From Hydrogenimonas urashimensis (GTDB lineage Bacteria; Campylobacterota; Campylobacteria; Campylobacterales; Hydrogenimonadaceae), in the NCBI RefSeq assembly GCF_016593255.1, contig NZ_AP023212.1, forward strand, positions 372,001 through 436,000: a stretch of 64,000 nt of DNA, given 5' to 3'. The position numbers and the translations under genes were made by a program. The notes under the pieces are model-generated. The model saw only the letters and a list, made by a program, of their open reading frames with translations. It ran no database searches and was not told the DNA's origin. Position 1 is the stretch's first letter. Each line of letters begins with the position of its first letter. Below, in pieces: positions 1 through 64,000 of the stretch.

Positions 1-373
1 TTGTGGAAGGCATTTTAAAGCCTTTCGATGCCCAGATGGGCCCGGCATCCATCGCCTCTTCCGCCTGGAGAAGGGTGACGCCCCATTCGGTTTCTTTTCG
101 CAGAATCGCCCAATCAAGCGAGCTGGGCCCACGGTCGCCGGGAGGACCGGGATGGACGATAAGGGTGGGGATGTTTCGCCAGATGGTTTCGGGCACCTTT
201 TGCGTCAGATAGGGGCAGAGAATCAGTGAGGGTTTCCAAAGCGCCACCGCCTCCTCCATCAACCGGGGCGATCGGGCATACTCCACGCTCACCTCATGGC
301 CCAGATCCTCCAAGCGGCAAAAGACCTGCTGTGTCAGGGAGTTGAAGGTGCTTACCAGCAGGAGAATGCGCAT
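1..373 (-). CDS. hypX: HypX/HoxX-like hydrogenase maturation factor, N-terminal part (runs off the window)
   Basis: The minus strand is open from an ATG at 373 to the window edge (124 codons), starting MRILLLVSTFNSL. Residues 74-90 read HPGPPGDRGPSSLDWAI, the hallmark of the formyl-tetrahydrofolate-binding N-terminal domain of HypX. In the family this domain is followed by an enoyl-CoA-hydratase-like domain, which would lie outside the window; HypX makes the CO ligand of the [NiFe] active site from a one-carbon donor when oxygen is present. The start lies two bases beyond the hypE stop, so it is probably the last visible gene of the nickel transporter-hypBCDE transcript. The rest of the gene cannot be judged here. 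Confidence 0.85.
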   Translation of the reverse strand, partial: MRILLLVSTFNSLTQQVFCRLEDLGHEVSVEYARSPRLMEEAVALWKPSLILCPYLTQKVPETIWRNIPTLIVHPGPPGDRGPSSLDWAILRKETEWGVTLLQAEEAMDAGPIWASKGFKMPST

Positions 374-375
374 TC

Positions 376-1377
376 TCAGCAGATCCTCGGCAACAGTTCT
401 CCCGTGGGCCAGTCAAGAAAGCGTCGGGTTCCCCAGGGGCTGTTGAGCACCACCTTGCCTGGATAGTCGCCCTTTACCTCTCCGATTCGCATCGCCATTT
501 CACCGCCCGGGAAAGCTTCGAGAATTTCCAAGACCAAAGGTACGTCGGCAGGGTCAAGCGCCATGACGAAGGTGCCCTCGTTGGCCAAAAAGGCGGGTTC
601 GAACCCCAGCAGTTCGCAAATGCCCCGCACTTCGTCGCTCACGGGGATCTCCTCTTCCTCGATTTCGATGCAAAGGTTATTGGCATCCGCCCATTCGTTG
701 AGCACCGCAGCCAGCCCGCCCCTGGTGGCATCCCGCAGGGCGTGGGGCATGATGCCCGCATCCAGCAGCGACGCCACGTGGGGCCATAGAGAGGCGCAGT
801 CACTTTTCAGTGCACTTTGAAGCTCCATCCCCTCCCTGGCGGCGAAGATCGCCGCGCCATGACGCCCGATATCGCGGCTGACGACGATGGCGTCTCCCTG
901 GCGGATTTCGTTTATACCGATCCCCTCGCACTGCCGTTCCCCGATGCCGCTGGTGGTGATGAAAAGGCCGTCCACACTTCCCTTGGGCACCACTTTCGTA
1001 TCGCCGCTGACGATAATCGCCCCGTTGAGGGCCAACTCCTTTTTGACGGAACGGACGATCTTCTCGAGACTTCGCATCTCCAAGCCCTCTTCGATCACCA
1101 CCGAAAGAGAGAGATAGCGCGGCTTCCCCCCCATCATCGCCAGGTCGTTGCAGGTGCCGCAGACGCTCAGTTTGCCGATGTCACCCCCCGGGAAAAAGAG
1201 GGGCGTGACGGTGAAACTGTCGGTGGTGAAGGCGGGGCGCTGCAATGTTTCCAAGATCGCCGCATCTTCACCGCGGTCTAGAATTTCGTTGCCAAAATGA
1301 CGCCAGAAAACCTCTTTGATCAATGCATGATTCTCCGCTCCGCCGTTGCCCTGGGCCAGAGTAATGGTCTTTTTCAT
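376..1377 (-). CDS. hypE: Hydrogenase maturation protein HypE (carbamoyl dehydratase)
   Basis: HypE dehydrates the carbamoyl group received from HypF on its C-terminal cysteine to a thiocyanate, the source of the two CN ligands of the [NiFe] centre. The C terminus is PRIC, with the acceptor cysteine as last residue, and the N terminus MKKTITLAQGNGG is family-typical. I chose the ATG at 1377 because GGAG lies nine bases upstream; an in-frame ATG at 1392 would add five residues but has a poor ribosome site. Full length (333 aa). It follows hypD by about 25 bp. Confidence 0.95.
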   Translation of the reverse strand: MKKTITLAQGNGGAENHALIKEVFWRHFGNEILDRGEDAAILETLQRPAFTTDSFTVTPLFFPGGDIGKLSVCGTCNDLAMMGGKPRYLSLSVVIEEGLEMRSLEKIVRSVKKELALNGAIIVSGDTKVVPKGSVDGLFITTSGIGERQCEGIGINEIRQGDAIVVSRDIGRHGAAIFAAREGMELQSALKSDCASLWPHVASLLDAGIMPHALRDATRGGLAAVLNEWADANNLCIEIEEEEIPVSDEVRGICELLGFEPAFLANEGTFVMALDPADVPLVLEILEAFPGGEMAMRIGEVKGDYPGKVVLNSPWGTRRFLDWPTGELLPRIC

Positions 1378-1402
1378 CCAACGATGCTCCATAGCTTTAT
1401 TA

Positions 1403-2548
1403 TCATTTCAGCAAATCCCCATATTTGTAGTAAGCGGCGCAGGCGCCTTCGCTGCTGACCATACAGCTTCCCAGAGGTTTTGAGGGGGTGCAGGCGGTGC
1501 CGAAGACCTGGCATTCGGTGGGCTCGGCCATGCCCCGTAATATATCGCCGCAGATACAGAGTTTATGGTCTTCGATCTCTTCGACCGGCAGGATATCGGC
1601 ATAGACTCTCTCCGCATCGAGATGGGCATACGCCTCCCGAAGTTTCAAGGCGCTATGGGGGATATTTCCCAACCCCCGCCATTTGAAAAGCCCCCGTTTT
1701 TCGAAAATCTTCTCGATCTGTTTTTGGGCTGTGAGATTGCCCTCCATCGTCACGCTGCGCCTGTACTGAATCTCCAGCGCGCAGCGGTTTTGAACGAATT
1801 GTCGTACCAGCATCCAAACCCCTTCCATCACATCCACCGGCTCGAAGCCGCTGACCACCACCGGCCGACCGTAGCGCTTGGGGAACTCTTTGTAGATTTT
1901 GGCGCCGGCGATCACGCTGACATGGCTGGGGCCGATGAAAGCGTCGATGCGGTTGTTGTAACTGTCGATATGCTCGTCACGGCTGTCGATGAGTTCGCGC
2001 ATCACTTCCGGGACGGTGACATGGTTGATATGATAGAGCAGATTCTTCACCCCCAGCTTTTCGGCCCGATCGATGAGCGCCGCGGTCATCGGCGTGGTGG
2101 TCTCAAAACCGATGGCGAAGAAGATCACGGTTTTATCCGGGTTCTCTTTGGCGATCTTCAGTGCATCCAGAGGCGAATAGACGAAACGCACATCCGCCCC
2201 TTCGCTTCTGGCCTGTTGCAAGGAGCCTCGAGAACCCGGAACTTTGATCATATCTCCAAGTGTCACCAGAATGACGTCAGGCTGCCTGGCCAAAATAGTG
2301 GCATGGTCGATCCGCTCTTTGGGCATGATGCAGACCGGACAACCGGGACCGTGGATGAAACGGATGCTCTCTGGCAGCAACTGCTTGAGCCCATACTTCA
2401 TGATGGTATGTGTATGGCCGCCGCATACTTCCATGATATTGACCGGCTTTTGCAGTCCCTTCGCCTCATTGTAAATGAGTTTCGCCAATGCCTTAATGGT
2501 GTCGGGATCTCTAAAATCATCATAAAGATTTTTCAGTTCCAACCGCAT
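1403..2548 (-). CDS. hypD: Hydrogenase maturation protein HypD
   Basis: HypD is the iron-sulfur scaffold on which, with HypC, the Fe(CN)2CO unit is assembled. The 381-residue product has the expected motifs: MEVCGGHTH near residue 40, GPGCPVC near residue 70, an IGFETT segment in the middle, and C-terminal cysteines (CICGDIL, then ECQVFGTACTP) that bind the [4Fe-4S] cluster in the family. Length is normal. It lies between hypC and hypE on the same transcript, separated from hypC by a short purine-rich tract at 2555-2583. Confidence 0.96.
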   Translation of the reverse strand: MRLELKNLYDDFRDPDTIKALAKLIYNEAKGLQKPVNIMEVCGGHTHTIMKYGLKQLLPESIRFIHGPGCPVCIMPKERIDHATILARQPDVILVTLGDMIKVPGSRGSLQQARSEGADVRFVYSPLDALKIAKENPDKTVIFFAIGFETTTPMTAALIDRAEKLGVKNLLYHINHVTVPEVMRELIDSRDEHIDSYNNRIDAFIGPSHVSVIAGAKIYKEFPKRYGRPVVVSGFEPVDVMEGVWMLVRQFVQNRCALEIQYRRSVTMEGNLTAQKQIEKIFEKRGLFKWRGLGNIPHSALKLREAYAHLDAERVYADILPVEEIEDHKLCICGDILRGMAEPTECQVFGTACTPSKPLGSCMVSSEGACAAYYKYGDLLK

Positions 2549-2554
2549 CCAACC

Positions 2555-2583
2555 CCTCTCTTACTACTAATCTCTTACATCTG
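2555..2583 (-). repeat. Purine-rich intergenic GTAAGAGA tract, copy 1
   Basis: Between hypC and hypD the coding strand reads a purine-rich string with GTAAGAGA twice. It belongs with similar tracts at 2879-2902, 9460-9487 and 13507-13541. All lie in gene gaps on the coding strand of this hydrogenase island. Function unknown; replication slippage products or a short dispersed repeat are both possible. Confidence 0.4.
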
Positions 2584-2585
2584 AT

Positions 2586-2864
2586 TCATCCCGAACAGTT
2601 GTTCCCATCCAGTATCGCCTGCCGCTTCTGCTCCTCATCCATCAGCGCCAAAATCTCCTTGTAGGTTTCGATGGATGCCAGCGCCTCCTCTTCACTGATG
2701 ATATTCATGGCAAAGCCGATATGAATCAGCACATAGTCACCGATCTTCACCTCGTTTTCGATGAAATCGATCCCCACTTCCCGCTGCACACCCATCGTAT
2801 CGACCACCGCCGTGGCTTTTTCTTTGTCGATTTTGACCACCTTACTCGGAATGGACAAACACAC
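2586..2864 (-). CDS. hypC: Hydrogenase maturation chaperone HypC
   Basis: A small chaperone (92 aa) that works with HypD to build and hand over the Fe(CN)2CO moiety to the hydrogenase large subunit. The N terminus is MCLSIPSKVV; Cys2 is the essential iron-binding residue after removal of the initiator methionine. The region IGDYVLIHIGFAMN is the OB-like core of the HypC/HupF family. Length is normal. It lies 29 bp after hypB and before hypD on the same strand. Confidence 0.95.
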   Translation of the reverse strand: MCLSIPSKVVKIDKEKATAVVDTMGVQREVGIDFIENEVKIGDYVLIHIGFAMNIISEEEALASIETYKEILALMDEEQKRQAILDGNNCSG

Positions 2865-2878
2865 AACACCCTCCCATC

Positions 2879-2902
2879 GCTATCTATTACTTCTTACCTC
2901 AT
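2879..2902 (-). repeat. Purine-rich intergenic GTAAGAAG tract, copy 2
   Basis: The tract begins inside the hypB stop region (AGG TAA) and runs into the hypB-hypC gap as GTAAGAAGTAATAG. It resembles the tract before the hupL-like stop at 13507-13541. Seen by eye only. Confidence 0.4.
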
Positions 2903-3658
2903 TTTCCGCTTGAACTCAATCCACTCGATCACCCGCTCTATCGTTTCAGGCTTCTTGATGTTCACTTCCAAAATATCCACCCCGGGTTTGATCTTTCTCG
3001 CTTCGTTCTTTTCGTGGTCGATGTCGTAATCGAAATAAGGAAGCAGGTCGGTTTTGGTAATGAGTACCAGATCGGCCTGGCGGAACATGACGGGGTACTT
3101 TTCGATCTTGTCGCTTCCTTCGGGCACGCTGACTAGAACGATGTTCAGGTGTGTACCCACATCGTAGCTCGCGGGACATACCAGGTTGCCTACATTCTCC
3201 ACGAAACAGACGTCGATTTCATCCAGCGGCATATCGTGAAGCCCTTTATGGACCATGAAAGCATCCAGATGGCAGGCACTTCCCGTTGTAATCTGATACG
3301 CCGGTATCCCTTTGGCTTTGAGCCTCTCGGCGTCCCGGTTGGTCTCCAGGTCCCCTTCGATGACGCCGAACTTGAAAGGCGCCATCTCGGCCATCTTCTC
3401 CAATAGCGTCGTCTTTCCACTGCCCGGAGAGCTCATCAGGTTGATCGCCAGCACATTGTGGGCATCGAAATGGGCACGGTTGTGCGCCGCTTCGTGGTCG
3501 TTTTTGTCCAGAATCTTCTGAATCACCGAAATGGTCTTGGCATCGTTGAGCTGCGGATTGTGATGCAGATGCTCATGGGCCTTCTGATGCTCGTGAGAGT
3601 GATGGTCGTGGTCATGATGTTCGTGTCCGGCAATGGAACATCCGCAGTCTTTACACAT
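2894..3658 (-). CDS. hypB: Hydrogenase nickel-insertion GTPase HypB
   Basis: HypB is the GTPase that delivers nickel to the hydrogenase large-subunit precursor. The N terminus is MCKDCGC, the high-affinity CxxCGC nickel site, followed at residues 12-33 by a histidine-rich stretch (about twelve His) that can store nickel. The P-loop SSPGSGKTT lies near residues 76-84, and ENVGNLVCP, a metal-binding GTPase-domain motif, is in the middle. Normal length (254 aa). It follows the nickel transporter gene by 25 bp; no hypA, its usual partner, is visible in the window. Confidence 0.96.
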   Translation of the reverse strand: MCKDCGCSIAGHEHHDHDHHSHEHQKAHEHLHHNPQLNDAKTISVIQKILDKNDHEAAHNRAHFDAHNVLAINLMSSPGSGKTTLLEKMAEMAPFKFGVIEGDLETNRDAERLKAKGIPAYQITTGSACHLDAFMVHKGLHDMPLDEIDVCFVENVGNLVCPASYDVGTHLNIVLVSVPEGSDKIEKYPVMFRQADLVLITKTDLLPYFDYDIDHEKNEARKIKPGVDILEVNIKKPETIERVIEWIEFKRKMR

Positions 3659-3683
3659 GTTTGACTCCTTGGATATTTCGAAT

Positions 3684-4331
3684 TTACACTAACATTTGTG
3701 AACCGACAAGCATCGAAACCGTTCCCGCGGTCGCAAATGCCAATCGGACGTTTCGTTTGCTAATCAGCAGGTTGTCGTTGACAAGAGAGATCAGGTAGCC
3801 AAAAATCATAAATACCAGCATCACTCCAAGAGTGAATGCCAGCACCATCCAGAGATTGACTTCGTTATGGGCAATGGCGCTCAGAGTCACCAACATTCCC
3901 CGCACACCGCCGATACCCATCAACGCTCCGATGGTCAGGGCCGAAGCGGTGCGCTTTTCGAAATCGGCATCGTCATGGTCGTGCGCTTTGCCGAACCAGA
4001 TATGGATATGCTCCTTGCCCCGGTGGCTGTGGACGCCAAGCTGGATTCGGTCCGTCGCCGCCATAAAGAGCAGGTAGATGCCGATGAGAAGAATGACGGA
4101 TGAGGAGATGACATCCCCATAGGCCAGAATCTCTTCGCTCAAATCGATATGCTGGAGTATTTTGGCGAAGATGAAGAGACTGATGCCGTGCCCAACGGCG
4201 AAAGCCAGGGTGATCCATAGGGTTTTGGCACGGCTTTTGCCGATGGAGAAATCGGCGATCGCCGTCAGATGGTCCGGTCCGAACGCATGCAATACCCCAT
4301 ACCAGAACATAATGGCGTAACCAATCGACAT
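3684..4331 (-). CDS. NicO/NiCoT-type nickel transporter of the hydrogenase operon
   Basis: A 215-residue polytopic inner-membrane protein with about six hydrophobic segments. HAFGPDH at residues 15-21 fits the HX4DH metal signature of nickel/cobalt permeases. A hydrophilic loop around residues 115-135 is rich in His and Asp (HSHRGKEHIHIWFGKAHDHDD split over the loop), as expected for a nickel transporter. It is the first gene of the hypBCDE-hypX transcript, so nickel for the hydrogenase is the likely substrate. A palindrome lies just upstream at 4346-4359. Substrate is inferred from context. Confidence 0.8.
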   Translation of the reverse strand: MSIGYAIMFWYGVLHAFGPDHLTAIADFSIGKSRAKTLWITLAFAVGHGISLFIFAKILQHIDLSEEILAYGDVISSSVILLIGIYLLFMAATDRIQLGVHSHRGKEHIHIWFGKAHDHDDADFEKRTASALTIGALMGIGGVRGMLVTLSAIAHNEVNLWMVLAFTLGVMLVFMIFGYLISLVNDNLLISKRNVRLAFATAGTVSMLVGSQMLV

Positions 4332-4345
4332 GCCAACCTCTTTAG

Positions 4346-4359
4346 TGAATACTTATTCA
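4346..4359 (-). promoter_or_regulatory. Palindromic operator upstream of the nickel transporter-hyp operon
   Basis: On the minus strand the site reads TGAATAAGTATTCA, with perfect 6-bp arms. It lies 14 bp upstream of the transporter ATG and just downstream of a TACAAT -10 candidate, so a bound protein would block transcription. A near-identical palindrome (TGAATGACTATTCA) occupies the hydA promoter at 13213-13226. A TetR-family factor is a reasonable ligand by site size. Confidence 0.6.
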
Positions 4360-4381
4360 GTTTTTTCTTATTGTAACGCGC

Positions 4382-4387
4382 TATGAT
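4382..4387 (+). promoter_or_regulatory. -10 box abutting the start of the IS1595-like gene
   Basis: TATGAT lies six bases before the ATG at 4394, and no Shine-Dalgarno sequence is present. Transcription would start at or next to the ATG, giving a leaderless mRNA, unless the second ATG at 4397 is used. The promoter shares its 62-bp region with the divergent hyp operon. Confidence 0.35.
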
Positions 4388-4393
4388 AAAACC

Positions 4394-5107
4394 ATGATGA
4401 AAGAACGTTATTCCTGTTTAAAAAACGGACTAAATTTTTCCAAATGTTGCTTCTACTGCGGTGCAGCGGTCTATCGACTTTCAGACGGTCGCATCAAGTG
4501 CCGGGCTTGCCGTCGGCGCTACTCTCCCAAAAAAATCTGCCGTCGGTTGACCCTGGCACAATCCTTTTGCCGTAACCAGAGCGTCAAAGCGGCTGTGGAG
4601 CAACTCGGAATCAGTTACGTCAGCGCCAAAAACTTCTACGACCATCTTAGAAAATCTCTTTTGCCGCTGCTCGAAAGTGACTACGAAGCGGCCCGTGAGC
4701 AGGTGGAGCAATACGAAGAGACCCTCTATCTCGATCACAACAAACGCCGCGACAAGCGCTATATATTCGATGCCCAGAATTTTCTGACCTTCGTCTACGG
4801 AAACAGGGTTTACAACATTCTCATGCCCTCTCTTGAGCGTTACAAAACCACGCTGCTCGAGGACGGTATGCACGAACAGTACTGGAAAGAGTTTTCCCGT
4901 TTTCTCATTTTCCACCGTATCGCAAGGCTGGAGAGTCACGACAATGCCATCGAGCGTTTTCGACACTATTTCGATGGATTCATGAAGCCCTATCGTGGAG
5001 TGGATAGGGAAAATTTCATCTATTATCTAAAGGAAGCGGAGTTCAAATTCAACTACAAAGAAAAGTGTTTCGAGAAACTTATCGATCTTCTTCGACGGGC
5101 AGATTGA
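4394..5107 (+). CDS. IS1595-like transposase-derived zinc-ribbon protein
   Basis: 237 residues. The N terminus has a zinc ribbon (C19xxC22 and C36xxC39) and a helix-turn-helix-like segment near residues 60-90, as in IS1595/ISXO2 transposases. The C terminus (PYRGVDRENF, YYLKEAEFKFN) matches the end of that family. The first catalytic Asp region reads YEETLYLDH, not a clear DET, and I cannot identify an intact DDE triad. No terminal inverted repeats are evident. It lies between two hydrogenase transcripts, overlaps hypF tail-to-tail by 29 bp, and shares a promoter region with the hyp operon. A domesticated DNA-binding regulator is possible; function unproven. Confidence 0.6.
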   Translation: MMKERYSCLKNGLNFSKCCFYCGAAVYRLSDGRIKCRACRRRYSPKKICRRLTLAQSFCRNQSVKAAVEQLGISYVSAKNFYDHLRKSLLPLLESDYEAAREQVEQYEETLYLDHNKRRDKRYIFDAQNFLTFVYGNRVYNILMPSLERYKTTLLEDGMHEQYWKEFSRFLIFHRIARLESHDNAIERFRHYFDGFMKPYRGVDRENFIYYLKEAEFKFNYKEKCFEKLIDLLRRAD

Positions 5108-7391
5108 GCGCATACCAGACCTGTCCCAAGGCGATGCCTCCGTCGTTGGGCGGCAGTTGTTCGGGCAGCATAAGCTCTCTATCCTGCAGCAGGGGCAAAA
5201 CTTTCTCCATCAGTGTCCTATTTTGAAAGACCCCGCCGGTGAGAATGAGAGGTAGATTGGGATGAGAATCGGAGAGGGAGACGATAATCTCTGCCAATGC
5301 CTGAATAAAAGCCGCTGCCGGGACAAGACGCCCTTCAATCAATCGGCGAAGCAGCGGTTCCCAGTCGATAATTCCATCCTTCACCACCAACAATTCTCCC
5401 AATTCTCCATTTTCCGTCGTCCATTTTCCATCTTTACTAGCCTGCGCCTCCAGAAGCAAGCCGCTTTCCCCCTCGTAGCTGATTTGTTGACAAAGCCCCA
5501 TCAGCGAAGCCACACCGTCGAAAAGCCGTCCCATGGAGCTGGTTGTCGGCACGTTGGCGCCCCGCTCCCAGGCTCTGTGCAGCAGGCGAATCTCTTCGGG
5601 TCGAAAAGATTCGACCGTCGGGTTGCGTAGAGCCAGTACCTCCTCCAGCTCCAAAAACTCGAAAAGCAGCGCCAGGGCCACCCGCCTGGGCTCCTTGACC
5701 GCCTTTTCGCCACCCAGCAGCCGAAAGGGGCGCAATGACGCGATGCGTTCGAAACCGTATACATCCACGATCATCGCTTCGCCACCCCATATCGTGCCAT
5801 CCTCTCCGTAACCGGTGCCGTCCCAGACGATCGCCAACGCCTTCTCGCGCCATCCGTGCTCCGCCATCACCGCCAACGCGTGGGCATAGTGGTGTTGTAC
5901 TTTTTGAAGCATGAGAGGCAAGAGAGGATTTTTGGTCTTTCTTTGGGCCCATTTCGTGCTTTCGTAAAGGGGGTGCAGGTCGGTGACAACGGTTTGGGGC
6001 TTGAACTCGTAGAAACGTTCGAAGGTTTTGACGGTTCGATCGAAATACTCCATCGCCTCAAGACTTCCCAGGTCACCGATATGGGGACTGACGACGATTT
6101 TGTTGCCAAAAGTCAGCGTGATGGTATTTTTCTGGTTGGCCCCCACTCCCAGGATGGGCTTGTCGACCGTTTTGTCGAAGGTCAATGTCAGGGGCGTGAT
6201 GCCTCGGGCCACCCGGAGCCACTGCACGCGTCCATCGACGATTTGCGCCACACTGTCGTCGCAGGCGTTGACAATCTCCCTGTCGTGATCGAGCAGGCCG
6301 TCGACGACATTCCCCAGTTTTTTTCGCAACTCTTCACCGTCGCGGATGATCGGCTCGTCGCTGAGATTGGCACTGGTCGCCACGATAGGCACATCCAGAT
6401 GCTCGAAAAGGAGATGGTGCAGCGGCGTATAAGGCAACATCAAGCCGATGCGGTCGATTCCCGGGGCGACGGGTGAATCGTTCAAAATACTTTGTGTACA
6501 GAAAGCTTGTCTCAATAACACGATGGGGCGCTCTTTTGAAAGCAGCAGCGAGCGCTCGTTTTCATCCATTTGCGCCAGCCCTTCGGCCATCTTGAGATCT
6601 TTGACCATCAGGGCGAAAGGTTTGGCAGGACGACGCTTGCGGCGACGCAACTCGGCCACCGCTTCGGCATGGGTTGCGTCGCATATCAGATGAAAACCGC
6701 CCAACCCTTTGATGGCTACGATCTCTCCATTGCGTATCCGCCGTACGACTTTCTCGATCAGTTCACCCTGTTCTCCTTCTTCCTTTCTCCATTCACCCCG
6801 GTCATCCTTGCATAATAGCGATAGAGTGGGCCCGCATTCGGGACAGGCGATGGGCTGGGCATGGTAGCGGCGGCTTGTCGGGTCTTCGTATTCCGTTTTG
6901 CAGGCATCGCACATGGAAAAAGATGCCATGGAGGTGTTGGGCCGGTCGTAGGGAACGGTACGGATGATGGAGTAGCGGGGTCCGCAATCGGTGCAGGTTA
7001 TGAAAGGATGGCCGAAGCGTCGGTTGGCCGGATCGCGCATTTCGGCCAGACAGGTGTAGCAAACCGCGATATCGGGGCTGACGGCTGTCGATTTCTCGGC
7101 GGTGGCTTGGGAAGAGAGAATTTCGAAACACTCATAACCGTGAGAGGGAATCTGGCGCACTTCCATCCCGTCAATGCGGGACAAAGGGGGCAACGCTTGT
7201 GGCAAAGCCTCCAAAAAATTCTTCAGTTTTCGCTCTTCTCCTTCGACAACCGCTTCCACCCCTTTTTCGTCATTTCGGACAAACCCTTTCAGCCCATGGC
7301 GCAGTGCCAGACGATAGAAGAAGGGACGGAATCCGACTCCCTGAACAATGCCATGAAAGAAGAGTCGATAAGAAGAAAGGTTTTGAGGCAT
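5079..7391 (-). CDS. hypF: Carbamoyltransferase HypF
   Basis: HypF uses carbamoyl phosphate and ATP to carbamoylate HypE, the first step of cyanide ligand synthesis. Domains in order: acylphosphatase (residues 13-23, HGIVQGVGFRP), two zinc fingers (CYTC with CTDC, CDAC with CPEC, about 110-190), a YrdC-like domain, and a Kae1-like C-terminal domain ending with LTGGVFQNRT near residue 717 and NDGGIALGQ. Length (770 aa) is normal. Two short in-frame segments, GEWRKEEGEQGEL near 200 and GKWTTENGELGEL near 656, resemble each other in protein and DNA. It follows hydE on the same strand. Confidence 0.96.
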   Translation of the reverse strand: MPQNLSSYRLFFHGIVQGVGFRPFFYRLALRHGLKGFVRNDEKGVEAVVEGEERKLKNFLEALPQALPPLSRIDGMEVRQIPSHGYECFEILSSQATAEKSTAVSPDIAVCYTCLAEMRDPANRRFGHPFITCTDCGPRYSIIRTVPYDRPNTSMASFSMCDACKTEYEDPTSRRYHAQPIACPECGPTLSLLCKDDRGEWRKEEGEQGELIEKVVRRIRNGEIVAIKGLGGFHLICDATHAEAVAELRRRKRRPAKPFALMVKDLKMAEGLAQMDENERSLLLSKERPIVLLRQAFCTQSILNDSPVAPGIDRIGLMLPYTPLHHLLFEHLDVPIVATSANLSDEPIIRDGEELRKKLGNVVDGLLDHDREIVNACDDSVAQIVDGRVQWLRVARGITPLTLTFDKTVDKPILGVGANQKNTITLTFGNKIVVSPHIGDLGSLEAMEYFDRTVKTFERFYEFKPQTVVTDLHPLYESTKWAQRKTKNPLLPLMLQKVQHHYAHALAVMAEHGWREKALAIVWDGTGYGEDGTIWGGEAMIVDVYGFERIASLRPFRLLGGEKAVKEPRRVALALLFEFLELEEVLALRNPTVESFRPEEIRLLHRAWERGANVPTTSSMGRLFDGVASLMGLCQQISYEGESGLLLEAQASKDGKWTTENGELGELLVVKDGIIDWEPLLRRLIEGRLVPAAAFIQALAEIIVSLSDSHPNLPLILTGGVFQNRTLMEKVLPLLQDRELMLPEQLPPNDGGIALGQVWYALNLPVEEDR
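5387..5429 (-). repeat. In-frame 43-bp repeat in hypF, copy A
   Basis: Encodes about residues 655-669 of HypF (GKWTTENGELGELL). About 31 of 43 bases match copy B at 6755-6797 when aligned by hand without gaps, and both are read in the same frame. The sequence is rich in GGA and GAA. Confidence 0.45.
6755..6797 (-). repeat. In-frame 43-bp repeat in hypF, copy B
   Basis: Encodes about residues 199-212 of HypF (GEWRKEEGEQGELI), between the zinc fingers and the YrdC-like domain. Similar to copy A at 5387-5429 in both DNA and peptide. Confidence 0.45.
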
Positions 7392-7434
7392 AATTTTTCA
7401 GAAAAAGAGATTTTTCCGATTGTAACATATCTGT

Positions 7435-8847
7435 TTACCCATCCAGTGCGATCCGAGTGGAGAAATAGGGTTTGGAAATTTGGAATTTGCTCAATACGCG
7501 GCTGAAAAGCACCGTGCTTTCGAAAAAATCACCCATTAGCAGGAATTTGTCGATCTTGAATTCCCGTTTGAGTTGCCCTAGCACGGAAATGGTCATATCG
7601 CCGAAGGCTTCGAAAATGCTGTAGGCCAGATAGTGGGGCTCCGCGCCCGCCAGACGGAAACTCATGATCGACCCAAGCATCGCGGCATAGTCGAAGCCGT
7701 TTTCGCCAAAATTCATATCGATTTTCAGGCCGCCGTTTCCGTGAAACTCCAAAGCCAGATCGTTGAGTGCTGCGAAGGAACCATCTTCCTGACCCATGAC
7801 AGCCATGATCGCTTCAAAAAGATCGTTCGTTTTCATTCCGGAAAGGATTTCCGATTCATCGGGATATCTTTCAGTGAAGTTTTCAAGGAGACGGCAACGG
7901 GTTTTGTCAGTTAGCATCGTTTTCAAAGTGGTTTGCAACTCGAAAGAAGGAAACTCGAGCGCTTTTTTGACTTTTTGATTGATCAAAACCGGAAAACTGA
8001 TACCACGGTTTCGGCTAAGGTAGGCGCCGACGGCCTGATTCGCATTAGCCTCTTTCGCCACATTAACGAAGCGGTTGAGCACAGGATCGGCATGGAGATT
8101 TTTCAGCGGTGCGCTGATGCGGTTGTCATACACCATATGCAGATGTTCCTGTACCAAAACTACGGTGGGCTCGTTGGGCCGCTCGTTGAAAAATAGGGTA
8201 CTGATGCCGCTCTCTTTGGCGTTTAAAGCAGCGAGCACGCTTTTGACATTGTAAGGGGCCTTGATTCGTAAAAATTTTTGACCGGTCATTGCCTGTAGTT
8301 CCGGGTCTTTGACGGTCAGTTTCAGCGTGGGTTTTTCGATGGAGAAGAGAGCTTTGAGCTCCTCGTCGGTAGCCAGAAAAAGCTCTCGGGCTTTCGTCGC
8401 ATCACAGAGCAAGACCGTGTCGTTACCGTTGCAATGGGGAGAAAAACAGGTAGGATCCCGATCTTCGAATACCGCGTCGTTGGCGTAGTGGGTGCAACGG
8501 ACCGTATCGTCCAAGTAGCGGTCACTGGCCGGGTCGGTAATCTCTTCCAGACAAAGGGGACAGGGAGCGATGGGATAGACCGGAGAATGGAAGCGGCTTT
8601 GGGCGGGTTCTCGATCTTCCCTTCTTGTGGTAATCTCTCCCAAAAAGATGGAATGGGGCAGATACTTTTGCGTATAGTTGCTGAAGCGCTCCAGTGCTTC
8701 GGCATCGCTTTCATCAAGGATCAAAGTGATGACCCCCTCTTTTTGTTCCACGCTGCCTTTCACACCGGTTTCATCGATGGCATGCTGCAGGAACCCTGTG
8801 AAATATCGGTGTTCTATTTTATATTCGATGGTTTGGACGATGGACAT
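7435..8847 (-). CDS. hydE: HydE-type hydrogenase accessory protein (degenerate HypF paralogue)
   Basis: 470 residues. Position directly after hydD and before hypF matches hydE of Wolinella and Helicobacter, needed for hydrogenase formation but of unknown biochemistry. CPLCLEEITDPASDRY at about 99-114 resembles the first HypF zinc-finger half, and further Cys follow near 122 and 139-145. The C terminus (LLMGDFFESTVLFSRVL, then STRIALDG) aligns with the end of the HypF Kae1-like domain (LTGGVFQNRTLMEKVL, NDGGIALG), but the GG and ligand residues are replaced. No acylphosphatase motif is present. This is not the radical-SAM HydE of [FeFe] hydrogenases. Confidence 0.8.
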   Translation of the reverse strand: MSIVQTIEYKIEHRYFTGFLQHAIDETGVKGSVEQKEGVITLILDESDAEALERFSNYTQKYLPHSIFLGEITTRREDREPAQSRFHSPVYPIAPCPLCLEEITDPASDRYLDDTVRCTHYANDAVFEDRDPTCFSPHCNGNDTVLLCDATKARELFLATDEELKALFSIEKPTLKLTVKDPELQAMTGQKFLRIKAPYNVKSVLAALNAKESGISTLFFNERPNEPTVVLVQEHLHMVYDNRISAPLKNLHADPVLNRFVNVAKEANANQAVGAYLSRNRGISFPVLINQKVKKALEFPSFELQTTLKTMLTDKTRCRLLENFTERYPDESEILSGMKTNDLFEAIMAVMGQEDGSFAALNDLALEFHGNGGLKIDMNFGENGFDYAAMLGSIMSFRLAGAEPHYLAYSIFEAFGDMTISVLGQLKREFKIDKFLLMGDFFESTVLFSRVLSKFQISKPYFSTRIALDG

Positions 8848-8891
8848 TCTTTTTGCCTTGTAACTTGTAATTGGTTGTTGGTGTATTGGTT

Positions 8892-9443
8892 TTATTGAGG
8901 AACGAAGCGTGGGGCCGTCGGTTCGGCGTAGCAGGAGATCACTTCATTAAGCGGCATGCCCGATCTCTTTTCTCGATACGTCACCCCGCTTCGCTCCAGT
9001 TCTCTGAGCGCTTCGGCTATGAAATCAAAGAAAGCCTTCTTCAGCGTTTCGCTCAGGCCCGCTTTGACGCTCAGAATGTCTTCTGGAACGATGCCGATAA
9101 TGTGCACGTCACTCAGATTGCCGTTGAGCGCGGCGATTTCCAGCATCTCCACGATCTCCACCTCATGGGCGGTCTGTTTGTAGCTTCCCAACCCCAGCAA
9201 CTCCTCGCCGGGAATGTTGAAAAGCGTTCCGGGCGCCTCGTTTTTCATCGTGATGGTATCGAGGATGATGACCTTGTCGTAATCGGTATAGTAGGTCATG
9301 AGCTGAAAGCCCAGGACGCCGCCATCTACCAGCGTCACGTTTCCGTCGAACTCGTAATTCTCCTGAAGGTAGCGCTGAGCGTAAACCCCTACCCCTTCGT
9401 CACGGAAAATGACCGTCCCGGCACCTACCACTGCTATGCGCAA
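8892..9443 (-). CDS. hydD: Hydrogenase maturation protease HydD
   Basis: A HybD/HyaD-family endopeptidase (183 aa) that removes the C-terminal peptide of the HydB large subunit after nickel insertion. The N terminus MRIAVVGAGTVIFRDEGVGVY has the conserved GxGN/T...DEGxG pattern with the nickel-sensing acidic residue (DEGVG). VDGGVLGFQL and the LDTI segment are family features. HydB carries a 20-residue tail after its last histidine, so a substrate is encoded in the same operon. Confidence 0.93.
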   Translation of the reverse strand: MRIAVVGAGTVIFRDEGVGVYAQRYLQENYEFDGNVTLVDGGVLGFQLMTYYTDYDKVIILDTITMKNEAPGTLFNIPGEELLGLGSYKQTAHEVEIVEMLEIAALNGNLSDVHIIGIVPEDILSVKAGLSETLKKAFFDFIAEALRELERSGVTYREKRSGMPLNEVISCYAEPTAPRFVPQ

Positions 9444-9459
9444 AACAATCCTTTCAATT

Positions 9460-9487
9460 CCTATCTCTTACTTCTCACTTTTATTTC
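9460..9487 (-). repeat. Purine-rich intergenic GTGAGAAGTAAGAG tract, copy 3
   Basis: Lies in the 69-bp gap between hydC and hydD; the coding strand reads AAGTGAGAAGTAAGAGATAGG. Similar to copies at 2555, 2879 and 13507. Confidence 0.45.
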
Positions 9488-9512
9488 GTTTCGGGCAGAA
9501 GCCCGAAAACGA

Positions 9513-10211
9513 TCACTTTTTGGCGAATTTGGTGCCGCCAAAAACGATGGCGATATCCCCTTCCTGCCAGAAGATGGTGCGCCATACTTCGTAATAGACA
9601 TGAAACATTACCCAGGCGATGATGAAATACATTGTGGTATGGTGACTGATACGCACATCCATGTAGGTACCTCCGGTAAAGGCCACGATCCAGTCGGTCG
9701 CCAGGTGAAGGAGTGCGGGCCACCAGTCGCCGATACTGCTGTGTCCGCTCTCCAAACCGTGGACATAGAGTTGAAGCCCTGTCAACAGCATCCACAACAA
9801 CAACAGGTGAAAGATGAAGAAATAGACCGCATTGAAACTGTCGGCATGGGCGGAATCGAATTTCTTGACTCGGTTGAAAGTAATCAAATTGATGAATACC
9901 GTAATAAATTCACCGATATTTTTGAAAGTGGGAACGATTTTCTTGATCGGTTTTTCGAAACGGCTGAAAAAGTAGAGATAGAAGATCACCACCGAACTGA
10001 CATCGAAGACAATGGCCGCCATCAGGTGCACCCAGCGGTTCCAGGCCATCACGTATTTATCCACCGCCGGTTCGGCGATAAGCGTTTGATAGTAGGGATG
10101 GCCGATATAAAGGCCTGTTACCACCGCCGCGACCATACAGATCGCCACTATCCAGTGGTTGATTCGCATGGCGATGGTCATACGTTTGACTTTACGATAC
10201 CTGCTTTTCAT
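9513..10211 (-). CDS. hydC: Hydrogenase cytochrome b subunit HydC
   Basis: The membrane anchor (232 aa) that takes electrons from the HydA iron-sulfur chain to menaquinone. It has about four transmembrane segments. Histidines in RINHW (about 19), RWVHL (about 62) and the pair in ISHH with FHVYYE near the end of the last helices are the expected haem ligands of the Ni/Fe-hydrogenase b-type cytochrome family. It follows hydB by 12 bp. Confidence 0.94.
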   Translation of the reverse strand: MKSRYRKVKRMTIAMRINHWIVAICMVAAVVTGLYIGHPYYQTLIAEPAVDKYVMAWNRWVHLMAAIVFDVSSVVIFYLYFFSRFEKPIKKIVPTFKNIGEFITVFINLITFNRVKKFDSAHADSFNAVYFFIFHLLLLWMLLTGLQLYVHGLESGHSSIGDWWPALLHLATDWIVAFTGGTYMDVRISHHTTMYFIIAWVMFHVYYEVWRTIFWQEGDIAIVFGGTKFAKK

Positions 10212-10223
10212 GATGCGCCTCCT

Positions 10224-11969
10224 TTAGATGGAGCAGCTGGTGCTGACCTTGAAACTACCCAATTCCCGGCCCTTGGTATCGACGATGTGAACCGCACAGG
10301 CGATACAGGGGTCGAAGCTGTGGACGGTTCTCAGGATCTCCAGGGGCTGCTCCGGATCGGCCACTTTGGTGCCGATCAACGCCGCTTCGTAGGCTCCCAT
10401 ACGCCCTTTTCCGTCTCGGGGTGAAGCGTTCCATGTGGAGGGAACGACCGCCTGGTAGTTTTCGATCTTGCCATCTTTGATTTTTACCCAGTGTCCCAGA
10501 GCACCTCGCGGCGCTTCGGCAAGACCGTAGCCCTTGGTTTCTTTACTGACAGCATCAAAATCGAACTCGGTCCATGTGCTGTGGTCGCCTGCCGCTACGT
10601 TGGCGGCCAATTCATCGATCCACTCCATCATCATGTCTGCCATCAGTTCCGTTTCGATAGCCCTGGCGGCAGTACGCCCGACAGTGGAGAAAAGGACACC
10701 GGCCGGTGCGGCTTTGCCCAGTCCCAGCAATGCGCCCAGCCGGTCCAGGAAGCCCATGACATACCTGGTAATCCGCTCGTCTTTGACTGCCACGCCGACC
10801 ACCATGCGCGCCAATGGTCCCACTTCGACTCGATGATCGTCGTAGACCGGCGCTTTGACCCAGCTGTATTTCTCTTCGGTCTTCAGGTATGCGTAACCGT
10901 CAGATTTCTTTTCCAAGCCCGTATAGTGGGGCTCTGTTGTACCATCGAAGGGGTGTTGGGGCGCCGGAGCGTCGTACCAGCTGTGGGTGACATCCTCAGT
11001 CACCTTGGACTGATCGAAGGGGTGGAGCTTGTTCAAGTCGCCGTTTAGCACCACTCCACTGGGGAAGAGGAGTGCCGCTTTGTAAAACTCGTTGTCATCG
11101 AGACGGAAATCGCCGTATGCCATATAGTTTTTCAAGCCTGCGCCGGTACCGTCCAGGGCTTCGTCGGCATAGACGGTACCCGCCATCGCGATATCGGCAA
11201 GATAGGCGTTTTTAATGAATTGGCGCGCTTTGGTGAGAATCGATTTGAACTGGGCGTTGCGCGCGGGATTTCGAATATCCTGCACGCAGGTGACTCCTCC
11301 AACGACGATACTTTGCGGATGGGGCATCTTGCCGCCGTAGATCGCCATCAGCTTTGACATATCCCGTTGCATATCTAGTGCCTGAAGGTAGTGGGCAACC
11401 CCTATCAGATTTTGTTCCGGAGTGAGTTTGTAGTGTTTGTTGCCCCAGTAGCCGTTGGCAAAGAGTCCCAGACGTCCCTGTTTGACGAATTTGTTCAATC
11501 GCTCCTGAATCTGCTTCAATTCCGATTTGCTGGTGCCGTATGGGGTATCGGTCCATTTGTAGGATTCCGCTTCCGCTTTGGCGGGATCGGCTTTCAAGGC
11601 ACTGGTGATGTCGATCCAATCCAGGCCGTGAAGGTGATAGAAGTGAACCACATGGTCGTGGATATAGAGTGATCCTTGCAGCAGGTTACGCACCAGGCGG
11701 GCGTTTTTCGGAATTTTAACACCAAAAGCATTCTCCACCGCCTCGATGGAACGCTGGTAGTGTGTGCCGGTACATACGCCGCAGATTCGCATGGCCAGGA
11801 GTCCGGCATCTCTGGGGTCGCGTCCTTTGAGGATCGTCTCGATCCCCCGGAACATCGTGGAACTGACGTATGCGTTTTTGATCACATTGTTCTCATCGAT
11901 CACCGCCTCGATGCGAAGGTGCCCCTCGATCCGGGTGATGGGGTCGACAATAATATGTTTGCTGCTCAT
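10224..11969 (-). CDS. hydB: Uptake [NiFe] hydrogenase large subunit HydB
   Basis: The nickel-binding subunit (581 aa) of the membrane-bound H2-uptake enzyme. The L1 motif RICGVCTGTH is at 61-70 (C63, C66) and the L2 motif DPCIACAVH at 553-561 (C555, C558). A 20-residue extension follows His561 and is the expected HydD cleavage peptide. I set the start at the ATG of MSSKHIIVDPITR, two bases after the hydA stop; the frame stays open 103 codons further upstream, but that part overlaps hydA and is non-coding in this frame. Confidence 0.97.
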   Translation of the reverse strand: MSSKHIIVDPITRIEGHLRIEAVIDENNVIKNAYVSSTMFRGIETILKGRDPRDAGLLAMRICGVCTGTHYQRSIEAVENAFGVKIPKNARLVRNLLQGSLYIHDHVVHFYHLHGLDWIDITSALKADPAKAEAESYKWTDTPYGTSKSELKQIQERLNKFVKQGRLGLFANGYWGNKHYKLTPEQNLIGVAHYLQALDMQRDMSKLMAIYGGKMPHPQSIVVGGVTCVQDIRNPARNAQFKSILTKARQFIKNAYLADIAMAGTVYADEALDGTGAGLKNYMAYGDFRLDDNEFYKAALLFPSGVVLNGDLNKLHPFDQSKVTEDVTHSWYDAPAPQHPFDGTTEPHYTGLEKKSDGYAYLKTEEKYSWVKAPVYDDHRVEVGPLARMVVGVAVKDERITRYVMGFLDRLGALLGLGKAAPAGVLFSTVGRTAARAIETELMADMMMEWIDELAANVAAGDHSTWTEFDFDAVSKETKGYGLAEAPRGALGHWVKIKDGKIENYQAVVPSTWNASPRDGKGRMGAYEAALIGTKVADPEQPLEILRTVHSFDPCIACAVHIVDTKGRELGSFKVSTSCSI

Positions 11970-11971
11970 CG

Positions 11972-13195
11972 TTACTTCTCCTTCTCTTTTTTCCCTGCCG
12001 CAACGCTGATGGCGGCATGAATGGCGATTCCCACACCCGCGGCGGTCAAAAGCCCCAGACCGAACTGGTCGACACTCTTCTCCACTCCACCGGTGGGCGC
12101 TTTGATATTGGCGTCGGCCATGGGGCGTTCGTAGGCGTATTTGTCCCAAAATTGTGGCTCGGAACAGCCGATGCACCCGTGCCCGGCGCCGATGGGCCAG
12201 TTGGTCCCGCTGTTGTAACGGACGATGGAGCAGTTGTTGAAGGTCATAGGCCCTTTGCAGCCCATTTTGTAGAGGCACCAGTTGTTCTGCGCTCCCTCGT
12301 CACCCCACTCCTCGACGAACTCTCCCGCATCGAAGTGGGCCCGGCGTTCGCAGTTGTCATGAATACGGTATCCAAAAGCGAACTTGGGACGGTTGAGATG
12401 GTCGAGCTCTGGAATCTGTCCGGTCAAAACGAAGTGAAGAATCGTTCCCGTGATATTGGCCGGATTTGCGGGACAGGCGGGAATGTTGATGATGGGCTTG
12501 CCTTTGACGATATCCTGTACGCCCACGGCACCTGTCGGATTGGGCGAGGCGGCGGGGACGCCACCGAATGTGGCGCAGGTTCCTACCGCCACCACTGCAG
12601 CCGAATTGCCGGCCACTTTGAGCAGATGCTCTTCGAAGGTTTCCGCTTTGGCGCCGATGGTGCACCACTCTTTTCCCACTCCCACGGGAACGGAACCCTC
12701 TACCACACACAGATACTTTCCTTTGAAGGTCTTCATCGCCTCTTCAAGATGCTCTTCGGCCTGATGTCCGGCCGCCGACATCAAAGTTTCGTTGAACTCC
12801 AGGTCAATGGTCTCCAAAATCAGCTCGTCAATCGTCGGTGAGTCGGAGCGAAGAATCGCCTCGGAGTTGCCGGCACAATCTTGCAGTTCGATCCAGATGA
12901 TAGGCACCCGGTTCATCAATTCCGCCGCTTCGGCCACCAGGGGTGTGAAGGAGGCGGGCAGCATCAGCATCGCCGTGATCGCACTGGCCCACTTCATGAA
13001 ATCGCGTCGGCTGAGCCCTTCGGCGTCGAGTACCTTGTGGATATCGACTTTGGAGGCCGCCGGCGATTCCCTCAGCTGTCGTAGACGCTTTTCCATCGTT
13101 TTTTTCAATTTTTCGTAATAGGCCTCACCCCGATTGGTATTGACCCTTACCCCTTTGGCGCTGAACATTTTGGCCAATGCATCACGTCGATCCAT
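11972..13195 (-). CDS. hydA: Uptake [NiFe] hydrogenase small subunit HydA
   Basis: Iron-sulfur subunit (407 aa) that carries electrons from the active site. A twin-arginine signal SRRDFMKW at 62-69 is preceded by an unusually long 60-residue leader, as in Helicobacter HydA. A C-terminal hydrophobic helix (about 378-395) anchors it. Proximal-cluster residues are C107, C207 (GTCATFGG) and C241 (PACPANP), but the canonical fourth position in the first motif is Asn110 (DCAGN instead of CTGC). The Hyd-1-type extra Cys after GTC is Gly212, so this is not the six-cysteine oxygen-tolerant type. Medial and distal cluster cysteines are present. Confidence 0.95.
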   Translation of the reverse strand: MDRRDALAKMFSAKGVRVNTNRGEAYYEKLKKTMEKRLRQLRESPAASKVDIHKVLDAEGLSRRDFMKWASAITAMLMLPASFTPLVAEAAELMNRVPIIWIELQDCAGNSEAILRSDSPTIDELILETIDLEFNETLMSAAGHQAEEHLEEAMKTFKGKYLCVVEGSVPVGVGKEWCTIGAKAETFEEHLLKVAGNSAAVVAVGTCATFGGVPAASPNPTGAVGVQDIVKGKPIINIPACPANPANITGTILHFVLTGQIPELDHLNRPKFAFGYRIHDNCERRAHFDAGEFVEEWGDEGAQNNWCLYKMGCKGPMTFNNCSIVRYNSGTNWPIGAGHGCIGCSEPQFWDKYAYERPMADANIKAPTGGVEKSVDQFGLGLLTAAGVGIAIHAAISVAAGKKEKEK

Positions 13196-13212
13196 CTTCT
13201 ACCTCCTACGAA

Positions 13213-13226
13213 TGAATAGTCATTCA
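13213..13226 (-). promoter_or_regulatory. Palindromic operator in the hydA promoter
   Basis: On the coding strand the site reads TGAATGACTATTCA. It starts a few bases after a TAGAAT -10 candidate and ends before the AGGAGG ribosome site of hydA, so binding would overlap the transcription start. Twelve of fourteen bases match the palindrome at 4346-4359 in the same orientation relative to transcription. Confidence 0.6.
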
Positions 13227-13533
13227 CCATTCTATGGGAGCCAAATTGAAAAATGGCTTAAAAATCAGAAAATTACTAAATTTTTGATAAATTTTTTTAA
13301 ATCCTATTTAAAAAACGGACCAGGTTAAACTATGAGATAAAAGATGAGAGTTGAAAAGGTCTGCATTCAAAAAGTATATTCAGCACCCTCATCGCCACCG
13401 GCAATCTCCAACTTAAAATATCAAATCTATCCAATGCCCGATGCAAGTTTGGAAAGTAAAACTGAATGTCTTATGCCTCACACAGCACTTTTGTTACTTG
13501 ATAGACAAAATCTCTTACTTCTTACCTCTTCCC
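13227..13533. other. Intergenic region between hydA and the group-2-like hydrogenase
   Basis: I see no gene. The hydA-proximal half is AT-rich with spaced A- and T-tracts upstream of the -10 candidate, as often seen in Campylobacterota promoters. The distal half contains the purine-rich tract at 13507-13541. Confidence 0.5.
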
Positions 13534-13541
13534 TCACTTCG
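13507..13541 (-). repeat. Purine-rich GTGAGGGAAGAGGTAAGAAG tract, copy 4
   Basis: Follows and overlaps the stop codon of the group-2-like large subunit. The coding strand runs GAAGTGAGG, AAGAGGTAAG, AAGTAAGAG in succession. Similar tracts lie at 2555, 2879 and 9460. Confidence 0.45.
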
Positions 13542-14802
13542 TCGTGCAGACCGAACAGACGTCGAAAGCTTTGAAAACCAGTTCCGCCGGATCGTTACGA
13601 TGGAGCCCAATCAGCGCTTTTTGGGCAGGATAGAGGTTGTCGCGACTGCCGTTGCCCAGGTTCCACTGGGTTGGCGTTACGATGCGGTAACGGGCAATTT
13701 TTCCCTCTTCGATCTCTATTTGATGAATCAGCGAACCCCGGGCCGCTTCGACGACACCCGTGCCTTTCGCTTCTTTCGGCATGGGTCCCGGATCGATCCA
13801 GGCCGCCTGGGAGAGGTCCAGCTTCTGCAGTGTTTCATCCAGATAGCGCAGGAGCCTAGGTACTTCGCAGACGCGGGCGAGTATGCGGCTAAAAAGCGAA
13901 TCTTTGTACCGCCGGTGAGCCTCTTTGATAAGCGGTGTTTTCATGACCATCGCCCTCGCCAGTGGGCCCGTTTCGTAGGCGCGTCCCCGGTAAGCGACCA
14001 AACGTGCGGCACTTTTTTGTATCTTTTCTTCTTTCAAATAACGCAGATCCAGATGCTTTCTCATGCGGGTGGCCGTCGATTTTCCGCTTATGAAAAAACC
14101 GCTCTCTCCAAAAACGATGAAGCGATCCAGACTCTGACCCATCCGTTCCCAGCCAAGATCGAGTATCGTTCGCATCGCCTGGGGAAGGTCCCCTTTCTTA
14201 CCGAGCATCTCCTCGATACGGTCGCATCTAACAAAATAATCGAGATCCACATCGATCAGATAACGCCGAAAAATCTCTTTAAGTTGCTCCAATCGGTGTC
14301 GAAACTCCAAAAGATCCACAGGGGTGATCTCTCCCGTTATGCCTCCGGGAATCGCGTAACTGTTATGAGGGTATTGTCCTGCCAACAGGGCGATCATCTC
14401 ACCGGCGAGTCGAGAGGGTTCCAAAGCCCTCTCGATCGGTGCTTCAATGTCCAAAAGAGGCAGAATCGTCAGGTAGAACCATTTGAAATGGTTTTGCAGC
14501 AGTTCCAGGCTTAGGGTCATTTCCCTGATTTTCAGCGCTTTGTCGCTTATTTTAATGGCCTCGTAACAATCTTCCAACGCCCGAACCGTGGCGATCAGGT
14601 GCGCATGACCGCAGATGCCGCAAACCCTGGGATTGATGCTAAGCGCATCCATCGGGTCCCGCCCTTCGAGAATCTTTTCGATATGGCGACTGCTCAGAAA
14701 GCGGATTTGGGCGAAACCGATTCGCTCTCCTTCGTATTCGTAGAGAACCTGGGCTTCTCCCTCGATCTTTTCGATCAGTTCCAACCGGGTGCGGGTCGCC
14801 AT
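13534..14802 (-). CDS. Group-2-like cytoplasmic [NiFe] hydrogenase large subunit
   Basis: 422 residues. L1 is RVCGICGHAH (C61, C64). The C terminus is DVCSVCTTK: the two nickel cysteines are C416 and C419 and the protein ends exactly where other large subunits have their terminal His/Arg after processing, so no cleavable peptide is present and no protease should be needed. DPC is replaced by DVC. This ending fits H2-sensing HupV/HoxC-type and related group 2 enzymes. The start overlaps the small-subunit stop (ATGA); an open frame further upstream is the shadow of the small subunit. Sensor or low-turnover cytoplasmic uptake enzyme: undecided. Confidence 0.88.
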   Translation of the reverse strand: MATRTRLELIEKIEGEAQVLYEYEGERIGFAQIRFLSSRHIEKILEGRDPMDALSINPRVCGICGHAHLIATVRALEDCYEAIKISDKALKIREMTLSLELLQNHFKWFYLTILPLLDIEAPIERALEPSRLAGEMIALLAGQYPHNSYAIPGGITGEITPVDLLEFRHRLEQLKEIFRRYLIDVDLDYFVRCDRIEEMLGKKGDLPQAMRTILDLGWERMGQSLDRFIVFGESGFFISGKSTATRMRKHLDLRYLKEEKIQKSAARLVAYRGRAYETGPLARAMVMKTPLIKEAHRRYKDSLFSRILARVCEVPRLLRYLDETLQKLDLSQAAWIDPGPMPKEAKGTGVVEAARGSLIHQIEIEEGKIARYRIVTPTQWNLGNGSRDNLYPAQKALIGLHRNDPAELVFKAFDVCSVCTTK

Positions 14803-15677
14803 CACTCCTCTTTCATCAAGGGCGTGTAGAATCGTTCGATGCGAAAGGCCTTGGCGATGCCCGCCAAAGAGAGATAGGCCCTGCGGGGAACACCCAGGGG
14901 CATCCGCGCTGGTATACCCATATGCTTGGGGGTTTGCCAAAGATTCTCTTTGGGAAAATCGGGCTCGGTGCATCCCATGCAGGGCTGACCGTTGCGGGTT
15001 TTGGAACCCAGGCCATTCCAGAGAATTTTGTTGCAGCTGCCGTGTGTGTAGGTGCCCTGACAGCCATGATCGTAGAACATACACCCTTCCAGTCGGCCAA
15101 AACGGTGTTCGTCGATTTTGTATTCGAAGTATTCGTTACGAATGCAGCCGTCGTGCACGGTGTAGGCATAATAGTATTTGGGTCGTCGCAAAGGGTCCAA
15201 TGGGATGTCCGTTTTCCTTTTTAACAGTGAAAGGGTTCCCGCGAGCACTTCCGGCTGCACGGGACACCCGGGCAGGCTGATGCTTTTTTGCCAAAAGTTT
15301 TTGAAAATATCCAGACGCTCGTCTCCTCGAAAATGCAGACCACTGCGCCCCTTGCCACCCTGAGCGAAAATACCGCCAAAAGTGGCACAGGTCCCTACCG
15401 TTACGATATGGTGCGCCTGTTTACCGTAATGCTCCAACAGCTCCATATAAGGCCGTCGGTACTTCACGTACCCCTCTTCCAATGTGCCGTCGACCAGCAA
15501 CACGTCACAACCCTCGGCCATCCCTTTTTCAACCTCTTTGAAACTATATTCGGATGGTAATAGCGGATGGTAAAGCCATTCGAACTCTTTCTGCCATACT
15601 TTAAAACCCGGATAGTTCAAAAGGGCATGGGCGTTTCCGTTGCATGCAAGTGCCGAGAGCCAGAGTAGTCGCATCAT
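14802..15677 (-). CDS. Group-2-like cytoplasmic [NiFe] hydrogenase small subunit
   Basis: 291 residues, without Tat signal or C-terminal membrane anchor, hence cytoplasmic. Proximal-cluster residues visible are C12, C97 (GTCATFGG) and C138 (PGCPVQP); the usual second Cys of the first motif is Asn15 (ACNGN). Medial and distal cluster motifs (HDGCIRNEYFEY, GCMFYDHGCQG, CNKILWN, CMGCTEP) are intact. I recall CNGN-type motifs in some group 2 small subunits. It overlaps the TetR gene by 4 bp and the large-subunit gene by 1 bp, so the three are co-transcribed and probably translationally coupled. Confidence 0.88.
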   Translation of the reverse strand: MMRLLWLSALACNGNAHALLNYPGFKVWQKEFEWLYHPLLPSEYSFKEVEKGMAEGCDVLLVDGTLEEGYVKYRRPYMELLEHYGKQAHHIVTVGTCATFGGIFAQGGKGRSGLHFRGDERLDIFKNFWQKSISLPGCPVQPEVLAGTLSLLKRKTDIPLDPLRRPKYYYAYTVHDGCIRNEYFEYKIDEHRFGRLEGCMFYDHGCQGTYTHGSCNKILWNGLGSKTRNGQPCMGCTEPDFPKENLWQTPKHMGIPARMPLGVPRRAYLSLAGIAKAFRIERFYTPLMKEE

Positions 15678-16267
15678 GCCACCTTGAGGGCGTTATAGAT
15701 ATTCATGGAAATATCGTCAATATAAGCCTCCATCGGTTTGGGGAGGATCGACTCTCCGGCCAGGAAAACCATCCCGCCAAGATACCCCATAAAAAGCCCG
15801 AAAGCACTGAAAAAATCCTGATTTTTCAGCTCGCCCCGCGCTACACCGTCGTCGAAGAAGATCATAATTTCCGTCACGAATTCGTTGACGCATATCATCC
15901 CTTCGCACCCCTCTCCGAAAACCTCCCGATTGGAGAGATAGACCCTTAAAAAGAAATCGATCATTTCCGGTTCGTTTTGTGCCGTTTCGAAGTAGGTTTC
16001 GACGATTCCACGGATTTTTTCCCGACTGGAAAGAGCGCTTTCATTGATCTTTCGAATCCGCTTCCCCAGATAGGCGGAGATGTATCGAAGAATCTCCTGG
16101 GCCAGAATCTCTTTGGAAGGGAAATAGTTGTAGAAATTTCCGACGCTCATTCCAATATGGCGGGCGATATCCGGAATGGTTGTAGCATGAAACCCTTTTT
16201 GCGCGAAAAGTTTCAGCGCCCCCGAGAGAATTTGAAGACGACGTTCCTCTTTTGTTGACGATTTCAC
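15674..16267 (-). CDS. TetR/AcrR-family transcriptional regulator
   Basis: 197 residues. The N-terminal helix-turn-helix is typical (ALKLFAQKGFHATTIPDIAR, then GMSVGNFYNYFPSKEIL at about 18-57); the C-terminal ligand domain is hydrophobic and diverse. It is the first gene of the operon with the group-2-like hydrogenase, with a 4-bp overlap. Two inverted repeats lie in its own promoter. Likely a repressor of itself and perhaps of the hyd and hyp promoters, which carry TetR-sized palindromes; its ligand is unknown. Confidence 0.88.
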   Translation of the reverse strand: MKSSTKEERRLQILSGALKLFAQKGFHATTIPDIARHIGMSVGNFYNYFPSKEILAQEILRYISAYLGKRIRKINESALSSREKIRGIVETYFETAQNEPEMIDFFLRVYLSNREVFGEGCEGMICVNEFVTEIMIFFDDGVARGELKNQDFFSAFGLFMGYLGGMVFLAGESILPKPMEAYIDDISMNIYNALKVA

Positions 16268-16286
16268 ATCTCACTCCAATATTTGG

Positions 16287-16304
16287 TCTCATCGGTTGAT
16301 GAGA
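16287..16304 (-). promoter_or_regulatory. Inverted repeat in the leader of the tetR operon
   Basis: TCTCATC-GGTT-GATGAGA has perfect 7-bp arms, centred about 29 bp upstream of the TetR start codon and just downstream of the -10 box. It could be an autoregulatory operator or an RNA hairpin. Confidence 0.45.
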
Positions 16305-16309
16305 GACAC

Positions 16310-16345
16310 TTTTGGCAAAATTATAACCGAATGTAGGTGCCAAAA
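16310..16345 (-). promoter_or_regulatory. tetR promoter with flanking 8-bp inverted repeat
   Basis: A minus-strand TATAAT (16320-16325) is the probable -10 box. It is bracketed by TTTTGGCA (16310-16317) and TGCCAAAA (16338-16345), perfect complementary arms 20 bp apart. Confidence 0.5.
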
Positions 16346-16655
16346 TTATCCCGATACCCTAACTGGAAATTGATCCAAAGAGAGATTCCAATCCTCTGAT
16401 GACACCGTTGTAAAGCTAATAGTCTATAACAAAGCATAAGGACACCCCGCCGCTTGGATGTGGCCACGTCCCAAGCAGAGGATACTATCAAGTGGCATCA
16501 TAGCATAATCGTCCACGTAGTTCGGATAAAATCATCGAAATCGACAGCGGTCACTATCCGCTTTCACTCTCTGTGAGAAACGGCGGATTGAAACGACACC
16601 GGTTTTTGAATTGGCCAATAAAACAATTTCCTTTTTTACCGATTTATCCATAGTA
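16346..16655. other. Non-coding region with several inverted repeats
   Basis: No convincing gene. Visible structure: an imperfect hairpin at 16452-16476 (GCTTGG and CCAAGC around the palindrome GTGGCCAC), and a compound hairpin at 16556-16588 (ATCCGC/GCGGAT outside, TTTCAC/GTGA inside) followed by TGAAAC. A small RNA or a decayed element is possible. Confidence 0.35.
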
Positions 16656-16659
16656 TAAT
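16654..16659 (+). promoter_or_regulatory. -10 box of the chemoreceptor gene
   Basis: TATAAT lies 22 bp before the ATG at 16682. The ribosome site AAAGGTAGGA is close to the start codon. Confidence 0.5.
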
Positions 16660-16681
16660 AACATTATCCAAAAGGTAGGAA

Positions 16682-17818
16682 ATGATCCGTTCCCTCTTTT
16701 TCCGCATGCGTCTCGTCCATTGGATCGGTATCGCGCTGCTGCTTCTCAATGCATTTTTGTTTACAGACAATCCTATCGGTACGGCCGTACAGGTGGTGAT
16801 CGCGCTCGTTATCTTTGTCCACGACCTCGACGAAAAGTTCAACGGTGTCGACCTGACGAAAAAGATGACACGCTATCTGGAAGAGATGAAACTCTCCATG
16901 CCCTTGAGAGTTGATGCCAAATACAGTATCGAGTATGAAAAACTGATGCATGCGATCAACAATTTTCGCGACAAGGTTCAGCAAGTCGTCGATCTCGGCT
17001 CCCTCGCCGAGGAGATAGGTCGCCTGGAAAACAGAGTACAGCAAACATCCGAAACCGTCGATGCCATTGTCGAAGAGACAAGGGAAATGTCGCGAAAAAT
17101 CGACGAATCTCTCGACACTGCACAGGACGAGGGAAGGAAAAATATCGAATTTTCCGGGAAGCTGCAGGCCGAAATAACCCATGTGGGGCAATCCATAAAA
17201 ACGGCGCAGGATGTCATCGTCGAACTGAACGAAAATATAGATAATCAGCATCAGCGCAGTCTGGAGGTCAACACGCGTCTGCAGTCGCTTGCGGATACGA
17301 CCGCGCAGATCAAGGATGTTTTGGGCATCATCTCGGACATCGCCGACCAGACCAACCTTCTGGCACTCAATGCGGCCATCGAGGCCGCAAGGGCAGGAGA
17401 ACACGGGAGGGGATTCGCCGTTGTCGCCGATGAAGTGCGAAGTCTGGCCGAAAAGACACAGAAAAGTCTGAGTGAAATCAATATCACCATCAACACGATC
17501 GTTCAGTCTGTCAGCGACGTTTCCCAACAGGTCGATCATGATGCGCGAAACATGCAGACACTCGTCGAAAAGAGTTCGCAAGCCCACCGCAGCATGGAAG
17601 AAGCGGACAGGCTCATCGACAGTGTCGTCGCACTCAGCAACGACGATATCGAAAACTCGAAAATCATCGAGGACGAAGTGATCCGAACAAAAGGGATGAC
17701 GAAAGAGCTGACCGAGAAAATTCAGGCCATCAAAAAAATCGTCGAAGACAACCACAGCGTCATCCAGACGCTCATTGCCAAAGTCAACGCCCTCAAAGAG
17801 CAGATAGCCGCCGTCTGA
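16682..17818 (+). CDS. Methyl-accepting chemotaxis protein without periplasmic sensor domain
   Basis: 378 residues. Two hydrophobic segments (about 15-27 and 32-49) are separated by only a few residues, so there is no external ligand domain. A coiled-coil signalling domain follows, with the conserved tip [19 protein letters not shown] and [12 protein letters not shown] at about 222-254. Such receptors sense an internal or membrane signal such as redox state, through CheW/CheA. It stands alone, divergent from the tetR-hydrogenase operon. Confidence 0.9.
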
Positions 17819-18007
17819 CATCCGTTGCGGCCAGTCTGCCAAAGCCTTATTTTGGATTATTCTTCATAAAATCGCGTTGAACTTTGTTGGATCGTTCATC
17901 TGCACGTGGATGCAGACCGGCCCTTGTTCGGGCATATTCTCTTGCCGATACCTTTGACAATCACTCCGGCGGATGCCGTAAAATGCCACTTGAAAACAGA
18001 AAAGCTG

Positions 18008-18577
18008 TTAACGGTATTTGCAGTATTTGGGATTTTTGCGGGCCAACTTCTCCATCGACATCAGGGCGGGATAGCGGTACCGTTCGAGATACTTTTTCGG
18101 CTCCCCGATGATTTCGAAAGGAACATTCGCTATGCGAAGAAGCCGGTAGAAATTACCTTCGACGGCACAGAGCAGATACTCCATCCCTTCCCGCTTCATC
18201 AGAGGGCAGCCGTTGAGCATGATGAGCTTGAAGATTTTGATGGCGGTCTGGATACTCCGGTAGCGCCGATCGACGGTGATGCGGGATATTTCACACAGTT
18301 TTTCGGCGGGGATCTCTTCGAGCAAGTCATTCATCTCCATGACGTTGAGAGTGGGAAAGCCGATGGGAGAACGGTAGATGAGACGAAAACATCCGACCAT
18401 CTCCCCTTTTTCATCCAAGACGGCGAAGTGGTCGGCATACGCATCGTATCGATCTTTTTCCAGGCCGTCGGGATAGTGTGATTTGTCCAGAGTTTTGATC
18501 TCTTTGCAGAGTACTTCGTAGCGGAGCCTGTATATCTTTCGAAGAAGCTCTTCGGTTTCGGCCTTGACGATTTTCAC
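18008..18577 (-). CDS. GNAT-like acyltransferase (autoinducer synthase/PEP-CTERM-associated type)
   Basis: 189 residues from a GTG at 18577. YRLRYEVLCKE near 15-25 and the DHFAVLDEKGEMVGCFRLI segment near 48-66 resemble the LuxI-like/N-acyltransferase fold seen in proteins annotated as PEP-CTERM/exosortase-associated acyltransferases; CEISRITVDRRYR is the acyl-CoA-binding region. I preferred the GTG because a frame starting upstream would lie inside recD2. A -10 box overlaps the recD2 stop, so it may have its own promoter. Substrate unknown. Confidence 0.6.
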   Translation of the reverse strand: MKIVKAETEELLRKIYRLRYEVLCKEIKTLDKSHYPDGLEKDRYDAYADHFAVLDEKGEMVGCFRLIYRSPIGFPTLNVMEMNDLLEEIPAEKLCEISRITVDRRYRSIQTAIKIFKLIMLNGCPLMKREGMEYLLCAVEGNFYRLLRIANVPFEIIGEPKKYLERYRYPALMSMEKLARKNPKYCKYR

Positions 18578-18616
18578 ATCGGACTCTTTGGGTTGGCGAT
18601 GATTTTTGAAAAAAAC

Positions 18617-18625
18617 ATTATACCA
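18617..18625 (-). promoter_or_regulatory. Extended -10 promoter overlapping the recD2 stop codon
   Basis: The minus strand reads TGGTATAAT; the TAA inside the TATAAT box is the recD2 stop codon. Start of transcription would be near 18610, giving a leader of about 33 nt for the downstream gene. Confidence 0.5.
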
Positions 18626-20888
18626 ATTTCCCGACCGATTCGCTTTCTGCGAGCAGTTGCAGCACGGTTTTTCGCCTGGCGGTGTCGACGCGGCGGCACG
18701 CCCCTTTGAAAGCGGTCTCTTCACCGACGATGATGCACATCTTCTTCGCCCTTGTCACGGCGGTATAGAGAAGCTTGGCATTGTGCATGATGTAATGGCT
18801 GTAACTCATGGGAATGATTACTGTATCGTATTCCATCCCCTGGGTTTTGTGGATCGTCAGCGCATAGGCGAGTGTCAGATACTCTCCAAGCATCTCGTAG
18901 CCGTACCGTACTACCAGATCTTCGTTGGGATAATAGACAAAACACTCCTCTTCCTCCGGGTCCATTTTGAAAACGAATCCTATCATTCCGTTGAAGATGC
19001 GCTGATCGACGGCCCCCTCCTCTTTCTTGAACTTTTCGGAGGACCAGGTGGGCATATTTTCGTTTTTTATATGGACGACCTTGTCGAAAAGGCTGTATGT
19101 ATAGGCACCTTTTTCAACACTCTGCCTGGCATAGGGATTGTAGAGCGCCTGAAGATGGCGGTTGAGATTTTCGACACCGAGCGGACCGCCCCGCATCGGG
19201 GTGACGATCTGCAGATGGCCCAGGTATGCTCGGACATCTTTTTCTTTCAGAGACTCCCTCGCTTCGAGTATATAGGGGACCGCCTCTTTTTTGATCGCTT
19301 CGAGAATCGCCAGATTGTGCCGCTCTCTCAGTTCCCTCTTCTCCTCCTCCCTCAGCGTGTGACGCACGGCATGGTAATGGGGAATCGTCAGGTCGACGAA
19401 TTTGAAATCGGCATATGTTCTGCGATATTCCGGAATCTGTGCCCGTCGTATGGCGTCGGCGATCACGGCGATTGCGAGCTCTTCGCTCTGTCGGTAGATT
19501 TTGGTCAGTTTGATGACGGGAAGCAGTTCATATTTTATAATATCTGAGAGTGTGTTCCCCGCACCGATGGGCGGCAACTGTCCGTCATCCCCGACAACGA
19601 GAAAAACCGTGTTCTCTTTGAGTTTCGAGATGAGTTGATAGAATATCTGCGAATTGACCATCGAGGCTTCGTCGAGAAGCACGACATCATAGGGAAGGCA
19701 CTCCTGCTCCCTGTGGGCGACCAGAAGGCTCTGAATCGTGGCGGAGCAGAAGCCCGTTGTTTCGTGAATGCGCTGGGAAGCGATACCGCTGAGTGCCGTG
19801 GTTACGATGGCATCGTATCCGTAGCGTCTTTCAAGAAGCTTGAGCATCATCCTGGCACTGGTGCTCTTTCCCGTTCCGGCGTATCCGACGAGGGCCAGTG
19901 CCGTGACACCTTCGTTGAGCAGGCGCACGGCAGCTTTTTGCTCATCTCCCAGACGGAAACCGGCTTCCCTCTCCTCTTCGGCGATGAAGGCGTCGATATC
20001 TTCGACCAGAGGTTCGAGGCGGATTTTCGCCCTCCTCTTGAAAAAACGCCAGATGCCCTCTTCGGCGGTGAAATAGAAGGTGTGGGCCAGATGGCCGCCG
20101 ATCTCTTTGAGGGTCTCCTCCTTCACCATTTTCCCTATGACATCTTCGATCAGGGCCGTTTCATTCTCCATCCGCAGCTCTTCCTGCAACTTTTGGACAA
20201 AGAGGCTTTTTTCGACGGCACTGCTGCCCTGCTGTTCGCTGATTTCCCTGATCAGATAGTTTATGGCGGCTTCGACACGGAAAGGGGATCGGGGATCCAG
20301 CCCCATGGAGCGCGCCATCTCGTCGGCCCGTTTGAATCCGACCCCTTTGACCTGTGTGATGATGTAGGGGTTGCGGCGGATGGCCTCTATCATGTCGTCG
20401 CGGCCGGAAAATGTCTGATAGATTTCGCCGACGATGCTTTGATTGATCCGGTAGGGTGCCAGAAACATCGCGAGATCACGGATCTCTTTGTAGCGCTGCC
20501 AGCTCTGCGTAATCTGGGCGAGTTTTTTCTCCTTGATCCCTTTGAATGCGAGGAGCTTCTGCGGATTTTCATCGAGTATCCGAAGCAGCTCCTCCTCGCC
20601 GTAATGGTCGATAAGACGTTTGACCAGCTTTCTGCCGACTCCCTTGACCACTTTGGTCAGATAGAAATAGAGTTCGCTTCCTTTTATGCCAAGTTCCGTA
20701 AACTCAAATTGCGGGCCGAACTTCGGATGCTCCTGCCATGTCCCCTCCAGCTCGACATCCTGCCCCACGAGTGCATCGATATCGGCGATGAGGCAGTTTC
20801 CCGATATTTTGGTTCCGCCTTCGAGCAGCGCGATAAGAAATCCCTCTTTCTGAAAGAGAATCCTTGCAACCTTTCCGCTCAGTTTCAC
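18618..20888 (-). CDS. recD2: RecD2-like ATP-dependent helicase
   Basis: 756 residues. N-terminal OB-like region, helix-hairpin-helix segments (KGVGRKLVKRL near 82, VKGVGFKRADEMA near 180), and a superfamily 1B helicase core: P-loop GYAGTGKST at 335-343, Walker B VVLLDEASM, GDDGQLPP, and the motif TIHKTQGMEYDTVI near the C terminus. This is the RecD2 form that works without RecBC, in DNA repair by 5'-3' unwinding. It overlaps the upstream ygjP-like gene by 4 bp. Confidence 0.9.
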   Translation of the reverse strand: MKLSGKVARILFQKEGFLIALLEGGTKISGNCLIADIDALVGQDVELEGTWQEHPKFGPQFEFTELGIKGSELYFYLTKVVKGVGRKLVKRLIDHYGEEELLRILDENPQKLLAFKGIKEKKLAQITQSWQRYKEIRDLAMFLAPYRINQSIVGEIYQTFSGRDDMIEAIRRNPYIITQVKGVGFKRADEMARSMGLDPRSPFRVEAAINYLIREISEQQGSSAVEKSLFVQKLQEELRMENETALIEDVIGKMVKEETLKEIGGHLAHTFYFTAEEGIWRFFKRRAKIRLEPLVEDIDAFIAEEEREAGFRLGDEQKAAVRLLNEGVTALALVGYAGTGKSTSARMMLKLLERRYGYDAIVTTALSGIASQRIHETTGFCSATIQSLLVAHREQECLPYDVVLLDEASMVNSQIFYQLISKLKENTVFLVVGDDGQLPPIGAGNTLSDIIKYELLPVIKLTKIYRQSEELAIAVIADAIRRAQIPEYRRTYADFKFVDLTIPHYHAVRHTLREEEKRELRERHNLAILEAIKKEAVPYILEARESLKEKDVRAYLGHLQIVTPMRGGPLGVENLNRHLQALYNPYARQSVEKGAYTYSLFDKVVHIKNENMPTWSSEKFKKEEGAVDQRIFNGMIGFVFKMDPEEEECFVYYPNEDLVVRYGYEMLGEYLTLAYALTIHKTQGMEYDTVIIPMSYSHYIMHNAKLLYTAVTRAKKMCIIVGEETAFKGACRRVDTARRKTVLQLLAESESVGKLV

Positions 20889-21553
20889 AGAAGTCTCTTT
20901 CGCAGCTCACGGTAGTCGGGAATATGTGCCGCCACGAGATGCCAGAAAGGTTTTCGGTGATGTTTGTAGCGGATGTGCGCCAATTCGTGCACGACAACGT
21001 AATCGATAATGTCGGTATCGTAACACATAAGCGCGGTATTGAAGGTGACGATGTTGTCACGGCTGCAGCAGCCCCAACGGCTCCTGTACCAGCGGTGGCG
21101 CACCGCTTTGGGAAAAAGTCCCGTTACCGCGGACCAGTAGGCGACTCTCTTTTCGAAAAACTCCCCGGCATGTTCGGTATAGAAACCGCGCAACGCCCTC
21201 TTTAGATCGTCGGGGGTGCGCATGAGAAAAACAAACCGATCCCCCTCCCATCTTACTTCACTGAACCGTGCCGATTCTGCGATGACGGGATAGTCGCGCC
21301 CCAGATACCATGCCCGACACCCCTCCGTGAAGACGGAAGGATTGACACGGGCGTGTTCGAGCCTCTGTTTCAGGCGTTTGAGTACCCAGCCCTCTTTTGA
21401 AACAAGAAACGATTTGATCTCTCCCATCGGAAAGGAGAGAGGAGCCGAGAGATGGATTGTTCCGTCACTTTTGACGCGCAGGTAGAGGTTTTTTTGACCT
21501 TTTCTGCGCATCACGGCGCAGGAGAGTATGGTACCGTCATCGCAGATGTGCAA
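20885..21553 (-). CDS. YgjP/DUF45-family putative metallopeptidase
   Basis: 222 residues. The zinc motif HELAH is at 189-193 with a third histidine in KPFWH at 205, and RWGCCS before it, as in YgjP/WLM-type proteins related to SprT and often linked to DNA repair or restriction genes. No signal peptide. It sits between a phosphohexomutase and recD2 in one co-directional run, overlapping recD2 by 4 bp. Confidence 0.88.
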   Translation of the reverse strand: MHICDDGTILSCAVMRRKGQKNLYLRVKSDGTIHLSAPLSFPMGEIKSFLVSKEGWVLKRLKQRLEHARVNPSVFTEGCRAWYLGRDYPVIAESARFSEVRWEGDRFVFLMRTPDDLKRALRGFYTEHAGEFFEKRVAYWSAVTGLFPKAVRHRWYRSRWGCCSRDNIVTFNTALMCYDTDIIDYVVVHELAHIRYKHHRKPFWHLVAAHIPDYRELRKRLL

Positions 21554-21563
21554 AAAAGCGTTA

Positions 21564-22943
21564 TCAGCCGACAGTGTGTTTTGCCTCTTCGATCATTTCG
21601 TTCAGCAGATTCCGAATACGTTCCAGCGCTTCGGGGGAGACAGCCTCGAACCGGGTAACGAGAATCGGTGTCGTATTGCTGGCACGGACAAGTCCCCAGC
21701 CGTTTTCGAAAATGACCCGCACGCCATCGATCGTTACGATATCTTTGATGCCGAGTTCACTCTTTCTTTCGTTCAAAAGCGCTTTGAGTGCATCGATGAT
21801 CGCGAATTTTTTCTGGTCGGTCGTGGGAACCTTGATCTCGTCCGTGCTGTAGAGTACCGGAAGCTTTTCGTATTCGGCATCGAAATCGAAACCGTTTTTC
21901 AGCATTTCGAGGATCCGCAGCATCGTGTAGATGGCGTCGTCGTATCCGAAGTAGCGGTCATTGAAGAAGATATGCCCGCTCACTTCCGCCGCCAGGTCGG
22001 CGCCTGTCTCCTTTAGGAGTACTTTGAGGTTGGAATGACCCGTTTTATGCATGATGGCCTTGCCGATTGCGTTGATGCCGTCGTACATGACCTGGGAACA
22101 CTTCACTTCGCCGATCACGGTGGGATTCTCCATTGTTTTGGCGAAAAAGAGAGCCAGTATATCTCCTTTGAAATTGTGCTTTCTGCTCAAAAACGCGATG
22201 CGGTCGCCGTCGCCATCGAAGGCGAAGCCGTAGGCCGCGCCCTTCTGCAGCACCTTTTTGAGATCTGCGAGATTCTCCTCTTCGCTGGGATCGGGATGGT
22301 GGTTGGGAAAAGTGCCGTCGGGCTCGAAATAGAGTTTCGTGGCAGATATCGCCAGTTTTTCAAGAAGCGGCTCGATCGCCACACCGGCGGCACCGTTGCC
22401 GCAATCGATCGCCATCTTCGGGTCGAAACCTTTCAGAGCCGAAAACTCCTTTGTCAGGTAGTCAACATATTTTTCCAGAGCGGGGATTTCTATGGCGTCG
22501 GTTTCGTCGGCGATGGCGATGTGGCTGTTCGCTTCAACCTCGCGCCCCAGGGCGTAGATGTCCTCTCCGTAGAAAGGAAGCTGGTCGATCGTGATTTTGA
22601 AACCGTTGTATTCGGGAGGGTTGTGGGAACCGGTAATCTGGATACCGCCGGCGGGCATCACCTCTTTGCCGCCCACCCGGAAGGTGTTGAAGTTGCAGAA
22701 GTAGTTGACGGGCGTGGGAACGAGGCCGCCGTGGAGCACGATCACTTCCGCCGCATTAAGACCGCTGACCAGCCAGTCCGAAAGCTGCGGCGAGTGGGTT
22801 CTCGCATCGTAGGTCACGACAGCGTAGTCTCCCCTCTTTTTGATCCTCTTTCCCAAAAAATATCCGATCAGTTTCACCGTCTTTTCGTTGAGGTCTTCCT
22901 GGAAAATACCCCGGATATCGTACTCTCTGAAAATATGCTGCAT
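21564..22943 (-). CDS. Phosphomannomutase/phosphoglucomutase
   Basis: 459 residues of the alpha-D-phosphohexomutase family, interconverting hexose 1- and 6-phosphates for surface polysaccharide or glycogen precursors. The phosphoserine loop TGSHNPP has Ser106; the metal loop is FDGDGDRIA (D243, D245, D247); the phosphate-binding loop RASNTTP lies near 426. This AlgC/ManB-type protein is full length. It follows the yigZ-like gene by about 20 bp. Confidence 0.93.
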   Translation of the reverse strand: MQHIFREYDIRGIFQEDLNEKTVKLIGYFLGKRIKKRGDYAVVTYDARTHSPQLSDWLVSGLNAAEVIVLHGGLVPTPVNYFCNFNTFRVGGKEVMPAGGIQITGSHNPPEYNGFKITIDQLPFYGEDIYALGREVEANSHIAIADETDAIEIPALEKYVDYLTKEFSALKGFDPKMAIDCGNGAAGVAIEPLLEKLAISATKLYFEPDGTFPNHHPDPSEEENLADLKKVLQKGAAYGFAFDGDGDRIAFLSRKHNFKGDILALFFAKTMENPTVIGEVKCSQVMYDGINAIGKAIMHKTGHSNLKVLLKETGADLAAEVSGHIFFNDRYFGYDDAIYTMLRILEMLKNGFDFDAEYEKLPVLYSTDEIKVPTTDQKKFAIIDALKALLNERKSELGIKDIVTIDGVRVIFENGWGLVRASNTTPILVTRFEAVSPEALERIRNLLNEMIEEAKHTVG

Positions 22944-22964
22944 GCAATATAACCTTTTTGGGTG

Positions 22965-23549
22965 CTATTTTATCAAAAAATCGATGCGTTCTTGCTGCAG
23001 AATCGCCGTAATCTGCGCGATTTCACTCTTGGAAGCTCTTACGTGCCAGGTGGCACCCGCCGGCTCGAAATCTCTTTCAACGGTGGCATTTGCAAGTTTG
23101 CCGATTCTGTGCTCCCATTGGGACATTCGGGCGTAAGGGGTATGGAATGTGATGCGTGCAAACTCTTCGTAGGGGATCAATTCGGCAGCCGATACGACAC
23201 GTTTCGCCGCTTCGCCGTAGGCTCTCGCCATGCCTCCCGTACCTAGTTTGATGCCCCCGAAATAGCGGACGACAAAAATGGCCGACGCGATCAGGTCGTT
23301 GCCACGCATCACATGAAGAAGGGGTTTTCCGGCACACCCTTTCGGTTCACCGTCGTCGCTGCTGTTTTCTATAATATGCCCATGTTCGTTGCGCTTGCGA
23401 TAGGCCCAGACGATATGGCTGGCTTTCGGGTGCTCGGCGCGAAGACGGGTTTTTGTCTTTTCAAACCGATCCATGGGCACCAAAAAAGCGAGAAACTTCG
23501 AACGTTTGGCTTTCGTCTCGGCATAATGCGGTGTAGCAACTCTCTTCAT
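22965..23549 (-). CDS. YigZ/IMPACT-family protein
   Basis: 194 residues. The N-terminal UPF0029 domain includes KASHIVWAYR, SDDGEPKGCAGKP and VVRYFGGIKLGTGGMARAY, all characteristic of YigZ and eukaryotic IMPACT; the C-terminal ferredoxin-like domain is shorter. Family members are linked to translation control, but no bacterial activity is settled. First gene of a run toward recD2; divergent from the methyltransferase gene. Confidence 0.9.
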   Translation of the reverse strand: MKRVATPHYAETKAKRSKFLAFLVPMDRFEKTKTRLRAEHPKASHIVWAYRKRNEHGHIIENSSDDGEPKGCAGKPLLHVMRGNDLIASAIFVVRYFGGIKLGTGGMARAYGEAAKRVVSAAELIPYEEFARITFHTPYARMSQWEHRIGKLANATVERDFEPAGATWHVRASKSEIAQITAILQQERIDFLIK

Positions 23550-23551
23550 TG

Positions 23552-23560
23552 TGTTAGAAT
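23552..23560 (+). promoter_or_regulatory. Extended -10 promoter of the methyltransferase gene
   Basis: TGTTAGAAT lies 36 bp before the chosen ATG. The ribosome site is AAAGGGG at 23586-23592. Confidence 0.45.
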
Positions 23561-23596
23561 TCTATCCGATTCCGTAAAAAAACCAAAGGGGTGCCG

Positions 23597-24220
23597 ATGA
23601 GTTTCGATGAACGGGCCAGAACATGGGACGCTTCAAAGAGAAGACAGGCGCTGGCCGAGAGCGTCGCCGAAGCGATCCGGGACCGTTTCGCTTTGGATTC
23701 CTCGATGCTACTTCTCGATGTCGGTGCGGGGACAGGACTTTTGACACGCCGTCTGCTGCCGAGTGTCGGTAAAATGGTGGCTCTGGATACCTCAACGGGC
23801 ATGCTCGAACAGCTCAGAGCGAACCTTATGGAGTTCGGAGAGAAAATCGAAGCCGTCCATTCCGACATCATGGCGTTCGAGACGACAGAAACGTTCGACG
23901 GAATTGTCAGCTCCATGACCCTTCATCACATCCCCAACACCGATGCGCTGCTGAGAAAACTTCATGGCCTGGTTCGTCCCGGAGGTTTCATCGCGCTAGC
24001 CGATCTTGCGCCCGAAGACGGGACATTTCATGATCACGGCAACGAAGGGGTCTGGCATTTCGGATTTGAGGAAAAAAGTCTGAAAGAGTCTGCGAAAAAG
24101 GCGGGATTTTCCGAGATATCGTATCGTATTGTCCACCGTGTGCAAAAGTGCGGCAAACGCCGTTACGACATCTTCTTGCTGGGTGCCAGAATCAAAGACC
24201 GGGCACAAGACTCGAAATAA
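23597..24220 (+). CDS. Class I SAM-dependent methyltransferase
   Basis: 207 residues. Rossmann motif I LLDVGAGTGLLTRRLL lies near 38-53, the acidic loop MVALDTS near 61-67, and SSMTLHHIPN near 108-117 as motif IV. The pattern resembles UbiE/BioC-type small-molecule methyltransferases, but substrate cannot be told. I took the ATG at 23597, just after AAAGGGG; a GTG two codons earlier overlaps that site. Confidence 0.85.
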   Translation: MSFDERARTWDASKRRQALAESVAEAIRDRFALDSSMLLLDVGAGTGLLTRRLLPSVGKMVALDTSTGMLEQLRANLMEFGEKIEAVHSDIMAFETTETFDGIVSSMTLHHIPNTDALLRKLHGLVRPGGFIALADLAPEDGTFHDHGNEGVWHFGFEEKSLKESAKKAGFSEISYRIVHRVQKCGKRRYDIFLLGARIKDRAQDSK

Positions 24221-24324
24221 ACGGAGAGTCTCACTTCGTTTCGTAAAAAGATGAGGCTGTGTCGGCGTATTCGAAAGGGTCTCGCACTTTTCCATGAGCC
24301 CCCTGTCGGATTGTTTGCCGGGTG

Positions 24325-25485
24325 CTACAAAACCACCGAGTTGTTGACACAGATTCTGTTGCGCCCCGCATTTTTCGCGCAATAGAGCTGTATATCCGCT
24401 TTTTCGATCGCCTCGTCGAGATTGGATGCCGATATCACGCTGTCGTTGATACCTACCGATATCGTAATGTGCAGAATATTGTCTCCGATGACGAAGGGCG
24501 ACGTTTCAACCGTCTTTTTGATTCTCTCTGCGACCTCCATCGCCTCTTTTTGGCTGTTGGTTTTGAGGAAAATGATGAACTCCTCTCCTCCGAAACGCAC
24601 CAGATAATCTTCACGCCGAAGCATTCTTTTGACTCTTTTGGTAAGCATTTTGAGCACATCGTCACCCGTATCGTGGCCGTATGTATCGTTGACCTCTTTA
24701 AAGTGGTCCACGTCGTACATGATGATCTGGTACTCCTCATAGTTGCCGTTGGCGAGAACCTCGTAGAGAAATTTCCTATTGCAGGCCCCCGTCAACGGAT
24801 CGATGAAACTGCGGGAGCGTCCCTTGAAATAGTAATAGATCTGGATGTATCCGAAGATCAGGAGTATTCCGATGATGACGGCGACGCTCAGAATCAACGT
24901 CTTGATCTGGGAAAATCTCCGCTGGACATCGGTGCGTATGGAAGCGGACAGATCACTGCCCAAAACGGCGGCCACACGCCCCTTTTCAATGATCGGAACA
25001 GCAACGGAGACCCACAGCGTGCCGTTTTTCACATGTTTGAAAAACTGTTTCTCTCCGCTTTTGTAGGCATTGTCCCAGACATTTGAAACAGGTTCGAACC
25101 GCTGTTTGAACATTGCCTGTTTTTCAGGATCCATTTCCGCATCCAGAAGATAGCGGTATTTGCCCCTTTTGTCCCTGTAGATGACGAAAATGTTGTCGAT
25201 CTCGGGAGTCTTGTAAAAGGCGAGATTCTGTTGCAGTCGTAAGCGCAGGGCCGGCTGCGCCTCCAGTTTCTCAAGAAGCGCACCGTCCGAGAGGTATTCG
25301 ATCAGTCTTGCCGCATTGCTCAGCTCCATTCCGTAGCGGTCGATGATCATTTCGGTCATCTCCTGCCGGGTCGATGAGAGGACCTTGTCGACCTGCAGAT
25401 AGAGATAGATCATCGCCATGGTCAAAAGTGTCAGAATGACGATTCCGATTTTCAGTACCAGGTCGAATTGGCGTGTGATCTTCAT
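24325..25485 (-). CDS. Membrane-bound diguanylate cyclase with periplasmic sensor domain
   Basis: 386 residues. Transmembrane helices at about 11-31 and 196-220 enclose a dCache/LapD-like periplasmic region (about 32-195). The cytoplasmic GGDEF domain has the active-site GGEEF at 299-303 and an intact inhibitory RxxD site (R290-D293), so c-di-GMP synthesis with product inhibition is expected. The start shares one base with the stop of the YfiR-like gene, indicating translational coupling. Confidence 0.93.
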   Translation of the reverse strand: MKITRQFDLVLKIGIVILTLLTMAMIYLYLQVDKVLSSTRQEMTEMIIDRYGMELSNAARLIEYLSDGALLEKLEAQPALRLRLQQNLAFYKTPEIDNIFVIYRDKRGKYRYLLDAEMDPEKQAMFKQRFEPVSNVWDNAYKSGEKQFFKHVKNGTLWVSVAVPIIEKGRVAAVLGSDLSASIRTDVQRRFSQIKTLILSVAVIIGILLIFGYIQIYYYFKGRSRSFIDPLTGACNRKFLYEVLANGNYEEYQIIMYDVDHFKEVNDTYGHDTGDDVLKMLTKRVKRMLRREDYLVRFGGEEFIIFLKTNSQKEAMEVAERIKKTVETSPFVIGDNILHITISVGINDSVISASNLDEAIEKADIQLYCAKNAGRNRICVNNSVVL

Positions 25486-25925
25486 TATTCGATCTCTTCG
25501 AGATAGTCTTGCAGTTCGGGCGCGACGGTCAGACCGAACCGTTGAAGTCTGGGTTTTGAAAAAATGATGGTCGGTCGTCCTTTCATCCAGAAAAACGCAC
25601 CGATTTCATCCTTTTTCCTGACCATCAGGCGGTAATCGTTGGAGAGCCTGGGAATGGCTTCACATTCGTTTCCTTTGACGATATTGTGCTTCGTATCGAT
25701 GATGAGTGTCGCATCCGTACAGGATGGGAGCACGTCGATACCTGGTATTTGGATAAGTAATGTTTTTATTTTCTCATCTTCCGTATAGACCCTGTACTGT
25801 TTCAAAGAGAGGTCGAAAATCATACGTTTCCATATTTTTATATCGATCGAGTCTTCGGAGGAGGCGAAGAGTTGGAACGAAAAAAAGAGACCTAAAAAGA
25901 GTATGAACTTTCTCAAAACAGCCAC
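25485..25925 (-). CDS. Small exported YfiR-like protein
   Basis: 146 residues with a signal peptide (KFILFLGLFFSFQLFASSE). The rest is soluble. The C-terminal IGAFFWMKGRPTIIFSKPRL and LTVAPELQDYLEE segments resemble the end of YfiR/DUF4154 proteins, periplasmic inhibitors of a partner diguanylate cyclase. Position between an outer-membrane receptor and a membrane cyclase, with overlaps of 13 and 1 bp, fits a YfiBNR-like relay. The family assignment is by eye and moderate. Confidence 0.6.
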   Translation of the reverse strand: MAVLRKFILFLGLFFSFQLFASSEDSIDIKIWKRMIFDLSLKQYRVYTEDEKIKTLLIQIPGIDVLPSCTDATLIIDTKHNIVKGNECEAIPRLSNDYRLMVRKKDEIGAFFWMKGRPTIIFSKPRLQRFGLTVAPELQDYLEEIE

Positions 25926-27940
25926 TCCAAAGAGAAATAGACCTGTCGCTCCACTACCGGAAGTACAGTATCGCCCAACGTCGCGTTCGGAAACTGCTGC
26001 GTTCTCAGATCAGGCAGTCGAAGGGTGTAATATTTCGTCTTTTTCGCCTTATCAAGAATGTTGACACCCTTGATCGCCAACGTCAGATCTTTGCTCAGGT
26101 GATATTTCAAACCAGCATTGTAATCCCATCCTTCGTCGACACCCGTGGTTTTTTGACGAAAAATCAATTCATTGAACAGATCGAGATTGTCGAAAGTGTC
26201 CAGTAGCCGGAACATTCCGCCTGTATAATTTTTGTTGGAACCATCGAAACTCTTGTTTAGATGGGTATAGTAAAAATTGAAATCGAGTCGGTGGTTGTCG
26301 CTGAAGTTGTGAGAAGCTTCAAAGACGGCATTGAATATATTCAGATCGATCGACTCGACACGGTTGCCTTCCGTGACCGACCAGTTGACGATATTGACAT
26401 CCTGTGCATTGGACCCGGAAGCCACCACCCGATACTGGTCGGCATCGTCGATATATTTGGTTTCCATCGAAAGGGTATTGAGTTTCTGGGAATCGAGTTG
26501 CGCATCGTGCAACAGGAGTTCGAAAAGCTGCGTGGAGAGTTCGTTGTGGGTCAGGAAGGTCTTGAAATGCCAGTTGTCCCTGATGAAACTGTAGGCGATT
26601 CTTCCCTGCCATGTATCGAGTGAATCGTCGTTCGATTCGCCATCGTATCTTCTTTGAAGGTCGTAGTAGTTGTATTTAAAGGAGAGGGAGAGCATGGCGT
26701 TGCCAAAAAGTGAGACCTGATCCTGCAGATAGAATGACCCGATATTGAAATGGGCCTTGTCCTGGGCGTTTCTGACCTGGTTGAAAACCATCTTGTCGGT
26801 TTTCGCGGCTTTGTAACGGTATTCGACACCGCATTTGAGGAAGTGCTCGCCCCATTTCCAATCTTTATAGATTTTCGTCGTGAACAGATCGCCTGTGCCT
26901 TTGAGTGCAAAATGGTGCTGACCGTCCGGTCCCGGAATCCAGCTGCCCGGGTTGAAGGGATGATCCGGATTGAACGGATCGGACGGGTCGCCCGACGGGG
27001 CGAAGGGATAATAGATCTGTCCCCAGAAGAGTGAGCGGGATCGCATATCCATTTCCAGCGTCGAGTGGATATAAGAAAGATCGGTATGAAAACTCCTGTT
27101 AAACCACTCACCCGAGTACGATGCTCTCAAAACAGGCATTTTCCAGTACCCTCCGGTGGGTGTAATCTCGGTGCTTTGGGCCGTGAAAGGGTCATGCTTC
27201 TGATTGAGGTATTCGAATTCGAACCGGTCGCCCTCGCGTTGCAGATCGAAAAAGAGATGCTGCTGCCGGTAGTTTTTGGAGAGGGTGGAACCGAGGTGTT
27301 GATCGTGCTTGAAATAGTTTTCACTCTCCTGCGCATAGGCGAAATACTCCCATGTATCAAACACCATGGCATGGGAAACGTAAGCCTCCTGCGAGCCTCT
27401 GTCTGCGAGGCGCATTACCAGGCTTCCGCCGTTTTCCCGTTCGGGCTCTTTGGTGTAGAGCTTGATGACAGCGATGGCCGGTTCCGTGGCCACGTCGAGC
27501 ACGGGCGAGTCGTAGTAGATCTCCACATGGTCGAACATACCCATGTCGACATTGCCGTAAAACTGAAGGCCACTGCCGGAGAAACCGCTGGTGATTTCAT
27601 GGTCGTTGACATAGATTTTAATCGAATCGCTCGAATAGAATACGGGGTTTTTCTGCAAAGGATCGGGCATGCCGAAACTGTTGAGATCGTACCGGAAAAA
27701 CCACATCGATTTGATCAGATCGGAGAGGCGGTAAACCTGCATCCGTTCCAGATCGTCCCGGGTGTAGACAGTGACGAAGCCGGCATTCTCTTTCTTCGTT
27801 TGTTTCGAAAGATCCGCCTCTTTGCGGTAACTTTTCAGAAGATCCTCCATCGATTCGTCTGCATGGAGCGAAGGTGCCAGACAAAGAGGAAGCAGGATGA
27901 GTGCGGCCGCGGAAAATGCGTATTTTCTCATGGTTTTCAA
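25913..27940 (-). CDS. TonB-dependent-receptor-like outer-membrane protein
   Basis: 675 residues with a signal peptide (about 1-27). A plug-like domain follows (VTVYTRDDLERMQVYRLSDLI near 57-77, IKIYVNDHEI near 110), then a long region of alternating strands ending SLEWLF with a terminal Phe, as in outer-membrane barrels. I see no clear TonB box. It overlaps ppk2 by 4 bp and the YfiR-like gene by 13 bp. Ligand unknown; a signalling role is inferred from the operon. Confidence 0.8.
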   Translation of the reverse strand: MKTMRKYAFSAAALILLPLCLAPSLHADESMEDLLKSYRKEADLSKQTKKENAGFVTVYTRDDLERMQVYRLSDLIKSMWFFRYDLNSFGMPDPLQKNPVFYSSDSIKIYVNDHEITSGFSGSGLQFYGNVDMGMFDHVEIYYDSPVLDVATEPAIAVIKLYTKEPERENGGSLVMRLADRGSQEAYVSHAMVFDTWEYFAYAQESENYFKHDQHLGSTLSKNYRQQHLFFDLQREGDRFEFEYLNQKHDPFTAQSTEITPTGGYWKMPVLRASYSGEWFNRSFHTDLSYIHSTLEMDMRSRSLFWGQIYYPFAPSGDPSDPFNPDHPFNPGSWIPGPDGQHHFALKGTGDLFTTKIYKDWKWGEHFLKCGVEYRYKAAKTDKMVFNQVRNAQDKAHFNIGSFYLQDQVSLFGNAMLSLSFKYNYYDLQRRYDGESNDDSLDTWQGRIAYSFIRDNWHFKTFLTHNELSTQLFELLLHDAQLDSQKLNTLSMETKYIDDADQYRVVASGSNAQDVNIVNWSVTEGNRVESIDLNIFNAVFEASHNFSDNHRLDFNFYYTHLNKSFDGSNKNYTGGMFRLLDTFDNLDLFNELIFRQKTTGVDEGWDYNAGLKYHLSKDLTLAIKGVNILDKAKKTKYYTLRLPDLRTQQFPNATLGDTVLPVVERQVYFSLEWLF

Positions 27941-28839
27941 TCGACCTGTTTGCTCTGACGATGATAGCGCTGGACTATATCGGGATCGGGATGGAGTATG
28001 GAACTCGCCTCTTTTCTTCCCTCATACGGAATTTTCGAAAGGACATAGCGGATCGATTCGAGACGCGCCGATTTCTTGTCGTTGCTTTTGACAATGATCC
28101 AGGGTGAATAGCTGGTGTGCGTCCGGCTGAACATCTCCTCCTTGTAATAGGTGATCTCATCCCACATTTTCTGCGCTTTCATATCGATCGGACTGATTTT
28201 CCACTGCTTCAGGGGATTGAGTTTGCGCTCCTTGAAACGCTTCTGCTGCTCTTTTTTCGAGATGGAGAACCAGAATTTGATCAAAATGATGCCGTCGTCG
28301 ATCAATGCATGCTCCAGCCCCGGCACCTCCTGCATGAACTTTTCATACTGCTCTTCGGTGCAGAATTTGAAAACCGGCTCGACGATGGCCCGGTTGTACC
28401 AGCTTCTATCGAAAAAGACGATTTCACCCGGATTCGGAAGCTGGGCGATATAACGCTGGAAATAGAACTGCCCCATCTCCACTTCTGTTGGCTTCGGCAG
28501 GGCTACGACCCGGTAGCGGCGGGGATTGAGATGCTCTGTAAAGCGTTTGATGGCCCCTCCTTTTCCTGCCGCGTCCCGGCCTTCGAAAATAATCAGTACG
28601 CGCTTCTTGTTCTCGTAAATCCAGTTCTGCAGTTTGACCAGTTCGATCTGCAGTCGGACAAGATCCTCTTCGTAAGCGACCGTCCGAAGCGCCTTGTCAA
28701 GTTTTTTTCCTTTCGCCAGCAGTGTCAGCCCGCTCTTGGTGTGGAGCTTTTCCATCAGTTTTTCGATGCGTTCGATCTGCTTGAGCGTCTTTTTGTCTTT
28801 CGCCTCTTTTTTCAACTGTTGGAGTCCTTCGTTGATCAT
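27937..28839 (-). CDS. ppk2: Polyphosphate kinase 2
   Basis: 300 residues, single PPK2 domain. Walker A EGRDAAGKGG at 86-95 and the lid/Walker B region VFFDRSWYNRA are diagnostic. PPK2 enzymes transfer phosphate between polyphosphate and nucleotides, here probably GDP or ADP to triphosphates; subclass cannot be set by eye. It starts four bases after the HAD phosphatase stop and overlaps the receptor gene by 4 bp. Confidence 0.95.
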   Translation of the reverse strand: MINEGLQQLKKEAKDKKTLKQIERIEKLMEKLHTKSGLTLLAKGKKLDKALRTVAYEEDLVRLQIELVKLQNWIYENKKRVLIIFEGRDAAGKGGAIKRFTEHLNPRRYRVVALPKPTEVEMGQFYFQRYIAQLPNPGEIVFFDRSWYNRAIVEPVFKFCTEEQYEKFMQEVPGLEHALIDDGIILIKFWFSISKKEQQKRFKERKLNPLKQWKISPIDMKAQKMWDEITYYKEEMFSRTHTSYSPWIIVKSNDKKSARLESIRYVLSKIPYEGRKEASSILHPDPDIVQRYHRQSKQVD

Positions 28840-28843
28840 ATCT

Positions 28844-29485
28844 TTACCTTTGTTGCGAAATTATATGTCTTTGGATATCGTCCGGTCTTTCGGCTTTCAA
28901 AATATCCGCGAACTCTTCCGGAAGATGGAGTGTATATCCCCATGTCACAAAGATCGCATCGACACGGGCACCTTGGGCCGCCATGAGATCTTTGGGACTG
29001 TCACCGATCATCCAGATTTCATCATATTTCGATTTTTCGACTATTTTCAAAATCACTTCGGGATCGGGTTTCGCTTTTTCGACCCGGTCCGCACCTATAA
29101 TATCGGTAAAATGGTGCGCGATGTTATTGTTTTGAAGTATCATTTCGGACGTTTTGCTGGGTGCGTTGGTCGCGATGTAGAGATCACACCCTTTCGACTT
29201 CAGCGCCTCCAGCAGTTCGGGAATTCCCGGAAAGGTCTTCGCGTTTTTGACACACTGTCTGCTGTAGTGGTCTTCAAAAAGCGCTTTGGCCTTCTGCTCG
29301 TACTCTGTGACACCGTAAAATTCCAATGCGAGATTGAGACCTCTTTTGTTGATTCTGTCGATGACGAATGCCGAATCCAACGGATCAAGACCATAGATTT
29401 GAGTGCGCACATGATTGATGGAAGCGGTGATGTCTTCCTGGCTGTCGACCAGGGTCCCGTCAAGATCGAAAATAACGGTTTTCAC
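28844..29485 (-). CDS. HAD-family phosphatase (Gph-like)
   Basis: 213 residues from a GTG at 29485, preceded by AAGGAG seven bases upstream; the frame is open further but only across the divergent promoter and tamA start. The HAD motifs are FDLDGTLVDS (7-16), ATNAPSK in motif II, KPDPEVIL with Lys in motif III and IGDSPKD in motif IV. Phosphoglycolate phosphatase-like cap insertion. First gene of the five-gene operon ending in the cyclase. Confidence 0.88.
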   Translation of the reverse strand: MKTVIFDLDGTLVDSQEDITASINHVRTQIYGLDPLDSAFVIDRINKRGLNLALEFYGVTEYEQKAKALFEDHYSRQCVKNAKTFPGIPELLEALKSKGCDLYIATNAPSKTSEMILQNNNIAHHFTDIIGADRVEKAKPDPEVILKIVEKSKYDEIWMIGDSPKDLMAAQGARVDAIFVTWGYTLHLPEEFADILKAERPDDIQRHIISQQR

Positions 29486-29498
29486 AGCAACTCCTTTG

Positions 29499-29504
29499 TA
29501 TAAT
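29499..29504 (+). promoter_or_regulatory. -10 box of tamA
   Basis: TATAAT preceded directly by TG lies 22 bp before the GTG start at 29527, within the 41-bp gap to the divergent HAD gene. Confidence 0.45.
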
Positions 29505-29526
29505 GGGTCCAAAAACAGGGTAGCCG

Positions 29527-31218
29527 GTGAAACGTGTCCTCGCCTTTTCGCTTTTTTTTGTACAGCTTCTTTCGGCTGTGCCACTGCCTGTCAAATTCAG
29601 AGGCAACGACCATATCGAAGAGAGCCGGCTCTATGAAGTGATGGGAATTCCAAAACCTCTTTTTTTCGAATTTTGGAAGAAAAAACCCAAAATCGACCCC
29701 ACGAAAGTCAACGCACTGCTTCCTGCTATCGAAGAGTACTACAAATCACACGGATTTTACCATACAAGAGCGTCCAGCCGTATCGAAAAAAACCGGATCA
29801 TCATCGATATCGTAGAGAATGTGCCCATCAGGGTTGCCGACGTATCCGCCGTCTCGACACTGGATATAGAAAAGATCATTCCATTCCATCCGGGGGATCG
29901 TTTCGATGCGGAACTCTTTGTCAAAAGCAAAGAGAAGATCAAACGGTACTATAGGGACAATCACTTCTGCAACGTCTATCTCGATGCCAAAGCATTCGTG
30001 GATATCGAAAAAAACGAAGCCTATATTGTCTACGATGTCCATCCGAACGACCCCTGCGTTTTCGGAAAGATCACAATCCATACGCCTCCGACAGTGGATG
30101 AAAGGATCATACGCTCACTCCTGATGTTTCGGAGCGGAGAGCCCTATTCGGCCGAACTGATTCGCCGCTCCTACCGCGAAATCTATGCCAACGAGGGCAT
30201 CGAGCGTGTCATTATAGACGACACGAAACACCAAGGCAACGAAGTACCTGTCAATATCACCGTAACGGTCTATACCAAGCCTGTCCACTTCACGGCCGGT
30301 GCAGGTTACAGCAGCGACGAGGGCATCAATCTGCAGATGGGTGTCAAACACCGCAATTTTTTTGGCAATCTCAAGACGGTGGGCATCGATACACGCTACT
30401 CCCAGATCAAGCAGTATGTCAGGACGACGGCTGAGATGCCCCTGGCCCACCACAACCGTCTCGGTATGGAAGCGGGCGTGAAAAAGGAGATTTTCGACGG
30501 ATACGACGAATACTCCATACTCGCCAGTTTCAATCTCAAACATATTCGTCATCCCCACTACTTCCAGGAGGGAATCATCTTCGACAGATCCGACACGAGG
30601 AACAGCAACGACCCTGTCAATTTTCCCAACGGAAAACTGACGATCGTCTCTCCGGGCCTCAGATGGGAGGTGGACAGGCGCGATTCATTTCTCGATCCGA
30701 CCCAAGGCTATCGGATAGAACTGGAGGGAAAGGGTTCGGTGAAGTGCTACGTTTCCGATGCGACTTACTATAAAATCATGGGATCGGCTTCCTACCATAA
30801 ATCGGTTGACTGGGGTATCGTTTCGACCCGATTGAAACTCGGATCGATCGATGTAATGACCGGGCGCATCCCGCCATCCTACCGTTTTTATGCCGGCGGC
30901 ATGAATTCCAACCGCGCCTACAATTATCGCCGCCTCGGTCCGAAGAATCGTTACGGCGACCCTATCGGCGCTTACAGCATTGCGGAAGGGACCCTTGAGT
31001 TTCGTATACCCCTGGGAGACAATTTCCGATGGGTGCTCTTCAGCGATGTCACCTTTCTGGGGCAGGATGCGTTTCCGGATTTCGGTAAATCCTACATCGC
31101 TGTCGGCCCGGGAATACGGTATCTCACACCGATGGGACCGATCGCTCTGGATGTCGGTTTCGATGTCGAGGACTTCGGGCAGTTCGCCTTCCATTTTCAT
31201 ATCGGAGAGCTCTTCTGA
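29527..31218 (+). CDS. tamA: TamA-like outer-membrane assembly protein (Omp85 family)
   Basis: 563 residues with a signal peptide ending near residue 18. POTRA-like repeats cover about 20-260 (IDIVENVPIRVADV and IVYDVHPNDPCVFGKI are typical strands), and a surface-antigen barrel follows (GAGYSSDEGINLQ, FLDPTQGYR, FYAGGMNSNRAYNY near 460 as the RGF/VRGY-like loop). It is upstream of and one base overlapping tamB, which settles TamA over BamA. Together they help insert or move lipids and proteins to the outer membrane. Confidence 0.88.
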   Translation: MKRVLAFSLFFVQLLSAVPLPVKFRGNDHIEESRLYEVMGIPKPLFFEFWKKKPKIDPTKVNALLPAIEEYYKSHGFYHTRASSRIEKNRIIIDIVENVPIRVADVSAVSTLDIEKIIPFHPGDRFDAELFVKSKEKIKRYYRDNHFCNVYLDAKAFVDIEKNEAYIVYDVHPNDPCVFGKITIHTPPTVDERIIRSLLMFRSGEPYSAELIRRSYREIYANEGIERVIIDDTKHQGNEVPVNITVTVYTKPVHFTAGAGYSSDEGINLQMGVKHRNFFGNLKTVGIDTRYSQIKQYVRTTAEMPLAHHNRLGMEAGVKKEIFDGYDEYSILASFNLKHIRHPHYFQEGIIFDRSDTRNSNDPVNFPNGKLTIVSPGLRWEVDRRDSFLDPTQGYRIELEGKGSVKCYVSDATYYKIMGSASYHKSVDWGIVSTRLKLGSIDVMTGRIPPSYRFYAGGMNSNRAYNYRRLGPKNRYGDPIGAYSIAEGTLEFRIPLGDNFRWVLFSDVTFLGQDAFPDFGKSYIAVGPGIRYLTPMGPIALDVGFDVEDFGQFAFHFHIGELF

Positions 31219-34028
31219 TGCGAAGGCTTTACGCAAAACTGGCACTCTCACTGCAGGGAGCGATCATCCTGACCGGACTTTTTTTCTATGTGACGCTCCA
31301 TCCCGAAACGACCAATTACATCGCCAAAAAAGCGCTGCGAGACAACGGCATCCTCTACAAAAAAATCGAAGGAACTCTCTATACCGGTTTCGATGTGTAC
31401 GACATTGCATACAAAAAAGCCTTTCACGCGCGACACGCCTCCCTTCACTATTCGATTTTCAGACTCCTTTCACCGGCCCCTGCTGTCGATTCCGTGCTTC
31501 TTGAAGATGTGAAAATCTATCCCGGGCGCTTCGACTTCAAAACCAAAAAGGGGAAAAAAACCTCCTCTATCGTGCTTCCTCCCCTCCGCATAAATCGTAT
31601 CGCAATCGATAACTGCGACATATTCCTGCCCGATCGGATCGGTTTTGATCTCGATGCCCGAAATTTCCGATGGTTCGGCCGCGATTTCGACATTCCGTCA
31701 TTTTCCATCGCAGTCCGCTCCCCGTACGCCCGCGGCCGGTTCGAAGGAATGCTTCACAATCTCGATGTCACGCTCAAAGGGCGGGCTTCCTTCTCCCGAA
31801 AATACCACCTTATGGCGGCAAAAGTGCTTCGAAAAGTTCCCGAAAACCTCCCGATCGCGATACATATCAACCAAAACAGGCTGAAAGCTTCCACCCATCT
31901 GGCGACACCGCTCTGCCTACGCGAACACAACCTCTCCATCGGCCGTTTGCATCTTGACTTCAACTACTTTTTCGAAGAAAACTATATGACATCCAAAGCA
32001 ACCTACCGCCTCAGGACAACGGCGGTCGATGCCGATATCAACCAAACACTGCTCATGACCCCTTCACTGGCTTATGCATCCAGAGTCAAAGGTGTGGTGG
32101 TGCGGCAGACCCACCCCCTGCCGGCAAAGCGTTTCGAGGCGGATGCCGCCGGAGACGAGAGTGTCGTGACGGCGGACTTTTACATGGGTGCTTTCAATAT
32201 CAGCCTCTTTTCCACCGATTATGATCTATTCGCCCTCAAAGCGACAGCAAAACCCCATAAAATAGAGTATCTGGAACATCTGCCCAAACTTTTCTCGCAG
32301 CAGACGATCTCGCTGGAGGCGAATGCCACGGCCAAAATATCTCCCGATCCGTCACTCAAAGGGGTCATTCGCCTTGACGGTAACTATTCGACATCGAAAA
32401 GCTTCGTCGAGATACATCCCGAATCGGTTCTTGTCCGTGCCTCCGTCGAACCCAAGGATGTGCGAGGGGGTATCTGGGAATCTGTGCCCCCCATGTTCAA
32501 ATCGGAAGTCAACGCCTACATCTTCTACTCGAAAAACAACAAACTTTTCAATATCTCGGCTCCCAAAGCCTATATTACCCTTTTCGAAAGAGACAAAGTG
32601 GTCAAAGGGTGGGCCAATGTGGGATCTTTGACACTCGATGTCAAAGGAGGCATCGAAAAGGACGATTCCGTGAATCTGGATTTTCATACCCATATCGACT
32701 CCCTCTATGCGCTCATGCAGGATTTTAATATCAAAAGCGAGGTCACCGTCGACGCGGAAGTGGATAGCCGTTTCAGCCTCCGGATTTCGGATTGGATCAC
32801 CCTTCGATACCATACGCAGATACCATGGTACCTGGTGCAGCCCGATTCACAAACGGTCTATTACGGGCTCGATTCCAGGCTTGTCGGAGGGGTCAATGGA
32901 GAGAAAATCTCGATCGACAGCTATGACATCGGATTCAAAGAGCGCCGTTTCACTCAAAAGAGACCATCCTACTTCCACTTCGACCAAAACCTCACCTTCC
33001 ATGTCGATCGCTTCTGTGTTCTGGACACGGGCGAGCTGAAGGGGTCGCTGAATCTTAATGAAATGACGGGCGACTTCCGTTTTGAGGGAGAGGCTATGCG
33101 CTACGTAGGAAGGGAAGGTAACATCACCGCCGATGCGGGCATCGATGTCAATCTCACACAAAAGAGCCTTGACGTCGAGGGAGAAGTCAAAGTGACCGAT
33201 GCGAACATCACCTATATGCCCAAAAAGGAGTATACCGTCACCGACGAGGATATCATCATCATCCAGGACATCAGGGAACCGAGCCATACCCGTAAAAGTC
33301 TCAACGTCCGAATCTATTCGACAACTCCCCTAAGATACGATATCCCGATGATACATCTGCGGTTCAAGCCGGATGTGACGATATGGAAAGAGCCTCTCAA
33401 ACCCACTGTACTGCTTGGAATCGTCCGCCTGGTCGATGGAGCCCTGGATGTGGAGGAGAAACACTTTCGCATCCTGCCCTCGGAAATCTATTTCGGCGGC
33501 GCTTACCCCATCAACCCCTACCTCGATCTGCATATCCGGTACGAAATCGACTTCAATCGTTTCAATATCTACGTAAGCCACACGCTGGCGGATCCGGTCT
33601 TTCTCTTCTCCTCCGAGCCACCGATGAGCCAGAACGACATCATGAGCTATATTCTTTTCGGAAGTCCGGCCGACGAATCGTTTCAGGGACGGGGAGACGC
33701 ATCCACTTCCGTCGCGACGATGCTGCTCGGCATGGGGTTAAAGAGTGCCATCGGGTCTGCAACGGGACTGAAATTCGACACCTTCAATATCCTCAACACC
33801 GAAGAGGGAGGGTTCGGTATCGAAATCGGCAAGCGTATCGGCAAACGCTTCCGGATCATTTATCGCAACGACACGCTTTCGAGCTTCATCATTCAGTACA
33901 AGATCTCCAGGAGCATCCGGGTCGATGTGGATGTCAAAGAGACGGGCCAGGGAATCAACGTGCTCTATATCAAGGATTTCAGGGATCTTGGACTCTTTGA
34001 CAAATCCTCCGGGGATGAATCACGATAA
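31218..34028 (+). CDS. tamB: Translocation and assembly module protein TamB
   Basis: 936 residues. A single N-terminal membrane anchor (about 9-28) is followed by a long periplasmic beta-rich region, probably a taco-shaped lipid groove, and the C-terminal DUF490 domain with SEPPMSQNDIMSYILFG near 800 and the final KETGQGINVLYIKDFR segment. Length is short compared with E. coli TamB (about 1260) but usual for the phylum. Its end overlaps the opposing phosphoethanolamine-transferase-like gene by 50 bp. Confidence 0.9.
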   Translation: MRRLYAKLALSLQGAIILTGLFFYVTLHPETTNYIAKKALRDNGILYKKIEGTLYTGFDVYDIAYKKAFHARHASLHYSIFRLLSPAPAVDSVLLEDVKIYPGRFDFKTKKGKKTSSIVLPPLRINRIAIDNCDIFLPDRIGFDLDARNFRWFGRDFDIPSFSIAVRSPYARGRFEGMLHNLDVTLKGRASFSRKYHLMAAKVLRKVPENLPIAIHINQNRLKASTHLATPLCLREHNLSIGRLHLDFNYFFEENYMTSKATYRLRTTAVDADINQTLLMTPSLAYASRVKGVVVRQTHPLPAKRFEADAAGDESVVTADFYMGAFNISLFSTDYDLFALKATAKPHKIEYLEHLPKLFSQQTISLEANATAKISPDPSLKGVIRLDGNYSTSKSFVEIHPESVLVRASVEPKDVRGGIWESVPPMFKSEVNAYIFYSKNNKLFNISAPKAYITLFERDKVVKGWANVGSLTLDVKGGIEKDDSVNLDFHTHIDSLYALMQDFNIKSEVTVDAEVDSRFSLRISDWITLRYHTQIPWYLVQPDSQTVYYGLDSRLVGGVNGEKISIDSYDIGFKERRFTQKRPSYFHFDQNLTFHVDRFCVLDTGELKGSLNLNEMTGDFRFEGEAMRYVGREGNITADAGIDVNLTQKSLDVEGEVKVTDANITYMPKKEYTVTDEDIIIIQDIREPSHTRKSLNVRIYSTTPLRYDIPMIHLRFKPDVTIWKEPLKPTVLLGIVRLVDGALDVEEKHFRILPSEIYFGGAYPINPYLDLHIRYEIDFNRFNIYVSHTLADPVFLFSSEPPMSQNDIMSYILFGSPADESFQGRGDASTSVATMLLGMGLKSAIGSATGLKFDTFNILNTEEGGFGIEIGKRIGKRFRIIYRNDTLSSFIIQYKISRSIRVDVDVKETGQGINVLYIKDFRDLGLFDKSSGDESR

Positions 34029-35385
34029 AACCGTCCTCTCTGCTCACCATGGACCCGTTGACAACCACCGGCTTCTTTGAAAGCGTCATTTGCTCTTCAT
34101 AGCCAAGAAGATAGCGCAGCAGCTGATAGACGTGATAATGGGAAACAATATGCGTCAGGCTTTCGGGCAACTCAACGTTGGCCGCGACCATCAAGGGCAC
34201 TTCATACACAACAGGGTCGAACGTGTTATGGCCGAATCTCCCTTCTTCTCCGGTAAACTCTCCATGATCCGACGTCATGACAAATACGAAGGGAATGTTT
34301 TGCTCTCTCAAGTACCAGATGATGGCATCGTAAAGCATGAAACTGTAACTAAGGGAGCGGTGATAGTTTACAAGCGGCTCATCGGATTTTTTCCCCGGAT
34401 AATAGATATAGGGCGAGTGCTGTCCGATCTGTTGCAGCACAATGAATCGCTTTTTGGTTAAGTTGGAGGACTCGAGCGCTTCGAAGAGGTGAAAGTCATA
34501 CAGCGGCGGACACGAAGTTTTGGCGTACGTTTGATAGTGATCGATAAACGGTCTCTGCAAAAAGGGTTCGATGTAACGAAGGCTCTTTGGACTTTGAGCG
34601 GAGCAGAACATCGTACTGTATCCGTTCTTTTTCGCCAATCGGAAAAGATTGGTTTCGTTTTTTCCGGAAAGCTGCCGGGGATCGGTCAATCCGTTGAGCA
34701 ACAGCGGTACCGAAACATCGGTATTGGTCGCCCCCGCATAGATTTTTTTGTAGAAATTGCCACTTTTTTTTAATCTTCTTTCCACTTCGCTGTCGTATTT
34801 CATGCTTTCGCCAATCACCAGGACGATGGTGATATTGGATTCCCTGAGAGGATAAAGAGGCGCCTGCGCCCTTTGCAGATATTCCGTGTTGTCCCGAAAA
34901 AGCGTCTGCATGGTCGCGACACCCAGCTTCATACCCAACGTGGCATCAGCAGAAAGCAGTATCAAAACAAGCAAAAGCGCCCTCTTCGTCCATCGCCCCA
35001 TCGTCAATGTACAACTTTCGCTGAAAAATCTTCTCAATCCCCCAACAAGCAGCAGTCCGATTATGAACAAAAGGGTGGGCCGCAGAAAAAGATGCCCCAT
35101 GGCAAAAAATGTTTCGAACGTTTCGTCAATGTGGCCAAAAAACAGACGAATATCCGCGGCGGATACCTCTCTTTGGAAAAAGGTAAAAAAGAGGTGATGG
35201 AGATAGCCCAGAAGCAGCAGGGCCGGATAGAGAATCGTACCTCTTCGGAAAAAGCATGTCACGAACAGAATGAAAACAAAAAACACGAGGCTTCCGGCAA
35301 GTGAGACGCGATGCGTGACAAAAAAGTCCGAAAAAGCGCAATAGAGAGAAAATGCGAGTGCGGCGAACAAAGAAGCGGCACGCAT
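33979..35385 (-). CDS. Phosphoethanolamine transferase-like sulfatase-family membrane protein
   Basis: 468 residues. About five N-terminal membrane helices precede a periplasmic alkaline-phosphatase-fold domain: VIGESMKYD near 200, the nucleophile region TNTDVSVPLLLNG, and SDHGEF with GHN near 400. This fits EptA/CptA-type enzymes that decorate lipid A or core sugars. The start (MRAASLFAALAF) shares one base with the stop of the preceding oxidoreductase gene; an upstream open frame is its shadow. Acceptor unknown. Confidence 0.85.
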   Translation of the reverse strand: MRAASLFAALAFSLYCAFSDFFVTHRVSLAGSLVFFVFILFVTCFFRRGTILYPALLLLGYLHHLFFTFFQREVSAADIRLFFGHIDETFETFFAMGHLFLRPTLLFIIGLLLVGGLRRFFSESCTLTMGRWTKRALLLVLILLSADATLGMKLGVATMQTLFRDNTEYLQRAQAPLYPLRESNITIVLVIGESMKYDSEVERRLKKSGNFYKKIYAGATNTDVSVPLLLNGLTDPRQLSGKNETNLFRLAKKNGYSTMFCSAQSPKSLRYIEPFLQRPFIDHYQTYAKTSCPPLYDFHLFEALESSNLTKKRFIVLQQIGQHSPYIYYPGKKSDEPLVNYHRSLSYSFMLYDAIIWYLREQNIPFVFVMTSDHGEFTGEEGRFGHNTFDPVVYEVPLMVAANVELPESLTHIVSHYHVYQLLRYLLGYEEQMTLSKKPVVVNGSMVSREDGFIVIHPRRICQRVQDP

Positions 35386-36506
35386 CAGTGATGCCGAAGA
35401 AACCTCAAAAGATAGCGGTCCGGCGAAACTCGGATGTCCACCGGGCTGTTTTGGATAATTTTCTCCGCTACCATCTTTCCCATCATAGGGCCGAAGACAA
35501 AACCCCGTCCGCCGAAACCACCGATCAGGAAGAGCCCCCCGATGCGGGGTATCGAACCGTCTTCGGGTTTGAGGCTTTTGGACGGCTTCCCAAGGCGTGC
35601 CAGTGCCGTTTCGGCATCGGCGGCCGCTCCGGCCAACGGGAAATGGTCGCTGACCGAGGAGCGGTGCCCGGCATAGATGCGCACAATCTGCTGGTCCTGC
35701 AAAGATGGAACCAGTCCGACGGCATCGACGATGAGCTGGTTCACCCGCTCGATCTCGCTTCGGGAGTCGTTTCTGACATGGGTCGCCCCGATGCGCACGA
35801 TGCCTTCCACATTGGCGGAGACCGAAAGTTTCCGATGGAGGGTCACGGGTATTTCCGCATCGCTGCGCACATCGACACGCTCGCCCCATACTCCGCCTAT
35901 TTCGATGTAGGGAATCTTCACCGGGAGACGATCGGCACCTGTGGCCAGCACGATGTTTTCCGCCGAAAATTGCCCTATGTGCCAAGCCCCTTTCCGATAA
36001 ACCGGCTTCGCGTCGAAACCCCACCGCGTTTTGATACCTTCCATCAGCCTCATCGCCACCGTCATCGGGTCGACAAAAGCGGCATCTTTGAAGAAAAAAG
36101 CGCCGAAGCGCATCGCCTCAGGCGCGATGTGGGGAAAGTCCGAAGCGGTCACTTTTTCGAAAGGTACGTCGATGAATGGTTCGAAGGATGCGAACTTTTC
36201 GGCATCTTTTTCATCTTTGGGTATCCGGACCAGCCCTTTTTGGAAGAATCCTTCCGGAACCCTCTTGGCATAGAACCTAAGGGCGAAGCGGTAAGCTTCG
36301 TTCGTGATTTTCTGAAGGTCGCCGCCGCGTCCAAGACGGGGGGAGAGAAAAGCCCCCGCCGCCCCGCTCGCTCCCGCAAGCGGCCCTTTTTTGTCCAGCA
36401 GCAGGACCTTCTGTCCGGACTTTTTGAGCCACCAGGCTGTTGAAATGCCTGCGATACCGGCACCTATAACTATTGTATCGTACAGCCGTTCATTCAACGC
36501 CAACAC
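35385..36506 (-). CDS. FAD-dependent oxidoreductase (DAO family, MnmC C-domain-like)
   Basis: 373 residues. The dinucleotide fold VIGAGIAGISTAWWL is at about 13-27, ASGAAGAFLSPRLGR near 47 resembles the MnmC FAD domain, and the C-terminal IGGFGGRGFVFGP closes the FAD site. The methyltransferase domain of full MnmC is absent. Possible roles include tRNA wobble-uridine modification or amino-acid oxidation. It starts immediately after the glyS stop, so a translation link is plausible but not shown. Confidence 0.75.
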   Translation of the reverse strand: MLALNERLYDTIVIGAGIAGISTAWWLKKSGQKVLLLDKKGPLAGASGAAGAFLSPRLGRGGDLQKITNEAYRFALRFYAKRVPEGFFQKGLVRIPKDEKDAEKFASFEPFIDVPFEKVTASDFPHIAPEAMRFGAFFFKDAAFVDPMTVAMRLMEGIKTRWGFDAKPVYRKGAWHIGQFSAENIVLATGADRLPVKIPYIEIGGVWGERVDVRSDAEIPVTLHRKLSVSANVEGIVRIGATHVRNDSRSEIERVNQLIVDAVGLVPSLQDQQIVRIYAGHRSSVSDHFPLAGAAADAETALARLGKPSKSLKPEDGSIPRIGGLFLIGGFGGRGFVFGPMMGKMVAEKIIQNSPVDIRVSPDRYLLRFLRHH

Positions 36507-38555
36507 TCAAACACTGATCTCTTTGATATCCGCAATCTCTTTGAACGCTTTGTAGATGCTGCCCACCAGGTTTTTCCGGTTGGTGCGGATTTTCTCATTC
36601 TCCGTATTGACCATGACATTGTCGAAAAAACGATCAAGCTGCGGTTTGAGCGAAAAGAGCGCATCCAGCTGCGCTTCGTACTCCTCGTACTCTTTCGAAA
36701 CGACGTCGCCAAAGGAATCCCAGAGAGCTTTTTCCTCCTCTTTTTCAAAAAGCGAAGGATCGACGCTCAAATCGCCTTCCAGGTCGACATCTTTGCTGAT
36801 GTTGGCCACCCGTTTGAATGTGGTGAACACCTCTTTGAATTCGTCGCTTTCGGTGATGTTCCTGAGCGCCTCGACCTTCCTGACGATTTCGTTGACATCC
36901 CGCTCGCCGCTTGCCAGGACCGCCGTGATGATCGAAGGGTTGGCATCGAGCGCTTTGTAGAAGCGTTCATCGAAAAATTTCTCCAGTTCTTCCGTCTCGA
37001 AGGGAGCGTACTCCTTTTTGAAATACTCGATCATCTCCGTAATATGGAAGGGGATGCCAAAATGGGTCACGATGCGAATGATTCCCGCCGCCGCGCGTCT
37101 GAGAGCGAACGGATCGCGGGAGCCGGTCGGTATCTTGCCGACGGAAAAGAGTGCCATCAGGTTGTCGAATCTGTAGGCGATGGCAAGCAGTGCGGCGAAG
37201 AGATTTTCGGGAAGGTCGCTCTCCTCACCGGCGGGCAGATACTGGTCGCGTATCGCCACGGCGACAAGATCCTCCTCGCCCAGGGCCCTGGCGTAGTAGT
37301 ATCCCATGATCCCCTGCAGTTCGGTGAATTCGTAAACCATTTCACTGAGCAGATCGGCTTTTGCGAGCATGGCGGCACGCTCGGCAAGCGCCTTGAGCTC
37401 TCCCAGCTCTTTGGAAGTCTCTTTTTCGAGTCTTTCGGCATACACTTCCGTCAGCGTCGTCATGATGACGCTTTCGCGAACGCTTTTGTCAAACATCGTT
37501 CCCAGCCCGTCCATATAGACGATATTCTTGAGCCCTTCCGGGTCGAGTCCCCGTCTGAGGTCGTTTTCGTAAAAGAACATGGCATCGGCCAGCCGGGGCT
37601 TGAGTACCCGCTCGTTGCCTGCGACAACCTGGGAGAAATCGTCGGTTTTGGCATTCGAGACGACAACGAATCCGTTGTGAAGTTTTCCATTTTTGAAAAC
37701 GGGAAAGTATCGCTGATGCTCCTTCATGCTGGTCATGACCACTTCGGGAGGTAGCTTCAGGAAACTCTCATCAAAACGTCCAAACAGGGGGGTAGGATAC
37801 TCCGTGATGGCCACCACCTCTTCCATGAGTTCTTCGTCCCGCCCTACTTCGATATCCAGATCCTTTTCGATGCGGTCGAACCCTTCGAGGATGCTCTTTT
37901 GGCGATGGTCGGCGAAAAGGTCGACACCGCCGTTTTTCAGTGCCTTGAAATAGGCTTTCGGAGAATCGACCGTTACCGGATCGAAAGAGACCTGCCGGTG
38001 CACACGGGTCGTGTTGCCGCTGCGCACGCCAAAAAGCTCCATCGGCACCACTTCATTTCCCAGAAGCGTCAATACCCACCGTACCGGGCGGATGAACTCC
38101 TCTTTTCTCTCGCCCCAACGCATCATTTTGCCAAAGCGCATCGAACCGAGCCAGGTTTTCACCATCTCTTCGAGCAGCGCTTCGACCGGTTCGCCTTTGA
38201 TGATTCTTTTGTAGTAGAGCACCTCTTTGCCGCCCTTTTTGCCGCGGCCTATCTCATCCAGAGACACCCCGCACTTCTTAGCGAAACTCTCCGCCGCTCG
38301 GGTCGGCTTCCCCTCTTTGAAAGCGATCTGTACCGGCGGGCCGAACATCTCCTCTTCGCTGTCGGGCTGCCGGGTCGGAAATTCCGGATGCCACAGCACC
38401 AGCCGGCGCGGCGTGTAAGAGAATTCGAATTCGCTCATAAGCCGGTTGGCCTCCAGAATATTCGCCCACGATCTTTCGATGTCGTCAAGTATTTTAAGCA
38501 GCGGAATGGCGGGAAGCTCCTCCACCCCGATTTCGATAAGCAAAGGTTGCATCAT
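36507..38555 (-). CDS. glyS: Glycyl-tRNA synthetase beta subunit
   Basis: 682 residues of the alpha2beta2-type enzyme; the beta subunit provides the tRNA-binding and editing-like HD domain. N-terminal LLIEIGVEELPA and FEFSYTPRRLVL near 50 are diagnostic, and GSRDPFALRRAAAGIIRI near 505 is the conserved C-terminal motif. Length is normal. glyQ is not in the window. First gene of a run with the FAD oxidoreductase and phosphoethanolamine transferase genes. Confidence 0.96.
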   Translation of the reverse strand: MMQPLLIEIGVEELPAIPLLKILDDIERSWANILEANRLMSEFEFSYTPRRLVLWHPEFPTRQPDSEEEMFGPPVQIAFKEGKPTRAAESFAKKCGVSLDEIGRGKKGGKEVLYYKRIIKGEPVEALLEEMVKTWLGSMRFGKMMRWGERKEEFIRPVRWVLTLLGNEVVPMELFGVRSGNTTRVHRQVSFDPVTVDSPKAYFKALKNGGVDLFADHRQKSILEGFDRIEKDLDIEVGRDEELMEEVVAITEYPTPLFGRFDESFLKLPPEVVMTSMKEHQRYFPVFKNGKLHNGFVVVSNAKTDDFSQVVAGNERVLKPRLADAMFFYENDLRRGLDPEGLKNIVYMDGLGTMFDKSVRESVIMTTLTEVYAERLEKETSKELGELKALAERAAMLAKADLLSEMVYEFTELQGIMGYYYARALGEEDLVAVAIRDQYLPAGEESDLPENLFAALLAIAYRFDNLMALFSVGKIPTGSRDPFALRRAAAGIIRIVTHFGIPFHITEMIEYFKKEYAPFETEELEKFFDERFYKALDANPSIITAVLASGERDVNEIVRKVEALRNITESDEFKEVFTTFKRVANISKDVDLEGDLSVDPSLFEKEEEKALWDSFGDVVSKEYEEYEAQLDALFSLKPQLDRFFDNVMVNTENEKIRTNRKNLVGSIYKAFKEIADIKEISV

Positions 38556-38883
38556 GGCTCTTACCTTACAATTGGAAAAGTTGATGCGATTGTACAGAAT
38601 CTGCGCTTATAACGAGGTGAGAGAAAGAGTAGAGCGCGGTTTCGAAGGTCTCGTCCACCCGCTGTCATACGAGGGTTGGACACTTCTGTTCGTAGCCAGC
38701 GGCCGATTGATGAGGATGAAGATGAGAACCTTTTTGAATACCGGGGAATCTGCAGAAATATTGCAAACAGCCCATATGATCAAGTGCCCTGCTACCCGAT
38801 CGACGTCGTAGGGCATTTACGGAAATTGTACCGTTTCATGGCAAAAGAGAATAGCCATGATACATTTCTTAATTTCCGTTTCC
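38556..38883. other. Region between glyS and the cardiolipin synthase gene; possible relic ORFs
   Basis: No gene I can support. A glyS -10 candidate (minus-strand TACAAT, 38589-38594) is present. On the plus strand two overlapping short frames (ending at 38811 and 38912) are open in succession and could be a frameshifted remnant, the second reading RPIDEDEDENLFEYRGICRN. Neither has a convincing ribosome site. Confidence 0.3.
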
Positions 38884-40254
38884 TCACATTTGTGGGGCGA
38901 AAATACGCATGACGTTTTCACCCAGCCGGCGCACCTTGGAAGCCGGTGCGAGACCATAGCTCGAATCGGCAAGGAGGCTTTGCATCCACCTCTCCGTATG
39001 GCGGATAATCGCCTCCGAATAACAGAAACTCACTACCTCGTAGTTGAGCAGCAGGCTGCGGTTGTCGAGATTGACCGACCCGAGCATCGCTCCCAGGTCG
39101 TCGAAGAGAATGGCTTTGGCGTGGAGCATATTGCCTTCATAAAGCGCCACGTCGATCCCCTCTTCCGCCAGCTCTCGCATGTAGCTGCTGCGCGCCAGGT
39201 CGGCAATGCGGTGGTTGGATTTACGGGGTGTGATGAGTTTGACATCGACTCCTTTGTGATGGGCGATACGCTGAGCCAGCATCATCGCTTCGTCGGGAAC
39301 GAAATAGGGGGTGACGATCCAGAGCCGTTTTCGAACGAAAAAGGCAGCGCTGACAATCGCTTCAAAAAGCGCGTCGCCGGGAATGTCGGGACCGGATGGA
39401 ACCACCTGCATATAGGCTTCGCCCTTCCCTTCGTTCATTGGCTCCAATGGCAGTCTCTCCCCCGTCGCGAATCGCCAATCGGCGGCGAAAACTTCCGCAT
39501 AGCGGTGTACCACGGGGCCTTCGGCGTAAAGCAGCATATCTTCCCAGCGGTTGGGCACGGGGGTGGGCCCCAGATACTCCTCGCTGAGGTTCATGCCGCC
39601 CGTCAAGACGGCGCGCTGGTCGAAAAGATAGATTTTGCGATGGTTACGAAGGTTGATGTAGTTGCTCCTGGGCGATTGGAAAATAGGCATAAAAAAGCGC
39701 ACATCCACCCCCGCTTCTTTCAAACGGCGAAGCGGCTTGCGGCGAAAATAGACCCCCCACGACCCCACCGCGTCGATCAGCAGTTTCACCGTCACTCCCG
39801 CCCGGGCCCGCTCGATCAGCAGGTCACCCAGGCGTCGCGTCACGTCGTCGTCTTTGAAGACGTAGGTGCTGATCCAGATAGTGCGCCGCGCCTCACGGAT
39901 GGCGCGCTGCAGATAGGAAAATGCCTCCACCCCGTCGAAAATGAGCCGCACTTCGTTCCCGTAGGTCGCTTCGGGGATGCCGTTGTTGCGCAAAATCCCC
40001 TCGATGGGGTTACCCGTCTGCGCAGTCGGTTTTCCGGTAGTCCGTTTGGCTTGTTTCGCCGGAATCTTGCGGGTGCCGATCACCAGATAGACGAGCGTCG
40101 CCAGGTAGGGCACCACCACCATCGCGAAAAGCCAGGCGATCATGCTCGTCGGCGACCGGCGCTGGTAGAGCATGTGCAGAAACGAAACGACGATCAATAT
40201 CTCCCAAAGGAGAAAAAAACCCGTCGCCAAAAGGGATCCGTTCACTTCGATCAT
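38884..40254 (-). CDS. cls: Cardiolipin synthase-type phospholipase D protein
   Basis: 456 residues. Two N-terminal membrane helices (about 10-28 and 37-60), then two HKD motifs: H205, K207, D212 in HRKIYLFD, and H378, K380, D385 in HAKAILFD. This architecture is that of ClsA-type cardiolipin synthases, which join two phosphatidylglycerols. Full length. The start overlaps the stop of a short JetA-like remnant by 4 bp, just downstream of mcrB. Confidence 0.9.
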   Translation of the reverse strand: MIEVNGSLLATGFFLLWEILIVVSFLHMLYQRRSPTSMIAWLFAMVVVPYLATLVYLVIGTRKIPAKQAKRTTGKPTAQTGNPIEGILRNNGIPEATYGNEVRLIFDGVEAFSYLQRAIREARRTIWISTYVFKDDDVTRRLGDLLIERARAGVTVKLLIDAVGSWGVYFRRKPLRRLKEAGVDVRFFMPIFQSPRSNYINLRNHRKIYLFDQRAVLTGGMNLSEEYLGPTPVPNRWEDMLLYAEGPVVHRYAEVFAADWRFATGERLPLEPMNEGKGEAYMQVVPSGPDIPGDALFEAIVSAAFFVRKRLWIVTPYFVPDEAMMLAQRIAHHKGVDVKLITPRKSNHRIADLARSSYMRELAEEGIDVALYEGNMLHAKAILFDDLGAMLGSVNLDNRSLLLNYEVVSFCYSEAIIRHTERWMQSLLADSSYGLAPASKVRRLGENVMRIFAPQM

Positions 40255-40361
40255 GAAAATCTCCTATCCAAACACGAAAGAATCGTCGCGAAATGGTCAC
40301 TCCCCACCAACCGCAAGGCCGGCTTGGTGCTTCGCAGGGCTATGAGGTATTCGTAGGTCAT
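40251..40361 (-). pseudogene. N-terminal remnant of a DUF3375/JetA-like (Wadjet) gene
   Basis: A 36-codon frame starts four bases after the mcrB stop and ends in a TGA overlapping the cls start. Its product begins MTYEYLIALRSTKPALRLVG and continues SDHFATILSCLDRRFS. I recall the same pattern (short helix, LR..hPA.RLL, then D/EHAPLILSFL) at the N terminus of DUF3375 proteins, which are JetA of Wadjet plasmid-defence systems and are normally around 500 residues. Nothing beyond residue 36 is kept. Assignment rests on memory of the family and needs a search. Confidence 0.5.
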
Positions 40362-40364
40362 CGG

Positions 40365-41831
40365 TTATTCGGTAGCTTCATCTGTCATCGACCCTATGAT
40401 TTCCCGCGCTTCACGCAGCCCTTCATTGTCGCCGTAGAAATACTCTTCGAGCAGTGGATCGATTTTATACTGAAGGACGAATTTGAGCTCTTCGTCACTA
40501 CTTATCGGCATGAAGTAGCTGTGACCCAGGCGGTACTCTTCGCCCAGTTGATCCGCGACGAAGTTGTTCAGTTCTTCAAAAACTTCTCTGGCTTTCTGGT
40601 GTTCTATCAATTCCGCATTCGGCGCCATCTTCAAAAAGGTGAAGCGTCGCCGCAGCGCCACGTCGATGAGGGCGATCGATTTGTCGGTGCTGTTCATCGT
40701 CCCGATGATGTAGAGGTTTTCGGGCACCGTGAAGCGCTCTTTGGAGTATGGCAGCGTCACTTCGAGCGTGCCGCGTTTGTCCTCTTCGATGAGGGTGATG
40801 AGTTCGCCGAAGATTTTGGAGATGTTGCCTCGGTTGATTTCGTCGATGACGAGGTAGTAGTTTCGCTCCGTGTCTTTTCGCGCATCATCAACGATTTCGC
40901 AAAAGACTCCTTTCGTCAACACGATTTTTCCCTCGTTATTGGGACGAAACCCTTCGACGAAATCTTCGTAACCGTAGCTTTGGTGGAATGTAACGAAACG
41001 GATACGGTTGTTTAAACTCTCATCGAAATCGGGCAAATCGTAATGATCGTTCGAAGTGATAATATCGAAAATTTCCCACTCGGACTTGCCCTCTTCGATG
41101 AGTTGGATGAGTTGTTTGATGTTGTGGGTTTTGCCGACGCCGGGAGGGCCATAAAGTATGATGTTATTAATATAATTTAACTTGTTTTTTTGAATAAAAT
41201 AATGTTTTCCGTTTCTCTCAAAATCATTATTATCTTTATTTTCTAAAGTAAAAAAATTTATATTTTTTTCACCAAAAATATCGACAAGCCTCCTTTTTAT
41301 TTGCTCAACCGTTAAATCAGATGACTGATCTATTGCATCTTTGTATATTGCTTTAACTGGATATTGACTGGCATCTTGATTGATTGAAAAATACCATTTG
41401 ACCGATAATGGAACATCAAAATCGTTGGGATTTTCACGAAATTTTTTCATGCTATTTTTAATTTTATTTTTATTAGTTGATATATTTTCGTAATATTTCT
41501 CATGTTCTTCGAGAGATTTTTTCGCATTTTCACAATAATTTTCATCAAAATCATTACAAATAGATTCAATGAAATATTTTTTTGCATCATTATTTATTGT
41601 TTGTGTAAATTTTTCGCCTTTTAACATATAAATTAAATTATTCAAATAAATTTTCAAACTTGATTCATTCCAATTGTGATCGCTATCTTTTTTTACAGTT
41701 TCTTTTATTTTATCAACAATATGTGCTTGTGTTTTAGTGTTTATGACATTTATTCCATTTTCTTCAATATAATTTTTAAATTTTTCATATACGTCTTTTA
41801 TGTGATTTTCTGTAATACTATTTTTCATCAA
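40365..41831 (-). CDS. mcrB: McrB-like restriction GTPase with AT-rich specificity domain
   Basis: 488 residues. The AAA+ GTPase core is clear: P-loop GPPGVGKT at 228-235, Walker B YLVIDE at 326-331, NRGNISK, and MNSTDKS at 379-385, a McrB signature. Residues 1-223 are a separate, Lys/Asn-rich domain without visible similarity to the E. coli McrB DNA-binding domain; YPVKAIYKDAI near 157-167 hints at the ScoMcrA-head-like type. DNA for residues 1-223 is strongly AT-rich while the core matches the genome. McrB translocates on modified DNA and drives McrC cleavage. It follows mcrC, overlapping by 14 bp. Confidence 0.88.
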   Translation of the reverse strand: MMKNSITENHIKDVYEKFKNYIEENGINVINTKTQAHIVDKIKETVKKDSDHNWNESSLKIYLNNLIYMLKGEKFTQTINNDAKKYFIESICNDFDENYCENAKKSLEEHEKYYENISTNKNKIKNSMKKFRENPNDFDVPLSVKWYFSINQDASQYPVKAIYKDAIDQSSDLTVEQIKRRLVDIFGEKNINFFTLENKDNNDFERNGKHYFIQKNKLNYINNIILYGPPGVGKTHNIKQLIQLIEEGKSEWEIFDIITSNDHYDLPDFDESLNNRIRFVTFHQSYGYEDFVEGFRPNNEGKIVLTKGVFCEIVDDARKDTERNYYLVIDEINRGNISKIFGELITLIEEDKRGTLEVTLPYSKERFTVPENLYIIGTMNSTDKSIALIDVALRRRFTFLKMAPNAELIEHQKAREVFEELNNFVADQLGEEYRLGHSYFMPISSDEELKFVLQYKIDPLLEEYFYGDNEGLREAREIIGSMTDEATE

Positions 41832-42942
41832 GCATATCCTTTAAATTATTTTTGATATTTTTCATAAATTCATTGGAAGCATATCCTAACTCCAAACTCC
41901 GCATCCTCAATCTTACCACGTTCTCCCCTTCCCCCAGAACCAAATCTTCCCGCACATCGACACGATGTTTGGGGTAGAGCAGCATGACATCTTTTATGCC
42001 GAAGTTGATGCCGTAGGCGAACATCTGGTATTTGTCCTGGGTGGCGAGGTCGTCGCGGTTGGCGATGCTTTTGTATTTGGTGTCGATGATGAGACGGTCG
42101 GTGAGGATGTCGGGTTTGAGCTGGAGGTTGCCGAAGTTGCGCTGCACCTGCAGGCGTGCGGTGGAGTCGATCTCCTGAACGAGTCGCCCGACGAAGGCTT
42201 CGAAGACCTCTCCCATATCGAACAAAAAAGCGAAGCTTCGCTCCTCTTTGGTGGAGGGGAGCGGCACGAGCCTGTCGAGGATCATTTTGGCGATGGTGTA
42301 GCTTTTTTCGAAGCGGCGGTTCAATCGGTCGAAACGGACGGCATGGCGGCGATGGTCGATGCGCTGGCGGGTCACTTCGTCGAAGATCGCTTCGCAGCGT
42401 CGCAGGGTGGCATCGTGGCTGAATCGTCGAAAAATGTCGATGGCATAAAGAAAGAAACGGTTGAGCGGATTGTCCATGCTGAATTCGTCATATTCACAGT
42501 GGAGGTTCTGGTGGTGGAAGTGGCGGAAATTCTTTTCGAAAAGGTATTTGCCCCGCAGCACTTTCAGGTCTTCTCTTTTCGTCACGTAGCTTCGGAAAAC
42601 TCCCCGTTTGAGCTCTTCGAAGAGCCCCGTGGCGAAGAGTCGGATGAAAAGCTCCAGAATATCGTGCTTTTGATTTTGGGCTTCGAAGAGGTCTTCGTTT
42701 CGTAGATCGACCCCTTGGGCGTAGAGCAGCATCGTGATGAAAATGTCGAGGTTGTCGGTCGCTTCGTCGGCGATTTTGGGGACGATGAAATAGCTCTTTC
42801 CCTCCAGTTGCAGAAAACCGCAGTAGTTGTCGGGCACGACCCCTGCGAAGCTGTTTTTGAAATAGGGTTGCAAAGCCGGAGTGCGGCGTATCGTTTCGGC
42901 CAGCTCTTTCGGAACGGGCCGATTTTCCGTTAGATATTCCAT
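41818..42942 (-). CDS. mcrC: McrC-like restriction endonuclease subunit
   Basis: 374 residues. The N-terminal region is the McrB-contacting domain of the McrC family (FAGVVPDNYCGFLQLEG, FIVPKI near 52). The C-terminal nuclease has PD-(D/E)xK residues D278, D287 and K289 in LKPDIL and LIIDTKYK. No truncation. It is the first gene of the pair, opposite to the usual mcrB-mcrC order. The last 20 or so codons fall into AT-rich DNA that continues into mcrB. Confidence 0.9.
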   Translation of the reverse strand: MEYLTENRPVPKELAETIRRTPALQPYFKNSFAGVVPDNYCGFLQLEGKSYFIVPKIADEATDNLDIFITMLLYAQGVDLRNEDLFEAQNQKHDILELFIRLFATGLFEELKRGVFRSYVTKREDLKVLRGKYLFEKNFRHFHHQNLHCEYDEFSMDNPLNRFFLYAIDIFRRFSHDATLRRCEAIFDEVTRQRIDHRRHAVRFDRLNRRFEKSYTIAKMILDRLVPLPSTKEERSFAFLFDMGEVFEAFVGRLVQEIDSTARLQVQRNFGNLQLKPDILTDRLIIDTKYKSIANRDDLATQDKYQMFAYGINFGIKDVMLLYPKHRVDVREDLVLGEGENVVRLRMRSLELGYASNEFMKNIKNNLKDMLDEK

Positions 42943-42981
42943 GACATGATCGTCTTTTTACCACTCCAATTCTATCTTCAC

Positions 42982-43001
42982 TTTTGCATTTTCATGCAAA
43001 A
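42982..43001 (-). promoter_or_regulatory. Perfect 8-bp inverted repeat upstream of mcrC
   Basis: TTTTGCAT-TTTC-ATGCAAAA lies about 40 bp before the mcrC ATG, directly upstream of a TAGAAT -10 candidate. It could be an operator for a restriction controller or a weak hairpin at the end of the nuo operon; no T-run follows on either strand. Confidence 0.45.
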
Positions 43002-43052
43002 ACGTCCAACGATTCAGCTTTGCGCTCCACACTCCCTGCTTTGCATCCGGTT

Positions 43053-44534
43053 TCAAAGCGAGCCAATCGCCTGTTTCGCGATATCGATGAGTCCGTCGGC
43101 TCCAGGGAAGAAGGGGATAAGGCCCGTTCCGATGCCGCCCCAGATGGCCATGAGCGCCATCATTGTAATCAACAACGTACTCATACCGAATCGAAACGGT
43201 TCTCTTTTCGATTCGGTTTCGTAGAAATACATCACGGCGATGAGCTTGAAATAGTAGTAGACCGAAACGAAGGCGATGAAGATGCCAAGACCTGCAAGCA
43301 GAAACTGCCGCGACTCGATGGCGCTGGTGAAGATATAGAATTTGCCCAGAAACCCGATGGTCGACGGAAAACCCGAAAGCGAGAGCATGAAAATCGCCAT
43401 CATCGCGGCCAGATAGGGGCGTTTTTGGGCGAACCCTTTGAAATCGTCGTAGGTCAGCGGTCTTTTGGCGTCGGCGGCGATGTAGCTGAGTATGCCAAAC
43501 GCCCCCACCGAGGAGATGAAATAGGAGAGCAGGTAGAACATGATGGCCGGTGCCGCCAACTGCGACCCAAGGCCGATGGACGAGAGGGCGATGAGCATGT
43601 AGCCGCCGTGGACGATGCTCGAGCCCGCCAGCATCCGTTTGAGAATGGATTGCGACAGCGCCAGCCATGAGCCTCCGAGCAGCGTGAGAATCGTGAGGAC
43701 GGTGAGTATTTCGCTGCCGTGCAGGCCACTGAGGGCAAAATATGCCAAGTAGATGCGCAACGCCACGGCGAAGAGCGCAATTTTGAAAGTCGATGCCATG
43801 AACATCGTGACCGGAAACGGCGAACCGTGGTAGACGTCGAGCACCCAGGCGTGAAAGGGAACGGCACCGATTTTGAAAAGGATTGTCACAAACAGCAGCA
43901 TGCCGGCGACTGTCAACGCTAGCGTGTAATGACTCCCCTGCTGCTGGACAAAGGTACCGATTTCAGTGATGACGGTGGTTCCTGTCACCCCGTAGATGAT
44001 GGCGGCTCCCAGTATGAACATCGCCCCCGCCAATGAGCCAAGTACCAGATATTTGAACATCGCCTCGCCGCTGAGCGGATTGTTTTTGTGATATCCCACC
44101 AGCGCATAAATGCTCAATGAGGCCAGTTCCAGGCCGATGAATGCGGTCACCAGGTCGTTGGCATGGGCAAGCGTCATCATGCCGAAAATGCTGAAGAGAA
44201 AGAGTGCAAAAAATTCGCCGTTGTAGTATTTCCGCTTCTCAAGATAGACGCTGTTGATAAGAAGGGTCAATATGGCGCCTGCTAAAAACATCAGGTCAAA
44301 AAGCGTCGAGAAATCGTCGATGAGATACATCTTTCCGAAAATGTCAGGGAATGCGTAGCGTGCCGGCCCGTTTCCGAATTGCGGCAGTTCGATGACGAAC
44401 GAGACGGCGAGAAACGCTACGGCAACGGCCAGGTAGCGCCTCAGACCGATGGTTTTGACGGTACTGAGCATCAGAAGCACGAAGGCGCCCACGACAGTCA
44501 GTGCCATTGGCAGTACAAGAAGCGTCTGTTCCAT
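43053..44534 (-). CDS. nuoN: NADH-quinone oxidoreductase subunit N
   Basis: 493 residues, about 14 transmembrane helices; antiporter-like proton-pumping subunit next to NuoK. Conserved elements include the glutamate in LELASLSIYALVGY near 137 and the lysine in LFKIGAVPFHAWVLD near 221. The ATG shares one base with the nuoM stop. Last gene of the complex I operon. Confidence 0.95.
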   Translation of the reverse strand: MEQTLLVLPMALTVVGAFVLLMLSTVKTIGLRRYLAVAVAFLAVSFVIELPQFGNGPARYAFPDIFGKMYLIDDFSTLFDLMFLAGAILTLLINSVYLEKRKYYNGEFFALFLFSIFGMMTLAHANDLVTAFIGLELASLSIYALVGYHKNNPLSGEAMFKYLVLGSLAGAMFILGAAIIYGVTGTTVITEIGTFVQQQGSHYTLALTVAGMLLFVTILFKIGAVPFHAWVLDVYHGSPFPVTMFMASTFKIALFAVALRIYLAYFALSGLHGSEILTVLTILTLLGGSWLALSQSILKRMLAGSSIVHGGYMLIALSSIGLGSQLAAPAIMFYLLSYFISSVGAFGILSYIAADAKRPLTYDDFKGFAQKRPYLAAMMAIFMLSLSGFPSTIGFLGKFYIFTSAIESRQFLLAGLGIFIAFVSVYYYFKLIAVMYFYETESKREPFRFGMSTLLITMMALMAIWGGIGTGLIPFFPGADGLIDIAKQAIGSL

Positions 44535-46014
44535 CACGACGCACCTCCCACACTCAGTGCCAGACGATGGAGCATCTCCTGCAACTGGGGTTCGAAAAGC
44601 GGCGCAAAGAGCGAAGGAGCGATGCCCGTAACGACAAGCAGCAGTGCGATGGGCGCGAGCATCAGCATTTCCTTGTTGTTCAAATCTGCAAAATGCTCCG
44701 TATGGGTTCTGGCCGGGCCGAATAGTGTACGCTGCAGCATCCAGAAGACAAACGTCATCGCTGCCAGCATCGTCGTGGCCGTGGCCAGACCAATCCCCAG
44801 GTTCTGCTGAAAAGCCCCGACGATGATGAGCAGTTCCCCGACAAATCCACCGGTCCCCGGCAATCCGGCGATACAGAGAGCGAAAAAGGCGAAAAGAAAG
44901 GCGAACCTCGGTGCCACCGAAGCGATGCCGCCCAGGTTGGAGATATGCACGCTTCCCGTGCGCTGGTAGAGCAGACCGATCATTAGAAAAATCCCCCCAG
45001 ACGCAAGGGCGTGGGTCGCGATGAAATAGAGGCTCCCGCTCCAGGCGTAGATGTTGGTAAGAACGATGCCCAGAGCGATGAGCGAGAGGTGTGAGCCTGA
45101 CGAATAGGCGAACATGCGCCGCAGATTGTTCTCCATGATCGCGTGGATGGCGAAATAGAGCAGACCGATAATGGCAAGAACGGCGATAATAGGTTCGTAG
45201 TAGCTCAGCGTCGGGCCGAAAACACCGTAACCGAACCGCCACAATCCGTACGCACCAAGTTTCGCCATGACCGCCGAAAGAATCACCAGCGCGGGAGTCG
45301 GCGCGGAGCTGTAGGCGGGGGCCATCCAGGTATGAAAGCCTATGAGGGGTATCTTGATCGCAAACGCCAGCAGGAATCCGGCCGCCAGCCAGATCGATGT
45401 TTTCGGGTCGAAATGGAGAGTGGCGAGCCTGTCATACGCGAAACTCCACGAACCGTGAAGATCGTAATACTCGTACCCGAGATAAAGAATGGAAAAAAGC
45501 ATCGCCATGGAGCCAAGCACCGTCATTAGCAGGATTTTCATGGCGTGAAACTGGTTCATGCCGTGGCCGTAGCGCCCGATCATGATAAAGATGGGCAGCA
45601 GCATCGTCTCCCAGAAGAGATAGAAGAGAATCAGATCCAGTGAGAGCACAGCACCCGTTACACCGGTTTGCAGCAGCAGCATGTTGTACCAGTAGCCCCG
45701 TTTTTCGTAATGCCACATATAAAGATGAAGCAGCGGCATCAAAACGGCGATCATAAGCAAAATGACCAGGGAGATCGCATCGAGACCAAGGTAGTAGGAG
45801 ATGCCGTAATTTTTTATCCAGGGCAGATGGCGAACGAACTGCATCCCCGATGCGTGGGGATCGAAATGGAGAGTGGCATAAAACACCAGTGCCAGAACCG
45901 CCAGGGCCGACAGCATCGCCCCGATGCGCAATACGGCGTGCGAAACCCTCAAAAGCCCCATCACCATCGCGAAGAGCATCGGGAGAAAGACAATCAGACT
46001 GAGCAACATTTCCA

Positions 46015-46018
<4 letters not shown>
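44534..46018 (-). CDS. nuoM: NADH-quinone oxidoreductase subunit M
   Basis: 494 residues; antiporter-like proton channel of the membrane arm. FWETMLLPIFIMIG carries the conserved glutamate and FAIKIPLIGFHTWMAPAY the broken-helix lysine. The start was set at ATGATG overlapping the nuoL stop by 4 bp; the longer frame upstream overlaps nuoL and is not coding. Confidence 0.95.
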
Positions 46019-47918
<1,900 letters not shown>

Positions 47919-47922
<4 letters not shown>

Positions 47923-48236
47923 GACCATCTCCTGTGGGCCAGGTCGGCGAATGCGTCACTGTCGACACTCCGTTTTTTACGGTAAAGCTGCACGATCATG
48001 GCCAAAAAGAGCGCCGCCTCGGCGGCGATGACACCGATCATAAGCAGTGCGATGACGGAACCGCCCATATCGGGCCGAAGGCGGGAAAATGTGGCCAGTA
48101 CGAGATTCACGGCATTGAGCATCAACTCGATGGACATGTAGATGACAAAAACGTTTCTGCGGCTTGCGACCCCGACGAACCCGATGCAAAAAAGCGAGGT
48201 GGCAAGCGCGAAAAAGGTTTCAGGTGCGAAGATCAT
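47919..48236 (-). CDS. nuoK: NADH-quinone oxidoreductase subunit K
   Basis: 105 residues, three transmembrane helices. The two conserved membrane glutamates are in YMSIELMLNAVNL and VIAAEAALFLA, part of the proton path. The start overlaps nuoJ by 17 bp, a little more than elsewhere in this operon, but MIFAPETFFALA aligns with the normal NuoK start. Confidence 0.94.
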
Positions 48237-48735
48237 AAGCCTGCTCCTTCTTCCCGATGATAATCGCGCCGACCATGGCGGCCAGCAGCAGCAACGAGAG
48301 AATTTCGAACGGCAGCACCCAGTCGGAAAAGAGGGTTTTGCCGACGGCCTCGATCGTGCCGAACCCCTCTTTTGCTTCGGGAAAGCGGTTCGCCACCGAA
48401 ACGAGCGTTTCATACAGCAGCCATCCGAAGGGGGCTGTGACGATAGAGGCTGTCACGAACCAGAGGGGTTTGAAACGCTCCTTTGGAAACTGCTCCTCTT
48501 TCAGATTGATGGTCAAAACAACAATGAGCGTCAACACAACCACGGCCCCGACGCTGACAAGAATCTGTGCGAGGAAGAGAAACGACTGAGCAAGCAGCGC
48601 GAAAAGCCCGGCGACGGCCAGCAGGACGGCCAGAAAACCGATGGCGCCGGTCGCGGGGCGTCTGGCGACGACCACCGTCAAAGCGCCCACCATCAAAAAC
48701 GAAGCAAGCAACGTCAAAACAATTTTTTCAGGCAC
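48220..48735 (-). CDS. nuoJ: NADH-quinone oxidoreductase subunit J
   Basis: 171 residues, five transmembrane helices. The pi-bulge helix (FLAQILVSVGAVVVLTLIVV region, about 53-72) is typical. A GTG at 48735 is the start: GGGAGG lies nine bases upstream and MPEKIVLTLLASFLMVGAL is the expected N terminus. It overlaps nuoI by 8 bp. Confidence 0.92.
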   Translation of the reverse strand: MPEKIVLTLLASFLMVGALTVVVARRPATGAIGFLAVLLAVAGLFALLAQSFLFLAQILVSVGAVVVLTLIVVLTINLKEEQFPKERFKPLWFVTASIVTAPFGWLLYETLVSVANRFPEAKEGFGTIEAVGKTLFSDWVLPFEILSLLLLAAMVGAIIIGKKEQAYDLRT

Positions 48736-49246
48736 GGCTGGTATCCTCCCCGAATGCGCATGTATGGGCGAGCAATTGCTCTTTTTCCAAAACGAAATCC
48801 TCACGATTTTTACCGGTAACCGAAAAGATGCCGGTATCCATCCGTATCGCGTCGCAGGGGCATGCCTCGACGCAATAACCGCAGAAGATGCACTCCAGCG
48901 TGTCGATGGCGAAGCGTGCGGGCATCTTTTCCTCGATACCGTCGTCTCTTTCGGTGGCCACGATGTGAATGCACTGCGCCGGACAGGCGGTAGCGCACAT
49001 GAAACAGGCCACACACCGGATCGAGCCGTCTTCCCGATGGGTCAGGCGATGCAGGCCGCGGTATCGGGGGGTGATATCCGTCGGTTGCTCTTCGGGATAT
49101 TCCAATGTCTCAACGCTGTTGATATCGGAAAGGTTACGCGCCAGATGGCGGACGGTCACCTTCAATCCCTCCAAGATGGCGGGCAGATATACCTTCTCTT
49201 TTTTGCTTTCTCCGAAGCGTGGAACGGTTTTGATTCTCTTAGTCAT
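48728..49246 (-). CDS. nuoI: NADH-quinone oxidoreductase subunit I
   Basis: 172 residues; carries the two [4Fe-4S] clusters N6a and N6b that pass electrons to NuoB. Both ferredoxin motifs are complete: CVACFMCATACP near 78-89 and CIFCGYCVEACP near 117-128. The start overlaps the nuoH stop by 4 bp (ATGA). Confidence 0.95.
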   Translation of the reverse strand: MTKRIKTVPRFGESKKEKVYLPAILEGLKVTVRHLARNLSDINSVETLEYPEEQPTDITPRYRGLHRLTHREDGSIRCVACFMCATACPAQCIHIVATERDDGIEEKMPARFAIDTLECIFCGYCVEACPCDAIRMDTGIFSVTGKNREDFVLEKEQLLAHTCAFGEDTSRA

Positions 49247-50538
49247 GATGCGGCTCCTACGACGACGATGGCGGTGATAAATATGTTCAGAAGCGAAAGC
49301 GGCAGAAGGCCGTGCCAACCGAGCCACTGCACCTGGTCGTACCGAAAGCGCGGCAGCGTCCAGCGGACCACAATGAAAAAGATGTTGAACGCCATCAGTT
49401 TCACCACGAAAACGGCAATCTGCAAAAGGGTGACGGCGATCGCCGTGCCCACGGAACCTTCCGGAAGCAGGCTGATATAGATTAATATCAATTCGATGAC
49501 TGCCGTCATGCCGATGAGCACACGCGTCAGTACCTTCGTTTCGAAGTGGCGTCCCCAGTCGGTGGAGACGGTGGGACGCACCGTATTGTTCTTCTTCATC
49601 CATTGGATGAAGAGCCAGACAGCGGGGGGAAGCAGCAGGAGAATCACCCATGCAAAAGCCGGGAAGTGAACCAGCAGTGTCTGTGTGGATACCCAGGGGA
49701 GCTGGTATCCGCCGAAAAACATCGTGATGATGACGGCGCTGGCCGTATTCATCGCCACATATTCACCCATGAAGTACATGGCGAACTTCATCGCCGTATA
49801 TTCGGTGAAAAACCCTGCGACGATTTCACTCTCCCCTTCGGCGACACTGAAGGGCGCCCGATTGGTCTCCACAAACAGCGCGACGATGACGACGATGGCG
49901 GCCAGCGGCTGCACCAGTACTCCCCAGGCAGGCAGAAAGCCCAATACCGTTCCGCTTTGCCAGTGGACCATCGCATTGAAATCGATCGTGCCGTAGGTGA
50001 GTATCATGCTGATAATTCCCAGCCCCAGCGCCAGTTCGTAACTGACCATCTGGGAGGCGGCCCGCATGGCGCCCAGCAGGGAGTATTTGTTGTGACTGAG
50101 CCATCCGCCGAACACCATGCCTATAACACCCACGGAACCGATGGCCAGATACCACAGGATGCCGTAATCCACCGGTAGCGCCTGGATGCGCATCCGTTCT
50201 CCCTCAATGATCAGGTCGTCAGCGAAGGGAATCACCATAAAGGCCAACAGCGCCGCGGCGAAGGTGATCATCGGCGCTAGGATGAAAATCCAGCGCCCTT
50301 TGCCGATATGGGCGGGATAGTACTCCTCTTTGACCACCAGTTTTATGACATCGGCGAAGGATTGGACCACGCCGCCCAGACGAAAGCCGAAAAGATTGGT
50401 ACGGTTCGGTCCCAGGCGGTCTTGTATGAGTCCGCAGACGCGCCTCTCCAGCCAGACAAGCACCGGAATCATCAAAAGCGCAAGGAGCGCCGCCAGTACG
50501 ATAGTCACGAGTGTCACGACAATGGCTACAGTGCTCAT
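49243..50538 (-). CDS. nuoH: NADH-quinone oxidoreductase subunit H, enlarged
   Basis: 431 residues against about 325 in E. coli. Core features are present: VWLERRVCGLIQDRLGPNR near 28-46 and FVETNRAPFSVAEGESEIVAG (in two parts) in the quinone-chamber loop. The extra length lies in the C-terminal half (about 280-390), which has additional hydrophobic helices and a KKNNTVRPTVSTDWGRHF loop. Similar long NuoH proteins exist outside the Enterobacteria; I cannot place the source. Start chosen at ATGA overlapping nuoG. Confidence 0.92.
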   Translation of the reverse strand: MSTVAIVVTLVTIVLAALLALLMIPVLVWLERRVCGLIQDRLGPNRTNLFGFRLGGVVQSFADVIKLVVKEEYYPAHIGKGRWIFILAPMITFAAALLAFMVIPFADDLIIEGERMRIQALPVDYGILWYLAIGSVGVIGMVFGGWLSHNKYSLLGAMRAASQMVSYELALGLGIISMILTYGTIDFNAMVHWQSGTVLGFLPAWGVLVQPLAAIVVIVALFVETNRAPFSVAEGESEIVAGFFTEYTAMKFAMYFMGEYVAMNTASAVIITMFFGGYQLPWVSTQTLLVHFPAFAWVILLLLPPAVWLFIQWMKKNNTVRPTVSTDWGRHFETKVLTRVLIGMTAVIELILIYISLLPEGSVGTAIAVTLLQIAVFVVKLMAFNIFFIVVRWTLPRFRYDQVQWLGWHGLLPLSLLNIFITAIVVVGAAS

Positions 50539-51947
50539 ACCACACACCTTTCACCCAGATCGAAGGCTTCGAGCCACCGAAGCACCGTCGGCACCGGTTC
50601 GTTGGGGAAAATCGCCTGTTCGCACCGCTGTGCGATGCCATCGACATTTACAAGCGTGCCGGCGGTTTCGCTCCATACGGCGATAGGCAGCGTCAGGAGT
50701 GTTCCGCTCTCTCTTTTGGGCCGGTGGGTGAGAAAGTCGATACGCCGCTTGACATCGAGGGTATCCGCCGCCGGATGGTTGAAGTTTATGAGCAGTACCC
50801 CCTCTTCCACTTCCGGCATCGTGGTATCGATAGCCAGTCGTTCCACACCTCTGGCGTTGGCAGCGCGCATCGGTTGTTTGAGCCAGTCGTCTTTGAATTC
50901 GTCGTCGATATAGCTTTCCAAAGGCGCATGGAGCGCCGCGCCGATTTCGTTGGAAAAGATCCTGATCATCTCCAGCTCTTCGGTAAAGAGATTGGCGTCG
51001 GCCAGCACGACGATGGGGCCGTTATGGGCTTCAAGAAGCGTTTTCAAACGTGCTTCCGCCTCCTCGAAACCGATCGGCCCACTTTCAGAAAGAGCCTCTT
51101 TCAAACGCCCGTGCTGCAGCCTTTTGTAACCAAGGCGTCCCGCGTCGCAGATGAAGTGGCCGTTGATGTCGGGATTTTTCCGCGGACGGAAGCGGTAGAT
51201 CGTATCGTCCTGGTATTTCAGTCTGGCATGGTCGATGAAGATGTTGCACCCTTTGGCGCAGCCGTGGCAGACAGAGGGTGTGGAGGTCAGAAACCAGACA
51301 CGCTGCTGAAAACGGAAATCTTTGCTCGTCAACGCGCCAACGGGACAGAGGTCGACGATATTCATGGCATACCCGTTGTGCAGCTTGCGCCCCGGCATCG
51401 TATCGACACGGGAAAGATCGCCGCGCCGGACGATGCCCAGTTCGTTGGTTTTGGTGATGTTCGACGTAAAGCGGGTGCAACGCTGACAGAGCACGCACCG
51501 CTCCTGGTCGAGCATCACGTTGGCACCCAGGTCCAGATGCTTCTTGAAGTGGAGTTTCTTTGCCTTGTCGACCTTTCCGTGGTAGAGGCCGTAGTCCATG
51601 TAGTAATCCTGAAGCGAGCACTCCCCCGCCTGGTCGCAGATGGGGCAGTCTACCGGGTGGTTGATAAGCTGCAGCTCCAGAATGCCGCGACGGACCTTCC
51701 GTATGTTTTCGGTATCAGTTCGTACCACCAGCCCCTCTTCCACGAAAGTGTCGCAGGAGATCTGGGGGCGCTTTTTCCCTTCGATCTCCACCATGCACAT
51801 GCGGCAGTTGCCGTCGGGCCCCAGCGCTTCGTGGTAACAGTAGTAGGGGATGTTGAAACCATGCTCGAGCAGCACCTGCAGCAGTATGGCGCCCTCTTCC
51901 GCTTCGATGATTTTTCCGTCGACCGTGAATTTCACCTTTTTGCTCAT
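50535..51947 (-). CDS. nuoG: NADH-quinone oxidoreductase subunit G, short form
   Basis: 470 residues; most NuoG proteins have 680-900. The N-terminal electron-transfer part is complete: [2Fe-2S] N1b cysteines in YYCYHEALGPDGNCRMC near 35-50, the HxxxC-type N5 region, CPICDQAGEC, and N4 CVLCQRC with CPVGAL. A further CHGCAKGC motif near 231-238 with a Cys about 33 residues on fits cluster N7. The molybdopterin-fold domain that normally follows is strongly reduced. It overlaps nuoF by 4 bp. Confidence 0.9.
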   Translation of the reverse strand: MSKKVKFTVDGKIIEAEEGAILLQVLLEHGFNIPYYCYHEALGPDGNCRMCMVEIEGKKRPQISCDTFVEEGLVVRTDTENIRKVRRGILELQLINHPVDCPICDQAGECSLQDYYMDYGLYHGKVDKAKKLHFKKHLDLGANVMLDQERCVLCQRCTRFTSNITKTNELGIVRRGDLSRVDTMPGRKLHNGYAMNIVDLCPVGALTSKDFRFQQRVWFLTSTPSVCHGCAKGCNIFIDHARLKYQDDTIYRFRPRKNPDINGHFICDAGRLGYKRLQHGRLKEALSESGPIGFEEAEARLKTLLEAHNGPIVVLADANLFTEELEMIRIFSNEIGAALHAPLESYIDDEFKDDWLKQPMRAANARGVERLAIDTTMPEVEEGVLLINFNHPAADTLDVKRRIDFLTHRPKRESGTLLTLPIAVWSETAGTLVNVDGIAQRCEQAIFPNEPVPTVLRWLEAFDLGERCVV

Positions 51948-53230
51948 TTCACGTTCCTCAAATAGGCTACGAATTCGCTTCTGAATTTGGTGACGAAACC
52001 GTCGATGACGCCGGAAACGGCCGGTGCGAAGACGCAGATAGTCTTGCCGTTCATCGTCCAGGCAATGTCGAGGAGTTTGTCGATATCCTCTTTGCCGCCC
52101 TCTCCGGCAAGCACCGATGCGACGATGGCATCCACCCAACCGGTCCCCTCCCGGCACGGGGTACACTGGCCACACGATTCGTGATGGTAGAACTCCAGCA
52201 GATTTTTGAGAGCGGCGACCATATCGACACTCTCGTCCATCACGATCATCCCCCCGGTTCCCAAAGAGGAGCCCATGGACCGCATGCTTTCGTAGTCGAG
52301 TTTCGCTTCCATAACCTCTTCTGCCGTCAAAATCGGAGTGGAAGCGCCGCCGGGAATGACCGCTTTGAGCCGTTTGCCGTCTTTGACACCGCCGCCAAAA
52401 TGTTCGATATACCGCCACATCGGTGTACCGAATTCCGCTTCGTAGACACCGGGACGGTTCACATGGCCGCTCAGGGCGAAGAGCATCGCTCCGGGACTCT
52501 TTTCGGTACCGAAAGCGCGGTAGGCCTCCGCCCCCTGCTCGACAATGAACGGAACCGTCGCGATCGTCTCCACATTGTTCACCAGTGTGGGTTTGCCAAA
52601 ATACCACTCCGGCTCTTTTTTGTGGGGTTTGAGACGGGGGTGACCCCGTTTGCCCTCCATCGACTCCAAAAGTGCCGATTTCTCCCCGCAGATATAGGCT
52701 CCGGCACCCCGATGAATCGTCACGTCGACCCGGTAGCCGTGCCCCATGACCTTCTCTCCCAGAATCTCCGCTTCGTAGGCTTCGTCAACGGCGCGCTGCA
52801 GCACTTTTTGAAACGTATGGTATTCGCCGCGTATGTAGATGTAGGCGTCGTGGGCACCAATGGCGTAACAGGTGAGAATGATCCCTTCGATCAACAGGTG
52901 GGGATCTTTCGTGATGACCTGGCGGTCTTTGAAGGTTCCCGGCTCGCTCTCGTCGCAGTTGACAGTGAGAATTTTGACGGGGTCGGGATGCTCCGCCGTC
53001 AGTTTCCACTTGCCGCAGGCGAGTGCCCCGCCGCCCCCCTTGCCCCTCAGACCACTGGCTTCAATTTCGTCCATCACCCATTTCGCTCCATTGGCGAAGG
53101 CTTTCTCGACGGCTTTGTAGGCCCCATGTTCCAACGCCACTTCCAGCCTGTGGCTATCCGGCAGGTCGAACCGCCGACTCACGATTTTCACTTCACGCAC
53201 AGCAGGATCACCACCGACAACCCCATTCAT
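51944..53230 (-). CDS. nuoF: NADH-quinone oxidoreductase subunit F (NADH- and FMN-binding)
   Basis: 428 residues; binds NADH, FMN and cluster N3. The N3 motif SCGQCTPCREGT is intact, as is DESEPGTFKDR for the nucleotide site. The glycine-rich FMN loop reads GLRGKGGGGALACGKW (60-75), where the canonical form is GLRGRGGAGFPTGLKW, so the FPTGL part is replaced. Most Campylobacter and Helicobacter lack NuoE/NuoF. Start set at the ATGA overlapping nuoE; the longer open frame is the nuoE shadow. Confidence 0.92.
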   Translation of the reverse strand: MNGVVGGDPAVREVKIVSRRFDLPDSHRLEVALEHGAYKAVEKAFANGAKWVMDEIEASGLRGKGGGGALACGKWKLTAEHPDPVKILTVNCDESEPGTFKDRQVITKDPHLLIEGIILTCYAIGAHDAYIYIRGEYHTFQKVLQRAVDEAYEAEILGEKVMGHGYRVDVTIHRGAGAYICGEKSALLESMEGKRGHPRLKPHKKEPEWYFGKPTLVNNVETIATVPFIVEQGAEAYRAFGTEKSPGAMLFALSGHVNRPGVYEAEFGTPMWRYIEHFGGGVKDGKRLKAVIPGGASTPILTAEEVMEAKLDYESMRSMGSSLGTGGMIVMDESVDMVAALKNLLEFYHHESCGQCTPCREGTGWVDAIVASVLAGEGGKEDIDKLLDIAWTMNGKTICVFAPAVSGVIDGFVTKFRSEFVAYLRNVK

Positions 53231-53700
53231 TCCAACCCCTCCAGTATCTCGTCCACCTTCATGGGGGTGAGATTTTCGTACAGCGTATCGTTGATCTGCA
53301 TCACAGGCGCCGTGCCGCAGGAGCCCAGGCACTCCACCTGCGAAAGAGTGAACCGCCCGTCTGTCGTCGTCTCCCCCACATCGATGCCCAGCCGCTCTTT
53401 CAAATGTTCCAGAATTTCCCCTTTTCCGCACAACGCACAAGAGAGCGTCTTGCATAGCTGGATATGGTAGGTTCCCACCGGTTCGAGATGAAACATCGTA
53501 TAGAAGGTCGCTACCCCATATACCTTCATCGGAGGTACCCCCAGATACTCTGCCACGGCGTCGATGGCATCCATCGAAATCACACCCTCCTGCTCCATCA
53601 CCTTCCACAGTGCCGGCAGCATCAGCGCCTCTTTGCTCGGGTAGCGCTCCGCCAGCGCATCCAGCGCTTCGAGGGACTCCTTTTTCCATTGAAAACTCAT
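53227..53700 (-). CDS. nuoE: NADH-quinone oxidoreductase subunit E
   Basis: 157 residues, thioredoxin-like [2Fe-2S] subunit (cluster N1a) of the NADH module. Ligand cysteines are in CKTLSCALCG (the first Cys and the one five on) and CLGSCGTAP. VYGVATFYTMFHLEPVG is the conserved core. It stands 58 bp after nuoCD, the widest gap in the operon. Confidence 0.94.
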   Translation of the reverse strand: MSFQWKKESLEALDALAERYPSKEALMLPALWKVMEQEGVISMDAIDAVAEYLGVPPMKVYGVATFYTMFHLEPVGTYHIQLCKTLSCALCGKGEILEHLKERLGIDVGETTTDGRFTLSQVECLGSCGTAPVMQINDTLYENLTPMKVDEILEGLE

Positions 53701-53758
53701 AGAACCATCCTTGAAAAAGGGGTGGATGACATTGTCATCGCGTCCAATATGAACAGAT

Positions 53759-55465
53759 TCATCGATCCATCTCCCCGGCGATGATGTTCAGGCTTCCCAG
53801 TGTCATGATGGCGTCGGCCACCTGATACTCCTCGATGATTCTGGGATAGGCCTGCATATGCAGAAAACTGGGCGCGCGCACCTTCACCCTGTAGGGCGTA
53901 CCGCTGCCGTCGCTGACGATATAAAAGCCCAACTCCCCGTTTGCCGCTTCGGTAGCGCCGTAATGTTCGCCCGCCGGCACTCTCACCCCTTCGAAAATCA
54001 GTTTGAACTGGTTCATCGTTCCCTCGATGGTACGGTAGACTTCTTCTTTGGGCGGAAGCGTTACGGCCCGGTCATCCACGTTGACGGGGCCTTCGGGCAT
54101 CGCTTTGACCGCCTGTTCGATAATGCGGATGCTCTGTAGCATCTCTTCGAAGCGCACCATCATCCTGTCGTGGGTGTCTCCGACACTGCCGACGACCATG
54201 TCGAAATCGAACTGGTCGTAATAGTAGTAGGGGTCGGCGAAGCGCAGGTCGTACGCGACCCCGCTGGCACGAAGGTTGGGACCGGTGAACCCCCAGCTTA
54301 TCGCATCTTCGGCGGAAACGGGCGAAATGTTCTGCACCCGTTCGTTGAAGATGCGGTTGTGCTGCGTCATCCTCAGCGTCTCGTCGATCCCTTTGCGCAC
54401 CTTTTTGAGAACATCCTCCAGGTCCTCCCGCCAGCCCTCGTAGAGGTCGTGGGCCATACCGCCGATGCGCATGAAACTGTTGGTCAACCGCGCCCCGGTC
54501 AGTTTGCTTAGGAAATCGTAGGCGTCGTTGCGGGGGTTGAAAAGATACCAGTAGTTGGTCTGCGCCCCCATGTCCAGAAGCCCCGCCGCCAGACAGACCA
54601 GATGGTCGATGATGCGCGAAAGTTCCGCCAGAACGACCCGAATGAATATGGCGCGATCGGGCAGCGTGAGACCCAGCATATCCTCCACGGCTTTGGCGAA
54701 GCCTATATTGTTCATCAGCGCCGAACAGTAGTTGAGCCGGTCGGTGTAGGGGATGATCTGATTGTAGGTGTGGTTTTCGCAGCTCTTTTCGAATCCCCGG
54801 TGCAGGTAGCCGATTTCGCTCGCACCCGCCACGATACGCTCCCCGTCCAGGGCCACGATGGTACGGATGGTGCCGTGGCTGGCGGGATGGGAGGGGCCGA
54901 GGTTGAGCACCATCAGGTTGTCCCGCTGCAGGTCGTATCCTTTCGATGCGGCCCGGGGGCCAAGCTCGTCCAACATGTCCTGGGTTTGCGTGCAGTACTG
55001 CCCCTGGGTGATGGGGTAATCTTTGCGCAGGGGATGGCCAACGAACTGCAGGTGGTTCAAAATCCGCTTCAACGTCGGATGGTTTTGGAAGCGAATGCCG
55101 TACTGGTCGTACACCTCCCGCTCCAGCCAATCGGCCGCGAGATAGAGGGGCGTGATCGACGCGACACCGGTCTTGGGATCGGGCACCGGTACTTTGAGCG
55201 CCAGCGTTCTTGTAAAATCCCTGTGGCGAAAGAGGTAGATAAGCTCGAAGCGGGTTTTCGGAGGTCTGGCCAGTTTCAGGTTGTCCACCGCCGTCACGTC
55301 CAGCAGCATCGCGTACCCGCTGATCTCTTTGAGGTGCTTTACTGTCCGAAAAAGTGTTTCGGCTTCGACCGAAATCGCCGGGAGTGTTTTCATCGAAGAG
55401 ACCGGCGTCGCGGAAATGGACGCATCCTGAAGAGAGCGGATTTCAGGAATTTCTCTTTCACTCAT
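53759..55465 (-). CDS. nuoCD: NADH-quinone oxidoreductase fused subunit C/D
   Basis: 568 residues. About 1-190 is the NuoC (30 kDa) part (LDVTAVDN, then the ADWLEREVYDQYGI signature near 120) and about 200-568 the NuoD (49 kDa) part (LGPSHPASHGTIR near 192, RVVLAELSRIIDHLV, then MGAQT), lining the quinone site. One continuous frame joins them. The ATG overlaps nuoB by 8 bp; the open frame further upstream is a nuoB shadow. Confidence 0.94.
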   Translation of the reverse strand: MSEREIPEIRSLQDASISATPVSSMKTLPAISVEAETLFRTVKHLKEISGYAMLLDVTAVDNLKLARPPKTRFELIYLFRHRDFTRTLALKVPVPDPKTGVASITPLYLAADWLEREVYDQYGIRFQNHPTLKRILNHLQFVGHPLRKDYPITQGQYCTQTQDMLDELGPRAASKGYDLQRDNLMVLNLGPSHPASHGTIRTIVALDGERIVAGASEIGYLHRGFEKSCENHTYNQIIPYTDRLNYCSALMNNIGFAKAVEDMLGLTLPDRAIFIRVVLAELSRIIDHLVCLAAGLLDMGAQTNYWYLFNPRNDAYDFLSKLTGARLTNSFMRIGGMAHDLYEGWREDLEDVLKKVRKGIDETLRMTQHNRIFNERVQNISPVSAEDAISWGFTGPNLRASGVAYDLRFADPYYYYDQFDFDMVVGSVGDTHDRMMVRFEEMLQSIRIIEQAVKAMPEGPVNVDDRAVTLPPKEEVYRTIEGTMNQFKLIFEGVRVPAGEHYGATEAANGELGFYIVSDGSGTPYRVKVRAPSFLHMQAYPRIIEEYQVADAIMTLGSLNIIAGEMDR

Positions 55466-55988
55466 CGAGAATGCCTTTGAAATCGGGGTGGCGCGGCTGC
55501 AGCGCCGGCTCTTTCCAGAGCATCTTCTGAATCTCCACGACGGCATCGAGCAGCGCTTCGGGCCGCGGCGGGCAACCGGCGATGTAAACATCGACCGGCA
55601 CGATTTCATCGATACCCTGCAACGTCGTGTAGTTGTCGTAAAAGCCGCCGGATGAGGCGCACGCCCCCATGCTGATGACCCAGCGGGGCTCGGGCATCTG
55701 GTCGTAGATCTGCTTGAGAATGGGTGCCTGCTTGTAACTGACGGTGCCGGCGACAACCAGCAAATCGGCGTGGCGGGGCGAAAAACGCAACACTTCCGCC
55801 CCGAAACGGGCGATATCGTAACGGCTCGCGGCCGTCGCCATGAATTCGATGGCGCAGCAGGCGGTGCCGAAAACGAAGGGCCAGAGCGAACTCTGCCGTC
55901 CCCAGTCGATGACGGCGTCTATACGCGTCGTGATGACCGAATCGCCCAGCATATTCTGGTCGATCAGCTTCTGTGCCGTCAAATCCAT
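55458..55988 (-). CDS. nuoB: NADH-quinone oxidoreductase subunit B
   Basis: 176 residues; holds the terminal cluster N2 that reduces quinone. The ligands are the tandem cysteines in TACCAIEFM (about 44-45), the Cys in SMGACASSGG and the one in AGCPPRPEAL. It overlaps nuoA by 10 bp. Normal length. Confidence 0.96.
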   Translation of the reverse strand: MDLTAQKLIDQNMLGDSVITTRIDAVIDWGRQSSLWPFVFGTACCAIEFMATAASRYDIARFGAEVLRFSPRHADLLVVAGTVSYKQAPILKQIYDQMPEPRWVISMGACASSGGFYDNYTTLQGIDEIVPVDVYIAGCPPRPEALLDAVVEIQKMLWKEPALQPRHPDFKGILDE

Positions 55989-56338
55989 CGAAGTATCCTC
56001 GATCTATAGACATAGACCAGGCCGCCGACAAGCAGCCCCATGAACACGAACATCTCCATGAGTCCGAACCACCCCAGGTCGCGAAGCTCGACCGCCCACG
56101 GAAAGAGATAGAGGACCTCCACGTCGAAGATGAGGAAAACGACCCCTACAAGAAAGAATCGGACATTGAACGCATCGAAGGGGTCTTTGACCGTCTTTCG
56201 CACACCGCTTTCATAGACTTCGTTTTTGCGGACATTGTCGCTTTTGGCACCGATATATCGTGTCAGATGAAACACCGCCGGCAAACCGACCACCAATATG
56301 GCGATAATCGCGGATGAGAGCAGCAGAGAGCCTGTCAT
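55979..56338 (-). CDS. nuoA: NADH-quinone oxidoreductase subunit A
   Basis: 119 residues, three transmembrane helices. YESGVRKTVKDPFDAFNVRFF near 43-63 (in two parts) contains the conserved Cys-loop region, here with Ser in place of Cys, and FDVEVLYLFPWA is the second helix motif. Promoter and ribosome site (AAGGAT) lie upstream. First gene of the nuo operon. Confidence 0.94.
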   Translation of the reverse strand: MTGSLLLSSAIIAILVVGLPAVFHLTRYIGAKSDNVRKNEVYESGVRKTVKDPFDAFNVRFFLVGVVFLIFDVEVLYLFPWAVELRDLGWFGLMEMFVFMGLLVGGLVYVYRSRILRWI

Positions 56339-56365
56339 ACCGATCCTTGTTGAATTTTATTTCTC

Positions 56366-56371
56366 ATCATA
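56366..56371 (-). promoter_or_regulatory. -10 box of the nuo operon
   Basis: Minus-strand TATGAT lies 27 bp before the nuoA ATG in the 56-bp gap after the cupin gene. Read-through from the upstream dtd-cupin genes is also possible. Confidence 0.4.
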
Positions 56372-56394
56372 ACCCAAAGCAGATGTGAGAAAGA

Positions 56395-56688
56395 TTAATT
56401 TCTGCTGCCGCAGATGTAACAGACATCTACGGGCGCATAGGCGGAATGGGGAGTGTCGGCGTCGCTTTCCATCCTGTCTCCGGGCATCAGCTCGAGCGTC
56501 TCGCCCTTTTCGACAATACGGAGCCGACCTGAAAGTATCCAGCGCACCTCATGGTGGGGGTGGGTATGCTCGCCGTAATGCGTGCCGGCGCTGTCGCACC
56601 ATTTGAAGATCTTGAAATACCCTTCTTTTTCCAACGTTTCGCGTATCACCTGTTCGTCCATGATACCGGTATGGATAGCCACAGCCAT
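56395..56688 (-). CDS. Small cupin-domain protein
   Basis: 97 residues; a single cupin barrel with metal-type histidines (GEHTHPHHEVRWILSG, then the second motif ELMPGDRMESDADTPHSA). The C terminus VCYICGSRN has two Cys. Substrate unknown; no enzyme activity can be claimed. The ATG shares one base with the dtd stop. A longer upstream frame lies within dtd and is not coding. Confidence 0.8.
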   Translation of the reverse strand: MAVAIHTGIMDEQVIRETLEKEGYFKIFKWCDSAGTHYGEHTHPHHEVRWILSGRLRIVEKGETLELMPGDRMESDADTPHSAYAPVDVCYICGSRN

Positions 56689-57131
56689 CACAACGCCTTC
56701 GAATCGACGATGAACGTAACCGGTCCGTCGTTGTGGATCTCCACATCCATCATGGTGCCGAACTCCCCTGTGCGAACCGGCACATACGTTTCCAGGGTTT
56801 CGCAAAAACGTTCATATAGCCGTTTGGCCTCCTTGGGCGGCATCGCATCGTCGAAACTGGGGCGTCGTCCTTTTTTGACGCTGCCAGCCAGAGTGAACTG
56901 GCTCACCACCAGCGCTTCGCCGCCGACATCGAGAATACTCCGGTTCATTTTGCCCGCTTCGTCGGCGAAAATACGCAGGTGGACCAGCTTGGGTACAAGC
57001 TTGTTTATATCGCTTTCGCTATCCTCCTTCAAAACGCCAAGAAGAATGGTGAATCCCCGTCCGATACGGGCGATTTCGTCACCATCGACACTTACCGAGG
57101 AGCGGCTGACCCTCTGCACAAGTGCAATCAC
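56688..57131 (-). CDS. dtd: D-aminoacyl-tRNA deacylase
   Basis: 147 residues; hydrolyses D-aminoacyl-tRNA (and Gly-tRNA(Ala)) as a proofreading step. The catalytic strand LVVSQFTLAGSVKKGRRPSF (about 76-95) and the PVRTGEFGTMMDVEIHNDGPVT region (in two parts) with the Gly-cisPro-type loop region are characteristic. Start is a GTG (MIALVQRVSRSSV) overlapping the small upstream gene by 4 bp. Confidence 0.93.
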   Translation of the reverse strand: MIALVQRVSRSSVSVDGDEIARIGRGFTILLGVLKEDSESDINKLVPKLVHLRIFADEAGKMNRSILDVGGEALVVSQFTLAGSVKKGRRPSFDDAMPPKEAKRLYERFCETLETYVPVRTGEFGTMMDVEIHNDGPVTFIVDSKAL

Positions 57132-57277
57132 CGTTTGTGGCCTTCATCTTTTTTATCGGCTTCCGTGTCGCTTTTGCCATACCGCTCCTCATATTTGTTG
57201 GCGTGATATCCCCTGATGATCCATACCATAAAAAGTACGAAAGCGATGAGCATGATGGTATCCATGACCGATTTCAC
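57128..57277 (-). CDS. 49-residue single-span membrane protein
   Basis: A GTG start at 57277 lies five bases after AAGGAG and overlaps the trmL stop; the stop overlaps the dtd start. The product has one hydrophobic helix (IMLIAFVLFMVWII, about 8-21) followed by a charged tail (YEERYGKSDTEADKKDEGHKR). Both overlaps and the ribosome site support a real gene in the trmL-dtd-cupin run. No family recognised. Confidence 0.65.
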   Translation of the reverse strand: MKSVMDTIMLIAFVLFMVWIIRGYHANKYEERYGKSDTEADKKDEGHKR

Positions 57278-57741
57278 ATAAGCTCCTTGAAAGTTTTGAA
57301 ATTCTGTCGTACCGCTTCGTAAGCGACGATACCTACGGCGATGGAGATGTTGAGGCTGCGCCCTTCCGGCGTCATTGGAATCGTGATGCAGCGCTCTTCG
57401 TAGCGTTTCAACAACGCTTCGGGCAAGCCGGAGGTTTCACTGCCAAAGAGCAGCCAATCTCTTGGACGGTAATCGGCCTCGAACCAGGGGCGGTCGGTTC
57501 TGGTGGTGGCGAGCCAAAGCCGCTCGTCACCGTGGGTCTGTAAAAAAGTCTCCAGCGAGGGCCAGATGGTGGGTGCGAGTTTGTGCCAGTAGTCGAGTCC
57601 CGCACGTTTCAGCCTAGTATCGGTGATTTCGAATCCGAGCGGCTCGATGAGATGGAGTTTCGCTCCCATATTGACGCAAAGGCGTCCGATGGTCCCGGTG
57701 TTGGGTGCGATTTTGGGTTCGACAAGGACGATGTTGAGCAT
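57274..57741 (-). CDS. trmL: tRNA (cytidine/uridine-2'-O-)-methyltransferase TrmL
   Basis: 155 residues, SPOUT fold; methylates the wobble base ribose (position 34) of leucine tRNAs in E. coli. N-terminal VLVEPKIAPNTGTIGRLC, LLFGSETSGLP near 104-114 and the knot motif SLNISIAVGIVAYE near 136 are the family signature. First gene of the run, divergent from the M48 protease gene. Confidence 0.93.
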   Translation of the reverse strand: MLNIVLVEPKIAPNTGTIGRLCVNMGAKLHLIEPLGFEITDTRLKRAGLDYWHKLAPTIWPSLETFLQTHGDERLWLATTRTDRPWFEADYRPRDWLLFGSETSGLPEALLKRYEERCITIPMTPEGRSLNISIAVGIVAYEAVRQNFKTFKELM

Positions 57742-57798
57742 TCACGATAACTCCATACAAAGATGATAAAATTGTAACCAAAAAAGAAGGTCGATCGG

Positions 57799-58605
57799 AT
57801 GAAACGGTTATTGATGCCATTTTTGCTGCCCCTGCTGCTTTTGATCGGATGCGCCAAAGCGCCGATCACGGGCCGAACTCAGATTATGATGGTCACTCCC
57901 CAGCAGGAGAAGGCGATGGGTTTCCAGGCGGAGAAGGAGATTCTGAAAAAAGAGAAGCTCTCCACCGACCAGGCTCTGATCGCCCGTGTCCGACGTATCG
58001 GCATGCGTATCGCGAAAGCGACCGAACTGAATCTCGACTGGAAGTTCTATGTCATCGAAAAACCTGATGTCGCCAACGCTTTCTGTCTTGCCAACGGCCA
58101 TGTTTTCATCTATACCGGCATTTTAAAGTATACCGACAACGATGCCCAACTCGCCACTGTCATGGCCCACGAGATCGGCCACGCCATCGCCCATCATGTC
58201 GCCGAGCAGGTGAGCATGGCGATGGTCACCAACATTGCGGCGACGGCGGCGGCTATCGCCATTGAGCACAATGTCAAATCGAGTACCGAAGAGGCGGCTT
58301 ATATGGCGGCATTGGGACTTGGCGCCAACATGGGCATCGTGCTTCCCTATTCGAGGATGCTCGAATCGGAAGCCGACCATATCGGCCTGATGCTGATGGC
58401 CAAAGCGTGCTACGACCCCCGTGAATCGATCAAATTCTGGAAAAAGTTCGCCAAAAAAGGGAAGGAGCCCATCGTCTACTTCTCGACACACCCCTCTTCC
58501 GCCCAGCGCATCGAGCAGCTGACAGAGCTGATGCCGCAGGCGATGAAAATCTACCGTCAAAGCGGCTGTGAAAAGAGTGTATCGGCTGCCGATTCGCCAC
58601 TTTGA
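57799..58605 (+). CDS. M48-family lipoprotein metalloprotease
   Basis: 268 residues. A lipoprotein signal with lipobox LLIGC (Cys18) places it on a membrane facing the periplasm. The zinc site is HEIGH at 124-128 with ESEAD near 189-193 as third ligand. Similar to LoiP/YcaL/BepA-type proteases involved in outer-membrane quality control. Ribosome site AGAAGG precedes the ATG. Monocistronic. Confidence 0.92.
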   Translation: MKRLLMPFLLPLLLLIGCAKAPITGRTQIMMVTPQQEKAMGFQAEKEILKKEKLSTDQALIARVRRIGMRIAKATELNLDWKFYVIEKPDVANAFCLANGHVFIYTGILKYTDNDAQLATVMAHEIGHAIAHHVAEQVSMAMVTNIAATAAAIAIEHNVKSSTEEAAYMAALGLGANMGIVLPYSRMLESEADHIGLMLMAKACYDPRESIKFWKKFAKKGKEPIVYFSTHPSSAQRIEQLTELMPQAMKIYRQSGCEKSVSAADSPL

Positions 58606-58649
58606 AAGAAAGTAAAAGCCCCTCCTCTTTAGGCAGTTCGCTCAGAGAG

Positions 58650-60161
58650 TCATTCGCGGCCGTAGAGTCGTGCCATACGCCCCACTCTTTCAAAATCGCA
58701 TGCTTGCAGCTGCGCTTCACTGACACGCCAGCACCAGTTGTTTTCGGGATGGCCGGGCCGGTTCATCCGCGCGTTGGACCCCAGGCCAAGGATATCCTGG
58801 AGGGGGATGAGTGCAAAGAGCGATACGGATGCGAGTGCCTCGCGTATCATCGCCCAGTGAATCTCCCTGTCGCTTCGGCTGAGATAGGATGTCACGTACG
58901 CTTTATTGTCGATCGATTCGAACCAGCCGACCGTCGTGTCGTTGTCGTGGGTGCCGGTGTAGATGACGCTGTCGCGTACGCCGTTGTGGGGCAGATAGGG
59001 ATTTTGGGCATTGCCGTCGAAGGCAAACTGCAGTATCTTCATGCCAAGCAGATTGAATTCGTCCCGGAGTCTCTCCACTTCCGGAGTGATCACTCCCAGA
59101 TCCTCCGCGATGATCGGAAGATGTCCGAGTCTCTCTTTCAACTTTTTGAAAAAACGCCGGCCGGGCCCTTTGACCCATTCGCCGTTGACCGCCGTCTCTT
59201 CCTCGGCCGGAATCGACCAGTAGGCCACAAACCCCCTGAAATGGTCGATGCGGATGATATCGTAAAGCGCCAGGCTTTTTTGCAGACGCAGGATCCACCA
59301 TGCGAAATCCTCTTCTTCCATCCTGTTCCAGTCATAAAGGGGATTGCCCCATCGCTGACCCGTGGCGCTGAAATAATCGGGCGGTACGCCGGCGACGGCG
59401 GTAGGCCTGCAGGATTCATCCAGCTGAAAAAGAGCCGGGTGGGCCCAGACATCGCTGCTGTCTTCGGAGACGTATATGGGCAAGTCACCGATGATCTGTA
59501 CCCCTTTCGCGTTGGCGTAAGCTTTCAAACGCTTCCACTGGCCAAAAAAGAGATACTGAAGAAATTTCTGAAACGCAATCTCCTCTTCCAACACCTTTTT
59601 TTTATGGGCCAGCGCCTTCGGATCGCGCTTGACGATTTTCGTGTCCCATTCGTACCAGATTTTTCCGCGATACTCTTTTTTCAGTGCCATGAAGAGGGCA
59701 TAATCTTCCAGCCACTCCCTCTCTTCGTGGCAAAAAATCTCAAAGCGCCCTTTTTCCTCCTTGCCAGCATGCTCGCTGAACCGCAGAAAAGCGCTTTTTA
59801 ACAGAGGCATTTTGTAGGCGGCGACCCAGTCGTAATCGACACGGTTTTCATCGAAATCAAACCGCTTGCCGGAAACGTTCTCATCGAGCCATCCCGCCTC
59901 CTGGACCATCCGCAGGTCGATCAGCAGAGGGTTGCCGGCGAATGCCGAGTAGCTCTGATAGGGAGAGTTTCCGTAGCCGGTGGGCCCGAGGGGGAGTATC
60001 TGCCACAAACCCTGTCCGTTTTCACAAAGCACATCTATCCACCGGTAGGCAGCCTTTCCGAAAGTTCCGATACCGTACTCCCCCGGAAGCGACGTGGGAT
60101 GGAGGAGAATACCACTCTTTCTTTCGTTGAAACAGTTTTCTCGCGAATGGTTGTCTGACAT
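58650..60161 (-). CDS. malQ: 4-alpha-glucanotransferase (amylomaltase)
   Basis: 503 residues, GH77. N-terminal GILLHPTSLPGEYGIGTFG, then GDLPIYVSEDSSDVW near 240, RIDHFRGFVAYW near 300, IAEDLGVITPEV near 340 with the catalytic acid, and YTGTHDNDTTVGW near 393. It transfers glucan segments in glycogen or maltodextrin metabolism. No other glycogen gene is near. Confidence 0.95.
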   Translation of the reverse strand: MSDNHSRENCFNERKSGILLHPTSLPGEYGIGTFGKAAYRWIDVLCENGQGLWQILPLGPTGYGNSPYQSYSAFAGNPLLIDLRMVQEAGWLDENVSGKRFDFDENRVDYDWVAAYKMPLLKSAFLRFSEHAGKEEKGRFEIFCHEEREWLEDYALFMALKKEYRGKIWYEWDTKIVKRDPKALAHKKKVLEEEIAFQKFLQYLFFGQWKRLKAYANAKGVQIIGDLPIYVSEDSSDVWAHPALFQLDESCRPTAVAGVPPDYFSATGQRWGNPLYDWNRMEEEDFAWWILRLQKSLALYDIIRIDHFRGFVAYWSIPAEEETAVNGEWVKGPGRRFFKKLKERLGHLPIIAEDLGVITPEVERLRDEFNLLGMKILQFAFDGNAQNPYLPHNGVRDSVIYTGTHDNDTTVGWFESIDNKAYVTSYLSRSDREIHWAMIREALASVSLFALIPLQDILGLGSNARMNRPGHPENNWCWRVSEAQLQACDFERVGRMARLYGRE

Positions 60162-60260
60162 CTTTTTTCACTCCTGATTGCTCAAACGCGTTCATATTAT
60201 CCCCAACTCTCCCTTATCCGAAGATAAGCGTCTTTATCGCATCACATGTGTTACAATTCA

Positions 60261-60266
60261 TATAAT
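60261..60266 (+). promoter_or_regulatory. -10 box of the flavoprotein gene with hairpin in the leader
   Basis: TATAAT predicts a start near 60273 and a leader of about 70 nt. The leader holds GCCGT-TCGT-ACGGC at about 60291-60310 as a hairpin, and the ribosome site AAAGGATAGAG before the ATG at 60343. Confidence 0.4.
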
Positions 60267-60342
60267 ATTTCATAAGCAACCATGTTGCGGCCCGCCGTTC
60301 GTACGGCAACCGCTTCGTTGTTCAGTTTCAAAGGATAGAGTC

Positions 60343-61701
60343 ATGCATCACAGCGATATTCTCATTATCGGGGGCGGCCCTGCCGCCATGGTCACCGCGG
60401 GGACGGCGCGTCAGTACTATCCCAATAAATCGGTCACGGTACTTAAAAAAGGGAAAGACTCCATGGTGCCCTGTGGCATACCCTACGTCTTCGGCCCGCT
60501 TCTAGAATCGGTGGAGGATGACATGATTCCCTGCGGCGACATGGCGGCGAAGATGGGTACCGAACTGATCGTCGAGGAGGCGGTGGGTATCGACTTCGAA
60601 AAAAAGAGGGTCGCCGGAAAGAGTGGGGAGTCCTACGGCTATGAAAAACTGATCATCGCAACAGGCTCGGTACCGAAAATTCCCAGACAGATTGCCAATC
60701 ACGACGCACCAGGTGTCTTCTTTGTGCCTAAAGATCCCGACTACATCCGAAAGATGCATGCTGAAATGGCCGGCATGAAAAAGATCGTCGTCGTCGGCAC
60801 CGGTTTCATCGGGATAGAGATCGCCAACGAATTCCAAGACAGCGGCAAAGAGGTCACACTGGTCGGTTCGCGCCTGCTCAAACACTCTTTCGACCCCGAA
60901 GTGAGCAGCTATATGGAAAAGATCGTCGAAAACAAAGGGATTGTTCACTACAAAAACCAGCGTACATGCGAAATCGTTCTCGACGAACGTGGGCATGCGT
61001 GTGGGGTGAAATTCGAAGACGGCGAAGTGGTGGCATGTGACGGGGTGGTACTGGCCACGGGTTACCGTCCCAACACCGATCTTGCCAGAAAAAGCGGCCT
61101 TTCGATGCGTCAGGGCGATACGATCTACGTGGATGAGTATATGCGTACGACGCAACCGGATGTCTTCGCCATTGGAGACTGCGCCGAAAAGCGCCACTTC
61201 ATCACCAAACGAACGATTCCGGTGATGCTCGCATCCACCGCTACCGCCGAAGCGCGGATTGCCGTGGCGAACCTCTACAGCATCAATCTGGTCAAATCCT
61301 TTTCCGGTACCATCGCCATCTTCTCCACCGTCATCGGCGACACCTGTTTCGGCTCGGCAGGTATCACGGAAGAGGATGCCAGAAAACAGCGGATCGATAT
61401 CACGACAACGGTGGTGACGGTGCCGGACAAACATCCCGCGAAGCTTCCCAACAGTCACGAACAGGCGGTCAAGCTGATCGCCAGCCGTGCCACGGGCCAG
61501 CTCATCGGCGCACAGGTGGTCGGCGGCATCGATATCGGCGAAATGATCAACATGCTCGGTACCATCATCGAAAACCGTATGACCGTTTTCGACCTTCTGG
61601 GACTTCAGGTGGCGACGCATCCGCTGCTCACTTCGGCCCCCACCACCTACCCCATCATCGTGGCGGCCCAGAATATCGCCGCCCGAACTTTGGGAGCCTG
61701 A
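60343..61701 (+). CDS. CoA-disulfide reductase-like pyridine nucleotide-disulfide oxidoreductase
   Basis: 452 residues. FAD fold LIIGGGPAAMVTAG at 7-20, NAD(P)H fold VVVGTGFIGIEIA near 145, and VFAIGDCAE near 270. Cys44 in VPCGIPYVFG matches the single redox cysteine of CoA-disulfide reductase, NADH oxidase and NAD(P)H sulfur reductase enzymes. A role in thiol balance, oxygen removal or sulfur reduction is possible. Upstream frame extension is rejected because of the ribosome site at this ATG. Confidence 0.82.
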   Translation: MHHSDILIIGGGPAAMVTAGTARQYYPNKSVTVLKKGKDSMVPCGIPYVFGPLLESVEDDMIPCGDMAAKMGTELIVEEAVGIDFEKKRVAGKSGESYGYEKLIIATGSVPKIPRQIANHDAPGVFFVPKDPDYIRKMHAEMAGMKKIVVVGTGFIGIEIANEFQDSGKEVTLVGSRLLKHSFDPEVSSYMEKIVENKGIVHYKNQRTCEIVLDERGHACGVKFEDGEVVACDGVVLATGYRPNTDLARKSGLSMRQGDTIYVDEYMRTTQPDVFAIGDCAEKRHFITKRTIPVMLASTATAEARIAVANLYSINLVKSFSGTIAIFSTVIGDTCFGSAGITEEDARKQRIDITTTVVTVPDKHPAKLPNSHEQAVKLIASRATGQLIGAQVVGGIDIGEMINMLGTIIENRMTVFDLLGLQVATHPLLTSAPTTYPIIVAAQNIAARTLGA

Positions 61702-61767
61702 TTCCTGGCGTCACGCGGGGGGTCATCTTCTGCCCAACCTTTCAGAGCAACGGGAAAGAAGTGGATA

Positions 61768-61776
61768 TGCTATGAT
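61768..61776 (+). promoter_or_regulatory. Extended -10 box abutting the porin start codon
   Basis: TGCTATGAT ends five bases before the ATG at 61782, leaving no room for a leader or ribosome site. A leaderless message, or a later start, is implied. Confidence 0.35.
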
Positions 61777-61781
61777 TTTGC

Positions 61782-63095
61782 ATGGATAAAAAATCCCTGC
61801 TCCTGGCCGTAATGTTTCTCTGCACGACCTTTGGATGGGGCATAGAACCGCTGAAAATCGACGAAATCCAGTGGTATACACCGGACCTTTACAAAAAACC
61901 TCCAAAAAGCGGCGTAGCCTACGGATGGAACGCCATCGATACGAAGTGGCTCTATATGAAGGCACTGGCGATGATCGCCTTCGATTACAACCACTTTCAC
62001 CAAGACCAAAAAAATATCGAAACAGTCGGCGAACTGGAGAGTTACAACCGATGGGATATCCGGGGCGCCCGCGCCGGCGTCGCCGGATCGATCCATTTTT
62101 CCCGTCCCTGGAGTTACCTGATCTCAGGAACGCTCAATCACTGGAGCAAAACCTTCGACGAAAGGAATCAGGGGAAATACGACATTCTCGACTGCATGGT
62201 GAGCATACCGTTATGGGGTGAATACGGACGCATTCAGCTGGGCAAGATGAAGGAGCCGGTCTCGATGGAGCGCGTGATGGGCATGGTCTTCGAACAGACG
62301 ATGGAGCGCCCGATGCATCTGGACGCGCTTCTGCCGTCAAGAAACATCGGTATCGCGCTCCTTGATACCCTTTATGACGGTCGGCTGCGGTGGCGCATAG
62401 GGATTTTCAACGACTGGATCGAGAGAGACGATAGCTCCTTTTTTGAAAACAACATTGTCTATGCGGGCCGTCTTACAGGGTTGCCCTACGAAGATGTGGG
62501 CAAAAAGCAGCTTGTGCATATCGGCGGTTCTTTCCGCTACGAAGATGTCAAACGAGGAAGCGTCCGGTACGACGTGGGACCAGAAAACTGGTTCGTCGAC
62601 TCCTGGCTCGATACGGGAGAGATACCCGCCGACGCCACACAAACCGCCAACCTGGAAATCACCTATCTGAATGGGCCGCTCTGGCTCGCGTCGGAATATA
62701 CCGCCACGCGGGTCGATTCACCGAAGATGGACGATCCCTTCTTTTCGGGCTGGCATGTCACTTTCAACTATTTCCTTACGGGTGAATACCGCGGCTACAA
62801 TTACCAAAGAGGCACCGTCCGGCGCATCATACCCCAGGAGAATTTTTTCGGCGGCGGATGGGGGGCGCTGGAACTTTCCCTCCGATACTCAACACTCGAC
62901 CTCGACAGTAAAGAGGTTCACGGGGGAAAGATGCAGATCACCTCGGCCGGTTTCATCTGGCATCCTATGCGTGAGACACAGTTTCATATCCAGTTCAGCC
63001 ACGCGGAACTCGACAGTTTCAACCCAGCCAACTCCCGATCCACGGGAGGCAACGCCAACATCATCCAGCTGCGATGGCTTATCATCGTCGACTGA
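61782..63095 (+). CDS. Phosphate-selective-porin-like outer-membrane protein
   Basis: 437 residues with a signal peptide (about 1-19, ending FGWG). Rich in amphipathic strands with aromatic girdle residues; GRIQLGKMKEPVSMERVM near 150-167 is the OprO/OprP pattern, and DALLPSRNIGIALLD follows. Ends RWLIIVD. Likely a trimeric anion channel; substrate unknown. No neighbour suggests one. Confidence 0.75.
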   Translation: MDKKSLLLAVMFLCTTFGWGIEPLKIDEIQWYTPDLYKKPPKSGVAYGWNAIDTKWLYMKALAMIAFDYNHFHQDQKNIETVGELESYNRWDIRGARAGVAGSIHFSRPWSYLISGTLNHWSKTFDERNQGKYDILDCMVSIPLWGEYGRIQLGKMKEPVSMERVMGMVFEQTMERPMHLDALLPSRNIGIALLDTLYDGRLRWRIGIFNDWIERDDSSFFENNIVYAGRLTGLPYEDVGKKQLVHIGGSFRYEDVKRGSVRYDVGPENWFVDSWLDTGEIPADATQTANLEITYLNGPLWLASEYTATRVDSPKMDDPFFSGWHVTFNYFLTGEYRGYNYQRGTVRRIIPQENFFGGGWGALELSLRYSTLDLDSKEVHGGKMQITSAGFIWHPMRETQFHIQFSHAELDSFNPANSRSTGGNANIIQLRWLIIVD

Positions 63096-63122
63096 GCCGA
63101 CGTCTGTTTTTCGCTTGTGCGC

Positions 63123-64000
63123 CTAAATCCCTTCGGCGATCATCGCGTCGGCGACACGCTTGAATCCGGCGATGTTCGCGCCATCGACATAATTGCCTTT
63201 CACGCCATACTCTTCGGCCGTTTGGGCCACATTGGTACAGATATGCTCCATGATGGTTTTGAGCTCCGCATCCACCTTTTCGAAACTCCACCGCATCATC
63301 TGGGCATTCTGGCTCATCTCAAGGGCGCTGACGGCCACACCGCCGGCATTGGCCGCCTTCGCGGGTCCGAAACAGATGCCGCTTTTTTGGAAATAGTGGA
63401 TGGCCTCCGGAGTCGAGGGCATGTTCGCCCCTTCGGTAACGCTGACGCAGCCGTTTTTGACCAGCGCCTTGGCGTCCGTTTCGGTCAGTTCGTTCTGTGT
63501 GGCGCACGGAAAGGCGGCGTAACACGGGATATGCCAGGCGGCATGGCCCCCTTTGGGATAATCGGATACCGGAATATATTTCGCTTCCGGATGCTTTTTT
63601 GAGTACTCTTGCAGCGACACTCTTTTGACGAATTTCAACTCCTTGAGCAGCTCCAGGTCCACGCCCCTTGGATCGTAAACGGTCCCTTTCGAATCGGAGC
63701 ATGTCACCGGCAATGCCCCGAGTTGGTAAAGCTTCTCGATGGCATGCAGTGCCACGTTTCCCGAACCGCTGACGGTACAGACTTTCTCTTTAAGAGGCTC
63801 TTTGTTCTCGATTTCGAGCATCTTTTCGGTGAAATAGACAACCCCGTACCCGGTCGCTTCCGGGCGCATCAGGGACCCGCCGAAGAAGAAAGGCTTTCCG
63901 GTCAGTACGCCTTCATAGGCGGATGTGATCTTTTTGTATTCGCCGAAAAGATAACCGATCTCCCGTGCCCCGACACCGATGTCGCCTGCCGGCACGTCGA
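63123..64000 (-). CDS. gdhA: NADP-type glutamate dehydrogenase, C-terminal part (runs off the window)
   Basis: The visible 292 codons begin with DVPAGDIGVGAREIGYLFG and cover the nucleotide-binding domain (VSGSGNVALHAIEKL, about 75 residues in) to the normal C terminus (IAGFKRVADAMIAEGI). The family joins ammonia to 2-oxoglutarate. The N-terminal part with the catalytic lysine lies beyond 64000. It is convergent with the porin gene. Confidence 0.94.
   Translation of the reverse strand, partial: DVPAGDIGVGAREIGYLFGEYKKITSAYEGVLTGKPFFFGGSLMRPEATGYGVVYFTEKMLEIENKEPLKEKVCTVSGSGNVALHAIEKLYQLGALPVTCSDSKGTVYDPRGVDLELLKELKFVKRVSLQEYSKKHPEAKYIPVSDYPKGGHAAWHIPCYAAFPCATQNELTETDAKALVKNGCVSVTEGANMPSTPEAIHYFQKSGICFGPAKAANAGGVAVSALEMSQNAQMMRWSFEKVDAELKTIMEHICTNVAQTAEEYGVKGNYVDGANIAGFKRVADAMIAEGI

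What the first reader, a model, noticed from the sequence alone, without database searches (positions are those of the whole stretch)
41161..41885. AT-rich specificity cassette swapped into mcrCB
G+C drops from 30/60 in 41101-41160 to 11/60 in 41581-41640. The left edge falls four residues before the McrB P-loop; the right edge lies in the last 20 or so codons of mcrC. The cassette thus holds exactly the McrB target-recognition domain plus the gene junction, flanked by host-like conserved sequence, ideal for exchange by homologous recombination.
Basis: partly seen in the sequence, partly recalled or inferred. Interest (0 to 1): 0.68.

Follow-up and report, generated by a model that had tools for sequence, protein, structure and literature searches.

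The report
Swapped recognition cassette in McrBC
A bacterial enzyme pair that destroys foreign DNA has had only its presumed target-sensing part replaced by an AT-rich piece from another lineage, at the same two joints where dozens of related bacteria also swap that part, so this defence seems to change what it recognises by exchanging one cassette.

Summary
Genes mcrC (42942-41818, -) and mcrB (41828-40365, -) carry a block at 22.5% G+C between flanks at 53% and 49%. Maximum-likelihood edges are 41151 (support 41149-41164), at the McrB P-loop, and 41874 (41868-41898), in the last codons of mcrC. Host 700-bp windows average 53% (SD 5%).

Among 46 Campylobacterota loci with the mcrC-mcrB order, 38 pairs have McrC at least 75% identical; in 32 the McrB N-domains are unrelated. 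Identity jumps from about 12% to about 100% at 6-8 residues before the P-loop, where the window's G+C edge lies. N-domain type shows no phylogenetic signal on the McrC tree (32 changes; shuffled mean 32.8). McrC and AAA agree on the window's relatives (L057, L058, L060, L062), none with its N-domain. N-domain GC3 barely follows the flanks (slope 0.20, against 0.91 in mcrB-mcrC outgroups), as if drawn from an AT-rich pool.

Not shown: donor, recombination mechanism, what the domain binds. Recognition-domain exchange is known for Type I systems and one Campylobacter jejuni McrB pair is published, so this is a new variant of a known kind.

The parts
41818..42942 (-). mcrC, PD-(D/E)xK nuclease subunit, 374 aa; codons 1 to about 342-351 have host-like codon usage
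   Evidence: PF10117 E 8.9e-58; P277-D278...D287-x-K289 invariant in the alignment; codon log-ratio +1.08 per codon
41818..41886 (-). last 23 codons of mcrC, after the conserved RSLEL motif (41901-41887): AT-rich, inside the cassette
   Evidence: 24% G+C; codon log-ratio -0.60; relatives' McrC identity decays after this motif
41151..41874 (-). exchanged AT-rich cassette, maximum-likelihood extent
   Evidence: two-change-point fit, support 41149-41164 and 41868-41898; edges coincide with identity breaks in relatives
40365..41828 (-). mcrB, 487 aa, motor GTPase subunit with N-terminal cassette; start overlaps the end of mcrC by 11 bp
   Evidence: AAA_5 E 2e-18; McrB model NF008457 E 5e-48 over residues 196-468, below its cut-off
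41427..41828 (-). module M1 (McrB residues about 1-134), helical, first half of the N-domain
   Evidence: 37-50% identity to N-domains of L037, L042, L048, L064, L075, L081, L090, L097; helical model, pLDDT above 90 in much of residues 10-110
41196..41432 (-). module M2 (residues about 133-211), second half of the N-domain, motif YPVKAI
   Evidence: same module in L087 behind a different first module, E 3e-7; weak in L064 (E 0.05) and L042 (not significant)
40365..41168 (-). AAA+ GTPase domain from NNIILYG, host-like composition, without the 102-141-aa insert that most relatives carry before Walker B
   Evidence: GC3 0.63; insert comparison; identity among close pairs restarts here

Best explanation
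The block is a replaced specificity cassette of a Type IV McrBC system. The operon encodes a nuclease (McrC) and a motor GTPase (McrB AAA domain) that are inherited together. The N-terminal part of McrB, which by analogy with E. coli McrB-N senses the target DNA, is exchanged as one piece running from the last codons of mcrC to the codons just before the P-loop. The present cassette (modules M1+M2) came from an AT-rich source recently enough that its codons have not adapted. Shown: the compositional mosaic and its edges, matching edges in relatives, conflict of N-domain type with both flanking trees, and near-independence of N-domain GC3 from flank GC3. Inferred: that the cassette sets recognition, that exchange uses homologous recombination in the conserved flanks, and that phage DNA modification drives it.
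For: Sharp synonymous composition step at both edges, unusual for the genome. 32 of 38 close pairs have unrelated N-domains, and identity restarts at -8 to -6 residues before the P-loop. Pairs that share an N-domain at the same McrC distance keep it 63-68% identical (L104, L105, L106), so drift cannot erase it. N-domain type needs 32 changes on the McrC tree (shuffled mean 32.8) and 31 on the AAA tree (32.7); M1 needs 8 changes for 8 rows. Both trees group the window with L057, L058, L060 and L062, none with M1. N-domain GC3 against flank GC3: slope 0.20 in 47 mcrC-mcrB loci, 0.91 in 19 outgroup loci.
Against: No donor sequence is known; the best N-domain match is 49.6% identical. The window's flank DNA is too far from any relative to show a recombination tract. 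M1 and M2 have no match to a known DNA-binding fold. Some mcrC-mcrB loci (L037, L048, L064) carry M1 as well, so M1 alone could be older in this lineage than the composition suggests.
Confidence: 0.85

Rival explanations
1. The N-domain is inherited vertically and is AT-rich for an intrinsic reason, such as amino-acid content or selection for AT-rich DNA around the mcrC-mcrB junction.
For: N-domains are AT-rich relative to their own operon in 41 of 47 related loci, so part of the bias is general to the slot.
Against: The bias survives conditioning on amino acids; N-domains of close relatives are unrelated, not merely diverged; outgroup N-domains follow their flanks.
Confidence: 0.06
2. The N-domain was added by insertion or gene fusion to a short McrB, not exchanged for an earlier N-domain.
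For: N-domain lengths differ widely (54-342 aa), and whole genes can enter the same junction (DUF1016-like gene in four loci).
Against: All 46 relatives compared have some N-terminal extension before the P-loop, and the AT-rich block includes the end of mcrC, which relatives also have; replacement of an existing segment explains both.
Confidence: 0.07
3. The whole mcrCB operon came from an AT-rich donor and only part of it has adapted to the host.
For: The operon is accessory: the nearest relative lacks it, and most relatives are AT-rich throughout.
Against: Adaptation does not stop at a P-loop codon; McrC and AAA have GC3 0.68-0.71 and 0.63 like host genes (0.65-0.72), the N-domain 0.17.
Confidence: 0.01
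4. Assembly chimaera.
For: An abrupt composition change can arise from misassembly.
Against: Single-contig genome; both ORFs run in frame across both edges; the same M1-AAA architecture with mcrC upstream occurs in independent genomes.
Confidence: 0.01

Closest known systems
E. coli K-12 McrBC (Type IV, modified-cytosine dependent)
   Same: McrB with N-terminal recognition domain plus AAA+ GTPase, and McrC PD-(D/E)xK nuclease, in one operon.
   Different: Gene order is mcrB-mcrC; its N-domain (DUF3578/ADAM) is unrelated to M1-M2, and the window's target is unknown.
Campylobacter jejuni CAMSA2038 / CAMSA2002 mcrB pair (PMC8713573)
   Same: Same locus in two strains with GTPase part about 95% similar and divergent N-terminus; deletion of mcrB in CAMSA2038 relieved phage resistance; a further conserved patch at the start of the GTPase domain was noted.
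   Different: One pair, with one allele a pseudogene; larger McrB (784 aa); no edges, trees or composition analysis. I did not compare its sequences directly.
Type I hsdS recognition-domain exchange and DOMO (PMC3077401)
   Same: Recognition domains replaced between conserved flanks while the rest of the system stays.
   Different: Two recognition domains between conserved or repeated sequences in a specificity subunit of a protecting system; here a modification-dependent type with motor fused to the domain. Module relocation is only hinted at here.
McrBC census with CoCoNuTs (PMC11090510)
   Same: States that canonical McrB homologues carry small modular specificity domains and that GTPase domains often hold insertions likely to encode specificity domains.
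   Different: A term search of the paper found no mention of Campylobacter, exchange, recombination or swap; the passages read do not map joints or turnover.

Membership tests
McrBC Type IV restriction system | McrB AAA+ GTPase with Walker A, Walker B and the MNxxD signature | tested here: met
   GPPGVGKT, VIDEINRG and MNSTDKS in P0001; AAA_5 E 2e-18; McrB model E 5e-48 below its curated cut-off
McrBC Type IV restriction system | McrC with PD-(D/E)xK nuclease, adjacent in the operon | tested here: met
   PF10117 E 8.9e-58; PD...DTK residues invariant; genes overlap by 11 bp
McrBC Type IV restriction system | N-terminal domain that binds modified DNA | tested here: inconclusive
   A separate N-domain is present, but no known recognition domain matches; binding not tested
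McrBC Type IV restriction system | GTP-dependent cleavage of modified DNA | not testable with these tools
   needs biochemistry
Recognition-domain exchange (as in Type I hsdS) | Conserved flanks with unrelated recognition domains in close relatives | tested here: met
   32 of 38 pairs with McrC at least 75% identical
Recognition-domain exchange (as in Type I hsdS) | Recognition-domain type in conflict with the tree of the flanks | tested here: met
   32 changes against 32.8 in shuffles on the McrC tree, 31 against 32.7 on the AAA tree
Recognition-domain exchange (as in Type I hsdS) | Identified donor or recombination tract | tested here: not met
   no close donor found; flank DNA too diverged in the window's case
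DOMO (domain movement within a gene) | The same module found at different positions in the protein | tested here: inconclusive
   M1 is first in most loci but second in L042; the M2-like part of L042 does not reach significance (E 0.25-0.7)

The most novel reading that the evidence does not exclude
Campylobacterota mcrC-mcrB systems are a combinatorial defence platform with two exchangeable slots (the N-terminal cassette and a 102-141-aa insert before Walker B of the GTPase), filled from a phylum-wide AT-rich pool of small DNA-sensing modules that turns over so fast that module type carries almost no trace of the ancestry of nuclease and motor. M1 and M2 would be new classes of modification-sensing domain.
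Probability: 0.45. Interest if true: 0.75.

Novelty: new variant of a known kind. Interest (0 to 1): 0.6.

Why it matters
If the cassette sets recognition, one operon can be re-aimed at new phage DNA modifications by exchanging about 0.7 kb while keeping its motor and nuclease, and nature has already made dozens of matched chimaeras. The fixed joints make it directly testable which module reads which modification, by swapping N-domains at (K/N)NIILYG in a laboratory host. It also extends recognition-domain shuffling, documented for Type I systems, to a modification-dependent motor system with statistics across a phylum.

Tried and rejected
Amino-acid content as cause of the AT block: rejected by codon-conditioned tests. 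Vertical inheritance: rejected by pairs and trees. Phage carriage of the cassette: no match in viral contigs or phage records; two plasmid matches only. Donor search: the M1 profile found four other genomes among 397 of the phylum, none close. Fold of M1: no PDB match. Weak sequence similarity of M1 to the yeast glutaminyl-tRNA synthetase N-terminal domain fell from E 8e-6 to 2.5e-4 when more rows were added, so it is only a lead. Fold of M2: low-confidence model, no match. AAA insert homologous to N-modules: one marginal match only, E 0.005. M1 tree: unresolved. G+C change points in other loci are only partly informative because most hosts are AT-rich throughout; the P-loop edge was nevertheless recovered at -1 to -14 bp in about ten loci. 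The first codon log-ratio run used two reference genes out of frame and was replaced.

Full report
What is there. On the minus strand the window holds mcrC (42942-41818) followed by mcrB (41828-40365), overlapping by 11 bp. McrC matches PF10117 (E 8.9e-58) and keeps its PD...DxK residues; McrB has an AAA_5 domain with Walker A, Walker B and the MNxxD signature. It is the only match of either protein in the 2.30-Mb single-contig genome, which by its relatives belongs to the Campylobacterales. The first 219 residues of McrB match no Pfam, PADLOC or NCBIfam family credibly.

The observation. Two change points fit best at 41151 (support 41149-41164) and 41874 (41868-41898), with G+C 49% / 22.5% / 53%. 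In 400 kb of the same genome, 700-bp windows average 53.1% with SD 5.0%. The contrast sits in synonymous positions: GC3 0.71 (McrC 1-350), 0.17 (McrB 1-219), 0.63 (AAA). A codon test conditioned on amino acids gives similar edges, 41166 and 41917. An earlier version of that test read two reference genes out of frame and was replaced.

Relatives. One scan of genome contigs (84,980 species) with a McrC alignment gave 80 loci; L057 to L113 are mostly Campylobacterota with the same mcrC-mcrB order, and L114 onward are outgroups, with mcrB first where both genes were found. With L037 and L048 from the genome search, 46 mcrC-mcrB loci including the window were compared. N-domains are built from small modules, and most are unrelated between loci.

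Close pairs. Of 38 pairs with McrC at least 75% identical, 32 have N-domains with no detectable similarity. Examples: L107/L106, McrC 87% and AAA 90%; L105/L107, McrC 91%; L057/L062, McrC 85% and AAA 83%. Where pairs share an N-domain at the same McrC distance (L104, L105, L106), it is still 63-68% identical, so drift cannot explain the loss of similarity. Across the joints, identity jumps from 0.12 (residues -12 to -9) to 0.97 (-4 to -1) before the P-loop, and falls from 0.82 at the McrC RSxDL motif to 0.27-0.49 beyond it. These are the places of the window's composition edges, found independently.

Trees. On the McrC tree N-domain types need 32 changes, against a shuffled mean of 32.8; module M1 occurs in eight rows and needs eight changes. 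On the AAA-core tree it is 31 against 32.7. Both trees place the window in a well-supported group with L057, L058, L060 and L062, none of which has M1; the best N-domain matches are L075, L090 and L081 (48.7-49.6% identity). Type labels were assigned from BLAST clusters and by eye; the pair statistic does not depend on them. The window's own branch is long in both trees, so its exact place within the group is unsure. The M1 tree itself is unresolved.

An AT-rich pool. Across 47 mcrC-mcrB loci the N-domain's synonymous GC3 is lower than expected from its own operon in 41 (Wilcoxon p 2e-9). N-domain GC3 barely follows flank GC3 (slope 0.20, r 0.49), while in 19 outgroup loci it follows closely (slope 0.91, r 0.98). 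The loci are not phylogenetically independent, so the p value overstates certainty; the slope contrast is the more telling result. The window is the extreme case because its flanks are the most GC-rich of the set.

A second slot. An insert of 102-141 aa lies before Walker B in 32 of 46 loci and is absent in 14, the window included. Presence changes 12 times on the McrC tree, as often as in shuffles. It too is AT-rich in GC-richer hosts. L105 and L106 share the N-domain type but differ in insert; L106 and L107 share the insert type but differ in N-domain. N-domains are longer where the insert is absent (p 0.003). Bell et al. (PMC11090510) noted such GTPase insertions and proposed that they encode specificity domains.

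Modules. M1 is a confidently modelled helical domain with no fold match. M2 recurs in L087 behind another first module (E 3e-7); the reversed order suggested by L042 is not statistically supported.

Setting. In the nearest relative with this nuo cluster (G004), nuoN and glyS are about 0.8 kb apart, without cls or mcrCB. The operon is accessory, so the swap may have happened before it reached this host. An M1-bearing mcrCB lies on the Sulfurospirillum diekertiae plasmid pSDCE1.

Mechanism and limits. Best reading: recognition cassettes are exchanged between mcrCB operons at two conserved joints. Homologous recombination is plausible, since close pairs average 86% (up to 95%) DNA identity over -18 to +45 bp of the P-loop with exact runs up to 41 bp, but the window's own nearest relatives are too distant to show it. 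No donor was found. That the domain reads modified DNA follows from E. coli McrB-N by position, not from a test here.

Known background. Recognition-domain exchange is established for Type I specificity genes (PMC3077401), and one C. jejuni McrB pair with conserved GTPase and divergent N-terminus is published with phage-restriction data (PMC8713573). New here, as far as the open-access papers searched show, are the mapped joints, the near-absence of phylogenetic signal across a phylum, and the composition evidence for a common AT-rich pool.

Noticed in passing
L057-L109, McrB AAA domain before Walker B: A second variable slot: an insert of 102-141 aa, present or absent without regard to the tree and of several unrelated types; AT-rich in GC-richer hosts.
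   Followed up: partly
L070, L088, L093, L096, between mcrC and mcrB: A 330-aa gene that I take for a DUF1016/YhcG-like nuclease (recognised by eye, not searched) sits exactly in the mcrC-mcrB junction.
   Followed up: no
38556-43056: cls plus mcrCB (4.5 kb) is extra relative to the nuoN-glyS interval of G004, which holds an unrelated 182-aa ORF instead.
   Followed up: partly
L172 and L173 (Sulfurospirillum diekertiae plasmids pSDCE1 and pSDIE1): Two related plasmids carry an M1-bearing mcrCB; the pSDIE1 copy is annotated as several short pieces and looks broken.
   Followed up: no
L163 10431-16100 (G000:C1 about 1,390,431-1,396,100): An AT-rich island (31% G+C) elsewhere in the same genome, a candidate for recently acquired DNA.
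   Followed up: no
13061-13580: The only other AT-rich stretch in the window; it is intergenic, upstream of what looks like a [NiFe]-hydrogenase operon.
   Followed up: partly
41427-41828: M1 shows weak profile similarity to the N-terminal domain of yeast glutaminyl-tRNA synthetase (PDB 3tl4), an appended RNA-binding region by general knowledge; too weak to claim.
   Followed up: partly
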